NCBI GenBank assembly: GCA_026982705.1
Contig: JALSGP010000014.1
Span: 1 to 64,000, forward strand
Direction: 5' to 3'
Length of the DNA: 64,000 nucleotides
Origin: Alphaproteobacteria bacterium
Lineage (GTDB): Bacteria > Pseudomonadota > Alphaproteobacteria > Geminicoccales > Geminicoccaceae
The notes under the pieces are model-generated. The model did not search any database. It saw only the letters and a program-made list of their open reading frames with translations, and was not told the origin of the DNA. Shown piece by piece: positions 1-64,000 of the stretch. A program made the position numbers and the translations under genes. Every line of letters begins with the position of its first letter. Positions within the stretch are counted from its first letter, which is position 1.

Positions 1-2
1 CG

Positions 3-95
3 CCCGGACGGGTGCGGACCTCCCACGCGGTGGCCGTGGCCCTTTCGGCCGGCGGCTATGTGGTGATGTTCGAGACCCTGGCCGGACGGCACTGA
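3..95 (+). CDS. C-terminal end of an unidentified protein (partial)
   Basis: The window opens inside a rightward reading frame whose last 30 codons end at a TGA at 93-95. The tail reads RTSHAVAVALSAGGYVVMFE and then a short LAGRH end. An alanine/valine-rich segment near a C-terminus is seen in several fold classes, and I cannot assign a family from so little sequence. Everything upstream lies outside the window, so start, length and operon are unknown. The frame is supported only by its normal residue mix, which contrasts with the arginine/proline-rich translations of the stretch that follows. Confidence 0.45.
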   Translation, partial: PGRVRTSHAVAVALSAGGYVVMFETLAGRH

Positions 96-1429
96 GGGGG
101 CCGAGGCCCGGACGACGGAAGCGCGCCACAGGCGCCGGCCGGCCCGTGGCTCCGCACCGCCGCGCGGGAACCGGGGCAGCGCCCGGTCGCGGAGAGAGGG
201 CCGCCGGTCCGCCGCAACCGGGGGTCCCCTCGCCGCCATCGACCGCACGGCGGGGACACCCCGTCCGGCGCGGGAGACCCGTCGCCGCCGGGTGGAAGAT
301 CGCGCACCGGCCTCCGGTCATCGCACGGCCCCGGAGAGCAGCGGCGCGCGTCCCCCTCAGGCGCCTCCGACATCGCGGCACCGCATCCTTCCGGCTCCGG
401 CCCGCGCGCCGCCCCGCGCCGGAGCCGGCCCGAGGGGCGGGACGCCGGGGTCCCGGCGGCAACGGGCTCCGGTGGCAGACACCGCCCGACCGGTGTTCCG
501 GCCCCGTCGCCATGCCTCCGGGGCGCAGCGCCGCGATCGATCCGGCCGGGCCAAACGGCGCCGCCGACCGGTGGGCGGGGCCGGAGCGGGTGGGGCCGCA
601 TATGGGACCATCCGTGAGATCCCCACCGCGGGACCGGCCCCGCCCGGCGTGCCGGTCGACGGAGAGGATACGGCCGGATCGGCGCTGCAGCCGTCGCCGA
701 TCCGCGGTGGGACCGGGACCCTCCGCGACTCGCGCGCCCGGGGCCCGGGGTGGGGACGCCTCCGGATCGCAGCGCGGGTCGGCCCCTCCGGCGGGTGCCG
801 CCGCGGGCGAGATCCTCCCCCGAGAGGGCGACGGTCTCCGGAACGGGGGCCGGCGCCGCGATCCCGTGGTGACCTCCACGAGGCCCCGGGCGCGGACGCG
901 GTCCCGGGCACCGCCGCCTGACGCCGCCGCAGGGCGCAGAGTCCTTTCGGGTGACGGGGGCGAAGGGAGAGGCGCGGTATTCGTGGAGTCGCCCCCACGG
1001 CTCCTCCGGGAGGCGGAGCGAGGACCGCTGCCGGCGACGCGAGGGCCGCGCTCCTCCGGGCGGGCGAGGGCCGGGACCGGTGGGATCGATGCTTCCGGGC
1101 GAAGCGCGTCGCGGGTCCCGGATCGGGTCGCGCCGGCGGCGATCCCGCCGTTCGCCGTCGGCGGCCGCGCGGCGGGGACGTGGACCGCCGCCCCGTATCG
1201 TGCGGATGCGGGGGACGGATCCCCTTCGGGCCATCGCCCCACCTCCCGGGGGAACGATGATCCGGGCGTCCCGGCGCCGGGCCCCCGCCCCGATGGCCCG
1301 CCGAGGGAGCGTCGCGGGGCGCGACGAGGCCCGCGGGGCCCGGACGGCGCCCGCGCGACCGTCGCGGTCGCCTTCCCCGATCCGATCACCGGTGCCGGGC
1401 TCGGCCGGCGGGTCGCGGCATCCGCGACC
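96..1429. other. 1.3 kb stretch with no credible gene
   Basis: This stretch is extremely GC-rich. Long open frames exist on both strands, but all translate into arginine, proline and glycine repeats with no hydrophobic core, no domain motif and no strong ribosome binding site. That is what random GC-rich DNA gives. The stretch lies between the end of an unknown gene and the 3' end of a leftward molybdoenzyme gene. It may be decayed coding DNA, since two pseudogenes lie within the next 5 kb, but I could not recognise any ancestral protein. No tRNA, rRNA or obvious direct repeat was seen. Confidence 0.6.
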
Positions 1430-3514
1430 TCAGCCGAGGGCGGCGGCGCTGCGGGAGGACTCCGCCGCCCGCGTCAGCGGCAGCACCGCCACCGCCGTGT
1501 CGTGGAAGGCGGCGCCGCCGGCGGGGCGGCCCGGGTCGGCTCCCACCAGCAGGTTGATGCCGACGCCCTCTGGGAAGTCGGCGTTGGGCCAGATGCTCTC
1601 CACCACCACCGTGCGCGGGTGCTGGCCGTCGCGGGCGCAGGCCCGCACCGTCACCGCCCCGCGGTGGTTGACGAGGCGGACGGGATCGCCGTCGCGCAGC
1701 CCCAGCTCCGCCATGGCGGCGGGATGGAGGAAGGCGCGCGGGCGGCCCTCCTTGCGCCGCGAGGTGGGGAGATTGGAGAAGGTGGTGTTGAGGAACTCGC
1801 GGGCCGGCGCCGCCACCAGCCGGAAGGGACGGTCGGCGGTGGCCTCCTCCGGGCTCGGCACGTGGTCCGGCAGCGCCGGCAGCCCCTCGGCATCGGGCCC
1901 CAGCTCCCGCCACGGCGGACGGAAGCGGAAACGGCCGGAGGGTGTGGGAAAGCCGTCGAGGAAGTGGAGGGTGGCGAAATCGGGGGCGAGGTCGATCCCG
2001 CCCGCCCGCCAGATCGTCTCGAAATCGGGCAGGCCCGACCGGCGCAGCATGTCGTCCACCAGCTCGCGGGCGCTCATGCGGAAGCCCGGATGCTCGGCGC
2101 CCAGGCGGCGGGCCAGCTCGCGGATCACCCAGTGGTTCTCCCGCGCCTCGCCCGGCGGCTCCAGCAGCTTCCTGGCCACCTGCAGGCGGGTGTGGGCACC
2201 GGCGGTGTAGATGTCGTCGTGTTCGAGGAACATGGTGGCGGGCAGCACCACGTCGGCCATGCGCGCCGTCTCGGTGAGGAACTGTTCGTGCACGCAGACG
2301 AACAGGTCCTCGCGGGCGAAGCCGCGGTGGACGAGGCCGAGGTCCGGGGCCACGCACATGGGATTGGTGTTCTGGATCAGCATCGCCGTCACCGGCGGCC
2401 CGTCGCCCAGCGCCGCGCGGTCGCCACAGAGGATCGGGCCGATCCGGGACTGGTCCAGCCGCCGCACCGAGCGGTCGCGCGCGTCCAGCCCCTCCACCAG
2501 CGTGCGGTCGAGACGGAAGACGTCGCCCATGCGGTAGCAGGCGCCGCCGCCGGGATGGCGCCAGGCGCCGGTCACCGCCGGCAGACAGCTCACCGCGTGC
2601 ATGGCCACCGCCCCGTTGCGGTGACGGGTGAAGCCGTAGCCGAGGCGGAGATAGCTGCGCTTCGTGGCGCCGTAGAGACGGGCGAAGCGGCGGATGGTGT
2701 CGGGGTCGAGGCCGGTTGCGGCGGCCGCCCATTCGGGGGTGCGCGTCGCGAGATGTCGCTCCAGCGCCTCCGCGCCCTCGGTGTAACGGGCGAGATAGTC
2801 GCGGTCGGCGTAGCCCTCGGCGAAGAGCACGTGCATGACGGCGCAGGCCAGCGCCGCGTCGGTGCCGGGCCGCAGCGGCAGATGGAGGTCCGCCTTCTCG
2901 GCGGTGGCGGTGCGATAGGGGTCCACCACCACCAGCTTCGCCCCCCGTCGCCGGGCCCGGGCGATGTGGGTCAGGAGATTGACGTGGGTGTGGACGGGAT
3001 TGGCCCCCCACACCACCACGAGTTCGCTGTGCGCGCCGATCTCCTCCGGCGGGACGCCGCGGATGGCGCCGCAGCCGGCGATCCAGCCCACGTCGGCGAG
3101 CTGGACGCAGATGGTGCCGAAAAAGCGTGAATAGCGCTTGACGTGGGTGAGGCGGTTGATGCCGTCGCGCTGCACCAGCCCCATGGTGCCGGCATAATAG
3201 TAGGGCCAGACCGTCTCCGGGCCGAAGCGGCGTTCGGCGGCGAGGAAGGCCTCGGCGACGCGATCCAGCGCCTCCTCCCAGGAGATGCGGCGGAACTGCC
3301 CGGAACCCTTGGGGCCGGTGCGCAGCAGCGGATGGCGGAGGCGGTCGGGATGGTGGAGCCGCTCGGCATAGCGGGCGACCTTGGCGCACACCACGCCGGC
3401 GGTGTAGGGATCGCGCGGGCTGCCGTGGATCCGGCCGAGGCGGCCGTCCTCGATCTCCACCTCGAGGGCGCAGACCGAGGGGCAGTCGTGGGGACAGACG
3501 CTCGGATGGCGCAC
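1430..3514 (-). CDS. Molybdopterin-dependent oxidoreductase (DMSO reductase superfamily)
   Basis: This 694-residue protein has the layout of a Mo-bis-MGD enzyme. An N-terminal [4Fe-4S] motif is visible (Cys7, Cys11, Cys15, Cys43: CPHDCPSVC, then GVVC), followed by the large molybdopterin domain and, from about residue 560, a C-terminal molydop-binding domain with the motif EFLNTTFSNLPTSRRKEGRP. There is no Tat signal, so the enzyme is probably cytoplasmic. The substrate is unknown; related proteins are annotated only as molybdopterin oxidoreductases. The gene stands alone, with no partner iron-sulfur or membrane subunit nearby. The start is the ATG just before the Fe-S motif. A beta-propeller pseudogene lies directly upstream on the same strand. 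Confidence 0.88.
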   Translation of the reverse strand: MRHPSVCPHDCPSVCALEVEIEDGRLGRIHGSPRDPYTAGVVCAKVARYAERLHHPDRLRHPLLRTGPKGSGQFRRISWEEALDRVAEAFLAAERRFGPETVWPYYYAGTMGLVQRDGINRLTHVKRYSRFFGTICVQLADVGWIAGCGAIRGVPPEEIGAHSELVVVWGANPVHTHVNLLTHIARARRRGAKLVVVDPYRTATAEKADLHLPLRPGTDAALACAVMHVLFAEGYADRDYLARYTEGAEALERHLATRTPEWAAAATGLDPDTIRRFARLYGATKRSYLRLGYGFTRHRNGAVAMHAVSCLPAVTGAWRHPGGGACYRMGDVFRLDRTLVEGLDARDRSVRRLDQSRIGPILCGDRAALGDGPPVTAMLIQNTNPMCVAPDLGLVHRGFAREDLFVCVHEQFLTETARMADVVLPATMFLEHDDIYTAGAHTRLQVARKLLEPPGEARENHWVIRELARRLGAEHPGFRMSARELVDDMLRRSGLPDFETIWRAGGIDLAPDFATLHFLDGFPTPSGRFRFRPPWRELGPDAEGLPALPDHVPSPEEATADRPFRLVAAPAREFLNTTFSNLPTSRRKEGRPRAFLHPAAMAELGLRDGDPVRLVNHRGAVTVRACARDGQHPRTVVVESIWPNADFPEGVGINLLVGADPGRPAGGAAFHDTAVAVLPLTRAAESSRSAAALG

Positions 3515-3641
3515 GGCTCCTCTCCCGGCTCGCCGCCGTCCCTGCTAGCACCGACCGCCCGGCGGCGTCCACGCCGTCCTCGGGGCCGGGAAGAAGACCC
3601 GGGGCGATCCCGTCCCCGGGCCTTCCCGGTCGCCCCGGGCC

Positions 3642-4613
3642 TCAGGAGCGCGGGACGCCGATCCAGAAGGGGGAACCGGAGACGGCGATCTCGCGCACCA
3701 CCTGCCGGGTGCCGGTGTCGATCACCACCACCCTGCCGGCCCGGGCCACGGCCACGTGGGCCCGCCCTCCGTCCGCGGAGAAGCGGACGCCGTGGGGCCC
3801 CTCCCCCACCGCGATGGTGGCCACCCGTTCGAGCCGCCGGGCGTCGATCACGTTTGATCACGCGATCGCCGATGCCGGAGACGTACACCCAGCGTCCGTC
3901 GGGCGAGACGTCCACCGCGTGATGCCCCTTCGAGACCGGCACGTAGGCGAGCACCCGATCGGTCCCGAGATCGATCACCGCCACGTCGTCCGAGCCCTTG
4001 CGGGCCACGAACAGGCGCGTGCCGTCCGGGGTGGCCGCCAGATCGTGGGGCATGCCCCGGGAATCGAGCACGATCTCTCCGAGGACCGCGCCGTCGCTCC
4101 ATCGGACCTTGGTGATGCCGTGGGACTCGCCGTTCGCCACATAGGCGATGCCTCGCTCGCGGGCGAAGGCGAGGTTGTGCGGCGCCTGGCCCACCGGCAC
4201 CTCGGCCACCTTCTCTCAGCTCCCCACCGCGAAGATCGAGACGCTGTGGGAGCCCGCGCCCTCGTTCGCCACCAGCACGAAGCGACCCTCCGGCGTCACC
4301 TCCACACCCTTGGGACTGTCACCGAGGGGCAGCCGTGCGATCACCTCGTCGCGGCCGGTGTCCACCACCGCCAGTTCGCGCCGACCGGTCACCGTCGCGA
4401 AGGCGAAACGGCCGTCCGGCGTCACCGCCGAACAGGTGGGCTTCGTCCCGACGGTGATCCCGCCGACGAGACGCCCCGCCTCGGGTTCGATCACGGCGAG
4501 CTCCCGGCGTCGCGGGCGGTGACGTAGAGCCGGGTCGGGTGCATCCCCGCCTCGGCGACGCCCTCGGCGAGGGTGAGCAGGGCCGCCATCGCGATCGACC
4601 ATCTCCACACCAT
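3642..4613 (-). pseudogene. Broken YVTN-type beta-propeller protein
   Basis: Four stretches on the minus strand read as one ancestral secreted beta-propeller of about 324 residues. The ATG at 4613 begins a signal-like segment (MVWRWSIAMAALLTLAEGVA) and reaches LYVTARDAG near 4502, where one base appears lost. The next frame gives ELAVIEPEAGRLVGG and runs to an in-frame TGA at 4216-4218. The same frame continues after the stop (KVAEVPVGQAPHNLAF) to about 3852, where a further shift is needed. The last part (VIDARRLERVATIAVGEG) ends at 3642. Blades repeat the pattern TPDGR/SPDGR...VYV...VIDTGT. Three independent lesions make a pseudogene more likely than one sequencing error. The intact form was probably a periplasmic propeller of unknown substrate. 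Confidence 0.8.
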
Positions 4614-4700
4614 GCTCTCGAGTCCTCCTCGACCGTTCCCGTGAAGGCCGTCGCCGTGGCGTGGCTCCGGCTCCCGGGAGCCGCGCCGCCTGGACGCGGG

Positions 4701-4730
4701 TTGCATATGTCGTTGTCGTCCCGCTGATAT
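4701..4730 (+). promoter_or_regulatory. Possible sigma70-type promoter upstream of nadK
   Basis: A TTGCAT box at 4701-4706 and TGATAT at 4725-4730 are separated by 18 bases, in a locally AT-richer patch of the gap between the propeller pseudogene and nadK. It would give a leader of about 125 bases. The rest of this 250-base gap shows nothing else I can support. Confidence 0.35.
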
Positions 4731-4861
4731 GAACGTCGGGAGAGGGCCTTGTCACGAAGGCGTGAGCATCCCCGCGAGCTCCCGTGCCGGCGGGCGACCG
4801 TCCCGGTCGCGTGCGCGCGGCGTCCGTGCTATGGGCCGCCCGGCAGCCGACGGGGACGGCG

Positions 4862-5620
4862 GTGCGCATCCACTTCCTCGCCGCGCGCAGCGAAGCGGCC
4901 CGGCGGGCGCGGGCGGAACTGGTGGCCCGCTATGGCGAGGTGCCACCGGAGGAGGCCGAGGTGCTGGTCGCCCTCGGCGGCGACGGCTTCATGCTGGAGA
5001 CCCTCCACACCCACATGGACCGGCGCCTGCCCATCTACGGCATGAACCTCGGTACCGTCGGCTTCCTCCTCAACACCTACAGCCCCGACCGTCTGCTGGA
5101 GCGCATCGCCCGCGCCACGCCCATCGACCTCCATCCGCTCCGCATGCGCGCCCGCCGCCTCGACGGCACCGTCGCCGAGAGCCTCGCCATCAACGAGGTC
5201 TCGGTGTTCCGCGAGACCCGCCAGGCCGCGCGTCTCGCCGTCGACATCGACGGCGTCTGCCGCATGCCGGAGCTGGTCTGCGACGGCATCCTCGTCGCCA
5301 CCCCGGCCGGCTCCACCGCCTACAATCTCTCCGCCCACGGCCCCATCATTCCGCTGGGCTCGAATCTGCTGGCCCTCACCCCCATCTCCGCCTTCCGCCC
5401 GCGCCGCTGGCGCGGGGCGCTGCTGCCCAGCCGCACCCGCTTCGTCATCCGCGTGCTGGACCCGGAGCGGCGACCGGTGAGCGCCGTCGCCGACTATACC
5501 GAAGTGCGCGACGTCACCCGCGTCGACGTCTGGGAGGACCGGGCCATCCGTTTCCGCCTGCTGTTCGACCCGGAGCACAATCTCGAGGAGCGCATCCTCA
5601 AGGAGCAGTTCATCCCCTGA
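4862..5620 (+). CDS. nadK: NAD kinase
   Basis: This is an ATP-dependent NAD kinase that makes NADP+ in the cytoplasm. The 252-residue protein shows the family motifs: the GGDG loop ([11 protein letters not shown], about residues 36-46) that binds phosphate and carries the catalytic Asp, the LGTVGFL segment, NE in [10 protein letters not shown], and the conserved [21 protein letters not shown] region. Its length fits the short alphaproteobacterial NadK class. I chose the GTG at 4862 because the homologous part begins at [10 protein letters not shown]; an upstream ATG at 4784 would add a tail with poor coding character. A YafJ-like gene remnant follows after 9 bases. Confidence 0.93.
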
Positions 5621-5629
5621 GAGGTCCCC

Positions 5630-5953
5630 GTGTGCGAGCTCCTCGGCCCGAGCGCCCGGCCGCCCATCCGCCTCACCTTCTCCCTCGAGGTGTTCGCCGC
5701 CCACGGCGGCGTCACCGACCGCCACCGCGACGGCCGGGGCATGGCCTTCCGCGAGGACGGGGACGCCCGTGGCTTCCGTGAACCGCCCCCGGCGGCGGCG
5801 CGCCCGCTGGTGCGCTTCCCAGAGGGTCGCGGCCCGACCAGCTTCCACCTGGACGGCGAGCCTCCGTTCGTCCTCGACTCTCGTCACCGCCGCCGTGGCG
5901 GTCGCGTCCTCGCCCGCCGCGGCGGCATGGGAACCGGTCGCGAGGACCCGTGA
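5630..5953 (+). pseudogene. Remnant of a YafJ-type class II glutamine amidotransferase
   Basis: The GTG at 5630 opens with MCELLG, the hallmark start of YafJ-family class II glutamine amidotransferases, in which Cys2 becomes the N-terminal nucleophile. Similarity goes on through FSLEVFAAHGG and HRDGRGMAF (the usual form is DGWGIAF) to about residue 57 (FREPPPAA). After that the frame turns arginine/glycine-rich and ends after 107 residues, whereas intact members have about 250-280. Most of the domain is therefore missing, probably through deletion and drift. It starts 9 bases after nadK, so it was probably the second gene of that operon. A short functional product seems unlikely. Confidence 0.65.
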
Positions 5954-5973
5954 GAAAGGAGGGGGAGGATCCG

Positions 5974-7191
5974 ATGACCACCACCGCACCGTCGGCCGAC
6001 GCCGCCCGGCTCGCGCCCTTCGACTGGGCCGATCCCTTCCTGCTGGAGGAGGAGCTGGACGAGTCCCAGAAGCTGATCCGCGACACCGCCCGCCAGTACG
6101 CGCAGGAGAAGCTGATGCCGCGCATCCTCCAGGCCAACCGCCACGAGGTGTTCGACCGCGAGATCCTGCGCGAGATGGGGGCCCTCGGCTTGCTCGGCTG
6201 CACCCTGCCGGAGGCCTACGGCTGCGCCGGCGTCGACTACGTCTCCTACGGGCTCGTCGCCCGCGAGATCGAGCGGGTGGACTCGAGCTACCGCTCGGCC
6301 ATGAGCGTGCAGAGCTCCCTCGTCATGTTCCCCATCTGGGCCTACGGCAGCGAGGAACAACGGCGCCGCTTCCTGCCCGCCCTCGCCCGCGGCGAGCTGG
6401 TGGGATGCTTCGGTCTCACCGAGCCCGACCAGGGCTCCGACGTGGCCGGGATGAAGACGCGGGCGAGGCGTGTTTCCGGCGGCTGGCGCCTCTCCGGCAG
6501 CAAGACCTGGATCACCAACGCCCCCATCGCCGACGTGATGGTGGTGTGGGCCCGCGACGAGGAGGGCGTCGTCCGTGGCTTCCTTTTGGAACGGGGCATG
6601 GAGGGCCTGGAGACGCCGCGCATCGAGGGCAAGTTCGCGCTGCGTGCCTCCGCCACCGGCATGATCCTGATGGACGACGTGTTCGTGCCGGAGGAGAACC
6701 GACTGCCCGGTGCGGAGGGGCTGCGCGGTCCCTTCGGCTGCCTCAATCGCGCCCGCTACGGCATCGCCTGGGGGGCCATGGGCGCGGCCGAGTTCTGCTG
6801 GCATGCGGCCCGCGCCTACGTGCTGGAGCGGCGCCAGTTCGGCCGGCCCCTCGCCGCCTTCCAGCTCGTCCAGAAGAAGCTCGCCGACATGCAGACGGAG
6901 ATCGCCCTGGGCTTGCTGGCGGCGCTCCGGGTGGGGCGGATGTTGGATTCCGGCCGCGCCTCGGCCGAGGCCATCTCCCTGATCAAGCGCAACAACTGCG
7001 GCAAGGCGCTGGAGATCGCCCGCATCGCCCGCGACATGCACGGCGGCAACGGCATCGCCGACGAGTACCACGTGATCCGCCACGTCATGAATCTGGAGGC
7101 GGTCAACACCTACGAGGGCACCCACGACATCCACGCCCTCGTCCTCGGCCGCGCCCAGACCGGCATCCAGGCCTTCACATGCCGGGAGTAG
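5974..7191 (+). CDS. gcdH: Glutaryl-CoA dehydrogenase
   Basis: This FAD flavoenzyme converts glutaryl-CoA to crotonyl-CoA and CO2 in lysine, tryptophan and aromatic breakdown. The 405-residue protein has the three acyl-CoA dehydrogenase domains. Visible motifs are [12 protein letters not shown] (FAD contact), [11 protein letters not shown], and [21 protein letters not shown]. The C-terminal [20 protein letters not shown] holds the catalytic Glu and is typical of GcdH rather than other acyl-CoA dehydrogenases. The ATG at 5974 is preceded by a strong AAGGAGGGGGAGG ribosome binding site at about 5956-5968. The gene is single, with a hairpin terminator just downstream. Confidence 0.93.
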
Positions 7192-7227
7192 GGCGCGGAC
7201 CGGGCCGCACGGCCCCGGCCGGAGGCG

Positions 7228-7261
7228 GACGGGGCCGCGCCCGCAGGGACGCGGCCCCGTC
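7228..7261. terminator. Bidirectional hairpin between gcdH and the DUF3365 gene
   Basis: The arms GACGGGGCCGCG (7228-7239) and CGCGGCCCCGTC (7250-7261) are perfectly complementary over 12 bases with a 10-base loop. It lies between two convergent genes, ending at 7191 and 7282. There is no long T run, as is common in GC-rich genomes. Confidence 0.7.
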
Positions 7262-7281
7262 GCGAGGCTCCGCCGGGCCGG

Positions 7282-7869
7282 TCAGTCGAGCGGCTTCACG
7301 AAGGTGAAGGCGCCGCGGAGCTCGCCCGCCTCGAAGCCGGTGGCGGCGTCGGCCGGATAGCGGGCGAGGATGGCCCGCCGCACCTCGGGATCGACGTTCC
7401 CGCCGTGGCAGACGAGGCAGATCTCGCCGGTGGGGATGGCCTTCATGTAGTGGAAGTACTTCTGGCCCCCCTCCTCCACCACGGCCGCCCACTCCAGCGT
7501 CTTCGGATCGGCGCCGGCGCGGATGGCTTCGCGGAAGCGGATCAGCACCGCCCGCTCCAGGGGCGAGGGGGCGTTGCGCGGATTGCGCACCCGGAGCGCG
7601 GTGCGGCCCACGGCCCAGCCGCTCTCCTGCGAGACCCGCGTGCCGATGCCCGGCGCCGCCTCGCCGCACACGCCGATGGCCCCGGCCGGGCCCTTCTCGG
7701 CGATGGCCTTCTGCAGCTCGCCCTTGAGGCGGGTGAAGAAGGTCTTGGCGAGGCCGCGCGCTTCCTGCACCAGCGCCTCCGGCACCTCCGCCGCCCGCGG
7801 CGGACCGCCGACCGTCGCCGCCAGCGCCAGCACGGCCACGGCGGCGGTCACGACTCGATGGCCTTTCAT
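7282..7869 (-). CDS. Secreted DUF3365 (Tll0287-like) c-type haem protein
   Basis: The 195-residue protein starts with a signal peptide (TAAVAVLALAATVGGPPRAA) and carries one c-type haem motif, CLVCH at residues 151-155, followed by GG. The DUF3365 layout is clear: a helical first half, VCGEAAPGI near residue 68, ALRVRNPRNAPSPLE near residue 91, and KYFHYMKAI just before the haem. Known members are periplasmic haem domains thought to sense redox state or gas, either alone or fused to signalling domains. This one stands alone, so its partner is unknown. The ATG at 7869 has a GGAGGGAGA ribosome binding site, which decided the start. Confidence 0.85.
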   Translation of the reverse strand: MKGHRVVTAAVAVLALAATVGGPPRAAEVPEALVQEARGLAKTFFTRLKGELQKAIAEKGPAGAIGVCGEAAPGIGTRVSQESGWAVGRTALRVRNPRNAPSPLERAVLIRFREAIRAGADPKTLEWAAVVEEGGQKYFHYMKAIPTGEICLVCHGGNVDPEVRRAILARYPADAATGFEAGELRGAFTFVKPLD

Positions 7870-7904
7870 CTCGTCTCTCCCTCCGTTCCGAATATGCACC
7901 CCTT

Positions 7905-7933
7905 CGAATAGGATGGTGGGCGACGTCGCGCAA
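7905..7933 (-). promoter_or_regulatory. Predicted promoter of the DUF3365 gene
   Basis: Read on the minus strand, a TTGCGC box (7933-7928) and TATTCG (7910-7905) are 17 bases apart, about 36 bases upstream of the start codon at 7869. The spacing is ideal and the hexamers are fair. Confidence 0.4.
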
Positions 7934-7946
7934 GGCGTCGCCCGGG

Positions 7947-7962
7947 GTGCGTCGTGACGCAC
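7947..7962. repeat. Inverted repeat between divergent genes
   Basis: GTGCGTC and GACGCAC form a perfect 7-base inverted repeat around a 2-base centre, in the gap between the DUF3365 gene and maeB. Its size and position suit a dimeric regulator site, just upstream of a possible TTGTCC (7971-7976) / TTAGCG (7993-7998) promoter for maeB. No regulator gene is adjacent. Confidence 0.35.
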
Positions 7963-8037
7963 CGTCACCCTTGTCCGGGGGCGACTTCGGCGTTAGCGAA
8001 ACCGTCACGGCACGGGCGACCGTTCGGGGAGGGTGTC

Positions 8038-10365
<2,328 letters not shown>

Positions 10366-10372
10366 CGGTCCC

Positions 10373-11086
10373 TCAGAGCGCCAGCCAGCGGCGGCGGAGG
10401 TCCGGGCGGGCGTCGAGTTCGGCGGTGCGGTCGAGGAAGACCACCCGTCCCCGTTCGAGGATGCACACCTCCTCGGCGAGGAGACGGGCGAAGCGCCAGT
10501 TCTGTTCGCTCAGCACCAGGGTGAGGCCGTGGGCACGGGCGGCGCGCAGCGCCGCCAGGAGCTGGCGCACCACCGCCGGCGCCAGCCCCTCCGACGGCTC
10601 GTCCAGGAGCAGCAGCTCGGGATTGCCCCGAAGCGCCCGGGCGATGGCCAGCATCTGCTGCTCACCGCCGGAGAGACGGCCGCCGGGATGGTGGCGGCGG
10701 TCGCGGAGATTGGGGAAGAGGTCGAACAGGCGCGCCGGCGTCCAGGGATTGTCGCGGTCGCGGGCGGGAATGCGCCCCACCTCCAGGTTCTCGAGGACGG
10801 TGAGGCGGCGGAAGATGCGCCGGTCCTCCGGCACGTAGCCGACGCCGAGGCGGGCGATCTCGAAGGGCCGGGCGCGTTCGAGATCGCGGCCGGCGAGCCG
10901 GACGGTGCCACGGCGGCGGGGCACGAGACCCATGACGGCGCGGAGCGTGGTGCTCTTGCCGGCCCCGTTGCGGCCCAGCAGCGCCAGCGCACGGCCCCGG
11001 GGGACGGCGAAGCCCACGCCGTCGAGGACTCGCGCCCCGGCGTGCTCCACCACCAGATCGCGCACCTCCAGGAGCGGCGCGCTCAT
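10373..11086 (-). CDS. livF: ABC transporter ATPase, LivF type
   Basis: This is the second ATP-binding subunit of a branched-chain amino acid/amide (HAAT) family importer, on the inner face of the membrane. The 237-residue protein has Walker A (GRNGAGKST), a signature LSGGEQQMLAIARAL, Walker B LLLLDEPSEGLAP and the switch histidine replaced by Gln-Asn (LSEQNWRFA), which is normal for LivF. It is the last gene of a leftward operon, with an ATG at 11086 that overlaps the 3' end of livG by 4 bases. Confidence 0.88.
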   Translation of the reverse strand: MSAPLLEVRDLVVEHAGARVLDGVGFAVPRGRALALLGRNGAGKSTTLRAVMGLVPRRRGTVRLAGRDLERARPFEIARLGVGYVPEDRRIFRRLTVLENLEVGRIPARDRDNPWTPARLFDLFPNLRDRRHHPGGRLSGGEQQMLAIARALRGNPELLLLDEPSEGLAPAVVRQLLAALRAARAHGLTLVLSEQNWRFARLLAEEVCILERGRVVFLDRTAELDARPDLRRRWLAL

Positions 11087-11850
11087 GGTGAGGTCTCCGC
11101 GTCGTCGAGGGCGCCGCCGCGCAGATACACCGCCCGCACCCGCGGGTGGGCACGGATCTCCGCCGGCGTGCCGATGGCGATCAGCTCGCCGTGGTCCATC
11201 ACCATCACCCGATCGGCGATGCGGAAGACCACGTCCATGTCGTGCTCGGTGAAGAGCACGGCGAGGCGGTGGGCGCGCACGATGGCGAGGAGCTCGTCCA
11301 CGAGGGCGAAACGCTCGCCCAGGGCGAGGCCGGCGGTGGGCTCGTCCAGCAGCAGCAGCCGCGGCCGGTGGGCGAGGGCCATGGCCAGCTCCAGCCGCTT
11401 GCGGTCGCCGTAGGCGAGGGTGGCGGCGGGACGGTCCGCCAGCTCCTCGAGTCCCACCCGCGCGAGCAGCGCCCGTGCCTCGTCGGCGAGGGGCCGGAGG
11501 CGGCGGGGGAGGAGGGCGAAGTCGAGGCCGGCGCGGGCGAGGAGGGCCGCTCGGACGTTGTCCAGCGCGTCGAGGGAGGAGAAGACGGCGGGGATCTGGA
11601 AGGTGCGGGCGAGACCGAGGCGCAGGATGCGCTGCGGTGGAAGGCCGGTGATGTCGGTGCCGGCGAAGCGGACGCGGCCGGCATCCGGCCGCTCGAGGCC
11701 GGAGAGGAGAGCGAAGCAGGTGCTCTTGCCGGCGCCGTTGGGGCCGATGAGCGCGCACACCTCGCCCGCGGCCAGATCGAAGGAGAGCCGGTGGACCGCC
11801 CGCACGCCGCCATAGTGGCGGGTGAGCCCGCGCACCTCGAGGAGGCTCAT
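11083..11850 (-). CDS. livG: ABC transporter ATPase, LivG type
   Basis: This is the first ATP-binding subunit of the same importer, 255 residues. Walker A is GPNGAGKST, followed by the LivG-type Q-loop region LGLARTFQIP, and Walker B is LLLLDEPTAGLA with the H-loop LFTEHDMDVVF. The signature segment is weak: LAYGDRKRLELAMAL stands where LSYGQQRRLEIARAL is usual, as in some other LivG proteins. Start and stop overlap both neighbours by 4 bases, so translation is probably coupled. Specificity cannot be told from the ATPase. Confidence 0.9.
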   Translation of the reverse strand: MSLLEVRGLTRHYGGVRAVHRLSFDLAAGEVCALIGPNGAGKSTCFALLSGLERPDAGRVRFAGTDITGLPPQRILRLGLARTFQIPAVFSSLDALDNVRAALLARAGLDFALLPRRLRPLADEARALLARVGLEELADRPAATLAYGDRKRLELAMALAHRPRLLLLDEPTAGLALGERFALVDELLAIVRAHRLAVLFTEHDMDVVFRIADRVMVMDHGELIAIGTPAEIRAHPRVRAVYLRGGALDDAETSP

Positions 11851-13706
11851 CCCTCCGCCTCCCGCACCCGCCTCCGCCAGCGGCCCGCGAGCCGGGCGAG
11901 GCCGCCCGTGATCCCCTCCGGCATGGCCACCGTCACCAGCAGGATCGTGCCGCCCACCACCGTCCGCCACCAGGGCAGGCGCGAGGCCCAGTCCTCGAGG
12001 AGGACGAAGACGGCGGCGCCGATCACCGGTCCCGCACCGGCACCGTGGAGACCGCCCAGGAGCACAGCCACCAACCCCTCCACCGAGCGGGCGACGTGGA
12101 GGACGTCGGGAAAGACGCTGCCCTTGGCGAAGGCGTGGAGACCGCCGGCGAGGCCGGCCAGCGCGCCGGCCACCGCCAGCACCGCCACCCGCAGCGCTCC
12201 CGGCCGGAGACCGAGGGTGGCCGCCCGCACCGGATGGTCGCGCACGGCCCTGAGCGCGAGGCCGAACGGTGCGAAGATCAGCGTCCGCAGCAGGACGAGG
12301 GCGAGGACCGTCAGCACCAGCACCAGCTCGTACCAGACCACGAGCGGCGAGAGTCGGGGATCCGGCCACACCCCGAGGATGCCGTCGTCGCCGCCGGTGA
12401 GCTCGTCCCACTGCACCGCGGTGGCCCAGAGGATGGCGGCGAAGGCGAGGGAGAGCATGGCGAAGTAGACGCCGGCGAGGCGGCGGGCGACGGCTCCGAA
12501 CAGCAGCGCGCCGAGGGTGGCGGCCGCCACCGCGAGGGCGAGGGCGGGGAAGGTGCCGAGGCCGAGACGGTCGACGGCGAGGGCGGCGCCGTAGGCGCCG
12601 AGGCCGAAATAGGCGGCATGACCGAAACTCACGAGACCGGCGGGCCCCAGCAGCAGATGCAGGCTCGCCGCGTAGAGGGCGAAGACCATGACGTCGGTGG
12701 CCAGCACCAGCCCGTAGGGCGGCACCAGCCACGGCAGCAGCACCAGCAGTCCCACCAGCAGCGCCGTCGCCAGCCGGGCGCGGGAGCCCGCCGGGCGCAG
12801 CGGTCGCAGGAGGCGGGGATCGGGACCGCTCCCGGTCTCCGTCTCGCCCAGCAGCCCCTGCGGGCGCACCACCAGCACCACGGCCATCACCAGGAAGGCC
12901 AGCACCAGGGTGATGCGGGGGAACAGCAGGATCCCGAAGGCCTCGAGTTCGCGGATCAGGACGGCGGCGAGGAAGGCCCCGGGGATGGAGCCCATGCCGC
13001 CCAGGACGGTGACCAGGAACACCTCGACGATCACCTCGAGGTCCATCTCGAGATGGAGGGTCTCGCGGGGGAGCTGGAGGGCGCCGCCGAGACCGGCGAG
13101 GAAGGCGCCGAGGGCGAAGACGGCGGAGAACAGGCGCCGTTCGTCGACGCCCAGCGCCGCCGCCATCTCGCGGTCCTCGCTGGCGGCCCGCACCAGCACG
13201 CCGAAGCGGGTCCGCCGCGCCAGCGCCCACAGCAGGCCCAGCACCGCCGGGCCCACGAAGACCAGGAAGAGATCGTAGGTGGGCATGGGCTCGCCCAGCA
13301 GGATGACGGTGCCGGCGAGCCCCGGCGGGCGGGGCCCGAGCCGGTCGGCCGGACCGAACAGCACCCGCACCAGATCCTCGATCAGGAGGGCGAGGCCGAA
13401 GGTGGTGGCGAGCTGGAAGATCTCGGGTGCGCCGTAGACGCGCCTGAGGACCACGACCTCCACCAGCAGTCCGAAGAGCGCCACCGCCAGGGCAGCGACG
13501 AGGATGCCGCCCCACCAGCCGAGGGGCCCCGCCGGCAGCACGCCCACCAGCGCCCAGGCCAGATAGGCGCCGAGCATGGCGAGGGAGCCGTGGGCGAAGT
13601 TGACGATGCGGGTGACGCCGAAGACCAGCGTCAGCCCGGCCGCCACCAGGAAGAGGGCGCTGGCCGAGGCCAGTCCGGTGAGGAACTGGACGAGGAAGAA
13701 GCCCAT
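11847..13706 (-). CDS. Fused LivH-LivM permease of a branched-chain amino acid type ABC importer
   Basis: This 619-residue membrane protein contains both permease subunits in one chain. Residues 1 to about 290 are LivH-like (VFGVTRIVNFAHGSLAMLGAY at the start, GMGSIPGAFLAA later). A linker of about 25 residues (LLGETETGSGPDPRLLRPLR) leads into a LivM-like half from about residue 310 (LHLLLGPAGLVSFGHAAYFG, and later VHAFAKGS-like LHAFAKGSVFPDV). About 16-18 membrane segments are expected. Usually livH and livM are separate genes; fusions are known in some lineages. The gene lies between the substrate-binding protein gene and livG in one leftward operon. Confidence 0.9.
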   Translation of the reverse strand: MGFFLVQFLTGLASASALFLVAAGLTLVFGVTRIVNFAHGSLAMLGAYLAWALVGVLPAGPLGWWGGILVAALAVALFGLLVEVVVLRRVYGAPEIFQLATTFGLALLIEDLVRVLFGPADRLGPRPPGLAGTVILLGEPMPTYDLFLVFVGPAVLGLLWALARRTRFGVLVRAASEDREMAAALGVDERRLFSAVFALGAFLAGLGGALQLPRETLHLEMDLEVIVEVFLVTVLGGMGSIPGAFLAAVLIRELEAFGILLFPRITLVLAFLVMAVVLVVRPQGLLGETETGSGPDPRLLRPLRPAGSRARLATALLVGLLVLLPWLVPPYGLVLATDVMVFALYAASLHLLLGPAGLVSFGHAAYFGLGAYGAALAVDRLGLGTFPALALAVAAATLGALLFGAVARRLAGVYFAMLSLAFAAILWATAVQWDELTGGDDGILGVWPDPRLSPLVVWYELVLVLTVLALVLLRTLIFAPFGLALRAVRDHPVRAATLGLRPGALRVAVLAVAGALAGLAGGLHAFAKGSVFPDVLHVARSVEGLVAVLLGGLHGAGAGPVIGAAVFVLLEDWASRLPWWRTVVGGTILLVTVAMPEGITGGLARLAGRWRRRVREAEG

Positions 13707-13731
13707 CCGGCGTGGTCCGCCTCCCGGAGGC

Positions 13732-13759
13732 GAAGGGGCCGGCCGGCGCCGACCCCTTC
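13732..13759 (-). terminator. Hairpin between the binding protein gene and the permease gene
   Basis: GAAGGGG (13732-13738) and CCCCTTC (13753-13759) form a 7-base stem in the 67-base gap of the Liv operon. A partial terminator here would let the periplasmic binding protein be made in excess of the membrane complex, a common arrangement. It could also serve only as an mRNA-stabilising stem. Confidence 0.4.
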
Positions 13760-13773
13760 CGTCCCCGGCCCCG

Positions 13774-14973
13774 TCACTCGGCGGGACGGAGTCTGCGCAC
13801 CACCTCGTCCGGCGGCAAGTGATCGGCTCCGTCGGCGTACCGCCAGTCCACCATCACCGGCCGGCCGTCGCGCACCGCGAGCCGCCCCACCCAGGTGCCC
13901 ATGGTGGACTGATGGTCGAGGGCCCGGAAGCGGATGCGCCCGACCGGCGAATCGAATTCGAGCCCTTCGAGCGTGTCCACCAGCGTCTCGGTGTCCAGAT
14001 CCGGCGCCTTCTCCAGCAGTGCCGCCACCGCCTTCATGGCAGTGTAGCCCACCAGCGAGCCCATGTAGGGATGCTCGCCCCAGCGCCGCTCGTAGGCCTC
14101 GCGGAAGCGGCGGTGCTCCGGCGTGTCCACGGCGTCCCAGGGATAGCCGGTGACGATCCAGCCCTCCGGCGCCTCGGCTCCGAGGGGTTCCAGATACTCG
14201 GGCTCGCCGGTGAGCAGCGACACCACGGTGCGCCCCTCGAAGAGGCCACGCAGCCGCCCCTCGCGGACGAACTCGGCGAGATCGCTGCCGAAGGTGACGT
14301 TGTAGATGGCCTCGGGATCGGCCGCCGCCAGCGCCCGCACCACCACGCCGGCGTCGATCTTGAAGAGCGGTGGCCACTGTTCGGCCACGAAGGTCACCTC
14401 CGGCCGCAGTCCCTGGAGGATCTCCCGGAAGGCGGCCACGGCGTCCTTGCCGTAGGCGTAGTTGGGAGCGACGGTGGCCCAGCGGCGGGCCGGCAGTCCG
14501 GCGGCCGCCGCGGCCAGCATGTGGGCCTGCATCCAGGTGGAGGGCCGCAGCCGGAAGGTGTAGCGGTGGCCCTTCGACCACACCAGCGCGTCGCTCAGCG
14601 GCTCGGTGGCGAGATAGAGCACGCGGTAGCGGCGGGCGAAGTCCGAGAGGGCGAGGCCCACGTTGGAGAAGAAGCCGCCCATCAGCAGCACCACGCCCTC
14701 GCCGCGCACCAGTTCCTCGGCGATCCGCACGGCGTTGGCCGGCTTGCCGGCGTCGTCGCGGTCGATCACCACCAGCTTCCGGCCGCGGATGCCACCGGCC
14801 GCCTCGATCTCCTCCAGTGCCAGCCGCCAGCCCCGGCGATAGGGTTCGGTGAAGGCGGGAATGCGGGAATAGCTGTTGATCTCGCCGATGCGGATCTCGT
14901 GGTCGGCGGCCATGGCCGGCGCCGCGCCGGCGAGGGCGAAGAGGGCTGCGCACAGGATGCGACGGCTCGACAT
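13774..14973 (-). CDS. Periplasmic substrate-binding protein, branched-chain amino acid/amide family
   Basis: This 399-residue secreted protein has a signal peptide (RRILCAALFALAGAAPAMA, cleavage after AMA) and the Peripla_BP_6 fold of LivJ/AmiC/UrtA-like receptors. Recognisable parts are IRIGEINSYSRIPAF, NAVRIAEELVRGEGVVLLMG, NYAYGKDAVAAFREIL and GRIRFRALDHQSTMGTWVG near the end. It would pick up the ligand in the periplasm and hand it to the LivHM-LivG-LivF complex encoded downstream. The ligand is unknown: the family binds Leu/Ile/Val but also amides, urea and aromatic acids. The start is the ATG before the signal peptide, with GGGAGG upstream. Confidence 0.9.
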   Translation of the reverse strand: MSSRRILCAALFALAGAAPAMAADHEIRIGEINSYSRIPAFTEPYRRGWRLALEEIEAAGGIRGRKLVVIDRDDAGKPANAVRIAEELVRGEGVVLLMGGFFSNVGLALSDFARRYRVLYLATEPLSDALVWSKGHRYTFRLRPSTWMQAHMLAAAAAGLPARRWATVAPNYAYGKDAVAAFREILQGLRPEVTFVAEQWPPLFKIDAGVVVRALAAADPEAIYNVTFGSDLAEFVREGRLRGLFEGRTVVSLLTGEPEYLEPLGAEAPEGWIVTGYPWDAVDTPEHRRFREAYERRWGEHPYMGSLVGYTAMKAVAALLEKAPDLDTETLVDTLEGLEFDSPVGRIRFRALDHQSTMGTWVGRLAVRDGRPVMVDWRYADGADHLPPDEVVRRLRPAE

Positions 14974-15079
14974 GGCGCGTCCTCCCTCGTGGAGTGGCCC
15001 GGAACTGTGGGCCCGGTTCTACCGATGCCACCGAGGCCGGTGCCGCGGCGCGTGGTCGCAGCCCGCCATCAACTCTTGG

Positions 15080-15108
15080 TTGAACATGGATCCGTCCGGC
15101 GCTAGAAA
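15080..15108 (+). promoter_or_regulatory. Predicted promoter of the hybrid kinase gene
   Basis: TTGAAC (15080-15085) and TAGAAA (15103-15108) are separated by 17 bases in an AT-richer patch, 27 bases before the kinase start at 15135. Hexamers and spacing fit a sigma70-type promoter. Confidence 0.5.
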
Positions 15109-15134
15109 GCGTAACCGGAGGACAGGCGGGCACC

Positions 15135-16718
15135 ATGCGGCCGCATACTTCCGCCGAACGCTTCCGTCTCGCGCGCCGGCTCGCCGGGCTGCGCGCCCGC
15201 CACCGCCGGCTGCTGCGTCGGCTCGAGGCGCGGGCGCGGCTGATGGCGCTGGTCAGCCACGACATGCGCGAGCCGCTGCAGGCGCTGCTGGGCCCGCTCA
15301 GGGACCTGAGCGAGGAGGAGACGGATCCCCGCCGCCGCGAGCGGCTGGCGCTGTGCCTGCAAGCGGCCGAAAGCCTCACCACCCTGGTCAACGACCTCCT
15401 CGACGTGGCGCGGGCGGAGCACGGCCGCCTCGTCCTCCACCAACGGCCCTTTCGACTCGACGGTTTCCTGCGGCGCGTGGTGGAGCTGGTGGCACCCCGT
15501 GCCCGCGCCCGTGGTCTCCATCTCGGGCTGACGCTCGATCCCACCCTGCCGCCGGTGGTCCGGGGCGATCCGGCGCGCTTGCGCCAGATCCTCCTCAACC
15601 TCCTCTCCAACGCCGTCAAATACACCCGCCGCGGCGGCGTGCGACTGCTGGCGCACCGCGGTGGTCGCGGCGTGCGGCTGGTGGTGGAGGACACGGGCCG
15701 CGGCCTCCCTCCGGCCCTGCGCCGTCCCGGCGCCTTCCGCCGCGGCGGCGAGGAACTGCCGGGTACGGGACTCGGCCTCTTCATCGCCCACCGCCTCGCC
15801 GGCCTCCTCGGTGGCACGCTGCATCTCGAGGAGACGGACGGTGGCGGCACCCGGGCGGTGCTGGACCTGCCACTGGCCGAGGTGACGGTGACACCCTCCG
15901 ACGTGCCGGCGACGCCCACCTCGCTCATGGCGCTCGTGGCGGCGGTGGAGACCACATCCGCCGCCCTCGCCCGGGCGCTGGCGGATGCGGGTGTGCGGGT
16001 GCAGGAGACGCCGGATCCGGAGGCCGCCCTCGCCCTCGCCCGGGAGGCGGCGGACGCGGGCGCGCCGCCGGATCTCATCGCCGTGGCCGCACCGGCGGCG
16101 ACGCCGGCGGTGCTGGCCCTCGCCCGCCGCCTGCGCCGGCATCCAGCCCTGGTCGAGACCCGCCTCGTGCTGCAGGTGGCGGCGGGCCTGAGGGGCGATG
16201 CGGCGGCGGCCGAGGCGGCCGGCTTCGACGCCTATCTCGCCGGGCCGGCCGACGGATTGCCCTGGGCCCGGCTGCTCGAGCATCTGGCCCCGGGTCGGCC
16301 GGATCGGCTGCTGGTGGCCCACGATCTCGTCGAGGGACCACGGCGCCCCCTCCGGGTGCTGGTGGTGGAGGACGACCCCCTCAACGCCCGGCTGCTCGCG
16401 CTGCTGCTGGAGCGCCTCGGTCACCGGGTGGTTCGCGAGGCCAGCGGCGAGGACGCCCTCGCCCGTCTCGCCGCCGACCCCGCGGTGGACGTGGTGTTGC
16501 TGGACCTGCAGCTGCCGGGGATGGACGGCTTCGCCTTCGTTCGCCGGTTGCGGGCGGATCCGCGCCTCGCCGCCCTGCCGGTGGTGGCGGTGACGGGAGC
16601 GGGTCTGCCCGAGGACCGGGCGGCCTGTCGCGCGGCCGGCATGGCCGCCTTCCTGGCCAAGCCGGTGGAGCGGGCCGATCTCGCCGCCGTGCTCGCGCGG
16701 GTGGCGGGCGGGGGATAG
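15135..16718 (+). CDS. Soluble hybrid sensor histidine kinase with two receiver-like domains
   Basis: This 527-residue protein has no signal peptide, membrane segment or recognisable input domain. After 35 arginine-rich residues comes a HisKA domain (ALVSHDMREPLQALL, phospho-acceptor His42). The ATPase domain has NLLSNAVKYT, VEDTGRGLP and GTGLGLFIAHRLAG. From about residue 260 to 400 there is a receiver-like domain that lacks an evident phospho-acceptor Asp (LIAVAAPAATPAV at that place). The last 120 residues are a full receiver (VLVVEDDPLN, Asp457 in VVLLDLQLPGMDG, Lys in FLAKPVE). With no output domain, it must signal through a phosphotransfer partner. It lies just upstream of the pilus operon on the same strand, so a role in pilus control is possible but unproven. 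Confidence 0.88.
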   Translation: MRPHTSAERFRLARRLAGLRARHRRLLRRLEARARLMALVSHDMREPLQALLGPLRDLSEEETDPRRRERLALCLQAAESLTTLVNDLLDVARAEHGRLVLHQRPFRLDGFLRRVVELVAPRARARGLHLGLTLDPTLPPVVRGDPARLRQILLNLLSNAVKYTRRGGVRLLAHRGGRGVRLVVEDTGRGLPPALRRPGAFRRGGEELPGTGLGLFIAHRLAGLLGGTLHLEETDGGGTRAVLDLPLAEVTVTPSDVPATPTSLMALVAAVETTSAALARALADAGVRVQETPDPEAALALAREAADAGAPPDLIAVAAPAATPAVLALARRLRRHPALVETRLVLQVAAGLRGDAAAAEAAGFDAYLAGPADGLPWARLLEHLAPGRPDRLLVAHDLVEGPRRPLRVLVVEDDPLNARLLALLLERLGHRVVREASGEDALARLAADPAVDVVLLDLQLPGMDGFAFVRRLRADPRLAALPVVAVTGAGLPEDRAACRAAGMAAFLAKPVERADLAAVLARVAGGG

Positions 16719-16731
16719 GCTTTATCGCCTA

Positions 16732-16760
16732 TTGATCGAGACGATCTCCGAAAGTATGAA
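16732..16760 (+). promoter_or_regulatory. Predicted promoter of the pilus operon
   Basis: TTGATC (16732-16737) and TATGAA (16755-16760) are 17 bases apart within an AT-rich island between the kinase stop and the first pilus gene at 16797. A GAGGCAGG sequence at about 16783-16790 is the likely ribosome binding site of that gene. The operon can thus be transcribed apart from the kinase. Confidence 0.5.
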
Positions 16761-16796
16761 CGTATCGGTTGAAAAGAGACGCGAGGCAGGCGCGGC

Positions 16797-17291
16797 ATGG
16801 TCCATCGTCCCCACCCGTTCCCGTTCCGCCTCCTCCCGGGATGCGCGCTGGCCCTCGCCCTCCTGGCGGTCTCCGCCCATGCCGGCACCGAGACCGCCAC
16901 CCTCACCGTCACCGCACGGGTCCAGTCCGGCTGCAGCGTCTCGGGCGGGGTGCTGGACTTCGGCACCTACACCTCGGGCCAGAGCGACGACGTCACCGCC
17001 ACCGGCCGCATCACCCTCACCAACTGCAACGGCACGGTCCTGATCGAGCTCGACGGCGGCTCCAGCGGCGACGTCCAGAACCGCACCATGCGCTCCGGCG
17101 GCAACGTGCTGCGCTACCAGCTCTACGTGGACAACGCCTACAGCCGCGTCTGGGGCACCGGGCAGCAGGGGGTCCAGTACATGGCCCTCACCAGCGACGC
17201 CTCGGTGCTGGTCTACGGACGCATCCCCGGCGGTCAGACGGTGCCGGCCGGCAACTACCAGGACGTGGTCAACGTCACCGTCACCTTCTGA
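16797..17291 (+). CDS. Spore coat U (SCPU) domain pilus subunit
   Basis: This 164-residue secreted protein has a signal peptide (CALALALLAVSAHA) and one SCPU domain. It begins TLTVTARVQSGCSVSGG, with FGTYTSGQ, then ITLTNCNGT, and closes with a beta strand VVNVTVTF. Cys pairs in GCSV and TNCN match the disulfide of archaic chaperone-usher subunits such as CsuA/B. The alternating hydrophobic N-terminal strand would serve as donor strand for the next subunit. As the first and longer subunit of the operon it is the best candidate for the main shaft protein. Chaperone, usher and a second subunit follow directly. Confidence 0.87.
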   Translation: MVHRPHPFPFRLLPGCALALALLAVSAHAGTETATLTVTARVQSGCSVSGGVLDFGTYTSGQSDDVTATGRITLTNCNGTVLIELDGGSSGDVQNRTMRSGGNVLRYQLYVDNAYSRVWGTGQQGVQYMALTSDASVLVYGRIPGGQTVPAGNYQDVVNVTVTF

Positions 17292-17309
17292 TCCGTCCGC
17301 GAGGGTCCC

Positions 17310-18029
17310 ATGTCCGTCCGTGCGCCGTTCCTTCCCCTGCTGTCGCTGCTGCTCTGGCTCGCGCTGCCCGCCCTCCCCGCGCGCGCCGGCGCCTTCACGG
17401 TGGCCCCCACCCGGGTCATCCTCACCCCCGAGGACCCGGTGGGCGCGGTGGAAGTCACCAACCGTGGCCCGGATACGGTCCTTCTCCAGCTCGAACTCTA
17501 CCGGTGGCACGCGCCCGACGGCCGCGAGCGTCTCGATCCCACCCGCGATCTGCTGGCGGTGCCGCCTCTCTTCCGCCTCGCTCCCGGCGAATCGCGGACC
17601 ATCCGTGTCGGCCTCCGGGTTCCCTTCCCCGAAGACCGGGAGGGGAGCTGGCGGCTGGTGGTGGGCGAGGTCCCGGAGGCGGAGTCGCGGATGCGCGGTG
17701 GCGTACGCTTCGCCCTGCGATTGAGTCTACCGGTGTTCGCCCGGGTCCCCGGCGCCGAGGCCGACGTGCTGTGGGAGCTGCGCCGGCAGGGCGACCGCCT
17801 GGTGGTGGAGGCGCACAACCGCGGCCGCGCCCATCTCCGCCATCTCCGCATCTTCCTCGAGGATGCCGCCGGCCGCCGCCACCCCGTCACCGCCGAGGCT
17901 GGCTATCTGCTGCCGGACGAACGCGTCCGCTGGGTCCTGCGGCCGGCGCCGGCCGCCGCGCCCCGGGTCCTGCTGGTGGAGACCGACAAGGGAGTGCGTC
18001 GTGTCCCCCTCGCGGCGCGGAGTGGCTAG
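17310..18029 (+). CDS. Periplasmic pilus chaperone (PapD-like, archaic CU type)
   Basis: This 239-residue protein has a signal peptide (LLWLALPALPARA) and two Ig-like domains. The N-terminal domain shows FTVAPTRVILTPEDPVGAVEVTN, with the Arg that anchors subunit C-termini, and FRLAPGESRTIRVG, the family motif before the G1 strand. The second domain runs from about residue 140. It would bind each SCPU subunit in the periplasm and deliver it to the usher. The gene lies 18 bases after the first subunit gene and overlaps the usher gene by 29 bases. Confidence 0.88.
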   Translation: MSVRAPFLPLLSLLLWLALPALPARAGAFTVAPTRVILTPEDPVGAVEVTNRGPDTVLLQLELYRWHAPDGRERLDPTRDLLAVPPLFRLAPGESRTIRVGLRVPFPEDREGSWRLVVGEVPEAESRMRGGVRFALRLSLPVFARVPGAEADVLWELRRQGDRLVVEAHNRGRAHLRHLRIFLEDAAGRRHPVTAEAGYLLPDERVRWVLRPAPAAAPRVLLVETDKGVRRVPLAARSG

Positions 18030-20745
18030 CCGGGCTCCGCTGCTGGTGGCGGCCGGCCTCGTCCTCTCGTCCTGGAACGCCGACGCCCCGTATCCGCCGG
18101 CCGGTCCGCGCGTCGTGGGCCTGCTGGATCCGGCCGCCCGTGCCGAGCGCGTCTTTCGCGACTGGCTCGCCCGCGAGCGCCGCCGTCTGCTAGGCGCCGC
18201 CGCGGTGACGGGAACCCTGCCGCCCGCTCCACCGCCCTCAGGCTCCCTCTCTCCGCCGGCGGCGGACCATCGGCTCCGCCCGTCCCTGATGGTGGCGCGG
18301 GTGGCGCCCCCTCTGGATCCGCCGGCCGCCACCATTCCCCGCCTCGCCACCCGGGTGCTGCCACAGCCGCCGCCGCACCGCCGTGCCGGCACGGTGGTCC
18401 GGGCCGGTCCCGCCACCGCGGACGGAACCGCCGTCCCCGCGGTGGCGCCGGCGGCCGGACCGCCGCTTCCCACGCCCCGCCGCGATCCCCTCGGCCTGCC
18501 GCTCACGGAGGAGGACCGCTGGGAGGAATGGCTGCTGGCGGTGACCGTCAACGGCGAGACGGTGAGCGAGGGCGCCTACGTGATCCGCGAGCCCGGCACC
18601 GGTCGCTTCGCCGTGCGGGTGGAGGATCTGCGCCGCTGGCGGCTGCGGGTCGATCGCGATCGCATCCTCACCTTCCAGGGAGTCCCCTTCTACCCGCTGG
18701 ACGCCGTGCCCGGCATCCGCATCCGCTTCGACGAGAAGCGGCTGGCACTCGCCCTCGAGGCGCCGCCCGAGGCCTTCGAGACCTTCCGCCTGGACGTCCG
18801 CGGGCTGCGTCGCATCGAACCCTCCCTCACCCCCGGCGCCTTCCTCGACTACGATCTGGTCGCCACCGCCGGCCGCGGCGTCGAGGAGCGGGTGGACGCC
18901 CTGATGGAGACCGGCATCTTCGGTCCCTTCGGCGTCCTGCGCTCCGGCTTCGTGATGCGCGATCTGTTCGAGCGCTTCGCCGTCGAGCGGCTGGAGACCA
19001 CCCTGGTGCGGGACTTCCCCGACCGCCGCACCACCCTGCGCCTGGGCGATGCCCTCACCCGCGGCGGCAGTTTCACGGGAGCCGAGCGGTTCGCCGGCGT
19101 CCTGTACGGAACCGACTTCTCCCTCGATCCCACCTTCGTCGCCTTCCCGCTCCCCGCCATCGGTGGCCTCGCGCGCCAGCGCTCGGTGGTGGAGGTGCTG
19201 GTGGACAACGTCCGCCAGGCCACCGGCGAGGTCCCGCCCGGCCCCTTCGAGATCACCAACATCCCGGTGGTGACGGGAGCCGGTGAGGTGCAGCTCAAGG
19301 TGCGCGATCTGCTCGGCCGCGAGCGGCTCGTCACCCAGCGCTACTATCTCTCGCCGCGCCTCCTGCGGCCCGGCCTCGCCGACTGGTCCCTGTCCGCCGG
19401 CCTGCTGCGCCGCCGCTACGGCGAGGCCAGCTTCGACTACGGCGATCCCTTCGTCTCGGGGGTGCTGCGCTACGGTCTCGGCGAATCCCTCACCGGCGAG
19501 GTCCACGGCGCCTGGCGACGTGGGCGGGCGCTGGGCATCGTCGGCGGCAGTCTGCGGCTCGGCCGCTACGGCCTCCTGAGCGGTGCCGTGGGCGTCTCCC
19601 ACGACGCGGACGAGGGCACCGGCTTCCTCCTCGATCTCTCCTACGAATATCTCTCCGGCCCCTTCGACATCACCCTCGGGACCCGCTATGCCGGCTCCGG
19701 CTTCCGCGAACTGGGCGACGGCCGTCCTCCGCGCCGGCGTGACGAAGCGCGGCTCGGCTTCGATCTGGGGCGGGCGGGGCGCCTCGGTCTCCAGCTCGTG
19801 CGCCGCGAGCCGGCGGTGGGGGACACCGTCGTGGCCGCCACGGCGAGCTGGTCCCTCCCCCTGGGCCGCGGGAGCCTGCTGGTCGACGCCGCCCGCCTGT
19901 TCGAACCGCGCTCCGACTTTGCCGTCGGCATCTCCTGGTCGCTGCCGCTCGGGGGCGATCGCACCGTCTCCGCCGAGACCCGCCTCGCCGACGGCGAGCG
20001 GCGACTGCGGGCCCGCGTCCGCGGCCACCGCGGGGCGACGGATCTCGGCCTCGACTGGCGGCTCGCGGCCGAGGTGGGGGACCGGCCGCGCCGCTTCGAC
20101 GCCCGCGCCGCCTACCGCGGTCGCTACGGGCGCGTCGGCGGCGAGCTGGAGGTGGCCGACGGCGATCCCCGCGTGCGTCTCTCCGTGGACGGCAGCCTCG
20201 CCTACGTGGGCGGCCGCCTCCATCTCACCCGCCGCGTCGGCCGCGCCTTCGGTCTGGTGGCACTGCCGGGCCTGCCGGGCGTGCGGGTCTATCTCGACAA
20301 TCGCGAGGTGGGCCGCACCGATGCCGATGGCCTGCTGCTGATCCCCGGCCTCCGTCCCTACGAGGCCAATCGCATCTCGCTGGAGCTGGACGATCTGCCC
20401 CTCGGCGTGAGCGTGGCGCGGCCGGTGGTGGAGGTGGCCCCCTACCGGGGTGCCGCCGTCGTCGTCGACTTCGGTCTCGATACCGACCGCGAGGCCACCG
20501 CCCGCCTCGTCGCCGACGGCCGACCGCTGCCGGCCGGACTGGTCCTGCGGGCCCGCGCGGGCCGCGCGCTGGCGCTGGTGGGCCGCGACGGCTTCGCCCA
20601 TCTGCGGGGACTGGGCGAGGGACCGGTGGTCCTGGAAGGGGACCGCGACGGCCGCCGCTGGCGATGTCCCGTGCCGCCACCGCCCGCCGACGATCCCCTG
20701 CCGGATCTGGGAGAGATCCCGTGCCGCCACGACACCGCCGGCTGA
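18001..20745 (+). CDS. Outer membrane usher with a proline-rich N-terminal extension
   Basis: This protein secretes and polymerises pilus subunits through a beta-barrel pore. It has 914 residues if read from the GTG at 18001, which has an AAGGGAG ribosome binding site and a signal-like segment (PLLVAAGLVLSSWNADA). The usher N-terminal domain begins only near residue 172 (WEEWLLAVTVNGETVSEGAY). Before it lie about 140 residues rich in proline and alanine, which I do not know from typical ushers. The barrel (VRDFPDRRTTLRLGDALTRG), plug region and C-terminal domains (GVRVYLDNREVGRTDADG, then LPAGLVLRARAGRA) follow in the normal order. The start overlaps the chaperone gene, so translation is likely coupled. 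Confidence 0.87.
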   Translation: MSPSRRGVASRAPLLVAAGLVLSSWNADAPYPPAGPRVVGLLDPAARAERVFRDWLARERRRLLGAAAVTGTLPPAPPPSGSLSPPAADHRLRPSLMVARVAPPLDPPAATIPRLATRVLPQPPPHRRAGTVVRAGPATADGTAVPAVAPAAGPPLPTPRRDPLGLPLTEEDRWEEWLLAVTVNGETVSEGAYVIREPGTGRFAVRVEDLRRWRLRVDRDRILTFQGVPFYPLDAVPGIRIRFDEKRLALALEAPPEAFETFRLDVRGLRRIEPSLTPGAFLDYDLVATAGRGVEERVDALMETGIFGPFGVLRSGFVMRDLFERFAVERLETTLVRDFPDRRTTLRLGDALTRGGSFTGAERFAGVLYGTDFSLDPTFVAFPLPAIGGLARQRSVVEVLVDNVRQATGEVPPGPFEITNIPVVTGAGEVQLKVRDLLGRERLVTQRYYLSPRLLRPGLADWSLSAGLLRRRYGEASFDYGDPFVSGVLRYGLGESLTGEVHGAWRRGRALGIVGGSLRLGRYGLLSGAVGVSHDADEGTGFLLDLSYEYLSGPFDITLGTRYAGSGFRELGDGRPPRRRDEARLGFDLGRAGRLGLQLVRREPAVGDTVVAATASWSLPLGRGSLLVDAARLFEPRSDFAVGISWSLPLGGDRTVSAETRLADGERRLRARVRGHRGATDLGLDWRLAAEVGDRPRRFDARAAYRGRYGRVGGELEVADGDPRVRLSVDGSLAYVGGRLHLTRRVGRAFGLVALPGLPGVRVYLDNREVGRTDADGLLLIPGLRPYEANRISLELDDLPLGVSVARPVVEVAPYRGAAVVVDFGLDTDREATARLVADGRPLPAGLVLRARAGRALALVGRDGFAHLRGLGEGPVVLEGDRDGRRWRCPVPPPPADDPLPDLGEIPCRHDTAG

Positions 20746-21167
20746 GGGCCGCCCTCGTTCCCCTCGCGCTGGCCGCCGCCACACCGGCCCACGCGGCCTG
20801 CACCGTCGACGTGGTGCCGCTCCACTTCGGCACCGTGCGCCTCGATTCCATCACCTGGAGCCGGGGACGGGTGGGGGTGAGCTGCGATGTCGCCGCCACC
20901 GTGGAGGTCGCCCTTTCGCCCGGTGCCGGCAGCTATGCCATGCGCGCCATGGTGGGCCCGCGCGGCGCCCGCCTCCACTATCAGATCTACACCGATCAGC
21001 GGACCTATCGGGTGTGGGGCGACGGCAGCGGCGGCAGCGCGACCGTCACCGCCAGCGTCCCCGCCGGCGGCCGAATCGAGCTCACCCTCCACGGCATGGT
21101 GCCGGCGCAGGTGGGTGTACCCGAAGGCAGCTACAGCGATTCCCTGACCGTCACCCTGATCTTCTAA
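20721..21167 (+). CDS. Short second SCPU domain pilus protein
   Basis: This 148-residue protein starts at a GTG inside the usher 3' end (GGGAGAG upstream) and has a signal peptide (LRAALVPLALAAATPAHA). A single SCPU domain follows: ACTVDVVPLHFGTV, VSCDVAATVEV, LHYQIYTDQRTYRVWGDG, and the closing strand SDSLTVTLIF. Its place after the usher matches the tip adhesin gene of Csu-like operons, but known tip adhesins have two domains and about twice this length. It may be a small tip, a terminator or a minor subunit. The first subunit shares its RVWG motif. Confidence 0.82.
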   Translation: MPPRHRRLRAALVPLALAAATPAHAACTVDVVPLHFGTVRLDSITWSRGRVGVSCDVAATVEVALSPGAGSYAMRAMVGPRGARLHYQIYTDQRTYRVWGDGSGGSATVTASVPAGGRIELTLHGMVPAQVGVPEGSYSDSLTVTLIF

Positions 21168-21280
21168 GCGCCTGCGGGACCGCGATTTCCGACGTCCCGC
21201 GTCCGTCGTGGTGAATCCCCGTTCACACCCGCACCCGGCCGCCGTGGTACACTCCCCGCGTCGTCCGGGGGAAACGTCAC

Positions 21281-21577
21281 ATGCGTCGGGTTCCGGGTCC
21301 CATCCTCCCGCTGGCCGCCATCGTGCTGCTGGCCGCGGCGCTGGCGGCGCCGCCCGCCGCGGCCGGTCGCGGGCGCGCGGTCTTCCGCACCGGCGCGGAA
21401 CTGGCGGTGCGGGTGCGCGTCGTCTCGCCCTGTGCCGTGCGGCCGGACGATCCCGCCTGCGACACCGCGTTCGGGAAGGCGCCGGCCGGCGCGGACGCGG
21501 CGGCCGTCCCGGTGCGGAACGTGCGCGTGCGCGAGGAGACGGTGAACGGCGTGCGGGTGCGCACGATCGAATACTGA
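21281..21577 (+). CDS. Small secreted protein of unknown function
   Basis: This 98-residue protein begins with a clear signal peptide (LPLAAIVLLAAALAAPPAAA) and ends VNGVRVRTIEY. The mature part of about 70 residues holds two cysteines (SPCAVRPDDPACDTAFGKA) that could form a disulfide. I do not recognise a family. It lies 113 bases after the last pilus gene on the same strand and before the metA promoter, so it may belong to the envelope functions of the pilus operon or stand alone. The coding call rests on the signal peptide and normal codon use. Confidence 0.55.
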   Translation: MRRVPGPILPLAAIVLLAAALAAPPAAAGRGRAVFRTGAELAVRVRVVSPCAVRPDDPACDTAFGKAPAGADAAAVPVRNVRVREETVNGVRVRTIEY

Positions 21578-21601
21578 CGGTGCCGGCAGCCGGCCCCGCG
21601 C

Positions 21602-21630
21602 CTTGACAAGCCGGCCGGCGACCCTACCAG
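21602..21630 (+). promoter_or_regulatory. Predicted metA promoter
   Basis: CTTGACA at 21602-21608 is a near-perfect alphaproteobacterial -35 box. A weak -10 (TACCAG, 21625-21630, 17 bases from CTTGAC) follows. Transcription from here would start just upstream of the riboswitch. Confidence 0.55.
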
Positions 21631-21654
21631 AAGGGACGCCCGCCCGGTGCGGGC

Positions 21655-21712
21655 CGTGGTGATTTGTGCCGACCGGCTTGCGGCCACGGAAAACAAGCAG
21701 CTAAAAGGTCGG
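21655..21712 (+). ncRNA. SAM-II riboswitch (metA leader)
   Basis: This leader matches the SAM-II aptamer closely. The first stem pairs CGTGG (21655-21659) with CCACG (21684-21688). The first loop contains the conserved GTGATTTG and CCGGCTTGC. The pseudoknot pairs GCTTG (21676-21680) with CAAGC (21694-21698) and CCGACC (21669-21674) with GGTCGG (21707-21712), with the invariant GCTAAAAGG between. SAM-II switches are known from alphaproteobacteria, where SAM binding hides the ribosome binding site and shuts off methionine genes. Here the aptamer ends about 60 bases before the metA start, whose ribosome binding site is at about 21763-21770. Confidence 0.93.
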
Positions 21713-21774
21713 GGCCTCCGAGCCCGATCTGCCGGTCAAGACCGAAGAGAAACGCCCAGGACCGGAGGCCGAGG

Positions 21775-22734
21775 ATGCCCATCAAGATCCCCAACGACCT
21801 GCCGGCCGCCGCCAAGCTCGCCGAGGAAGGGGTGCGGGTCATCGGCGAGGAGGAGGCGCTGCGTCAGGACATCCGGCCCATGCAGATCGCCCTCCTCAAC
21901 CTCATGCCGGAAAAGCGCAAGACCGAGGTGCAACTGGCCCGCCTGCTGGGCGCCACGCCGCTGCAGGTGGAGCTCACCCTCCTCACCACCCGCACCTACC
22001 GCCCCAAGACGGTGCCCCTCTCCCATCTCCAGCGTTTCTACCGCACCTGGGACGAGGTGGCGGATCGCAAATTCGACGGGCTCATCGTCACCGGCGCGCC
22101 GGTGGAACTGCTTCCCTTCGAGGAGGTGAAGTACTGGGACGAACTGCGCGCGGTCTTCGACTGGTCGCGCACCCACGTCCACTCGAGCTTCTTCATCTGC
22201 TGGGGTGCGCAGGCAGCACTCTACCACTTCCACGGTGTGCCCAAGCACACCCTGCCCTGCAAGCGCTTCGGCATTTACGTCCACCATGTGGTGGAGCGCG
22301 AGGACGCCCGCCGCAATCCGCTGGTGCGCGGCTTCGACGACTATTTCCTCGTGCCCGTCTCCCGCCACACCGAGACCCGGGCCGAGGACCTGCCGGCCGA
22401 CGCCGGACTTGAGGTGCTGGCCGTCTCCAACGCGGCCGGGCTGTGTCTGGTCTACGAGCCCCGCTACCGCGCCGTCTACATGTTCAACCATCTGGAATAC
22501 GACACCTACACCCTCGACGAGGAATACCGACGCGATCGCGAGAAACGGGGCGACGTGTTCCTGCCGATCAACTACTATCCCGACGACGATCCCGCCAAAC
22601 CGCCGCGCAACTGCTGGCGTGCGTACGCCCATCTGCTCTTCGGCAACTGGATCAACGAGATGTACCAGACCACACCCTACGACATCTCGAAGATCGGCAC
22701 CGAAGCGGTGGGCACCGTCTCGGCGGCGGCCTGA
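21775..22734 (+). CDS. metAA: Homoserine O-acetyltransferase (MetA family)
   Basis: This enzyme acylates homoserine in the first committed step of methionine synthesis in the cytoplasm. The 319-residue protein numbers in register with E. coli MetA: Cys142 nucleophile in FFICWGAQAAL, and His239/Glu241 (235/237 in E. coli) in MFNHLEYD. Residue 111 is Glu (TGAPVELL), which in studied members selects acetyl-CoA; succinyl-CoA enzymes have Gly there. So acetyl transfer is predicted in spite of the metA name. The ATG at 21775 with GGAGGCCGAGG before it gives this exact numbering. The SAM-II riboswitch upstream regulates it. It ends head-to-head with the methyltransferase gene, with no gap. Confidence 0.93.
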   Translation: MPIKIPNDLPAAAKLAEEGVRVIGEEEALRQDIRPMQIALLNLMPEKRKTEVQLARLLGATPLQVELTLLTTRTYRPKTVPLSHLQRFYRTWDEVADRKFDGLIVTGAPVELLPFEEVKYWDELRAVFDWSRTHVHSSFFICWGAQAALYHFHGVPKHTLPCKRFGIYVHHVVEREDARRNPLVRGFDDYFLVPVSRHTETRAEDLPADAGLEVLAVSNAAGLCLVYEPRYRAVYMFNHLEYDTYTLDEEYRRDREKRGDVFLPINYYPDDDPAKPPRNCWRAYAHLLFGNWINEMYQTTPYDISKIGTEAVGTVSAAA

Positions 22735-23502
22735 TCAGTCGCGCCGTCCGGTTCGCGCCGTCCCGTCCCGGGTGGCCGATCCCGTCCGGGGATGACCGCC
22801 AGCCAGCGCCGCCGGCAACCGCACATAGACGCCGCGCCGCCTCTCCGCGGTCACCGTGGGCGCCAGCGCCACCCGCTTCTCCGCCGCCTCCAGCACGATG
22901 CCCGAGACCTCGCCCAGCAGCCGCCGGCCCAGCCGGTCCGCCGCCACCGCGACCCGCTCCGGGATCCCCCGCGGCAGCGGCGGCCAGAACAGGGCCCGTG
23001 TCTCGCCGCAGGGCTCGAACAGCTGCGCCCGCAACAGCGCCCGCAGCGCGCCGGCGGTGAGGGGGCGCCCGTGACCGAAGGGGGTGTGCTCGCCCAGACA
23101 CCAGAGGCCGTGGCGATTGGGCACCGCCACCACCAGCAACCCGCCGTCCACCAGCACGCGCCACACCTCCCGCAGCAGCCGCTCGGGGCGGGCGGCGTGC
23201 TCCAGCACGTGCACCAGCAGCGCGCATTCGAAGGTCCGATCGTCGAAGGGCAGCGCGTCCTCGCGCGCCAGCACCACCCGGTTGCCGCGGGGTCCGTGGG
23301 CGCGCGCGCCCTGCCCGTGCGGCATCACCACCGCGAAGCGATCCTCCGGGGCGAGGAGCGGCAGGGGATAGCCCAGCGCCAGCCCGTCACGGGCCGCCAG
23401 ATCCGGCACCAGGTCGGCCAGCGCCCGCCGCAGCGCCACCGCCACCCGCCGGCCCAGCGGCGTGGCGTAGAAGCTCTCCAGTTCGAAGATGTCCGGGCGC
23501 AC
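22735..23502 (-). CDS. Class I SAM-dependent methyltransferase
   Basis: This 255-residue protein has the methyltransferase-11 type core: VVLAREDALPFDDRTFECALLVHVLEHA, then LREVWRVLVDGGLLVVAVPNRHGLW. The N-terminal motif I lacks the typical GxGxG (LALGYPLPLLAPEDRF instead), which is usual in the variant found next to gloB in alphaproteobacteria. Substrate unknown. I chose the GTG at 23502 because conserved sequence begins VRPDIFELESFYATPLGRRV; an upstream ATG would run through the promoter of gloB. The gene diverges from gloB. Confidence 0.8.
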   Translation of the reverse strand: MRPDIFELESFYATPLGRRVAVALRRALADLVPDLAARDGLALGYPLPLLAPEDRFAVVMPHGQGARAHGPRGNRVVLAREDALPFDDRTFECALLVHVLEHAARPERLLREVWRVLVDGGLLVVAVPNRHGLWCLGEHTPFGHGRPLTAGALRALLRAQLFEPCGETRALFWPPLPRGIPERVAVAADRLGRRLLGEVSGIVLEAAEKRVALAPTVTAERRRGVYVRLPAALAGGHPRTGSATRDGTARTGRRD

Positions 23503-23526
23503 GGCGGCCGAATCTCCGTCCCGACT

Positions 23527-23556
23527 TTGCACGAGCGCACCGAGGGCCAATATACT
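23527..23556 (+). promoter_or_regulatory. Promoter of gloB, overlapping a divergent -10 element
   Basis: TTGCAC (23527-23532) and TATACT (23551-23556) are 18 bases apart and point to gloB. The reverse strand of the same site reads TATATT (23554-23549), a possible -10 for the divergent methyltransferase gene, so the two promoters may compete. Confidence 0.55.
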
Positions 23557-23600
23557 CGCCGCGGACCGCGCGGGAAGACGACGAGCGAGGGAGAGTCGGG

Positions 23601-24395
23601 GTGCCCACGTCGCCACTGCAGATCGAGATCCTGACCCTGTTCGAGGACAATTACGTCTATCTCCTCTTCGAGCCCGGAACCGGCACCAGCGGGGTGGTGG
23701 ATCCCGGCGCCGCCGAGCCGGTGCTGGCCCGCCTCACCGAGCTGGGACGCGGGCTCGACTGGATCCTCCTCACCCATCACCACGCCGACCACAGCGGCGG
23801 CATCCCGGTCCTGCGCCGCGAGACCGGCGCCCGGGTGGTGCTGTCGAAGAAGGACGTGGGCCGCGTGCCGGCCATCGACATGGCGGTGGACGTGGAGGTG
23901 GGCGAGGGCGACCGGCTCGCCTTCGGCGACGTGAGCTTCGAGGTGCTGGACGTCCCCGGCCACACCCGCGGCCACGTGGCCTTCTGGTTCCCGGGGGAGG
24001 AGGCCGTCTTCGTGGGCGACACCCTCTTCGTGCTGGGCTGCGGACGGCTGTTCGAGGGGACCCCCGAGGAGATGTGGCGCTCCCTCTCCAAGCTCGCCGC
24101 CCTGCCGCCGGCGACCCGGGTCTATTGCGGCCACGAATACACCCTCGCCAACGCCCGCTTCGCCCTCGCCGTCGATCCCGACAACCCGCGGCTGCGCGAG
24201 CGGACCGCCCACTACGAGGCGCTGCGGGCCGAGGGGCGGCCCACCGTGCCCACCACCGTCGCCACCGAGCTCGAGACCAACCCCTTCCTGCGCCCGCACG
24301 ATCCGGCCATCCGCCGCGCCCTCGGTCTCGAGGGGGCGAGCGACGTGGCGGTGTTCGCCGAACTGCGGCGGCGCAAGGACGGATTCCGCGGGTGA
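23601..24395 (+). CDS. gloB: Hydroxyacylglutathione hydrolase (glyoxalase II)
   Basis: This metallohydrolase releases D-lactate and glutathione from S-lactoylglutathione, the second step of methylglyoxal removal. The 264-residue protein shows the metal site THHHADHSGG (about residues 57-66), VPGHTRGHVAF, the bridging-Asp segment FVGDTLFVLGCGRLFEGT, and CGHEYTLANARFA. The C-terminal HAGH domain has the ELETNPFLR motif. The start is a GTG at 23601 after GGGAGAG. A perfect 24-base palindrome follows the stop codon as terminator. Confidence 0.93.
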   Translation: MPTSPLQIEILTLFEDNYVYLLFEPGTGTSGVVDPGAAEPVLARLTELGRGLDWILLTHHHADHSGGIPVLRRETGARVVLSKKDVGRVPAIDMAVDVEVGEGDRLAFGDVSFEVLDVPGHTRGHVAFWFPGEEAVFVGDTLFVLGCGRLFEGTPEEMWRSLSKLAALPPATRVYCGHEYTLANARFALAVDPDNPRLRERTAHYEALRAEGRPTVPTTVATELETNPFLRPHDPAIRRALGLEGASDVAVFAELRRRKDGFRG

Positions 24396-24403
24396 GAGAC
24401 GAG

Positions 24404-24427
24404 GCGGGGCGGCCGCGGCCGCCCCGC
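24404..24427. terminator. Bidirectional palindromic terminator after gloB
   Basis: A perfect GC palindrome of 24 bases (arms of 12, GCGGGGCGGCCG and its complement) lies between the convergent gloB and DUF2892 genes. Confidence 0.65.
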
Positions 24428-24460
24428 ACGAGGAACGGGAGAGAGGAGCGCGCGGCGATC

Positions 24461-24664
24461 TCAGGCGAACGCCTCGCCGGGCCTGACGCCGAGCCGCTTC
24501 AGGATCTTCGCGAGCGGACAGAAGCCGGTGATGCTGGCCTGGGCCATGTTGGCACCGACGAAGGCGGTGAGCGCCAGCCACCAGGTGGAGTGCAGCAGCG
24601 CCAGCGCCACGCTCGCGAGGATCACGAGCCCGGCGAACAGCATGACGGCACGGTCGATGGTCAT
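24461..24664 (-). CDS. DUF2892 (YgaP-like transmembrane) protein
   Basis: This 67-residue protein has two membrane helices joined by a short loop (VMLFAGLVILASVALALLH and WWLALTAFVGANMAQASI), followed by TGFCPLAKILKRLGV. That ending with its Cys is the DUF2892 signature, found alone or fused to rhodanese in E. coli YgaP. Members are often linked to sulfur transfer or sulfide response. Here it is divergent from an RND exporter. The start is the ATG at 24664. Confidence 0.82.
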   Translation of the reverse strand: MTIDRAVMLFAGLVILASVALALLHSTWWLALTAFVGANMAQASITGFCPLAKILKRLGVRPGEAFA

Positions 24665-24677
24665 GGCGGGAGCTCCC

Positions 24678-24706
24678 TTGCTGCCATTTCAACCATTCCT
24701 TATATA
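24678..24706 (+). promoter_or_regulatory. Promoter of the RND operon with a palindrome over the -10 box
   Basis: TTGCTG (24678-24683) and TATATA (24701-24706) are exactly 17 bases apart. The 10-base palindrome CTTATATAAG (24699-24708) covers the -10 box, with partial symmetry beyond it (TTC on the left, GAA on the right). This is a likely operator for a dimeric repressor acting on the exporter, and maybe on the divergent DUF2892 gene. No regulator gene is adjacent. Confidence 0.6.
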
Positions 24707-24739
24707 AGCGAAGACTGAAACAGGGCAAGGAGGCGGTCG

Positions 24740-25726
24740 ATGCCGGGGGTGCGAGGAGTCGGAGCGACGCTGCTGCTGGCCGCCCTGCTGGAGGCCGTGC
24801 CGGTCCGCGCCCAGGTGTTCGAGGTGCGGGCGGAGCGGGTGGTGGATCGCAAGGCCGTCTTCGCCACCGTCGAGAGCGTGGACCGGGCGGTGGCCCGCAC
24901 CCGCATCGCCGGCACCGTGGTGCGCCTCGAGGTGGACGAGGGGGACGAGGTGGAGGCCGGCCAGATCATCGCCCGGGTGGAGGATCCCAAGCTCGCCCTC
25001 CGTCTCGCCGCCCTCGATGCCGGCATCCGCGCCCTCGAGGCCCAGCTGGAGCTGGCCCGCACCGAGCTGGCACGCACCCGTGAACTCCGCAAGCGCAACG
25101 CCGTTCCCCAGGCCCGCCTCGATCAGGCCGAGGCCCAGTTCCGCACCGTGCGCGCCAATCTCGCCGCCAAGCGGGCGGAGCGGCGGGTGGTGGAGGAACA
25201 GCTCGCCGAGGGCGAGGTCCCGGCCCCCCGCAGCGGTCGGGTGCTGCGCGTCCACGTCACCCGCGGCAGCTATGTGCTGCCGGGCGAGCCCGTCGCCGAC
25301 ATCGCCCTCCAGCACTACGTGCTGCGCGTCCGTCTGCCCGAGCGCCACGCCCGCTTCCTGCGCCCCGGCGATCGCGTGTGGATCGGCCCGCGCGGGCTCG
25401 GCCCCGGCGCCCCGGTGGGCGAGGGCGTGGTGGTCAAGGTCTATCCCGAACTGGAGGGGGGCCGGGTGGTGGCCGACATCGACGCCGCCGGCCTCGGCGC
25501 GTACTTCGTGGGCGAACGCGCCCGCATCGAGATCGCCGCCGGGACCCGCACCGTCTATCTGGTGCCGCCGGCGTACGTGGGTACCCGCTTCGGGGTCGAC
25601 TACGTCCGTCTCGAGAACGGCCGCGAGGTGATCGTCCAGCGCGGCATCACCCGCGACGGGCGCATCGAGATCCTCGCGGGCCTCCACGAGGGGGACCGGC
25701 TGGTGCCGGTGGAGGTGCGGCCGTGA
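24740..25726 (+). CDS. RND exporter periplasmic adaptor (membrane fusion protein)
   Basis: This 328-residue secreted adaptor has a signal segment (LLLAALLEAVPVRAQ), two halves of a biotinyl-lipoyl-like domain (RIAGTVVRLEVDEGDEVEAGQ and VPAPRSGRVLRVHVTRGSYV), a coiled hairpin of about 85 residues between them, and a beta-barrel region. It would link the inner membrane pump to an outer membrane channel, for which no gene is seen here. It is shorter than AcrA (about 370-400). GGCAAGGAGG lies just upstream of the start. Its stop overlaps the permease start by 4 bases. Confidence 0.88.
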   Translation: MPGVRGVGATLLLAALLEAVPVRAQVFEVRAERVVDRKAVFATVESVDRAVARTRIAGTVVRLEVDEGDEVEAGQIIARVEDPKLALRLAALDAGIRALEAQLELARTELARTRELRKRNAVPQARLDQAEAQFRTVRANLAAKRAERRVVEEQLAEGEVPAPRSGRVLRVHVTRGSYVLPGEPVADIALQHYVLRVRLPERHARFLRPGDRVWIGPRGLGPGAPVGEGVVVKVYPELEGGRVVADIDAAGLGAYFVGERARIEIAAGTRTVYLVPPAYVGTRFGVDYVRLENGREVIVQRGITRDGRIEILAGLHEGDRLVPVEVRP

Positions 25727-28700
25727 ACACCGGTCCCCGCGTGCCCCTCGGCCTCTCCGGCCATCTCGCCCGCGCCTTCGTCACCTCGCCCATCACGCCG
25801 CTCTTGCTGATCGCGGCCCTGGTGGCCGGCGCCATCGCCCTCTTCGTGCTGCCGCGCGAGGAGGAGCCGCAGATCTCGGTGCCCATGGTGGACATCTTCG
25901 TCGAGGCCAACGGCCTCAAGGCGGAGGACGCCGTCGAGCTGGTCACCAAGCCGCTGGAGGCGATCGTCAAGAGCATCAAGGAGGTGGAATACGTCTACTC
26001 GCAGACCCGTGACGACCGGGTGGTGGTCACCGCCCGCTTCTACGTGGGGACCAGCGAGGACGACGCCATCCTGCGGGTCCACGAACGCCTGCGGGCCAAT
26101 TTCGACCGCATCCCCGTCGGCATCCCGGAACCCCTGGTGGTCAAGCGGGGCATCAACGACGTCCCCATCCTCACCCTCACCTTCCATCCGCGCCCCGACC
26201 TGCCGCCGGACGTGCTGCACCGCTGGAACGACAACGCCCTCTACAATGTCGCCGAGGAGGTCCTGAACGAGCTGATCAAGACCGAGGACGTGGGCCTCAC
26301 CTTCATCGTCGGCGGCCGCCCCGACCAGATCCGCATCGAGCCCGATCCCGAGCGCATGGCGCTCCTCGGCGTCACCCTCGAACAGCTCGTGCAGAAGGTG
26401 CGCAACGCCAACCGCCAGTTCCTCATGGGGCGCATGCGGGAGCGCGACCGCAGCATCGAGATCCTGGGCGGCCAGACCCTGCGCGGCGTACCCGACATCG
26501 GGCTGCTGCTGATCACCACCCGCGACGGCCGCCCCGTGTACGTGGCCGACGTGGCCGACATCGTGGTGGGCGGCCGCGAGACGCTGGAGCGGGTGTGGCA
26601 GCTGGTGCCGGACGGGCGTGGCGGTCTCGTGCGGCTGCCGGCGGTCACCCTGGCCATCGCCAAGCGCGAGGGCGCCAATGCCGTGGTGGTGGCCGACGAA
26701 CTGCTGGCGCGTCTCGAGACCCTCTACACCCGGCTGATCCCCGACGACGTCCGGGTGGAGGTGACACGCAACTACGGGGAGAGCGCCTCGGAGAAGGCGG
26801 ACGAGCTGCTCTTCCATCTCCTGCTCGCGACCTTCTCCATCGTCCTCATCATCGCGCTCTTCGTCGGCATCCGCGAGGCCTACGTCGTCCTCTGGACGGT
26901 CCCCATCACCATCCTCCTCACCTTCTTCGCCTCCTGGGTGATGGGCTACACCATCAACCGGGTGAGCCTGTTCGCCCTGATCTTCTCCATCGGCATCCTC
27001 GTCGACGACGCCATCGTCTTCATCGAGAACATCGCCCGGCACTGGCGCATGGACCCGCGCGGGAATCCCGTGGACATCGCCGTCCGGGCGGTGGCCGAGG
27101 TGGGCAATCCCACCATCGTCGCCACGCTGACGGTGGTGGCCGCCCTGCTGCCCATGCTGTTCGTGTCCGGCCTCATGGGCCCCTACATGGAGCCCATCCC
27201 CGTCAACGCCTCGGCCGCGATGCTGTTCAGCTTCTTCGTGGCGGTGATCATCGCGCCGTGGATGCGGGTGAAGCTCGGCCGTTCGCGCAGGGAGGAAGTG
27301 GGCGAACCGGTGATGTCGGAGGGCATCGACCGGATCGGCCGCCTCTACGTGCGGGTGGCCCCCTTCTTCTACCGGACCCGTCGGCGGGCCCTGCTGTTCC
27401 TCCTGCTGGTGGGTCTGGCCATGCTCGCCTCCCTCGCACTGTTCTACACCCGCGCCGTCACCGTCAAGCTCCTTCCCTTCGACAACAAGTCCGAGTTGCA
27501 GGTGGTGGTGGACCTGCCCGAGGGTTCCACCCTCGAGGCCACCGAGCGGACCCTCTTCGCCCTCGCCGAGGCCATCGCCGATCTGCCGGAACTCCGGTCG
27601 ATCCAGGCGTACGCCGGCACGTCGGCGCCGTTCAACTTCAACGGGCTGGTGCGCCACTACTACATCCGCCGCAGTCCGGAGCTGGGCGATCTCTATATCG
27701 TCCTCGTGCCCAAGGCCGAGCGCGAGCGCGCCAGCCACGACATCGCCCTCGAGGTGCGCCGACGCCTGCAGCAGGTGCCGGTGCCGGAGGGAACCTCCGT
27801 CAAGGTGGTGGAGGTGCCGCCGGGACCGCCGGTGCTCTCCACCCTGCTGGCGGAGATCTACGGTCCCGATGCCGAGACCCGGCGCACATACGCCCGCAGG
27901 ATCCGGGAGATCTTCGAGGAGGTGGACTTCATCGTCGACGTGGACGACAGTTTCGGTGTGGCGCCGGAGCGTCTGCGCATCCGCATCGACCAGGCCAATC
28001 TGGAATATCACGGGGTCGAGGAACAGGCCGTCTACGACACCGTCCAGGCCCTGTTCGGCCCGGGCGTGGTGGTGGGCTATTCCCATCGCGGGGGTGGCGC
28101 CGACCCCGTGGAGATCGTGGTGCGGCTGCCGGAGAAGGCGCGCGCGGTGACCGAGCGCCTCCTCTCCACCCCGCTGCCCGCCCGCGGCCCGGCCGGAATC
28201 GGCACCGGCAACGTGGAGCTGGGCGACGTGGTGACGGTGGTCCGGGAGCAGGCCTCGCTCCCCCTCTTCCGCAAGAACGGCATCTTCACCGAGATGGTGA
28301 TGGGCGAACTCGCCGGCCGCTTCGAGGCGCCCGTCTACGGCATGATCGAGGTGATGCGGCGGATCGAGGCCCGCGACGACTGGGGTCCGCTGGGACCGCC
28401 CGTGATCCGCTATCACGGCCAGCCGCTGGACGAATCCGTCCCCACCCTGCTCTGGGACGGGGAATGGGAGGTGACCTACGTGACCTTCCGCGACATGGGC
28501 GCCGCCTTCATCGCCGCCATGCTGGGAATCTACCTGCTGATCGTATGGCAGTTCTACAACTTCAAGATCCCTCTCGTGGTGATGACGCCGATCCCCCTCA
28601 CCCTCGTCGGCATCCTCCCCGGCCACTGGCTCATGGGGGCCTATTTCACCGCCACCTCCATGATCGGCTTCATCGCCCTGGCGGGGATCATCGTCCGCAA

Positions 28701-29013
28701 CTCCATCCTGCTGGTGGACTTCGTCAATCTCGAGCGAGCCGCGGGCCGGCCGCTCACCGAGGCCATCGTCCGGGCCGGCGCCATCCGCTTCAAACCCATC
28801 TTCCTCACCGCCATCGCCGCCATGGTGGGGGCGGCCTTCATCCTGCTCGACCCCATCTTCCAGGGCCTCGCCACCTCGCTGGTCTTCGGCCTCGCCGCCT
28901 CCACCCTCCTGACCCTGCTGGTGATCCCGGCCATCTACATGGTCTTCCGCGGCCCCGGACCGCTGCTGTTCGGCCGGGCGGTCCGCATCGCGATCCCCGA
29001 TCCGGAGGGCTGA
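25723..29013 (+). CDS. RND-family efflux pump permease
   Basis: This 1096-residue inner membrane pump has the two-fold RND layout, with a TM segment at the N-terminus (PLLLIAALVAGAIALFVLP), two large periplasmic loops and two blocks of membrane helices. The REEEPQISVPMVDIFV motif, the helix-4 region FALIFSIGILVDDAIVFIENI with the paired Asp of the proton relay, and FIALAGIIVRNSILLVDFVN in the second half are typical of the AcrB/MdtB group. It is longer than AcrB (1049). Specificity is unknown; this sub-branch with Asn-rich loops occurs with small DUF2892 proteins, which may hint at sulfur or metal compounds, but that is inference. Confidence 0.9.
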   Translation: MNTGPRVPLGLSGHLARAFVTSPITPLLLIAALVAGAIALFVLPREEEPQISVPMVDIFVEANGLKAEDAVELVTKPLEAIVKSIKEVEYVYSQTRDDRVVVTARFYVGTSEDDAILRVHERLRANFDRIPVGIPEPLVVKRGINDVPILTLTFHPRPDLPPDVLHRWNDNALYNVAEEVLNELIKTEDVGLTFIVGGRPDQIRIEPDPERMALLGVTLEQLVQKVRNANRQFLMGRMRERDRSIEILGGQTLRGVPDIGLLLITTRDGRPVYVADVADIVVGGRETLERVWQLVPDGRGGLVRLPAVTLAIAKREGANAVVVADELLARLETLYTRLIPDDVRVEVTRNYGESASEKADELLFHLLLATFSIVLIIALFVGIREAYVVLWTVPITILLTFFASWVMGYTINRVSLFALIFSIGILVDDAIVFIENIARHWRMDPRGNPVDIAVRAVAEVGNPTIVATLTVVAALLPMLFVSGLMGPYMEPIPVNASAAMLFSFFVAVIIAPWMRVKLGRSRREEVGEPVMSEGIDRIGRLYVRVAPFFYRTRRRALLFLLLVGLAMLASLALFYTRAVTVKLLPFDNKSELQVVVDLPEGSTLEATERTLFALAEAIADLPELRSIQAYAGTSAPFNFNGLVRHYYIRRSPELGDLYIVLVPKAERERASHDIALEVRRRLQQVPVPEGTSVKVVEVPPGPPVLSTLLAEIYGPDAETRRTYARRIREIFEEVDFIVDVDDSFGVAPERLRIRIDQANLEYHGVEEQAVYDTVQALFGPGVVVGYSHRGGGADPVEIVVRLPEKARAVTERLLSTPLPARGPAGIGTGNVELGDVVTVVREQASLPLFRKNGIFTEMVMGELAGRFEAPVYGMIEVMRRIEARDDWGPLGPPVIRYHGQPLDESVPTLLWDGEWEVTYVTFRDMGAAFIAAMLGIYLLIVWQFYNFKIPLVVMTPIPLTLVGILPGHWLMGAYFTATSMIGFIALAGIIVRNSILLVDFVNLERAAGRPLTEAIVRAGAIRFKPIFLTAIAAMVGAAFILLDPIFQGLATSLVFGLAASTLLTLLVIPAIYMVFRGPGPLLFGRAVRIAIPDPEG

Positions 29014-29018
29014 GAACC

Positions 29019-29058
29019 GGGGACGGCGACGGCCGGGTCGGACCCGGCCGTCGTCCCC
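29019..29058. terminator. Bidirectional hairpin after the RND operon
   Basis: GACGGCCGGGTC (29028-29039) pairs with GACCCGGCCGTC (29041-29052), and GGGGAC pairs with GTCCCC outside it (29019-29024, 29053-29058). It separates the RND permease gene from the convergent cytochrome gene. Confidence 0.7.
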
Positions 29059-29080
29059 TCCCGGGGCGCGGGCACGAAGA

Positions 29081-29575
29081 TCAGTCCTTTCCGTAATCCT
29101 CCTCGTCTTCCTCCTCGAGCTCCCGTTCCAGGATCTTCATGATGTTCGGCGGGATGTCCTTCTCGGAAAATTTCCGTTGCTCGGCGGGACTGGCGAGAAA
29201 GGCGACGATGTCCGCCAGTTCGTCGGCGGTGAGCTCGATCTGATAACCCAGTTCCTCCTCCTGCATGGGGATCATGTGGGCGGCGTGGGCCCACATGTCG
29301 GCCGCCACCTGGAAGGGATCGACGGGGCCGCGCCCGGGATCGAAGTCGAGCGGGGCCGCGTCCCGTCCTCCCACCTCGTTGACGGCGTGGCACACCACGC
29401 ATCCCTTGGCGGCGAAGAGTTCGCGCCCCCGCTCCGGATCCATCACCGGGAACAGCAGCATCGCCCGCGGCGGGCGTTCCGCCGCCTCCTCCCCGTCCTG
29501 GCCGGCCACCGGACCCCGGCCGAGGGCCAGCGCCAGCACCAGCACCGCCACGCCCGTTGCGAACCGGATCCACAT
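29081..29575 (-). CDS. Secreted monohaem cytochrome c
   Basis: This 164-residue protein has a signal peptide (FATGVAVLVLALALGRGPVAG) and one CVVCH haem c motif (residues 59-63) within RELFAAKGCVVCHAVNEVGG. A later Met in HAAHMIPMQEEEL is a likely axial ligand, and LTADELADIVAFLAS is the usual C-terminal helix of class I cytochromes. A highly acidic tail (ELEEEDEEDYGKD) is unusual and could bind a basic partner. It is probably a periplasmic electron carrier. The ATG at 29575 has AAGGGGAGG upstream. It is convergent to the RND operon and not co-transcribed with it. Confidence 0.85.
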   Translation of the reverse strand: MWIRFATGVAVLVLALALGRGPVAGQDGEEAAERPPRAMLLFPVMDPERGRELFAAKGCVVCHAVNEVGGRDAAPLDFDPGRGPVDPFQVAADMWAHAAHMIPMQEEELGYQIELTADELADIVAFLASPAEQRKFSEKDIPPNIMKILERELEEEDEEDYGKD

Positions 29576-29713
29576 CGTCCGGGCCTCCCCTTCGTCGTGT
29601 TCGTTTCTCCATATAGGTGGACGGGGGGCCGGCGCGGGACCGGATGCCGGGCTTGAGCGCACCGCCCGCCGCGCCACATGCGGCGGGAAGGGGTGCGAGG
29701 AGGAGAGCGCCCG

Positions 29714-30364
29714 GTGTGGCTCGTGGTCTTCGACGTCGACGGCACCCTCGTCGACAGCCAGGCCAACATCGTCGCCTGCATGCGCGAGGCCTTCCTCTGG
29801 AACGGCCTGCCGCCGCCGGAGGCGGCCGCGGTGCGGCGCATCGTCGGCCTCGCCCTGCCGGAGGCAGTGCGGCACCTGCTCGGCCGTGACGATCCCGATC
29901 TCCAAGCGCGCATCGTCGACCACTATCGCGACGCCTTCCGCAGACGGGCGGGAACCCCGGCCTTCCGCGAGCCGCTGTTCCCGCGGGCCCGTGAAACCCT
30001 GCGGACGCTGCACGAAGCCGGCCATCTCCTGGGTCTCGCCACCGGCAAGAGTCGCGCCGGGGTCGAACGTTTCCTGCGCCAGCACGCCCTCGAGGGCCTC
30101 TTCACCACCGTCCAGACGGCCGACCGCCATCCCTCCAAGCCCCATCCCGCCATGGTCCTCGCCGCCATGGCCGAGACCGGGATGGAAGCCGCGCGCACGG
30201 TGGTGGTGGGCGATACCGTCTTCGACGTGCGGATGGCCGTCGCCGCCCGGGCGCGGGCGGTGGGCGTGGCCTGGGGCAATCATCCGCCGGAGGAGCTCAC
30301 CCGCGCCGGTGCCACCCACATCCTCGACGATTTCGCCCGCCTGCCGGAACTGCTGGTCCCGTGA
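29714..30364 (+). CDS. HAD-family phosphatase, phosphoglycolate phosphatase-like
   Basis: This 216-residue cytoplasmic HAD hydrolase has motif I DVDGTLVDS (nucleophile Asp), a helical cap, motif II LATGKSRAG, Lys in SKPHP and motif IV VVGDTVFDVRMA. It resembles Gph, which removes 2-phosphoglycolate, but HAD specificity is hard to read from sequence. The GTG at 29714 after GAGGAGGAGAG is the best start. It overlaps the ATP12-like gene by 4 bases; this pairing is common in alphaproteobacteria. Confidence 0.85.
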   Translation: MWLVVFDVDGTLVDSQANIVACMREAFLWNGLPPPEAAAVRRIVGLALPEAVRHLLGRDDPDLQARIVDHYRDAFRRRAGTPAFREPLFPRARETLRTLHEAGHLLGLATGKSRAGVERFLRQHALEGLFTTVQTADRHPSKPHPAMVLAAMAETGMEAARTVVVGDTVFDVRMAVAARARAVGVAWGNHPPEELTRAGATHILDDFARLPELLVP

Positions 30365-31131
30365 AGCGCTTCTACGACACCGTCACCGTGACGGAGGCGG
30401 AGGACGGTTTCGCCGTCGTCCTCGACGGCCGGCCGGTGCGCACGCCGGGCCGCCGACCGCTGCGTCTGCCCACCCGCCGGCTGGCCGAGGCGGTGGCCGG
30501 CGAATGGCGGGCGCAGAGGGAGCGGATCGAACCGCACCGCATGCCCCTCACCCGTCTCGCCGCCACCGCCCTCGACCACATGCCCGCCCGGCGCGAGGAC
30601 GCCGTCCGCCATCTCCTCGACTTCGCCCGCAGCGACACCCTCTGCTATCGGGTGTCCACGCCGCCCGACCTGGCCGAGCGGCAGGCCCGCTGCTGGCAGC
30701 CCTGGCTCGACTGGGCGGCGCGCACGCTGGGCGCCGAACTGCAGCCCACCGACGGCCTCGCCCTCGTGCCCCAGCCGGAGGCGGCCCTGGCGCGGCTGGA
30801 GGCGGTGGTCCGCGCTCTCGACGACTGGCGCCTCGTCGCCGTCCACGGCCTCGCCCGCGATCTGCACTCGCTGGTGCTGGCGCTGGCGGTGGAACAGGGC
30901 GCCCTCGCCGCCGGTGAGGCCTTCGATCTGGCCCATCTCGAGGAACGGTACGAGATCGAACGCTGGGGCGAGGTGGACCTGCAGCGGCGCCGCCATGCCG
31001 AACTGCGGCGCTCCGTGGAGGCCGCCGCCCGTTTCCTCGCGCTGCTCGCACCGGAGGACCTCAGCCCGGCGCCGGACGGACCGGCGCCGGCGGCAGCCGC
31101 AGCTCCACGGCGGCGAGGGCGGTCCCCGTGA
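30361..31131 (+). CDS. ATP12 family F1-ATPase assembly chaperone
   Basis: This 256-residue protein matches the ATP12 family, which in mitochondria binds the F1 alpha subunit before assembly. Its start KRFYDTVTVTEAEDGFAVVLDGRPVRTP is the family signature, followed by LAEAVAGEWRAQ, MPLTRLAATALD and SDTLCYRV. The family is kept in alphaproteobacteria, in line with mitochondrial descent. Translation starts at a GTG overlapping the phosphatase stop. Its alanine/arginine-rich last 24 codons overlap the 3' end of the opposite membrane protein gene by 71 bases. Confidence 0.9.
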   Translation: MKRFYDTVTVTEAEDGFAVVLDGRPVRTPGRRPLRLPTRRLAEAVAGEWRAQRERIEPHRMPLTRLAATALDHMPARREDAVRHLLDFARSDTLCYRVSTPPDLAERQARCWQPWLDWAARTLGAELQPTDGLALVPQPEAALARLEAVVRALDDWRLVAVHGLARDLHSLVLALAVEQGALAAGEAFDLAHLEERYEIERWGEVDLQRRRHAELRRSVEAAARFLALLAPEDLSPAPDGPAPAAAAAPRRRGRSP

Positions 31132-31867
31132 GGGCCGCCTCGGCGTAGCCCACCGAACGCAGCGCCAGATCCGCCAGGATCCCCACCGGCGTGAGCGGAC
31201 CGCCCTCCGAGGGCAGCACCGGCTCGTCGCCGCCGGCGAGGCCGGCGAACAGGGCCGCCGCCACCACCGCCGCCACCAGCAGCGGCACCAGCACACCGAG
31301 CTGGATCAGCAGGATGCGGAGACCGTGACGGCGGGTCCGGCGCCAGACCGCGGCCGGCGAGAAGCCGCCGCCCAGGACCGCCACCACCGGCAGCGGCGCC
31401 AGTCGGCCGTAGACCCCGAGCAGTGCGGCCACCAGCACCGGCACGACGGGGATCAGCAGGATGCCGGCGACGGGCGGCGCGAGGGTACCCAGCAGGCCGG
31501 CGATCACCGTGAAGACCGATCCGAGCGCGACGGCGGCGAGTCCCACCAGCACGCCCACCAGCAGGCCGCCCGCGAGATAGCGCAGCGCGGCCCCGTCGGG
31601 TGGCGCCGCGAGGCGCGGCCAGGGATCGCCCCGCCGCAGTCGCCGCACGAAGGCCGCCGCCACCGCGCTCACGCCGAGGAGGTCGACGAGACCGCCCGCA
31701 CCCGTCCACGCCTCCGCCGGACCGAGACCGGCGCGCGGGGGCAGGGTGGCGACGGCGAAGGCCGCCAGCAGCCACGGCAGCGCCATCCGCGCGAGGCGGC
31801 CCTGGTGGTGCAGCACGAAACGGTAGGCGTCGACGACGGTGGTGCGGATCGAGAGGGCGGGTTCCAT
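31061..31867 (-). CDS. Multi-pass inner membrane protein of unknown function
   Basis: This 268-residue protein has about six to seven hydrophobic segments, including LPWLLAAFAVATLPP, LAGGLLVGVLVGLAAVALGSV, GILLIPVVPVLVAALLGVYG and LIQLGVLVPLLVAAVVAAALF. The cytosolic start (SIRTTVVDAYRFVLHHQGRLARM) resembles proteins with Yip1- or glycerophosphoryl diester-like membrane domains, but no firm family is seen. It lies 7 bases after ybgC at the end of the yebC-ruv operon, where tolQ is often found. Its 3' end overlaps the ATP12 gene. Confidence 0.7.
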   Translation of the reverse strand: MEPALSIRTTVVDAYRFVLHHQGRLARMALPWLLAAFAVATLPPRAGLGPAEAWTGAGGLVDLLGVSAVAAAFVRRLRRGDPWPRLAAPPDGAALRYLAGGLLVGVLVGLAAVALGSVFTVIAGLLGTLAPPVAGILLIPVVPVLVAALLGVYGRLAPLPVVAVLGGGFSPAAVWRRTRRHGLRILLIQLGVLVPLLVAAVVAAALFAGLAGGDEPVLPSEGGPLTPVGILADLALRSVGYAEAALTGTALAAVELRLPPAPVRPAPG

Positions 31868-31874
31868 CGGACGC

Positions 31875-32342
31875 TCACGAGGAGGACGGCCCCTCTGTGG
31901 CGGTCCCCTCGTTCCCGCACAAGGGCCGGTGCGCCTCACCGCCCGGGAAGCCCGGCGGCAGGGCGCGGGCGATGCGCACCGGTCGCAGGTCCCGGTCCAG
32001 CGCCACCAGCGTCACCTCCACCACCGCCAGCGGTTCGCCGTCGCGCAGCACCCGCTGCTCCAGCACCAGCCGCGCCCCGCGCGCCGCCGTCACCCGCGTC
32101 TCCACCGTCAGCAGATCGTCCAGCCGCGCCGGACGGCGGTAGTCCACCACGCAGCGGCGGACGGCGAAGCGGACGCCGTGGCGCGCCTCCAGCGTGCGGT
32201 GGTCGAGGCCGAGGTCGCGCAGCCATTCGGTCCGGGCCCGCTCCACGAACTTCAGATAGTTGGCGTAGTAGACGATGCCGGCGGCGTCCGTGTCCTCGTA
32301 GTAGACGCGCACCGGATGGCGGTGGACGGTCTCACTCGGCAC
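31875..32342 (-). CDS. ybgC: Acyl-CoA thioesterase of the YbgC family
   Basis: This 155-residue hot-dog fold protein has the YbgC motif [29 protein letters not shown], with the catalytic Asp in EDTDAAG. Such enzymes hydrolyse short-chain acyl-CoA or acyl-carrier thioesters and are linked to the Tol-Pal genes in many proteobacteria. The GTG start at 32342 lies inside the end of ruvB (11-base overlap). The tail after about residue 135 is poorly conserved and ends in ATEGPSSS. Confidence 0.9.
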
Positions 32343-33372
32343 CGGGCACCTCCGGATCGAACAGGCCCGGCTGGTCGAGGTTCCGCGGCGGCGTGAGGCC
32401 CAGATGGTCGAAGGCGAGGCGGGTGAGCGTGCGGCCGCGCGGCGTGCGCTGGATCAGACCCTGCTGCAGCAGATAGGGTTCCACCGTCTCCTCCAGCGTG
32501 TCGCGCTGTTCGGAGAGGGCGGCGGCCAGGGTCTCGATGCCCACCGGCCCGCCGCCGTACTTCTCGGCGATGGTGCGCAGATAGCGGCGGTCGAGGGCAT
32601 CGAGGCCGAGATGGTCGATCTCCAGCCGGCGCAGCACCTCGTCGGCGAGATCGGCATCCACCGGCGCGTCGCCGCGGACGGTGGCGAAGTCGCGGACCCG
32701 CCGGAGCAGGCGGGTGGCGATGCGGGGAGTGCCGCGGGCGCGGCGGGCGATCTCGCGGGCGGCGGCGTCGGTGAGGGTGAGCCCCAGCAGACGGGCGCCG
32801 CGCCGCACGATGGCCTCCAGTTCCTCCGGCCGGTAGAATTCGAGGCGCGCGAGGATGCCGAAGCGGTCGCGCAGCGGCGTGGTGAGCAGGCCCGTGCGGG
32901 TGGTGGCCCCCACCAGGGTGAAGGGCGGCAGGTCGATGCGCACCGACCGCGCCGCCGGCCCCTCGCCGATCACCAGATCCAGTTTGAAGTCCTCCATGGC
33001 CGGATAGAGGACCTCCTCCACCGCCGGCGGCAGGCGGTGGATCTCGTCGATGAAGAGCACGTCGCGGGGCTGGAGGTTGGTGAGGATGGCGGCGAGATCG
33101 CCGGCGCGGGCGATGATGGGGCCCGCCGTCATGCGGAAGCCGACGCCGAGTTCCGTCGCCAGGATCTGGGCGAGGGTGGTCTTGCCGAGCCCGGGCGGGC
33201 CGGCGAAGAGCACGTGGTCGAGGGGCTCGCCGCGGCTGCGGGCGGCCTCGATGAACACCTCGAGATTGGCCCGGAGCGCGCTCTGACCGATGAAAGCGGA
33301 GAGCCGGCGCGGACGCAGCCCGACATCGACGTCCTCCTCCCGGGACTCGGCGGAGACGATGCGGTCGCTCAC
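32332..33372 (-). CDS. ruvB: Holliday junction branch migration ATPase RuvB
   Basis: This AAA+ motor drives branch migration with RuvA. The 346-residue protein has the family start [11 protein letters not shown], Walker [13 protein letters not shown], Walker [10 protein letters not shown], sensor 1 LVGATTRTG, the arginine finger region PLRDRFGI and a C-terminal winged helix ([30 protein letters not shown]). It starts at a GTG overlapping ruvA by 4 bases. Confidence 0.97.
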
Positions 33373-33977
33373 GGCGCCAGCTCCCTGAGTGCGGCGCGGA
33401 TCAGCTCCTCCAGCGGCGGCTCCGTCTCACCGGCCCGCCGCCGCGCCTCCGCCACCGCCCGCCAGGCCTCGCTGCGACCGTAGCCGAGATGGACGAGGGC
33501 GGAGACGGCCTCCTCCACCACCCCGCCGGTGGGGGCCGACGTCGCCGCGGCCGGCGCCACGGCCGGCCCCGCCGGCAGGCTTCCCACCTGCGGCTCCAGC
33601 TCGGCGACGATGCGGCGGGCGAGCCGGGGACCCACGCCCTGGGCGCGGGTCAACGCGGCGGCATCGCGGGCGGCGACGGCCGTGTGCAGCGCCTCCGGCG
33701 TCAGCACCGACAGCAGCGAGAGGGCGAGGCGCGCGCCCACTCCCTGCACCTGACGCAGGCGCCGGAACCAGGCCAGCTCGGCGGCATCGAGGAAACCGTA
33801 GAGGAAGGTGCCGTCCTCACGGGTGACGCTGTCGATGCGGAGCTCCACCGCCGTCCCCGCGTCCAGCCGGGCCAGCACCCGCGCCGGACAGTGGACCCGG
33901 TAGCCCACGCCCTGCACCTCCACCACGCAGGCGTCGCTCTCGAGCCAAGCGATGCGGCCGCGCAGCAGGGCGATCAT
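33369..33977 (-). CDS. ruvA: Holliday junction binding protein RuvA
   Basis: This 202-residue protein binds four-way junctions as a tetramer and targets RuvB. The OB-fold opens [28 protein letters not shown], helix-hairpin-helix motifs follow ([16 protein letters not shown] and [17 protein letters not shown]), then an alanine/proline linker and the RuvB-binding domain III ([16 protein letters not shown]). It overlaps ruvC and ruvB by 4 bases each. Confidence 0.97.
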
Positions 33978-34477
33978 GGGCCGAGGGCCGCGGCGATGCG
34001 CCTCTGGGTGGCGCGATGATGGGCGTGGCAGATGGCCACCGCCAGCGCGTCCGCGGCATCGCCCTCCACGGGGCCCGCCGCCGGCAGCAGCACCCGCACC
34101 ATGGTGGCGACCTGGGTCTTGTCGGCGCCGCCGGTGCCGGTCACCGCCCGCTTGACGCGGCGGGCGGCGTATTCGGCGACGGGCAGCCCGGCATGGGCGG
34201 CGGCCAGCAGCACCACCCCCCGCGCCTGGCCCAGGCGCAGCGAGGTGGCCGGATTGCGGTTCACCACCGTCTCCTCCACCGCCGCCTCGGCCGGTCGGAA
34301 GCGGCGGATGATCCCGGCGAGTCCCCGATAGAGGGTGTCCAGCCGAATCGCCAGCGGCGCACCGGCGTCGCTCGCCACCACGCCGGCGGCGACGAAGGCG
34401 AGGGCCGATCCCGCGGCCTCGACGATCCCCCAGCCGGTCCGCGCGAGACCGGGATCGAGCCCGATGATCCTGGTCAT
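33974..34477 (-). CDS. ruvC: Holliday junction resolvase RuvC
   Basis: This 167-residue nuclease cuts Holliday junctions. The acidic active site is visible: Asp in [14 protein letters not shown], Glu in [16 protein letters not shown], and the late Asp pair in [16 protein letters not shown]. It starts at an ATG that overlaps the stop of the upstream yebC-like gene (ATGA). Confidence 0.96.
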
Positions 34478-35217
34478 CCGGCCTGCGCCAGCACCTCCTC
34501 GGACACCTCGAAATTGGCGATCACCCGCTGGACGTCGTCGTTCTCGTCCAGCGCCTCCAGCAGCCGGAACAGCGCCTTCGCCGTCTCCCCGTCCACCGGC
34601 ACGGTGACGGTGGGCTTCCAGCCGAGGGCGGCCTCCACCGGCGGACCGAAACGCGCCTCCAGCGCCTCCCGCACCGCCGCCAGATCCTCCGGCGCGCAGC
34701 GGATCTCGTGGCCGGCCTCGGAACTCTCCACGTCCTCCGCCCCGGCCTCGACGGCCGCCTCCAGCATCTCCTCCTCGCTCGCCGTCTCCGCCGGATAGCG
34801 GACGATGCCGATGCGCGCGAACTGGAAGGCGACGCTGCCGCTCTCGCCGAGACTGCCGCCGTGCTTGGAGAAGGCGGCGCGCACCTCGGCGGCGGTGCGG
34901 TTGCGGTTGTCGGTGAGGGCCTCGACGATGACGGCGACGCCGCCCGGACCGTAGCCCTCGTAGCGCACCTCCTCGTAGGATTCCCCGTCGGCGCCCTGAC
35001 CCTTGCGGATGGCGCGCTCGATGTTCTCCTTGGGGACGTTCGCCGCCTTGGCCGCCTGGATGGCGGCGCGCAGCCGCGGATTGTGCTCCGGATCCGGCAG
35101 TCCCATGCGCGAGGCGACCTGGATCTCCCGCAGGAGCCGGGTGAAGCGCCGCGCCCGCAGCGCGTCCTGCCGGCTCTTGCGGTACATGATGTTCTTCCAC
35201 TGGGAATGTCCGGCCAT
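34474..35217 (-). CDS. YebC/PmpR family translation or transcription regulator
   Basis: This 247-residue cytoplasmic protein begins with the family signature [19 protein letters not shown], with [20 protein letters not shown] and [19 protein letters not shown] downstream. Members were described as DNA-binding regulators; recent work on relatives links them to ribosomes stalled at proline stretches. It is the first gene of the yebC-ruvCAB-ybgC operon, the usual place. A possible promoter (TTGTCC at 35275-35270, CAATTC at 35252-35247, minus strand) lies just upstream. Confidence 0.94.
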
Positions 35218-35348
35218 GGCTCCCCGTGTTCCCGCTTCGCCCGGCTGAATTGGAACGGGCCGCGAGCAGGGACAAGTGTGCCCGCTCTTAACGTTTCCGC
35301 AACTTCCACCGGGCAGGATGGGCGCGTGCGGACGCGGCAGGGACCGGC

Positions 35349-35681
35349 ATGGTGATGCGGCGCGGCGAGCCCACGACCCCGGCGGCGGAACGGCGCCTCT
35401 TCCGACGCTACGAGACGGCGATCCCCGCCGACTTCGTGGTGGACGGAACACACCACGCGTGCGTGGTGCGCGATCTCTCCCTGGGCGGGGCGCGGCTGGT
35501 CCCGGGACACCCCGGGCTCGCCGGCGCGAGGGGACGGCTCCGTTTCGACGAGCTCTGGTATCCGCCGGGGCTGCCGGCCCGGGTGGTGCAGGCCAGCGAG
35601 GCCACCCTCCACCTCGCCTTCGAGCTGGACGAGAGGGCGGAGGAGGCGCTCACCTTCTTCCTCGCCGCCGTCGCCGGCTGA
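35349..35681 (+). CDS. PilZ domain protein (c-di-GMP receptor)
   Basis: This 110-residue single-domain protein has both halves of the c-di-GMP site: RRLFRRYE (arginines 15-20, the RxxxR box) and DLSLGGARL (Asp42, Ser44, Gly46-Gly47, the DxSxxG box). It lacks an output domain, so it would act by binding a partner. The start at 35349 (ATG) could also be the ATG at 35355. It diverges from the yebC operon. A weak hairpin (CTCCCC at 35688-35693, GGGGAG at 35707-35712) follows the stop. Confidence 0.85.
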
Positions 35682-36026
35682 TCGTCGCTCCCCAGTGCTC
35701 GGAACCGGGGAGGGATGCCGCCGTCGCCATGGTGCGACGACGGGACGGAGGTCCCGGCCAGCGGCTGCGGACGGCGACATCCCGACGACGACGGAGCAGC
35801 CGGGCGACGCGCCGGTCGGCGGCACATCCGAGTGCGGAGCCGGCCGGGACGGTGATCCGTGCCGCCCGCCGAGAGACGGCACGGACGCCGTTCCCGGGGA
35901 CGACCGTCGCCCCGGCGCGCGACCGCCGTGGTCCCCGCGGGCCCGTCCGTCACGCGCCATCCGGGAACCCGGTCGGCCGTGGGCGGTGTCCGGATTCACG
36001 GGAGGATCGACGGCACCACCGCCGGC
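35682..36026. other. 345-base gap between convergent genes
   Basis: Between the PilZ gene and the leftward peptidoglycan-binding gene I see only the weak hairpin after PilZ and GC-rich DNA without a credible frame. Short open frames here translate to arginine/proline-rich sequence and have no ribosome binding site. The composition resembles the empty stretch at 96-1429. Confidence 0.5.
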
Positions 36027-36710
36027 TCAGCCGCCCGCATCCGGATTTCCCGCCGCCGGCGCTCCGCCCTTCCCGTCCCCCGCCGGGCCGCCGTCCCCGC
36101 CCGGGGCCGGCGCGGGCCCGGCCACCAGCGGCTCCAGCAGCAGCTTGTAGAGGGTCTCGTCGTCGGGAAAGCCGGTGGCCTCGAGCCCCGCCTTCCTCTG
36201 GAAGGCGGCGACGGCCTTCCGGGTCCTGGGGCCGAAGATGCCGTCGGCGCGGTCGGCGAGCAGCTTCCGTTCGATCAGCGCCCGCTGCAGACGTCGCACC
36301 ACCGCCCGATAGAGCATCCGCCGGCGCTCGCCCACCCGGATCTCCACCGGCTCCGACCGGTCCACCAGCCGCTGCGTGCCCAGCAGCACCACCAGCTGGT
36401 GGACCACCTCGTAGAGGGGCTGATCCCGGTTGCCGCGGCAGTGGGCATCGACGAGCATCAGCAGCAGACGGGTACCCGGCCAGGGGGCCACGTCGAAGGT
36501 GTCGGCGCGATAGCGGTTGACGGCGGTGACGTAGCCGTCGAGCCAGTGGGCGAACCAGGCCACCTCCGGCGAGCGGGCGTCCACCGCCTTCACCAGTTCG
36601 CCGCAGGTCCCGCTGCCGATGCCGCGGATGGCGAAGGAGCCGTCGGGCGCGGCCGCGCGCGACGATCCCGCCGCCAGCATCACCAGCCCCGCCACCAGCG
36701 TCGCCCGCAT
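36027..36710 (-). CDS. Secreted protein with Rap1a/HdeA-like and peptidoglycan-binding domains
   Basis: This 227-residue protein has a signal peptide (MRATLVAGLVMLAAGSSRAA). The first domain (GSGTCGELVKAVD, then WFAHWLDGYVTAVNRYRADT, VDAHCRGNRDQPLYEVVHQLV) has two cysteines in the positions of Rap1a/Tai or HdeA-like small periplasmic proteins. From about residue 133 there is a PG_binding_1 domain (LQRALIERKLLADRADGIFG, TRKAVAAFQRKAGL). A glycine/proline tail closes the protein. It is probably periplasmic and wall-bound; its partner is unknown. No neighbour is co-directional. Confidence 0.72.
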   Translation of the reverse strand: MRATLVAGLVMLAAGSSRAAAPDGSFAIRGIGSGTCGELVKAVDARSPEVAWFAHWLDGYVTAVNRYRADTFDVAPWPGTRLLLMLVDAHCRGNRDQPLYEVVHQLVVLLGTQRLVDRSEPVEIRVGERRRMLYRAVVRRLQRALIERKLLADRADGIFGPRTRKAVAAFQRKAGLEATGFPDDETLYKLLLEPLVAGPAPAPGGDGGPAGDGKGGAPAAGNPDAGG

Positions 36711-36857
36711 TCCCCGCCTCGCCGCCACCGCCGCTCTCCCGTCCCACGTCGTGCCCCCCTCCTTCTCGGCGAGGCGGCGCTTCGGGTCAACCGCGACGCG
36801 ATCCTCGACAGCGCCGGCGCGCCGGGCTAGCGGGAATACGGACCGGGGAGGGATGCC

Positions 36858-38141
36858 GTGGACGCCTGGCTCACCCGCATCGCGGCGCGGCGGGAGGAGA
36901 TGGTGGGACTCGCCGCCGAGCTCGTGCGCATCCCCACCGTCAATCCGCCCGGCGCCCACTATGCCGACTGCGTGGAGCTGCTGGCGGAACGCCTGCGCCG
37001 GCGCGGCTTCGCGGTGGAGATCCGGCGGGCGCGGGGGGCGCCGGGTGACAGCGACCGCCATCCCCGGGTCAATCTCCTCGCCCGCCGCGAGGGCACGCGC
37101 GCGGGCCCCACCGTCCACCTCAACGGTCACATCGACGTGGTGCCGGCGGGCGAGGGCTGGATCGTCGATCCCTTCGCCGGTACGGTGCGCGACGGCCGTC
37201 TCTACGGGCGTGGCGCCGCCGACATGAAGGGCGGGCTGGCGGCCGCGGTGGTGGCCCTGGAGACGCTGGTGGACCACCGCCCCGACTTCCCCGGCGCCGT
37301 CGAGCTCTCCGCCACGGTGGACGAGGAATCCGGCGGTTTCGCGGGGGTGGCGTGGCTGTGCCGGGAGGGGGTCTTCGCGCCGGGCCGGGTCGATCACGTG
37401 ATCATCCCCGAGCCGCTGGACGTGGACGGCGTCTGCATCGGCCATCGCGGCGTCTGGTGGGCCGAGGTGGAGACGCTGGGGCGCACCGCCCACGGCTCCA
37501 TGCCGTTCCTCGGCGACTCCGCCATCCTCCACATGGCCGCCTTCCTCGACCGGCTGGCCCGGGATCTGCTCCCCGCCCTCGACCGGCGCGGCACCCGCAT
37601 GCCGGTGGTGCCCGAAGCGGCCCGTCGCTCCACCCTCAACCTCAACGCCATCCACGGCGGTCAGCCGGAGACGGAGGGCGACGGCCTGCCCAGCCCCTGT
37701 GTCGCCGACCGCTGCCGTCTCGTCCTCGACCGCCGCTTTCCCGTGGAGGAGGACTGTCAGGGCGTGGCCGGCGAGATCCGCGCGCTGCTCGACGATCTCG
37801 CCCGTACCCGCCCCGGCTTCCGCTACCGGCTGCGGGAGCTGATGCGGGTGGACCCGGTGATGGTGGACGCGGATCTCCCCACGCCGCGGGCGGTGGCGCG
37901 GGCGGTGCGGCGGGTGCTGGGGCGGGAGGCGCGCCTCGTCTGCTCGCCCGGCACCTTCGACCAGAAGCACATCGTCCGCATCGCCGGTCTCCGCGACTGC
38001 ATCGCGTACGGCCCCGGCCGCCTCGCCCAGGCCCACCGACCCGACGAGTCCGTGGTGGTGGAGGAAATGGTGCAGGCGGCGGCGGTCCTGCTGCTGGCCG
38101 TCCTCGACCTTTTGGGCGCTGCCGGAATGCACCCGCGCTGA
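36858..38141 (+). CDS. M20 family metallopeptidase/deacylase (ArgE/DapE-like)
   Basis: This 427-residue cytoplasmic enzyme has the two-zinc M20 core: HLNGHIDVVPAG (His ligand and Asp), GRGAADMKGG (bridging Asp), DEESGG (catalytic Glu and ligand), and a late His in SPGTFDQKHIVRIAG. A dimerisation domain is inserted at about residues 200-320. Such enzymes cleave N-acyl amino acids or dipeptides; the exact substrate is open. It lies 64 bases upstream of the yejABEF peptide importer on the same strand, so hydrolysis of imported peptides is a reasonable guess. The start is a GTG at 36858 with GGGGAGGG nearby. Confidence 0.87.
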   Translation: MDAWLTRIAARREEMVGLAAELVRIPTVNPPGAHYADCVELLAERLRRRGFAVEIRRARGAPGDSDRHPRVNLLARREGTRAGPTVHLNGHIDVVPAGEGWIVDPFAGTVRDGRLYGRGAADMKGGLAAAVVALETLVDHRPDFPGAVELSATVDEESGGFAGVAWLCREGVFAPGRVDHVIIPEPLDVDGVCIGHRGVWWAEVETLGRTAHGSMPFLGDSAILHMAAFLDRLARDLLPALDRRGTRMPVVPEAARRSTLNLNAIHGGQPETEGDGLPSPCVADRCRLVLDRRFPVEEDCQGVAGEIRALLDDLARTRPGFRYRLRELMRVDPVMVDADLPTPRAVARAVRRVLGREARLVCSPGTFDQKHIVRIAGLRDCIAYGPGRLAQAHRPDESVVVEEMVQAAAVLLLAVLDLLGAAGMHPR

Positions 38142-38205
38142 CCGCCGCCCCGTTGCGCCGCCCGTACGGCGCGCCATCTTTGCCGGCGGACCGGGGAGAC
38201 GGGGC

Positions 38206-40032
38206 ATGCGCGCACTCGCCATCGCACTCGCCGCACTGCTGGCGGCGGGCGCCGCCCTCGCCGGGGAGGATCCGCGCCCGCGCCACGCCCTCGCCATGCA
38301 CGGCGAGCCCAGGTACGGGCCCGACTTCCGCCATTTCGACTATGCCGATCCCGAGGCGCCGAAGGGGGGTTCCGTGACCTTCGCCGCCATCGGCACCTTC
38401 GACAGCCTCAACCCCTACATCCTCAAGGGTGTCCCGGCGGCGGGGCTGGGTCTGGTCCACCAGACCCTCACCGTCAATTCCCTGGACGAGCCCTTCACCG
38501 AATACGGCGAGGTGGCCGCGACCATCACCACCCCCGCCGACCGCTCCTGGGTGATCTTCGACCTCAGGCCGCAGGCACGCTTCCACGACGGCACCCCCAT
38601 CACCGCCGAGGACGTGGCCTTCACCCTCGAGACCCTCAAGACGCGGGGACATCCCTTCTACCGGGCCTACTACAAGAGCGTCGAGCGTGTGGAGGTGCTG
38701 GGCGAGCGGCGGGTGAAGTTCGTCTTCGCCAAGGGCGTCAATCGCGAACTCCCCCTCATCGTCGGCCAGCTCCCCGTGCTGCCGAAACACTGGTGGCAGG
38801 GGCGGAATTTCGAGTCGGTGACGCTGGAGCCGCCGCTGGGCAGCGGCCCCTACCGGGTGGTGGAGGTGGATCCGGGTCGCACCATCGTCTACGAGCGGGT
38901 GCGCGACTGGTGGGCGCGCGATCTCCCCGTCAACCGCGGGCGCTACAACTTCGACCGCGTGCGCTACGACTACTACCGCGACGCCAATGTGGCGCTGGAG
39001 GCCTTCAAGGCCGGCCAGTACGACATCCGCCTCGAGAACGTCTCCAAGCTCTGGGCCACCGGCTACGACGGTCCGGCCCTGCGCGCCGGCTGGATCGTCA
39101 AGGAGGAGATCCCGGTGGAACGGCCGGCCGGCATGCAGGGCTTCGTCTTCAACACCCGCAAGAGCATCTTCCGCGACCGGCGGGTGCGCTGGGCGCTGGC
39201 CCACGCCTTCGATTTCGAGTGGACCAACAGGGTCCTCTTCTACGGTGCCTACACCCGCACCGACAGCTATTTCGAGAACAGCGAGCTGGAGGCCAGGGGA
39301 CTGCCCTCCAAGGCCGAGCTCGCGCTGCTGGAGCCCTGGCGCGACCGGCTGCCGCCGGAGGTGTTCACGAAGGACTACGAGCCGCCGAAGACGGACGGAT
39401 CCGGCAACATCCGCCGCAATCTCCGCGAGGCGCTCCGCCTCCTGCGGGAGGCCGGCTGGGAGATCCGCGACGGCCGCCTCACCCACCGCGAGACCGGCGA
39501 GGTGATGGCGTTCGAGATCCTGCTGGTCTCCCCCAGCTTCGAGCGGGTGGTGGGCCCCTTCGTCAAGAACCTGCGCCGTCTCGGCATCGAGGCCACCTAC
39601 CGCACCATCGACCCGGCCCAGTACCAGAACCGGCTCGACGATTTCGACTTCGACATGATCGTCACCGTCTGGGGCCAGAGCCTCTCGCCGGGCAACGAAC
39701 AGCGCAACTTCTGGACCTGCGAGGCGGCGAAGACGCGGGGGAGCCGCAACTACGCCGGCATCTGCGATCCGGCGGTGGACGATCTCGTGGAGAAGCTCAT
39801 CGCCGCCGAGACCCGCGAGGATCTGGTCACCGCCGCCCGCGCCCTCGACCGCGTGCTGCTGTGGGGCCACTACGTGATCCCCCACTGGTACATTCCCTAC
39901 GAGCGGGTGGCCTACTGGAACAAGTTCGGCCGGCCGACGGTGCTGCCGAAGCACGGTCTCGACCTCTTCGCCTGGTGGGTGGATCCCACCCGCCTCGCCG
40001 CCCTCGAGGCGGCGCGCGGGCGGACCCGTTGA
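38206..40032 (+). CDS. yejA: Periplasmic oligopeptide-binding protein, YejA type
   Basis: This 608-residue family 5 binding protein has a signal peptide (IALAALLAAGAALAGE) and the YejA-specific start HALAMHGEPRYGPDFRHFDY, then PEAPKGGSVTFAAIGTFDSLNPY. The core repeats of the family are present (FTLETLKTRGHPFYRAYY, FVFNTRKSIFRDRRVRWALA, HYVIPHWYIPYERVAYWNKF). YejA captures peptides, such as microcin C in E. coli, for the YejBEF complex. It is the first gene of a four-gene operon that runs to 43880. Confidence 0.93.
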   Translation: MRALAIALAALLAAGAALAGEDPRPRHALAMHGEPRYGPDFRHFDYADPEAPKGGSVTFAAIGTFDSLNPYILKGVPAAGLGLVHQTLTVNSLDEPFTEYGEVAATITTPADRSWVIFDLRPQARFHDGTPITAEDVAFTLETLKTRGHPFYRAYYKSVERVEVLGERRVKFVFAKGVNRELPLIVGQLPVLPKHWWQGRNFESVTLEPPLGSGPYRVVEVDPGRTIVYERVRDWWARDLPVNRGRYNFDRVRYDYYRDANVALEAFKAGQYDIRLENVSKLWATGYDGPALRAGWIVKEEIPVERPAGMQGFVFNTRKSIFRDRRVRWALAHAFDFEWTNRVLFYGAYTRTDSYFENSELEARGLPSKAELALLEPWRDRLPPEVFTKDYEPPKTDGSGNIRRNLREALRLLREAGWEIRDGRLTHRETGEVMAFEILLVSPSFERVVGPFVKNLRRLGIEATYRTIDPAQYQNRLDDFDFDMIVTVWGQSLSPGNEQRNFWTCEAAKTRGSRNYAGICDPAVDDLVEKLIAAETREDLVTAARALDRVLLWGHYVIPHWYIPYERVAYWNKFGRPTVLPKHGLDLFAWWVDPTRLAALEAARGRTR

Positions 40033-40044
40033 GCGGGGCGGACG

Positions 40045-41142
40045 GTGGGCGCCTACATTCTCAAGCGCCTGCTCCTGATGGTGCCGACCCTCTTCGGCAT
40101 CATGCTGGTCAATTTCGTGGTGATCCAGGCCGCGCCCGGCGGGCCCATCGAGCGCATCGTCGCCGAACTCGAGGGCCGCGGCGTCGAGGCCGTCGCCCGC
40201 ATCGCCGGCACCGCCCAGAGCGAGATGGCCGGCACCGCCCGCGCCGCCGGAGAGGAGAGCGTCTACCGCGGTGCCCGGGGGCTCGACCCGGAGTTCCTCG
40301 AGGAGCTGCGGCGGGAATTCGGCTTCGACAAGCCGTGGTACGTGCGCTTCGGCGAGATGATGTGGCGCTATCTCACCTTCGACTTCGGGAACAGCTTCTT
40401 CCGTGATCGACCGGTGATCGAACTCGTCGTCGAGCGGCTCCCCGTCTCCGTCTCCCTCGGACTCTGGACCACCCTCCTCACCTACCTCGTCTCCATTCCC
40501 CTCGGCATCCGCAAGGCGGTGCGCGACGGCAGCCGTTTCGACGTGTGGACCAGCACCGTGGTGATCGTCGGCAACGCGGTGCCCGGCTTCCTCTTCGCCA
40601 TCCTGCTCATCGTGCTGTTCGCCGGCGGCAGCTACCTCCAGATCTTCCCCCTGCGGGGCCTCGTCTCCGACGACTGGGCGGAACTGCCCTGGTACGGCAA
40701 GATCCTCGACTATCTCTGGCACATCACCCTGCCGGTGGTCTCCATGTCCATCGGCAGCTTCGCCGGTCTCACCCTCCTGACCAAGAACAGCTTCATCGAG
40801 GAGATCAACAAGCAGTACGTGATGACCGCCCGGGCCAAGGGCCTCGGCGAACGGCGGGTGCTCTACGGCCACGTGTTCCGCAACGCCATGCTCATCGTCA
40901 TCGCCGGCTTTCCCGGCGCCTTCATCGGAGCCTTCTTCACCGGCTCGGTGCTGATCGAGGTGATCTTCTCCCTGGACGGCCTGGGATTGCTGGGCTTCGA
41001 GTCGGCCATCAACCGCGACTATCCGGTCATGTTCGCGACCCTCTACATCTTCACCCTGCTGGGCCTGGTGATCAACCTGCTGTCGGATCTCACCTACGTG
41101 CTGGTGGATCCGCGCATCGACTTCGAGTCGCGAGAGGTGTGA
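40045..41142 (+). CDS. yejB: Peptide ABC transporter permease YejB
   Basis: This 365-residue permease starts [20 protein letters not shown] and carries the YejB feature of a long periplasmic loop (about residues 30-110, [20 protein letters not shown]) before [21 protein letters not shown]. The EAA-type loop that contacts the ATPase reads [23 protein letters not shown]. It starts at a GTG 12 bases after yejA. Confidence 0.93.
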
Positions 41143-41148
41143 GCGGCC

Positions 41149-42216
41149 ATGACGCTGCGGCGGCCCTACCGCTTCCTCGGCATCCCGCTGCGGCTGACGC
41201 CCCTCGGCATCCGCCGGTTGGAGAATTTCCGTGCCAACCGGCGGGCCTATGGGTCGCTGGTGGTCTTCCTGTGGCTGTTCGCCGTCTCGCTCGCGGCGGA
41301 GCTGATCGCCAACGACCGCCCGCTGCTCGTCCGCTACGACGGCGCCTGGTACTTCCCCGTCTTCGTCACCTATCCCGAGACCGTATTCGGCGGCGACTTC
41401 CCCACCGAGGCCGACTATCGCGACCCCTATCTGCAGGAACTCGTCGCCGCCAAGGGCGGCTGGATGCTGTGGCCGCCCATCCCCTTCCGCTACGACACCA
41501 TCGACTACGATCTCACGGTGCCGGCCCCCTCGCCGCCCGACGCCGAACACTGGCTCGGCACCGACGACCAGGCGCGCGACGTGCTGGCGCGGGTGATCTA
41601 CGGCTTCCGCATCTCGGTGCTGTTCGGCCTCGCCCTGACCCTGGCCAGCTCGATCATCGGCATCGCCGCCGGCGCCGTGCAGGGCTATTTCGGTGGCTGG
41701 CTGGACCTGCTGTTCCAGCGCTTCATCGAGATCTGGTCGGGCCTTCCGGTCCTCTATCTTCTCATCATTCTCAGCAGCATCTTCGTGCCCAACTTCTGGC
41801 TTCTGCTCGGCATCATGCTGCTGTTTTCCTGGATGTCGCTGGTGGGGGTGGTGCGGGCGGAGTTCCTCAAGGTCCGCAACTTCGAGTTCGTGCGCGCCGC
41901 CCAGGCGCTGGGGGTGTCCAACACGGTGATCATGTTCCGTCACATCCTGCCCAACGCCATGGTCTCGGCCCTCACCTTCCTGCCCTTCCTCCTCAACGGC
42001 TCCATCACCACCCTCACCTCCCTCGACTTCCTGGGCTTCGGTCTGCCGCCGGACTGGCCCTCCCTCGGCGAACTGCTCGCCCAGGGCAAGAACAACCTCC
42101 AGGCGCCGTGGCTCGGCATCACCGGCTTCCTGGTGGTGGCCACCATGCTGTCGCTGCTGGTGTTCATCGGCGAGGGCGTGCGCGACGCCTTCGATCCCCG
42201 CAAGACCTTCCGCTGA
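41149..42216 (+). CDS. yejE: Peptide ABC transporter permease YejE
   Basis: This 355-residue second permease has the YejE layout, with a TM helix after [20 protein letters not shown], a large periplasmic loop ([19 protein letters not shown]...[12 protein letters not shown]), then [24 protein letters not shown] and the coupling loop [21 protein letters not shown]. Together with YejB it forms the membrane channel. Confidence 0.94.
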
Positions 42217-42224
42217 GAGGACCG

Positions 42225-43870
<1,646 letters not shown>

Positions 43871-43880
<10 letters not shown>

Positions 43881-44167
43881 GCGTCCAACAGCAGCGCCAG
43901 CAGCCTCTCGCGCTCGCGCTCCAGCGGCTCGCGCATGGGCGGGATCCCGGCCCGGCGATACCACCAGTCGGCGTTCACGAGATCCCCCTCCACCCGGTGG
44001 AGATGGGCGTGGACCCGGGCCGCCTCCACGGTGGCGAGCCTCTGGACGATGCGATGGGCCCGATCCCAGTCGCCCCGCATCAGCCACCACAGCGCTTCCA
44101 GCTCCGGCCGCAGCCCCGGCGGGGGCGTGCGCCCCTCGAGAGTCGCGAGGAATTCCTCTCGATCCAT
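43871..44167 (-). CDS. Conserved small hypothetical protein
   Basis: This 98-residue cytoplasmic protein has a normal residue mix: [20 protein letters not shown], then [19 protein letters not shown], and a repeat-like second half ([20 protein letters not shown]). The two helices with W/H residues look like a pair of TPR-like helical hairpins. I recall similar small proteins in proteobacteria without a known role. It starts at the ATG at 44167 or a GTG nine bases upstream. Convergent with yejF. Confidence 0.72.
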
Positions 44168-44269
44168 GCCGTCCGTCACCGCGAACCCATACCCTCGGGC
44201 GGGGACCCGCCCGGGTGATCGTGCTATGACGCTGCCGGAGCGGACGCAAGTGCGAGGAGTGCGCCCGTC

Positions 44270-44722
44270 ATGGTGATCGCCTTTTCCTCCGACCACGCCG
44301 GCTGGCGGCTCAAGGCCGAGCTCATGGCCACCGCCCGCGCCCGTGGCCACGAGGTGGTGGATCTCGGCGTCAATTCCGACGACTCCGTCGACTATCCCGA
44401 CATGGCCGAGGCCCTCGCCCGGGCCCTGGCCGAGGGACGGGCACAGATGGGCGTGCTCATCTGCGGCACCGGCATCGGCATCTCCATCGCCGCCAACCGC
44501 CACCGTCACGTCCGCGCCGCCCTGTGCCACGACGTCACCACCGCCCGCTACGCGCGCCTCCACAACGACGCCAACGTCCTGGCGCTGGGGGCGCGGACCA
44601 CCGGTCCCGAAGTGGCGCGGGACTGCCTCCTCACCTTCCTCGACACGCCCTTCGAGGGCGGCCGCCACGCCCGACGCGTCGCCAAACTCTCCGGGACCCC
44701 GGCGCCGGCGGAGGGGGCGTGA
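44270..44722 (+). CDS. rpiB: Ribose-5-phosphate isomerase B family protein
   Basis: This 150-residue isomerase has the RpiB/LacAB signature: FSSDHAGWRLKAEL, VDLGVNSDDSVDYPD, ICGTGIGISIAANR (active Cys, anion hole) and HNDANVLALGART. It interconverts ribose 5-phosphate and ribulose 5-phosphate; some relatives act on other aldose phosphates. It overlaps the following aldolase gene by 4 bases. The pair might handle sugar phosphates together. Confidence 0.92.
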   Translation: MVIAFSSDHAGWRLKAELMATARARGHEVVDLGVNSDDSVDYPDMAEALARALAEGRAQMGVLICGTGIGISIAANRHRHVRAALCHDVTTARYARLHNDANVLALGARTTGPEVARDCLLTFLDTPFEGGRHARRVAKLSGTPAPAEGA

Positions 44723-45396
44723 GCGCCGACGAGGCGAGGTCGCGGCGGGCCGTCGTCGCCGCCATGCGGCGGCTGGAGGCGCGCGGGCTCAATCGTGGCA
44801 CCGCCGGCAATGTCTCGGTGCGCTGCGGCGAACGGATGCTGATCACGCCCACCGGCCTGCCGCCCGACCGCCTCCGGCCCGAACTGGTGGTGGCCATGGA
44901 CCTGGCCGCCGACGCGCCCCCCGAAGGCCCGCCGCGCCCTTCTAGCGAATGGCGTCTCCATCGCGACCTCCTGCGCGCCCGCTCGGACATCGGCGCGGTG
45001 GTCCACACCCATGCCCCCTGGTGCACGGTGCTGGCCTGCTGCCACCGGCCGATCCCCGCCCTCCACTACATGATCGCCGCCACCGGCGGCCCCATCGTGC
45101 CCCTCGTCCCCTACGCCACCTTCGGCACCGCCGAACTTTCCGAGGCCGTGGTGCGGACCCTGGGCCGCCACGGCCTCGCCTGCCTCCTCGCCAACCACGG
45201 CGCCCTCGCCGCCGGCCCCGACCTGGCGCGGGCGCTGTGGCTCGCCGAGGAGGTGGAGGAACTGGCGCGGCTCTACTGGGCCAGCCTCCAGATCGGCGGC
45301 CCCGTCCTCCTCCCCGAGGCCGAGATCGCCCGCGTCGCCGAACGCTTCCGCCACTACGGCCCGGGCGGCGCGCGGGAGCCGGACGCCGGCACCTGA
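44719..45396 (+). CDS. Class II aldolase/adducin family protein
   Basis: This 225-residue enzyme has the FucA/AraD fold: GLNRGTAGNVSVR (phosphate loop), ITPTGLPPDRL, the zinc-site SSEWRLHRDLL with the catalytic Glu, VVHTHAPWCTVLAC (two His ligands) and LLANHGALAAG (third His). Likely substrates are L-fuculose 1-phosphate or similar sugar phosphates. GTG start, translationally coupled to rpiB. Confidence 0.88.
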   Translation: MSADEARSRRAVVAAMRRLEARGLNRGTAGNVSVRCGERMLITPTGLPPDRLRPELVVAMDLAADAPPEGPPRPSSEWRLHRDLLRARSDIGAVVHTHAPWCTVLACCHRPIPALHYMIAATGGPIVPLVPYATFGTAELSEAVVRTLGRHGLACLLANHGALAAGPDLARALWLAEEVEELARLYWASLQIGGPVLLPEAEIARVAERFRHYGPGGAREPDAGT

Positions 45397-45467
45397 GCCG
45401 GCGCGTCCTCCCGGACACGCGCCGTGACTTTTCGGCCACGGCATGCATTCCCGTACCGTTCGCGCGG

Positions 45468-45496
45468 TTGGCAAGTCCGTCGCCCCTGTCCTAAGC
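45468..45496 (+). promoter_or_regulatory. Possible promoter of the ATP-grasp/HAD pair
   Basis: TTGGCA (45468-45473) and CTAAGC (45491-45496) are 17 bases apart, 25 bases before the ATP-grasp start at 45522. The -10 box is weak. Confidence 0.35.
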
Positions 45497-45521
45497 CGTC
45501 CGGGGAAAGGCGGACGAGCCC

Positions 45522-46505
45522 ATGGGGCGTGCCTTCACCGTCCTCGTCACCTCGGCCGGCCGGCGGGTGGAACTGCTGGCGTGTCTGCGCCGGGCCGTCG
45601 CGGGTCTGGGGCCGACCCCCCGCATCCTCGCCTGCGATCTGGACCCGGGCTGGAGCGCGGCCTGCCATCTCGCCGATGCCGCCTTCGCGGCACCGCCCTG
45701 CGGGGATCCCGCCTATCCCGCCTTCCTCCTGGACCTCTGTGCCCGCGAGCGGGTGCGGCTGCTGGTTCCCACCATCGATCCGGAACTCCGCCCCCTCGCC
45801 GAAGTCCGCGACCACCTCCGCGCCCTCGGCACCTGGCCCAATCTGTCCGGTGCGGCCACCGTCGCCATCTGCCGCGACAAGCTCGCCACCGCCCGCGCCC
45901 TCGCCGCGGCCGGCGTGCCGGTGCCGGAGATGGTCCTCCTCGTGGAGGCCGCCGCGGTCGACCTGCCCCGGCCATGGATTCTCAAGCCCCGCGACGGCAG
46001 TGCCGGGCGGGGCATCCGCCGCGTCCACGGACCGGAGGACATCCCCCCGGATCTGGACCCCACGCGCTACGTGGCCCAGCGCCAGCTGAGGGGTCCGGAA
46101 TACACCACGACCCTCTACGTGGACCGCACCGGCCGCCTCCGCGGCGCCGTCACCCACCGGCGGGTGCGGGTGCGTGGGGGCGAGGTGGAGAAGGGCGAGG
46201 TGGTGGACGATCCCCTCTTCGTCCGCCTCGCCGAGCGGGTCGCGGCGGCCCTGCCGGATCCGTACGGCGTCCTGTGCTTCCAGACCATCGTCGGCGAGGA
46301 CGGCCCGCGCGTCTTCGAGATCAACGCCCGCTTCGGCGGCGGTTTCCCGCTGGCGGATCGGGCCGGCGCCCCCTTCGCCCGCTGGCTCGTCCAGGAGGCC
46401 CTGGACCGGCCCCTCGATCCCCTCGCCTTCACGGTCCGGCGAGGCCTGCGCGTCATCCGCTACGACTGCGCCATCTATCCCGAGCCCGAGGCGAAACCGT
46501 CATGA
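45522..46505 (+). CDS. ATP-grasp domain protein of unknown substrate
   Basis: This 327-residue cytoplasmic protein has a pre-ATP-grasp domain (FTVLVTSAGRRVELLACLRRA, VPTIDPELRPL) and an ATP-grasp domain with ILKPRDGSAGRGIRRVHG and the metal site CFQTIVGEDGPRVFEINARFG. It resembles carbamoyl-phosphate synthase large-subunit-like proteins that ligate carboxylates to amines, and that appear in polysaccharide and peptide pathways. Its stop overlaps the start of a HAD gene (ATGA), so the two products should work together. Neither substrate is known. Confidence 0.82.
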   Translation: MGRAFTVLVTSAGRRVELLACLRRAVAGLGPTPRILACDLDPGWSAACHLADAAFAAPPCGDPAYPAFLLDLCARERVRLLVPTIDPELRPLAEVRDHLRALGTWPNLSGAATVAICRDKLATARALAAAGVPVPEMVLLVEAAAVDLPRPWILKPRDGSAGRGIRRVHGPEDIPPDLDPTRYVAQRQLRGPEYTTTLYVDRTGRLRGAVTHRRVRVRGGEVEKGEVVDDPLFVRLAERVAAALPDPYGVLCFQTIVGEDGPRVFEINARFGGGFPLADRAGAPFARWLVQEALDRPLDPLAFTVRRGLRVIRYDCAIYPEPEAKPS

Positions 46506-47191
46506 CCCTTCCCCTGCCCCGCGCCGTCCTCTTCGATCTCGACGACACCCTCTATCTGGAACGCGACTATGTGGCGAGCGGCTTCCGGGCGGTCGGCCGC
46601 TGGATGGCGGAACGCTACGGAGTGACGGCCTTCGCCCGGGTCTGCCAGGAACTGTTCGCAGCGGGACGACGGGGTGACGTGTTCGACGCCGCCCTCGCCG
46701 CCCTGGACCTCGCCGAGCGCGTGCCGGTGGTGGAACTGATCCGGGTCTACCGCGAACACCACCCCGACATCCGTCTGCTCCCGGACGCCGAACGCCTGCT
46801 CCGGCGGCTCCACGGCCGGGTGCCTCTCGCCCTCGTGACCGACGGCACGGCGCGGGTGCAGCGGCGCAAGCTCCTCGCCCTCGGCATCGCCCCGCTGTTC
46901 GACGTGATCACCGTCACCGACGAGCTCGGCCGCGCGTTCTGGAAACCCCATCCGCGGCCCTTCCTCGCCACCCTCGAGGCCCTCGGCGTGGAACCGCACG
47001 AGACCCTCTGGATCGCCGACAACCCGAAGAAGGACTTCCTCACGCCCCGTCGCCTCGGCATGGCCTGCGTGCGGGTGCGCCGTCCCGACGGGATCTACGC
47101 CCACCTCGAGACCGGCCCCGAGGGTGTGGACCGGGAGGTATCGGATCTGGACTCCCTGGACCTGCTACCGCTCGCGGCCGGGGCCGTCTGA
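46502..47191 (+). CDS. HAD-family hydrolase coupled to the ATP-grasp protein
   Basis: This 229-residue HAD hydrolase has motif I LFDLDDTLYLE, cap residues (LFAAGRRGDVFDAALAALDL), motif II LVTDGTARVQRRKL, Lys in WKPHPRPF and motif IV WIADNPKKDF. The DLDDTLY and ADNPxKDF forms are typical of a group that accompanies ATP-grasp enzymes in surface-sugar and nucleotide-like pathways. It is translationally coupled to the ATP-grasp gene. Its last 27 bases overlap the 3' end of prfC on the other strand. Confidence 0.85.
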   Translation: MTLPLPRAVLFDLDDTLYLERDYVASGFRAVGRWMAERYGVTAFARVCQELFAAGRRGDVFDAALAALDLAERVPVVELIRVYREHHPDIRLLPDAERLLRRLHGRVPLALVTDGTARVQRRKLLALGIAPLFDVITVTDELGRAFWKPHPRPFLATLEALGVEPHETLWIADNPKKDFLTPRRLGMACVRVRRPDGIYAHLETGPEGVDREVSDLDSLDLLPLAAGAV

Positions 47192-48811
47192 CGGCCCGCC
47201 CCGGCCCGCCGTCGTCGCCGGCCGCAGCCCGCGCTCACGGGTGCGGGTGAAATGGATCCGCGGGAAGTCCTCCTGCACCCGCCCGAGATCCCAGGCGTTG
47301 CGCACGAGATAGACGAGCGCCCCATCGCCGTCGCGGGCGAGCTGACCGCGGCGGGTCGCCAGCAGCGCCTCCTCCGTCTCCCGGTCCGGCACCCGACACC
47401 AGCGGGCCGTCGTCCAGCCCACCTCCTCGAAGTCCACCGGCAGATCGTACTCGGCGAGGAGCCGGGTGTGCAGCACGTCCAGCTGCAGCGGCCCCACCAC
47501 GCCCACCAGCCGGTCGCCACCCACCAGCGGCCGGAACACCCGGCTCACCCCTTCCTCCGCCAGATCCGCGAGGGCGCGATCCAGATGCTTGGCGCGCATG
47601 GGATCGCGGAGCCGCACCCGGCGCAGGATCTCGGGGGCGAAGTCGGGCATGCCGGTGAAGTGGACCGTCTCGCCCTCGCCGAGGCTGTCGCCCACCCGCA
47701 ACTGGCCGTGGTTGGGAATGCCCACGATGTCACCGGCCACCGCTTCCTCCGCCAGCTCCCGGGTGCGGGCGAAGAAGAACACGGGATTGCTCACGGTGAT
47801 GACGCGGCCGTCACGGGCCAGCCGCAGCCGGGCGCCGCGGCGGAAGCGGCCGGAGGCGATCCGCACGAAGGCCACCCGGTCACGGTGGCGCGGATCCATG
47901 TTGGCCTGCACCTTGAAGACGAAGCCGCTCACCCGCGGGGACGTGGGGGCCACCGGTGCCGGCTCCGCCGGCTGCGGGCGCGGCGGCGGGGCGTGGGCGG
48001 CGAGATGCTCCAGCAGCCGGCGCACCCCCACCGTGCGCAGCGCACTGCCGAAGAACACCGGCGTCCGATGGCCCTCGCGGAAGGCGGCGGGATCGAAGGG
48101 CGGCAGCGCCGCCCGCACCAGCTCGAGCTGCTCCGCCACCGCCGCCCGCACCCGCGGCTCCACCCGCCCGGCGAGGGCAGCGAAGTCCGTCGTCTCCCCC
48201 TCGCCGCCGCGCCCGGGATCCACCGGCACCACCCGCCCGTCCGCCACCTCGACGATCCCGCGGAAGTCCCGTCCCATGCCCAGAGGCCAGGTGACGGGGG
48301 CCGTGTCCAGGGCCAGCCGTTCCTGGATCTCGTCCAGCAGCGCCAGGGGATCGCGCCCCTCGCGATCGATCTTGTTGACGAAGGTGGTGATGGGGATGTC
48401 GCGCAGACGGCACACCTCGAACAGCCCGAGGGTGCGCGGCTCGATGCCCTTGGCGGCGTCGATCACCATCACCGCACTGTCCACGGCGGTGAGGGTGCGA
48501 TAGGTGTCCTCCGAGAAATCCTCGTGCCCCGGCGTGTCCAGCAGGTTGAAGACACGGTCCCGATAGGCGAAGGTCATCACCGAGGTGGTGACCGAGATGC
48601 CGCGCCGGCGCTCGATCTCCAGCCAGTCGGCGCGGGCCCGTCGCCGTTCGCCGCGCGCCCGCACCTCGCCCGCGAGATGGATGGCCCCGGCCACCAGCAG
48701 CAGTTTCTCGGTGAGGGTGGTCTTGCCGGCGTCCGGATGGGAGATGATGGCGAAGGTGCGCCGCCGCGCCACCGCGTCGGCGAGCGTCGCGTCCGTCTCC
48801 GTGGCGTCCAT
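47165..48811 (-). CDS. prfC: Peptide chain release factor 3
   Basis: This GTPase recycles RF1/RF2 from the ribosome after termination. The 548-residue protein has G1 SHPDAGKTTL, the RF3-specific RRRGISVTTSVM (switch I), G3 DTPGHEDFSEDTYRTL, G4 NKIDREGRDP, and domain II/III motifs (FVFKVQANMDPRHRDR, VGVVGPLQLDVL). I chose the ATG at 48811; GTG codons upstream would extend into the divergent promoter region. A glycine-rich tail of about 20 residues follows the conserved part. Confidence 0.94.
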   Translation of the reverse strand: MDATETDATLADAVARRRTFAIISHPDAGKTTLTEKLLLVAGAIHLAGEVRARGERRRARADWLEIERRRGISVTTSVMTFAYRDRVFNLLDTPGHEDFSEDTYRTLTAVDSAVMVIDAAKGIEPRTLGLFEVCRLRDIPITTFVNKIDREGRDPLALLDEIQERLALDTAPVTWPLGMGRDFRGIVEVADGRVVPVDPGRGGEGETTDFAALAGRVEPRVRAAVAEQLELVRAALPPFDPAAFREGHRTPVFFGSALRTVGVRRLLEHLAAHAPPPRPQPAEPAPVAPTSPRVSGFVFKVQANMDPRHRDRVAFVRIASGRFRRGARLRLARDGRVITVSNPVFFFARTRELAEEAVAGDIVGIPNHGQLRVGDSLGEGETVHFTGMPDFAPEILRRVRLRDPMRAKHLDRALADLAEEGVSRVFRPLVGGDRLVGVVGPLQLDVLHTRLLAEYDLPVDFEEVGWTTARWCRVPDRETEEALLATRRGQLARDGDGALVYLVRNAWDLGRVQEDFPRIHFTRTRERGLRPATTAGRGGPSDGPGRER

Positions 48812-48973
48812 GCAGATCCGATCCCGCACGACCTCGACCCGTCCCAGATGACGCATCGCACCGCCGGCCGCAAGGGACGCGTGCGCCGACCGCCCCTTGC
48901 CGTGGCCATCGGACGTGGCACCTTGGGGACGCGTCCGCATCCCCGGGTACCGCCGTCCTCCGTTCACGGGAAC

Positions 48974-50356
48974 ATGGACCGAACACGTCGCCCCCCTCGT
49001 GCCTCACCGCGGACCCGAGGCGGACGCCTGCGCCGCGCCCTCGGACGGTTGTGGACGGTGGAGGAGCAACCGCTGCCGGTGGACCCGGTGACCGGCCTGC
49101 CGGGTCAGGCGACCCTGGTGCCGGCCCTGCGCGGCGCCATCGCCGCCGCGCTGCGCGGTGGCGCTCGTTTCGCCCTCGTGGTGCTGGACGTGGACCGTCT
49201 GCGCGAGGTCAACCTCGTGCTCGGCTACGAGGCCGGGGACCGGGTGCTGGCGGCGGTGGCGGAACGTCTCGGGCGCTTCGGTGCCGACCGCCTGTTCCGC
49301 GCCAGCGGCGACCGTTTCGCCATGACGGTGGAAGGCGTGGACGCCGGCGCGCTGCGCCGCCGCCTCGCCACCGTCCTCGGCCACGACGTGCGGCTGGGCG
49401 AGATGGCGCTGGAGGTGGGCCTGTCGGCCGGCATCGCCCTCTTCCCCGACCACGGCCCGGATCCCGACGCCCTGCTGCGGGCGGCCGAACTCGCCCTCGA
49501 CGAGGCCAAGGGCCGGGGCGGCCGGCGGGCGGTGGTGTTCGAACCGGGTTTCGAGGCCGCGCTGCGCCGGCGGAAGTGCATCGAGGGTGCCCTGCGCCGC
49601 GCCATCCGGACCCGCAGCTTCACCCTCCACTTCCAGCCCCAGTTCGAGATCGGCACCGGCGCGGTGGTGGGCGTGGAGGCGCTGCTGCGCTGGCCGCGGA
49701 AGGACGGGGACCCGGTACCGCCCGGCGAATTCGTGCCCATCGCCGAGGCCACCGGCCTCATCGGCCCGCTGGGGCGCTGGCTGTTCGACGAGGCCTGTCG
49801 GGCGGCGGTGCGCATCCGTCGTGCCGGAAGCCCGGTGCCCGTCTCCGTCAACGTCTCGCCGGCCCAGCTCCGCCAGCCCGACATGGCCGAGACGGTGCGG
49901 CACACCCTCGCCCGGCACGATCTGCCGCCGCAGGCCCTGGAACTGGAGGTCACGGAGGGCCTCTTCGTCGACCCGGCCCAGACCGCCATCCGCCGCAATC
50001 TGGAGGCGCTGCGGGCCCTGGGCGTGCGCTTCGCCCTCGACGACTTCGGCACCGGCTATTCCTCCCTCGCCTACCTCAAGCGCCTGCCCGCTTGGCGCAT
50101 CAAGATCGACCGCTGTTTCGTCGAGGGGCTCGGCGAGACGCCGGAGGACGAGGCCATCCTGGACGCCATCGTCGAACTGGGCCGTGTCTTCGGCAAGCGC
50201 ATCCTCGCCGAGGGCGTCGAGACGGAACGCCAGTGCCGGGTGCTGGCTGCCCACGGCTGCGACGAGGTCCAGGGCTTCTTCCTCGCCCGCCCCATGGACG
50301 CCGACCGGCTGGTCGCCTTCCTGCGCGAGCGGCCGACGGCCGCGCCCCCCGCCTGA
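48974..50356 (+). CDS. GGDEF-EAL protein with degenerate GGDEF, likely c-di-GMP phosphodiesterase
   Basis: This 460-residue protein has no membrane segment or sensor domain. The GGDEF domain starts about residue 37 (DPVTGLPGQATLV), but its signature is ASGDRF (residues 110-115) instead of GGDEF, so cyclase activity is unlikely. The EAL domain is intact: EALLRW at 235-240, VNVSPAQL, ELEVTEGLF, DDFGTGYSSLAYLKRLP, and KRILAEGVETERQ. It should cleave c-di-GMP, perhaps with the GGDEF part as a GTP-sensing module. It diverges from prfC. The start at 48974 precedes a basic, arginine-rich leader of about 30 residues. Confidence 0.9.
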   Translation: MDRTRRPPRASPRTRGGRLRRALGRLWTVEEQPLPVDPVTGLPGQATLVPALRGAIAAALRGGARFALVVLDVDRLREVNLVLGYEAGDRVLAAVAERLGRFGADRLFRASGDRFAMTVEGVDAGALRRRLATVLGHDVRLGEMALEVGLSAGIALFPDHGPDPDALLRAAELALDEAKGRGGRRAVVFEPGFEAALRRRKCIEGALRRAIRTRSFTLHFQPQFEIGTGAVVGVEALLRWPRKDGDPVPPGEFVPIAEATGLIGPLGRWLFDEACRAAVRIRRAGSPVPVSVNVSPAQLRQPDMAETVRHTLARHDLPPQALELEVTEGLFVDPAQTAIRRNLEALRALGVRFALDDFGTGYSSLAYLKRLPAWRIKIDRCFVEGLGETPEDEAILDAIVELGRVFGKRILAEGVETERQCRVLAAHGCDEVQGFFLARPMDADRLVAFLRERPTAAPPA

Positions 50357-50362
50357 TCCACC

Positions 50363-50391
50363 TTGCCAGTCCGCCCGCGGGCACGTATATG
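50363..50391 (+). promoter_or_regulatory. Promoter of the rpsF-rpsR-rplI operon
   Basis: TTGCCA (50363-50368) and TATATG (50386-50391) are 17 bases apart, just after the EAL gene stop. The resulting leader of about 125 bases could fold and carry ribosomal protein autoregulation, but I see no specific S6:S18 motif I could defend. Confidence 0.6.
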
Positions 50392-50522
50392 CCCGGCACC
50401 GGATCGGCGCGGGCGTGCCCGGCGGCCGATCGGTCCATGACCCCGAGGGGGTCGGAGCGTCGCCCGGCGACGCTCCCCGTTCGTGTCGGAGATCCATCAG
50501 CGAGAGGGGACGTACGCGCGCG

Positions 50523-50870
50523 ATGCCGTACTACGAGCACACCTTCATCGCGCGGCCGGATCTGACGCCGCAGCAGGCCCAGAACATCGCCGAGGAGATC
50601 CGCGCGCTGGTCCAGGAGGCCGGCGGCCGGGTGGTGCTGGCGGAGTACTGGGGGCTGCGCAATCTGGCCTACCGCATCAAGAAGCATCGCAAGGGCCACT
50701 ATCTCCACCTGCGCTTCGAGGCGCCCAAGCATCTGGTGCGCGAGATCGAGGAGCGGGAGCGCTTCAACGACGACGTGCTGCGCTTCCTCACCGTCAAGGT
50801 GGACGAGCTCAGCGAGGAACCCTCGCCCATCCTGCAGAGCCGCTCCGGTCGCGACGACCGGCGCCGCTGA
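50523..50870 (+). CDS. rpsF: 30S ribosomal protein S6
   Basis: This 115-residue protein matches bS6: YYEHTFIARPDLTPQQ at the start, LAEYWGLRNLAYRIKKHRKGHYLHL in the middle and an RFNDDVLRFLTVKVDE end. It pairs with S18 on the small subunit platform. It is the first gene of the ribosomal operon, with GAGAGGGG upstream of the ATG. Confidence 0.97.
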   Translation: MPYYEHTFIARPDLTPQQAQNIAEEIRALVQEAGGRVVLAEYWGLRNLAYRIKKHRKGHYLHLRFEAPKHLVREIEERERFNDDVLRFLTVKVDELSEEPSPILQSRSGRDDRRR

Positions 50871-50885
50871 CGGAGACGTCGAGCC

Positions 50886-51206
50886 ATGACCGCCGAGACC
50901 AGCCGCAACGAGGAGCCGCGGACCGAGGCCCGCAGCGAGGAGCCCCAGCGTCCGGTGGAACCGCCCACCGTGGTGATCCGCCGCCCCTTCTTCCGCCGCA
51001 AGAAGGCGAGCCCCTTCGCCGGCGAGGGGGCGCCCAGGATCGACTACAAGGACGTGCGCCTGCTCCAGCGCTTCGTCTCCGAGACGGGCAAGATCATCCC
51101 GCGGCGCATCACCGCCACCACCGCCAAGGAGCAGCGGGCCCTGGCCCGGGCCATCAAGCGCGCCCGCATCCTCGCCCTGCTGCCCTTCACCAGCGACCAC
51201 CGCTGA
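50886..51206 (+). CDS. rpsR: 30S ribosomal protein S18
   Basis: This 106-residue bS18 has the conserved core [20 protein letters not shown], then [20 protein letters not shown] and [15 protein letters not shown]. An acidic N-terminal extension of about 30 residues is typical of alphaproteobacteria. It lies 15 bases after rpsF. Confidence 0.97.
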
Positions 51207-51235
51207 GGGCGCGGCATCCCGCGGAGTGAGGAACC

Positions 51236-51814
51236 ATGCAGGTCATTCTGCTGGAACGCATCCCCAAGCTCGGCCAGATGGGCGACATCGTCGACGTGGC
51301 CCCCGGCTATGCCCGCAACTATCTGATCCCCCAGGGCAAGGCCGTCCGCGCCACCAAGGAGGCCATCGCCGAGTTCGAGAAGCGCCGCAAGGAGCTGGAA
51401 GCGCGCAATCTCGAGCTGCGCCGGGAGGCGGAGGCGGTGGCCGAACGTCTCCGCGGTCGCTCCGTCACCGTCATCCGCCAGGCCAGCGATACCGGCCATC
51501 TCTACGGCTCGGTGACGCCGCGCGACATCGCCGCCGCCTTCGCCGAGGAGGGCGTGACCCTCGACCGCCGGCAGGTGCGCCTGGAGCGCACCATCAAGAC
51601 CCTGGGCGTGCACGAGGTGACCATCGTCCTCCACCCCGAGGTGGAGGTGTCGGTCTCCGTCAACGTGGCCCGTTCCGAGGAGGAGGCGGAGGTCCAGGCG
51701 AGCGCGGCCGGGCTGCTGGAGAAGCCGGAGGAGGCCGAGACGGCGGCCGGCGAGGAGACCGCGGCCGCCGGCGAGGCGGTCTCGGAGGAGGGCGCGCGCG
51801 GCGGCGAGACTTGA
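51236..51814 (+). CDS. rplI: 50S ribosomal protein L9
   Basis: This 192-residue bL9 has the N-terminal [36 protein letters not shown] and the long central helix, then a C-terminal domain ([27 protein letters not shown]). An acidic, alanine-rich tail of about 35 residues ([20 protein letters not shown]) extends beyond E. coli L9, as in other alphaproteobacteria. A 29-base gap follows rpsR. Confidence 0.96.
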
Positions 51815-51843
51815 GTCGCGCTTTCGCATGTGCGAAGAAGGCG

Positions 51844-51865
51844 ACGGGGCCGGGCCGGGCCCCGT
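51844..51865 (+). terminator. Hairpin between rplI and phaR
   Basis: ACGGGGCC (51844-51851) pairs with GGCCCCGT (51858-51865) around a 6-base loop, 30 bases after the rplI stop. The T-rich tail is short (GTTCGCCGTT). It may end the ribosomal operon or reduce read-through into phaR. Confidence 0.45.
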
Positions 51866-51889
51866 TCGCCGTTCCCGGGGGTGCCGAGG

Positions 51890-52579
51890 ATGTCCGAGCG
51901 CAGCCGCGACGCGCAGAAGCCCGACGACGGCGGGCCGGAGGTGGCGGTCATCAAGAAATATGCCAATCGCCGCCTCTACAACACCGCCACCAGCAGCTAC
52001 GTCACCCTCGAGGACCTCGGCCGCATGGTGCGGGCCGGGCAGGAGTTCGTGGTCTACGACGCCCGCACCGGCGAGGACATCACCCGCTCGGTCCTGACCC
52101 AGATCATTCTCGAGGAGGATGCCCGCGGCCGCAATCCGCTCCCCATCGGCTTCCTCCGCCAGCTCATCGCCCTCTACGACGACAGCCTGCGCACCATCCT
52201 GCCGCGCTATCTCGAACTCAGCCTCGAGAACTTCGCCCGTCACCAGGAACAGCTCCGCGCCTACATGGAGCGGACCCTGGGGCCGCTGTTCCCGGCCCGC
52301 TCCTTCGAGGAGCTGGCCCGCCAGAACCTCGCCGTCTTCCAGCGGGCCGCCTCCATGTTCACGCCGTTCGGCCCACCCGCCCGGGAGGAGTCCGCCGCAC
52401 GCGAGGAACGGGCCGGCGAGGGGGAGGCGGAGACGGGCCGCCTCGCCGAGGAGGTGCGGGCCCTGCGCGAGCAGGTGGAGGCGCTGCAGCGCCGCCTCGC
52501 CGAACTCGGCGCCGAGCCGCGCACGAAGCGGGCTGGACGCCGGACCCCGCGCGGAACCCGCGGCGAGGAGCGGGGATAG
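51890..52579 (+). CDS. phaR: Polyhydroxyalkanoate synthesis regulator PhaR
   Basis: This 229-residue repressor has the PhaR DNA-binding domain (IKKYANRRLYNTATSSYVTL, VYDARTGEDITRSVLTQIIL) and the two following PHB-accumulation regulatory domains (NPLPIGFLRQLIALYDDSLR). A predicted coiled coil and basic tail finish it (LREQVEALQRRLAELG, then TKRAGRRTPRG). It binds PHA granules and represses phasin genes, so it implies carbon storage, though no pha genes lie in this window. The ATG at 51890 was preferred because the upstream start at 51830 lies inside the hairpin region. Confidence 0.9.
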   Translation: MSERSRDAQKPDDGGPEVAVIKKYANRRLYNTATSSYVTLEDLGRMVRAGQEFVVYDARTGEDITRSVLTQIILEEDARGRNPLPIGFLRQLIALYDDSLRTILPRYLELSLENFARHQEQLRAYMERTLGPLFPARSFEELARQNLAVFQRAASMFTPFGPPAREESAAREERAGEGEAETGRLAEEVRALREQVEALQRRLAELGAEPRTKRAGRRTPRGTRGEERG

Positions 52580-52854
52580 GCGCGCCCTCCCGTGTCCGAC
52601 ATTCCGACTCGCCGCGGCCGTCGTCGCGTGCTATATGGGGACCGGTCGTTGCGTTGCGCGGAGTTCGGCGTCCGGTAAACCCGTTCGAACAAGGTGCGGC
52701 CGAGGCGGCCGTCGTTCCCAGGTCCACACGCCCGGCGTCGATCTCCGTGTCGTTTGCGCCGTGTCGTTCCGAGAGCCAGGGTGAAGGCGGGCTGCCGGGT
52801 CGATCTCCGGACCGACGACCTGTCTGGAACCGCTTTCGACCCTGGAGTATCGAG
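52580..52854 (+). other. 275-base leader region of the RRM gene
   Basis: This gap has no gene. A CTATAT sequence at 52631-52636 could be a -10 box, but no convincing -35 is in place. The rest would form a 5' leader of about 210 bases with several inverted segments, e.g. GCGGCCGAGGCGGCCG near 52700. Long structured leaders are common for cold-inducible RNA-binding protein genes. Confidence 0.4.
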
Positions 52855-53163
52855 ATGACGCGGAAGATCTTCGTCGCCAACTTCCCCTACCGGACCACCG
52901 TCGAGGAGCTCGAGGTGCTGTTCGAACAGCACGGCGAGGTGGTCTCGGCCAAGATCGCCACCGACCGCGAGACCGGTCGCTCGCGCGGGTTCGGTTTCGT
53001 CGAGATGGGCAGCGAGGAGCAGGCCCAGGCCGCCATCCGGGCCCTCAACGGCCAGGACTTCGGCGGCCGTCCGCTGGCCGTCCGCGAGGCCGAGGAGCGC
53101 CCGCGTCGCGGGGGTGGTCCGCGGGGCGGTGGCCGCCGCTTCCCGGGTGGCGGGCGCTTCTGA
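52855..53163 (+). CDS. RRM-type RNA-binding protein with glycine-rich tail
   Basis: This 102-residue protein is a single RNA recognition motif: RNP2 IFVANF (residues 5-10) and RNP1 RGFGFVEM, with the helical ALNGQDFGGRPL end. A tail of about 20 residues rich in Gly and Arg follows (RGGGPRGGGRRFPGGGRF). Cyanobacterial and proteobacterial relatives (Rbp) are cold-induced RNA chaperones. The start was chosen from the GGAG at about 52843-52846. A strong 26-base terminator palindrome follows the gene. Confidence 0.9.
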   Translation: MTRKIFVANFPYRTTVEELEVLFEQHGEVVSAKIATDRETGRSRGFGFVEMGSEEQAQAAIRALNGQDFGGRPLAVREAEERPRRGGGPRGGGRRFPGGGRF

Positions 53164-53186
53164 GACCGTCCCACGGAACCCGAGGA

Positions 53187-53212
53187 AAGGGGCCGCCCGC
53201 GGGCGGCCCCTT
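53187..53212. terminator. Strong terminator palindrome after the RRM gene
   Basis: A perfect 26-base palindrome, arms AAGGGGCCGCCCG and CGGGCGGCCCCTT, lies between the RRM gene and the convergent uspA-like gene. It can end transcription from both sides. Confidence 0.75.
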
Positions 53213-53232
53213 CCGCTTCCGGCCCGCGCCCT

Positions 53233-53670
53233 TCAGGGCGCGCGGCTGCGCACGATCATCACCGAACTCCGGGCCCGCTGCGCCACCCGGGTGGCGTTGG
53301 CACCCAGCACATAGTCGGCGAGGCCGGGCACGTGGCTGCCCATGACCACGAGATCGCAGCAGCGTTCCTCCGCCACCCGCAGGATCTCCCGCCACACCGT
53401 CCCCTCGCCCACCACCAGATCGAAGCGCACCTCCGTCGGCAGATGCCGCTTCGCCACCGCCTCCAGACCCAGCAGCGCCTCGCGCTTGCGCTTGTCCTCG
53501 TAGTCCGGCGGAAAGTACTGCGCCACCGACGGCAGGCCGAATTCCGGCAGCACCGTCAGCAGATGCAGCTTGGCGTCCCAGTCGCGGGCGAGGCGGACGG
53601 CCACCTCCAGCGCCCGTTGCCAGATGGCGGGATCCTCGAGATCGATGGGGACCAGGATGTCGTGGAACAT
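53233..53670 (-). CDS. Universal stress protein (UspA family), TRAP-associated
   Basis: This 145-residue cytoplasmic protein has the UspA fold: ILVPIDLEDPAIWQRALEVA, HLLTVLP, and the nucleotide-binding end LVVMGSHVPGLADYVLGANATRV. The G-2x-G-9x-G(S/T) pattern is only partly kept (GSHVPGLADYVLGANA), so ATP binding is plausible but not sure. It lies 15 bases after the TRAP permease gene, like TeaD of Halomonas, which regulates its TRAP importer. Confidence 0.88.
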   Translation of the reverse strand: MFHDILVPIDLEDPAIWQRALEVAVRLARDWDAKLHLLTVLPEFGLPSVAQYFPPDYEDKRKREALLGLEAVAKRHLPTEVRFDLVVGEGTVWREILRVAEERCCDLVVMGSHVPGLADYVLGANATRVAQRARSSVMIVRSRAP

Positions 53671-53685
53671 GACTCGGGCTCCCCG

Positions 53686-56271
<2,586 letters not shown>

Positions 56272-56351
56272 GACGTCACATCCCGGCGCCGGAGGGCTCC
56301 CGCGCCTCTCCCCGAAGAGCTGGATACGGAGGACTCATGGACGGGAAAGGG

Positions 56352-56377
56352 AACCGGGGGACGCCCGTCCCCCGGTT
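56352..56377 (-). terminator. Hairpin between the TAXI receptor and TRAP permease genes
   Basis: AACCGGGGGAC (56352-56362) and GTCCCCCGGTT (56367-56377) make an 11-base stem with a 4-base loop. It follows the receptor gene and precedes the permease gene on the same strand. A partial terminator would raise receptor expression over permease. Confidence 0.65.
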
Positions 56378-56386
56378 TCGCCGGAT

Positions 56387-57376
56387 TCACTGGGCCGGCT
56401 TGTAGTAGGACCAGCCCTTTTCCTCGTAGTACTTGATCGCACCCGGATGGATCGGCGCCGAGAGGCCGGCGGTGGTCATCTCCTCGGGCTTCAGATTGGC
56501 GAAGGCCGGATGCAGCTTCTTGAAGCGGTCGAAATTGTCGAACACCGCCTTGACCACCGTGTAGACCACCTCCTCGGGCTGCCAGGCGGCGGTCACGAAG
56601 GTGGCGCGCACGCCGAAGGTGCGCACGTCGTCGGGATTGCCGCGGTACATGCCGCCCGGCACGGTGGCCCAGGAGTAGTAGGTGTTGGCCTCGACCAGCT
56701 TCTCGATCTCCGGTCCCTCCACCGGCACGATCACCGCGTCACACAGGGTCGTGGCCTCCTGGATCGAGCCGTTCGGATGGCCCACGGTGAAGACGATGGC
56801 GTCCACCTTGTTGTCGCACAGCGCCTGGGCCTGCTCGGCCGACTTCAGCTCGGAGGCCAGGGCGAAGTCGTCCATGGTCCAGCCCAGCGCCTTCATCACC
56901 ACCTCCATGGTGCCGCGCTGACCGGAGCCGGGATTGCCCACGTTCACCCGCTTCCCCTTGAGATCGTAGAAGGTCTTGATGCCGGCATCGGCCCGCGCCA
57001 CCACCGTGAAGGGCTCGGGATGGACCGAGAAGACCGCCCGCAGCTCCTCGAACGGCCCCTTGTCGGCGAATTTGGAGGTGCCGTTGTAGGCGTGGTACTG
57101 CCAGTCCGACTGGGCCACACCGAAGTCCATCTCCTTCTGGCGGATGGCGTTGATGTTGGCGATGGACCCGCCGGTGGACGGGGCGGTGCACTTGATGCCC
57201 GCGCCGGCCCGGTTGACCAGCTTGCAGACGGACTGGCCCACCACGTAATAGACGCCGGTCTGGCCGCCGGTGCCGATGGTGATGAAGCGTTCCTGGGCCA
57301 AGGCGCCGTCGGCCGCCGCGAAGGCACCGACGAGCGCCGTCACCATGGCGCTCCGGACGAGTGTGCGTCGCAGCAT
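56387..57376 (-). CDS. TAXI-family TRAP solute receptor
   Basis: This 329-residue periplasmic protein has a signal peptide (VTALVGAFAAADGALAQ) and the TAXI core: ITIGTGGQTGVYYVVGQSVCK, TGGSIANINAIRQKEMDFGV, GKRVNVGNPGSGQRGTMEVV, and AIVFTVGHPNGSIQEATTLC. Two cysteine pairs may be disulfides. Known TAXI ligands include glutamate and other organic acids; the ligand here is unknown. The ATG at 57376 has GGGAGGGAAG upstream. Confidence 0.92.
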   Translation of the reverse strand: MLRRTLVRSAMVTALVGAFAAADGALAQERFITIGTGGQTGVYYVVGQSVCKLVNRAGAGIKCTAPSTGGSIANINAIRQKEMDFGVAQSDWQYHAYNGTSKFADKGPFEELRAVFSVHPEPFTVVARADAGIKTFYDLKGKRVNVGNPGSGQRGTMEVVMKALGWTMDDFALASELKSAEQAQALCDNKVDAIVFTVGHPNGSIQEATTLCDAVIVPVEGPEIEKLVEANTYYSWATVPGGMYRGNPDDVRTFGVRATFVTAAWQPEEVVYTVVKAVFDNFDRFKKLHPAFANLKPEEMTTAGLSAPIHPGAIKYYEEKGWSYYKPAQ

Positions 57377-57413
57377 GCGCTTCCCTCCCGAAGTTCGGCT
57401 CGAGACGGCCTTC

Positions 57414-57442
57414 ATCAGACACCCGCCCGCCGGCGAGGTCAA
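57414..57442 (-). promoter_or_regulatory. Predicted promoter of the TAXI-TRAP operon
   Basis: On the minus strand TTGACC (57442-57437) and TCTGAT (57419-57414) are 17 bases apart, 38 bases before the receptor start codon. The -35 box is strong. Confidence 0.5.
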
Positions 57443-57471
57443 CCGCCCGTCCTGCGGTACGATCCGCGGGT

Positions 57472-57499
57472 TTGCGGCCATTCCCCCTTCCGCTAGGAT
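57472..57499 (+). promoter_or_regulatory. Predicted promoter of the VanZ-like gene
   Basis: TTGCGG (57472-57477) and TAGGAT (57494-57499) are 16 bases apart. If used, the transcript would begin close to the ATG at 57515, which argues for the start at 57557 instead. Confidence 0.4.
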
Positions 57500-57514
57500 G
57501 CACGTGCGCCGGCA

Positions 57515-57913
57515 ATGGAGCCGGTGCCGTCGTCGCGAGGGGCCGCATCCACTTCCATGGGGAACGGAACGTGGCGCCGTTGGGCCATGGTCGGCTGGAC
57601 GGCGGCGTGGGTGATGGTCGGGGTGGCGATGTTGATCCCCGCACCGGATACCCCGGTCTCCGACCGGCTGATCCATTTCGCCGTCTTCTTCGTGATGACC
57701 GGCGCCGCTCTCGCCTTCTGCCTCACCCACCGCGCCCTGCTGGGCGTCACCGCTCTGGCGCTGGCCCTCGCCGCCGGTCTCGAATACGCCCAGAGTCTCG
57801 TGCCCTGGCGCCACTTCGATCTCCTCGACATGGGCGCCAATTTCGCCGGCGTCCTGTCGGGCTATGTGGTGGCGGCGGCGCTGCTGCTGGCGTCCCCGCG
57901 CCGCGCCGGCTGA
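57515..57913 (+). CDS. VanZ-like membrane protein
   Basis: This protein has four hydrophobic segments (WAMVGWTAAWVMVGVAMLI, LIHFAVFFVMTGAALAFCL, LLGVTALALALAAGLEYAQS, FAGVLSGYVVAAALLLA). The motif DRLIHFAVFFVMTGAAL and the EYAQSLVPWRHFDLLDMGANFAG end are VanZ-family features. Function of stand-alone VanZ proteins is mostly unknown. It has 132 residues from 57515 or 118 from the ATG at 57557, and I consider the second start equally likely. It diverges from the TAXI gene. Confidence 0.8.
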   Translation: MEPVPSSRGAASTSMGNGTWRRWAMVGWTAAWVMVGVAMLIPAPDTPVSDRLIHFAVFFVMTGAALAFCLTHRALLGVTALALALAAGLEYAQSLVPWRHFDLLDMGANFAGVLSGYVVAAALLLASPRRAG

Positions 57914-57935
57914 GGTCGCGGGATCCGGTCCCTTT

Positions 57936-58400
57936 CTAGTCCCTGCGCGCCTCCGGTCGCCAGGCCGCCTCCAGGACCGGCCACAGTCCCGTGAGGTCGT
58001 AGCCGGCGCGCGCCGCCGCCTCCACGATCTCCGCGGGCGGCCGGCGGCCGGCGGTGGCCAGCGCCCACAGATGGCAGGAGCGGGTGCCGCTGCGGCAGTA
58101 GAGCAGCCAGGGACCTTCGGTGGTGGCGAGGGTGCGGCGCAGGGCCTCCACGTGATCCGGGAAGATGGCGCCGGAGACCACCGGCAGATGGACGTAGGCG
58201 AGACCGGCCGCCTCCGCCGCCGTCCGCGCCTCCGCCGAGTCGAGCTGTCCCACCGCCTCCCCGTCCGGCCGGTTGTTGATCACCGTGCGGATGCCCAGGG
58301 CCGCCGCCGCGGCAAAGTCGGCGGTCTCCAGCTGGGGCGCCACCCACACCTCCGCGGTGAGGCGTCGGAACTTGCCCGCAGCGTGGCCGTCCACCTCCAT
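57936..58400 (-). CDS. TIGR01244/DUF442 family phosphatase-like protein
   Basis: This 154-residue protein has a dual-specificity phosphatase-like fold with the active-site loop LLYCRSGTRSCHLWAL (Cys-x5-Arg). Earlier motifs are RLTAEVWVAPQLE, GIRTVINNRPDGE and AGLAYVHLPVVSG. It matches the DUF442 family called BLH or TIGR01244 sulfur transferase, often found near sulfur or metallo-beta-lactamase genes. Whether it is a phosphatase or sulfurtransferase is open. It lies 77 bases after lepA on the same strand. Confidence 0.85.
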   Translation of the reverse strand: MEVDGHAAGKFRRLTAEVWVAPQLETADFAAAAALGIRTVINNRPDGEAVGQLDSAEARTAAEAAGLAYVHLPVVSGAIFPDHVEALRRTLATTEGPWLLYCRSGTRSCHLWALATAGRRPPAEIVEAAARAGYDLTGLWPVLEAAWRPEARRD

Positions 58401-58477
58401 GCCCCCTCCTCCTCGGCTCCCATCCCCTATACCGGGACGCCGCCGGCGGGTCCACGCGGCGCCGCGCCGCTCCGTCC

Positions 58478-60274
58478 TCAGCCCACCTTGAGGGCGGCGA
58501 GGAAGGCCTCCTGGGGGATCTCCACCTTCCCCACCTGGCGCATGCGCTTCTTGCCCTCCTTCTGCCGCTCCAGCAGCTTGCGCTTGCGGGTCACGTCGCC
58601 GCCGTAGCACTTGGCGGTGACGTCCTTGCGCAGCGCCCGGACGCGCTCGCTGGCGACGATCCGCGAGCCGATGGCGGCCTGGATGCGCACCTCGAAGAGC
58701 TGGCGCGGGATCAGCTCCTTCAGCTTCTCGCACATGGCCCGCCCCCGCTGCTCGGCCATGCGCCGGTGGACGATCATGGAGAGGGATTCCACCGGCTCGC
58801 CGTTGACCAGGATGCGCAGCTTCACGAGATCGCTCTCGCGATAGCCCTCCATCTGGTAGTCGAAACTGGCGTAGCCGCGGCTCACCGACTTGAGACGGTC
58901 GTAGAAATCGTAGACCACCTCGTTGAGAGGCAGCAGATAGACCACCATCGCCCGGCTGCCCACCCAGGTGAGCTCCACCTGTTCGCCGCGCCGCTGTTCG
59001 CAGAGTTCCAGCACCGCACCCAGATACCGCTCCGGCACCAGGATGGTGGCGCGGATGTAGGGCTCCTCGATCTTCACGATGCGCGTGGGATCGGGATAGT
59101 CGGCCGGATTGTGCAGCTCCCGCACCGTTCCGTCGGTCAGATGCACGCGATAGACCACCGAGGGCGCGGTGATCACCAGATCGAGGCCGAACTCCCGCTC
59201 CAGCCGCTCCTGCACGATCTCGAGATGCAGCAGCCCCAGGAAGCCGCAGCGGAAGCCCAGGCCCAGCGCGGCCGAGGTCTCCGGCTCGTAGACGAAGCTG
59301 GCGTCGTTGAGGCGCAGCTTGGCGAGGCTCTCGCGGAGCTGGTCGTAGTCCTTGGTGTCCACCGGAAAGATGCCGCAGAACACCACCGGATGGCTCGGCT
59401 GGAAGCCGGGCAGCGGTTCCGGCGCCGGCCGGCGGTCGTCCGTCACCGTGTCGCCCACGCGGGCATGGGCGATCTCCTTGATGCCGGCGGTGAGGAAGCC
59501 GATCTCGCCGGGGCCGAGGTCCGTGACCTCCCGCGGCTTGGGGGTGAACACGCCCACCCGGTCGACGGTGTAGACGGCGCCGGTGCCCATGAAGCGGATG
59601 CGCTGCCCCCGGCGCAGAGTGCCGTCCTTCACCCGCACCAGCGTCACCACCCCCACGTAGGGATCGTACCAGGAATCCACCACCAGCGCCCGCAGCGGCG
59701 CCTCCGCCTCGCCCCTGGGCGGCGGCAGGCGCCGGACGATGGCCTCCAGCAGCGCGTCCACCCCCTCGCCGGTCTTGGCCGAGATCAGCAGCGCGTCCTC
59801 GGCGTCGAGGCCGATGATGTCCTCGATCTGCCGCCGCACGCGCTCGGGATCGGCCGCCGGCAGATCGATCTTGTTGAGCACCGGCAGGATCTCGAGGTCG
59901 GCGTCGATGGCCTGATAGGCGTTGGCGAGGGTCTGGGCCTCCACGCCCTGGGTGGCGTCCACCAGCAGGATCGCACCCTCGCAGGCGCGCAGGGAACGCG
60001 AGACCTCGTAGGAGAAGTCCACGTGGCCGGGCGTATCCACGAGGTTCAGCACGTAGGTCTCGCCGTCGCGCGCCTCGTAGACCAGCCGGACCGTCTGGGC
60101 CTTGATGGTGATGCCCCGCTCGCGCTCGATGTCCATGGAATCGAGCACCTGCGAGGTCATCTCCCGCGGATCGAGGGCCCCGCAGCGCTCGATCAGACGG
60201 TCGGCGAGGGTCGACTTGCCGTGGTCGATGTGGGCGACGATGGCGAAATTGCGGATCCTGGCGAGATCGGTCAT
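58478..60274 (-). CDS. lepA: Translation elongation factor 4
   Basis: This 598-residue GTPase has the LepA layout: [18 protein letters not shown] (G1), [31 protein letters not shown] (G3), [13 protein letters not shown] (G4), and the LepA-specific C-terminal domain ([32 protein letters not shown]). It is thought to back-translocate or rescue ribosomes under stress. ATG start; downstream of pheT by 24 bases on the same strand. Confidence 0.97.
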
Positions 60275-60298
60275 GGACGACGCGTGTCGCGCACCTCC

Positions 60299-62704
60299 TC
60301 ACGATCCGCCGCGCAGCACCGCCCCGAGGCGCCGCGCGGCCTCCTCGACGATATGGTTCGCCACACGCTCGATTTCCGCCTCGGTGAGGGTGTGGTCCGG
60401 CGCCTGCAGGCGCACCGTCACCGCCAGCGACTTCCGCCCCTCCGGCACGCCGGGGCCGGTGTAGACGTCGAACAGCCGCACCTCGCGCACCAGCCGGCCG
60501 CCGGCGCGCCTCACCACCTCCAAGAGCTCGCCCGCCGGCACGTCACGGTCCACGAGGAAGGCGAAGTCGCGGTCCGACGGCGGATAAGGCAGCGGCTCCA
60601 GCGGCGGACGGGTGCGGCCGCGGCGGGCCCGGGGCCGCGGCAGGTCCTCGAGGTCGAACTCGAAGGCGCACACCGGCACCTCGATCTCGAAGCGCTCCAA
60701 CACCGCCGGATGGATCTCGCCGAAGACGCCCACCACCTTCCGTCCCAGCGCCACCACCGCCGAACGGCCGGGATGGTACCAGCCCGGCGCCTCCCGCCGC
60801 ACCTGCAGCGCCTCCGTGCGCACCCCGAGATCGGCCAGGATGGCGTAGAGGTCGGCCTTGGCGTCGAGGGCGTCCACCGGCCGCCGCGGCTCCGCCCAGT
60901 GGCGCGGCGCGACATCGCCGAAGCGCAGCCCGGCGAGGGTGGTGCGCTGGGCGCCCGGCGTGCCGGCGAGGAAGCGCGGCCCCAGCTCGAACAGCGCCCC
61001 CTGTTCGTGCTTGCGGGCGAGATTGCGGGCGACGGCGACCAGCAGCCCCGGCAGCAGCGACGGTCTGAGGGCATCCAGTTCCGAAGAGAGGGGATTGCGT
61101 AGCCGCACCGGTGCCTCCGCCCCGAACAGACGGGCGTGGTCGGCGGACACGAAGGACCAGGTGACGGCCTCCACCAGCCCCTGCGCCGCCGCCGCCCGCC
61201 GGGCGTCCGCCCGCAGCCTCTGCTCCGGCGTGAGCCGGACCGGTGAGACCGCCTCGGTGCGGGTCACCGGCACCGGCGGGATGCGGTCGTAGCCGTGGAT
61301 GCGGGTGAGCTCCTCGACGATGCAGGCCTCGCTCTCGACGTCACGGCGCCAGCTCGGCACCGTGAGTCGCAGCACCTCCGGCCCACCCTCGACGCCGAAG
61401 CCCAGCGCCCGCAGGATGCGGACCGTCTCCTCCGGCTCCAGTTCGATGCCGCCGAGACGGCGCAACTGGTCGGTGCGGAATTCGAGGATCCGCCGCGTCT
61501 CCGGCACCCGGCCCGCCACCACCGCCGGTCCCGCCTCGCCGCCGCACAGCTCCAGGATGAGCTGCGTGGCGAAGGCGCAGCCCGGCATCACCATGGCGGG
61601 ATCGAGCCCGCGCTCGAAGCGGGTGCGGGCATCGGATTCCAGCCCCAGCCGGCGGCCGGTGCGGGCGATGCGGACGGGATCGAAGATGGCCACCTCGAGG
61701 AGGACGTTGCGGGTCTCCTCGGTGACCCCGGTGCTCTCGCCGCCCATGATGCCGGCGAGGCTGACGGGACCGGTGTCGTCACAGATGACGATGTCGCCGT
61801 CGTCGAGTTCGTATTCGCGCCCGTCCAGGGCCACCAGCCGCTCGCCGCGGCGGGCGAAGCGCAGCACCAGATCGCCGCGCAGGCGGTCGGCGTCGAAGAC
61901 GTGGAGCGGCCGCCCCAGATCGAACATCACATAGTTGGTGATGTCCACCAGCGCGGAGATGGGCCGGAGCCCGATGGCGCGCAGACGGCGCTGCAGCCAG
62001 GGCGGGCTCGGGCGGTTGGTGACGCCGCGGACGATGCGCCCCACGAAGACCGGGCAGGCCACCTCCTCCTCGCCGTCGAAGGCGCGGTGGATGGCGGGGC
62101 CCGGCGCCCCCCGTGCCGGCACGTCGCGGATCTCCCGCGGCCTCGGGGTCCCGCGGCCGGCCGCCGCCAGATCGCGGGCGATCCCCATCACGCCGAAGCA
62201 GTCGGCGCGATTGGGCGTCACGGCCACGTCGAACACCGGCCCCTCGAGGCCGAGGGCCACCGCCGCCGGCGTGCCGATCTCCCATTCGCCCTCGAGCTCG
62301 ACGATGCCGGTGTGATCGTCGCCGATGTCGAGCTCGCGGGCCGAACACAGCATGCCCCGGCTCTCCACGCCGCGGATCACCGCCCGCTTGAGGACCTGTC
62401 CGGTGCCGGGGATCACCGCCCCCTCGGGGGCGAAGATGCCGTACATGCCGGCGCGAGCGTTGGGCGCCCCGCACACCACCCGCACCGTGCCCTCGCGGGT
62501 GCGCACGGTGCACAGCTTGAGGCGGTCGGCGTTGGGATGGGGTCGGCACTCCTCCACATAGGCCACGGTGAAGGGGGCGAGGCGGGCGGCCGGATCCTCC
62601 ACCGCCTCCACCTCGAGGCCGATCATGGTGAGGGTATGGGCCAGCTCCTCGGCACTCGCGTCCGTCTCCAGATGCTCCCGCAGCCAGGGCAGGGTGAACT
62701 TCAT
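60299..62704 (-). CDS. pheT: Phenylalanyl-tRNA synthetase beta subunit
   Basis: This 801-residue subunit has the EMAP/tRNA-binding domain ([21 protein letters not shown]), B3/B4 editing domain ([41 protein letters not shown]), B5, a catalytic-like domain ([13 protein letters not shown]) and a C-terminal FDX-ACB anticodon-binding domain. It forms a heterotetramer with PheS. Its first codon overlaps the stop of pheS by 4 bases. Confidence 0.97.
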
Positions 62705-63792
62705 CGCGACAGTCCCCCCCAGGTGGTGGGCACCTCCAGGGGCAGGAAGCCGTAGTGGCGCAGCCAGCGGAGATCGCCCTCGAAGAAGGTGCGCAGGTCG
62801 GGGATGCCGTACTTCAGCATGGCGAAGCGGTCGACGCCGAGGCCGAAGGCGAAACCCTGCCAGATGTCCGGATCGAGGCCCACCGTCTCCAGCACCCGCG
62901 GATGGACCATGCCGCAGCCCAGCACCTCCAGCCAGTCGTCCCCCTCGCCCACCACCAGCCGGCCCTCCTCGCGCCGGCAGCCCACGTCCATCTCCGCCGA
63001 CGGCTCGGTGAAGGGGAAGTAGCTGGGCCGGAAGCGCACCGGGATGTCGTCGCGCTCGAAGAAGGCGCGCACGAAGTCGATCAGACAGCCCTTGAGATGC
63101 CCCATGTGGGTGCGCCGGTCCACCAGCAGCCCCTCCACCTGGTGGAACATGGGCGTGTGGGTCATGTCGTAGTCGCGCCGGTAGACCCGGCCGGGGGCGA
63201 TGATGCGGAAGGGCGGCCGTCCCGCCTCCATGGTGCGGATCTGGACGGGACTCGTGTGGGTGCGCAGGAGACAGGGTTCGCCCTCCGGGTCCGTGGCCTC
63301 CAGGAAGAAGGTGTCCTGCATCTGGCGGGCCGGGTGCGCCGGCGGGATGTTGAGGGCGGTGAAGTTGTGGAAGTCGTCCTCCACGTCCGGCCCCTCGACC
63401 ACGGCGAAGCCCATGTCGGCGAAGATGGCGACGATCTCGTCCAGCACCTGGCTCACCGGATGGACGCGCCCCCGCGGCCGCTCGCGCGGCGGCAGGGTGA
63501 CGTCGAGGCGCTCCTCCCTGAGCCGCCGTTCCAGTGCCTCGCGGGCCAGCACCTCGCGGCGGGCGCGGATGGCCTCCTCCAGCTCGCGCTTGAGGGCGTT
63601 GACGGCACGGCCCACCTCGCGCCGCCGGTCCGGCGGCAGCCGTCCCACCCCCTTGGCCAGTTCGGTGACGCGGCCGCGACGGCCCAGCGCCTCCACCCGC
63701 ACCCGCTCCAGCGCCTCCGGGTCGGCCGCCGCCGCCACGGCGGCGAGAAAGCGCTCGCGCAGTTCCTCCACCTGCCGGCGTGCCTCGTCCAT
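62701..63792 (-). CDS. pheS: Phenylalanyl-tRNA synthetase alpha subunit
   Basis: This 363-residue catalytic subunit has an N-terminal coiled coil (about residues 1-90) and the class II core: [68 protein letters not shown] (motif 2), and [18 protein letters not shown] (motif 3). It charges tRNA-Phe. It follows rplT, in the usual rplT-pheS-pheT order. Confidence 0.97.
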
Positions 63793-63821
63793 CGCCCTCG
63801 ATCCCCGAGCTGCATGCGAAA

Positions 63822-63840
63822 AGGGGCCGGCGCGGCCCCT
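63822..63840 (-). terminator. Terminator or attenuator between rplT and pheS
   Basis: AGGGGCC (63822-63828) and GGCCCCT (63834-63840) form a stem. On the minus strand the hairpin is followed by TTT, so it may partly end the rplT transcript before pheS. No leader peptide with Phe codons was found in the 88-base gap. Confidence 0.55.
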
Positions 63841-63880
63841 CTCTCGCCCCGCGCGGACGGGCGGCGGCGCGCCGTCCCGT

Positions 63881-64000
63881 TCACGCGGAGAGTGCGGCCC
63901 GCGCCTCCTCCACCAGCCGGCCGAAGGCGGCCGGGTCGCGGACGGCGAGATCGGCCAGCACCTTGCGGTCGATCTCGATGCCCGCCTGCCTGAGACCGTG
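63881..64000 (-). CDS. rplT: 50S ribosomal protein L20, C-terminal end (partial)
   Basis: The last 39 codons read [20 protein letters not shown] and end [11 protein letters not shown]. This is the conserved C-terminus of bL20, which binds 23S rRNA early in large-subunit assembly. The rest of the gene lies beyond the window edge. Its place before pheST is the standard infC-rpmI-rplT-pheST order. Confidence 0.93.

Follow-up and report, generated by a model that had tools for sequence, protein, structure and literature searches.

A four-gene archaic chaperone-usher pilus operon in Geminicoccaceae with a bare pilin domain as predicted tip subunit

The Csu pilus of Acinetobacter (CsuA/B-A-B-C-D-E) is built from SCPU pilins by donor-strand assembly with a CsuC chaperone and an usher. 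CsuA/B polymerizes and the tip subunit CsuE does not (PMC4654587), CsuE being a two-domain tip adhesin and CsuA and CsuB adaptor subunits (PMC9452303). The CupE pilus of Pseudomonas aeruginosa is of the same archaic class: CupE6 has been modeled with two Ig-like domains, CupE2 and CupE3 are minor pilins, and the cluster is controlled by the two-component system PprA-PprB (PMC10104325). As presented in these sources, the structural picture of archaic pili rests on two systems whose tips have two domains. The Saf pilus of Salmonella (SafABCD) belongs to another family, using an FGL chaperone and not SCPU pilins, but is similarly specified by four genes for a major subunit, chaperone, usher and minor subunit. 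The fibre has the form SafD-(SafA)n, with SafD as the cap at its tip, and binding requires both subunits (PMC5700814). Small SCPU subunits clustered with chaperone and usher genes also have been described in cyanobacteria, including CccS-CccP-Slr0019 (PMC4390875, PMC7005997).

The window analyzed here is a stretch of 64,000 nucleotides of contig JALSGP010000014.1 from a Geminicoccaceae genome (assembly GCA_026982705.1). Open reading frames and sequence place four genes on the forward strand at positions 16797-21167, in the order SCPU1, chaperone, usher and SCPU2, which is how the first-pass annotation had read the operon; Pfam confirmed each of the genes with scores well above the cut-offs. 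SCPU1 (16797..17291; PF05229, 103.5 bits), the major or rod pilin of 164 amino acids, has a predicted signal peptide to residue 29, a donor strand at approximately residues 30-45 and the pilin domain thereafter. It is followed by a PapD-like periplasmic chaperone of archaic, CsuC-like type (17310..18029; PF00345 (PapD_N), 71.1 bits) and by an outer-membrane usher of 907 amino acids (~18022..20745; PF00577, 131.2 bits, with FimD and PapC matches) whose GTG start at 18022 overlaps the chaperone stop. SCPU2 (20721..21167; PF05229, 77.9-78.4 bits), the predicted distal tip cap, holds one pilin domain, as had been proposed, and no adhesin domain. Its length of 148 residues is correct if the GTG at 20721 is the start; an alternative ATG within the usher gene (20664..20720, forward strand), evident in the ORF listing and the sequence, gives 167 residues, which add only to the region ahead of the signal peptide and leave both this peptide and the mature end the same. 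Read from the GTG, the signal peptide ends in TPAHA and ACTVD follows directly. The start region of SCPU2 lies inside the 3′ end of the usher gene, and this overlap (20664-20745) suggests coupled translation. The possibility that SCPU2 is a degenerate or chance reading frame was rejected on its Pfam score and conservation. Downstream of the operon a frame of 98 amino acids (21281-21577) has a signal-peptide-like start; no Pfam match to it was found, and tblastn against the operon loci of the family gave none either.

The best-supported assignment of the operon is to the archaic (sigma-type, Csu/CupE-like) chaperone-usher pili, with a tip subunit that is a bare pilin domain. The pilins belong to the SCPU family (PF05229) and Csu subunits are nearest to them in fold. 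The AlphaFold2 model of SCPU2 (pLDDT 89.6) gave CsuA/B as the best Foldseek matches, with CsuE also found, and CsuA/B was likewise the best match for the model of SCPU1 (pLDDT 84.2). The donor-strand region of the latter was of low confidence and poorly placed, as expected since the subunit was modeled without a partner. Family profiles of both pilins compared with the PDB matched CsuA/B, CsuE and the SCPU entry 8cio. Among solved chaperones CsuC was closest (5d6h, E 1e-9), followed by CupB2 and Caf1M (~3e-4). The usher grouped well within a tree that comprised 74 ushers from loci with SCPU pilins and no classical or alternative usher. Thus, the archaic class put forward initially agrees with the nearest solved structures, and the structure prediction of both subunits that had been recommended placed Csu pilins at the head of each comparison. 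The chaperone and subunits match archaic proteins better than those of Saf-like FGL polyadhesins. In common with the Csu system the locus has SCPU pilins, a CsuC-like chaperone, an usher, predicted donor-strand assembly and a tip subunit that is predicted not to polymerize. Unlike the narrower Csu and CupE pattern, it specifies neither a two-domain tip adhesin, its tip being one pilin domain, nor a set of minor or adaptor subunits, the operon having a single rod gene.

The remainder of the host genome (2.66 Mb in 48 contigs) was searched for further components. PF00577 matched only the operon usher, in two pieces of one gene, and PF00345 only the operon chaperone. PF05229 matched at three places: SCPU1, SCPU2 and an orphan SCPU gene on contig 33 (C33:84781-85176; L007:8677-9186) that encodes a single-domain pilin of 170 amino acids with a donor strand. 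The statement that the system has only two subunits therefore holds for the operon and fails for the genome. As no other chaperone or usher was found in the genome, the orphan probably uses the operon machinery, as a minor subunit or an alternative one. A TolC-family outer-membrane gene lies near the orphan in 12 of 22 loci, usually just upstream and on the same strand. The family has kept this orphan, donor strand included (the contig 33 locus and 21 further orphan loci).

A two-domain tip encoded elsewhere, the finding that would have undone the original proposal, was sought genome-wide with PF05229, PF00419 and a profile of length 301 built from eight two-domain tips. PF00419 had no match, and the tip profile matched the same three SCPU places through the C-terminal pilin half only (profile positions 156-301 or 172-301). 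Fragmentation of the assembly into 48 contigs leaves room for an adhesive tip that is a separate protein and was missed, for example, in a contig gap. This is most improbable, however, as the genome is 99.66% complete, the three profiles disclose nothing more, and a two-domain SCPU protein was absent from every order-level locus fetched. A hidden second tip domain was rejected on the same genome-wide searches.

The placement of SCPU2 turns on its N-terminus. Residues lying after the predicted signal-peptide cut and ahead of the first cysteine were counted for the fetched order-level loci and the window, cuts being assigned by a simple home-made rule that considers start codons and is not a trained predictor. 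First subunits have 16-25 residues in this interval (22 of 22; SCPU1, 16) and orphans 11-22 (18 of 18), and in the former 95-100% of rows have hydrophobic residues at positions -4, -6, -8 and -10 before the cysteine, an alternation that a donor strand would be expected to show. Last subunits have 0-5 residues with a median of 1 (20 of 20), and SCPU2 has 1. Two-domain tips resemble the last subunits in this respect, with ≤6 residues in 27 of 32. A cruder rule that ignores start codons, run over 110 loci, gave ≤6 residues for 28 of 36 single-domain last subunits and ≥10 for four; three of these four (L018, L021 and L022) are errors of the rule, having 1-3 residues when start codons are considered, and L049 stays doubtful. 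One locus (L071), with a frame of ~410 codons, was reassigned by eye from single- to two-domain. A loose-pattern search for a rod-specific GQ motif, which was not built on, found it in 21 of the 22 first subunits, 16 of the 18 orphans and 8 of the 20 last subunits. To judge from its sequence SCPU2 lacks a donor strand, and a subunit of this type could only be a distal cap that starts the chain.

Overall, the data make it probable that the operon specifies an archaic pilus with a bare pilin-domain tip in which SCPU2 is the distal cap, SCPU1 the polymerized rod and the orphan a likely minor or alternative subunit. The fibre is predicted from its genes, and its assembly might proceed as follows. 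Chaperone-bound SCPU2 would arrive first at the usher and, without an N-terminal donor strand, would attach to nothing ahead of itself. Its open groove would be filled by the strand that the first SCPU1 molecule donates, leaving SCPU2 as the distal cap, and a thin fibre would grow behind it as further SCPU1 polymerizes through donor-strand exchange. One chaperone and one usher would serve all three pilins. Because there is no dedicated adhesin domain, any adhesion would be expected to involve the fibre body as well as loops on the cap, on the pattern of the Saf pilus. Although of another pathway class, SafD capping the SafA fibre is the nearest working parallel. To judge from sequence the tip may be adhesive or, as the first-pass annotation had contemplated, non-adhesive.

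The same features bear on two other interpretations. PapH and FimI exemplify subunits that terminate or anchor a pilus, and SCPU2, as a single domain encoded by the last gene, might similarly be placed last at the base to stop growth, leaving SCPU1 or the orphan pilin as the tip. Single-domain minor subunits can act thus in classical pili, in which FimI anchors the rod to the usher (PMC12122975). However, a terminator needs a donor strand of its own, and the single residue before the cysteine in SCPU2, matched by 0-5 in last subunits across the family, rules against this role; moreover, the position after the usher is that occupied by the two-domain tip in other loci. The terminator is considered very unlikely on these grounds. 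Alternatively, the products might form a non-fimbrial coat or short oligomers and not a pilus. The Pfam family takes its name from spore coat protein U of Myxococcus, in which a chaperone-usher-like pathway was reportedly tied to spore coat formation in a study of 2011 (cited in PMC7005997), and a cap devoid of an adhesin would suit a coat. This reading is improbable, although a little less so than a terminator, as both fold and profile of SCPU1 match CsuA/B, which forms long pili.

The distribution of the predicted distal cap without an adhesin domain was assessed in samples at three levels. SCPU genes were detected in 25 of the 31 genomes of the order sample, which comprises one family, in 13 of 144 genomes of the class sample and in 45 of 299 of the phylum sample; loci were fetched from the last of these sets except for G346 and G411, each with one weak match. 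Most loci of the order sample run SCPU, chaperone, usher, SCPU; exceptions are few (an extra SCPU gene between chaperone and usher in L019, and two SCPU genes ahead of the chaperone in L026). Last genes were read for 20 relatives in the order, and every one encodes a single-domain subunit, on which ground a deletion of recent origin in this species was rejected. Eleven other families contribute 14 single-domain loci, and the fetched loci in total, window included, comprise 35 with single-domain and 36 with two-domain tips. Neither the view that the form is unusual nor that of the four-gene layout as an exception survives these counts, many such operons being present in genomes and in RefSeq annotation, an outcome that the first-pass annotation had itself listed as refuting. 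The one-domain tip is instead a widespread, little-discussed variant that is conserved family-wide and served by ordinary machinery. In the literature searched, outside which most subscription papers lay, no paper that discusses a single-domain archaic tip was found.

The single-domain form was also set against the usher phylogeny. Among the named sources of related ushers are Geminicoccaceae MAGs, Geminicoccus harenae and Marinimicrococcus flavescens. The usher tree, a quick tree with long branches and without bootstrap, was built from 74 of 77 frames, the remainder being short pieces or a locus's second frame. On this tree the single-domain label requires four changes against all other rows (mean of 24.9 when shuffled), or two once rows with an undetermined tip are omitted. 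A branch with SH-aLRT 99 unites 29 rows, 28 of them single-domain and one undetermined, and a second single-domain group of four rows stands apart. A tree of the domains themselves (240 rows, 130 columns) was poorly resolved; the nearest rows to one-domain tips in it are rods (21) and orphans (15), not the C-domains of two-domain tips, and it cannot decide for or against an origin of one-domain tips in the pilin half of their two-domain counterparts. Among the alignments, A1 contained 16 of the 20 family last subunits, and A4 and A5 the window plus further loci. Mean pairwise identity is 42.0% for the cap and 50.9% for the rod, the rod being higher in 109 of 120 pairs. This faster divergence of the cap fits an adhesive role with a ligand-facing surface as well as it fits a neutral cap, and is not proof of such a surface. 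A tentative possibility is that archaic pili divide into two ancient lineages. The tip would be a two-domain adhesin in one of them; the other, which includes this operon, would lack the adhesin domain from the outset or through loss, and may adhere through loops of a fast-evolving, donor-strand-less cap together with the whole shaft.

For this genome the significance of the operon is modest, its machinery being standard and its form conserved across the family. For the archaic class as a whole, approximately half of the sampled operons have a lone pilin domain as their last subunit, and a donor strand is nearly always absent from it. Thus, a two-domain tip does not characterize archaic pili in general. 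The one-domain variant provides a minimal two-part fibre with which the contribution of the tip to adhesion can be tested.

Upstream of the operon on the same strand, a gene at 15135..16718 encodes a soluble-looking hybrid histidine kinase with HisKA, HATPase_c and C-terminal receiver domains, assigned by Pfam, and no output domain. Its 3′ end is 79 bases from SCPU1. Among relatives, every one of the 21 operon loci with at least 1.6 kb of upstream sequence carries a homologue ahead of the operon, also on the same strand; 20 were counted from the automatic list and the other is L012, which the list missed owing to a long stop-to-stop frame. L014, with 175 bases upstream, is outside the count. 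By the same test a homologue was found outside the family at L098 only. The kinase is a likely regulator of the operon, an arrangement that would recall the two-component control of CupE.

Archaic operons of both types also occur on plasmids. Of 314 named plasmid records with a match, six were opened. The last SCPU protein is long (304-332 aa) in Mesorhizobium ciceri, Sinorhizobium meliloti and Novosphingobium pentaromativorans, and short in Sphingomonas paeninsulae (156 aa), Acinetobacter pseudolwoffii (170 aa) and Deinococcus taeanensis (148 aa). The S. paeninsulae operon (L138:370-7728) is flanked by a response regulator gene and two diguanylate cyclase-type genes, and the four-gene operon of A. 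pseudolwoffii (L140:1512-6898) is located between IS6-family elements.
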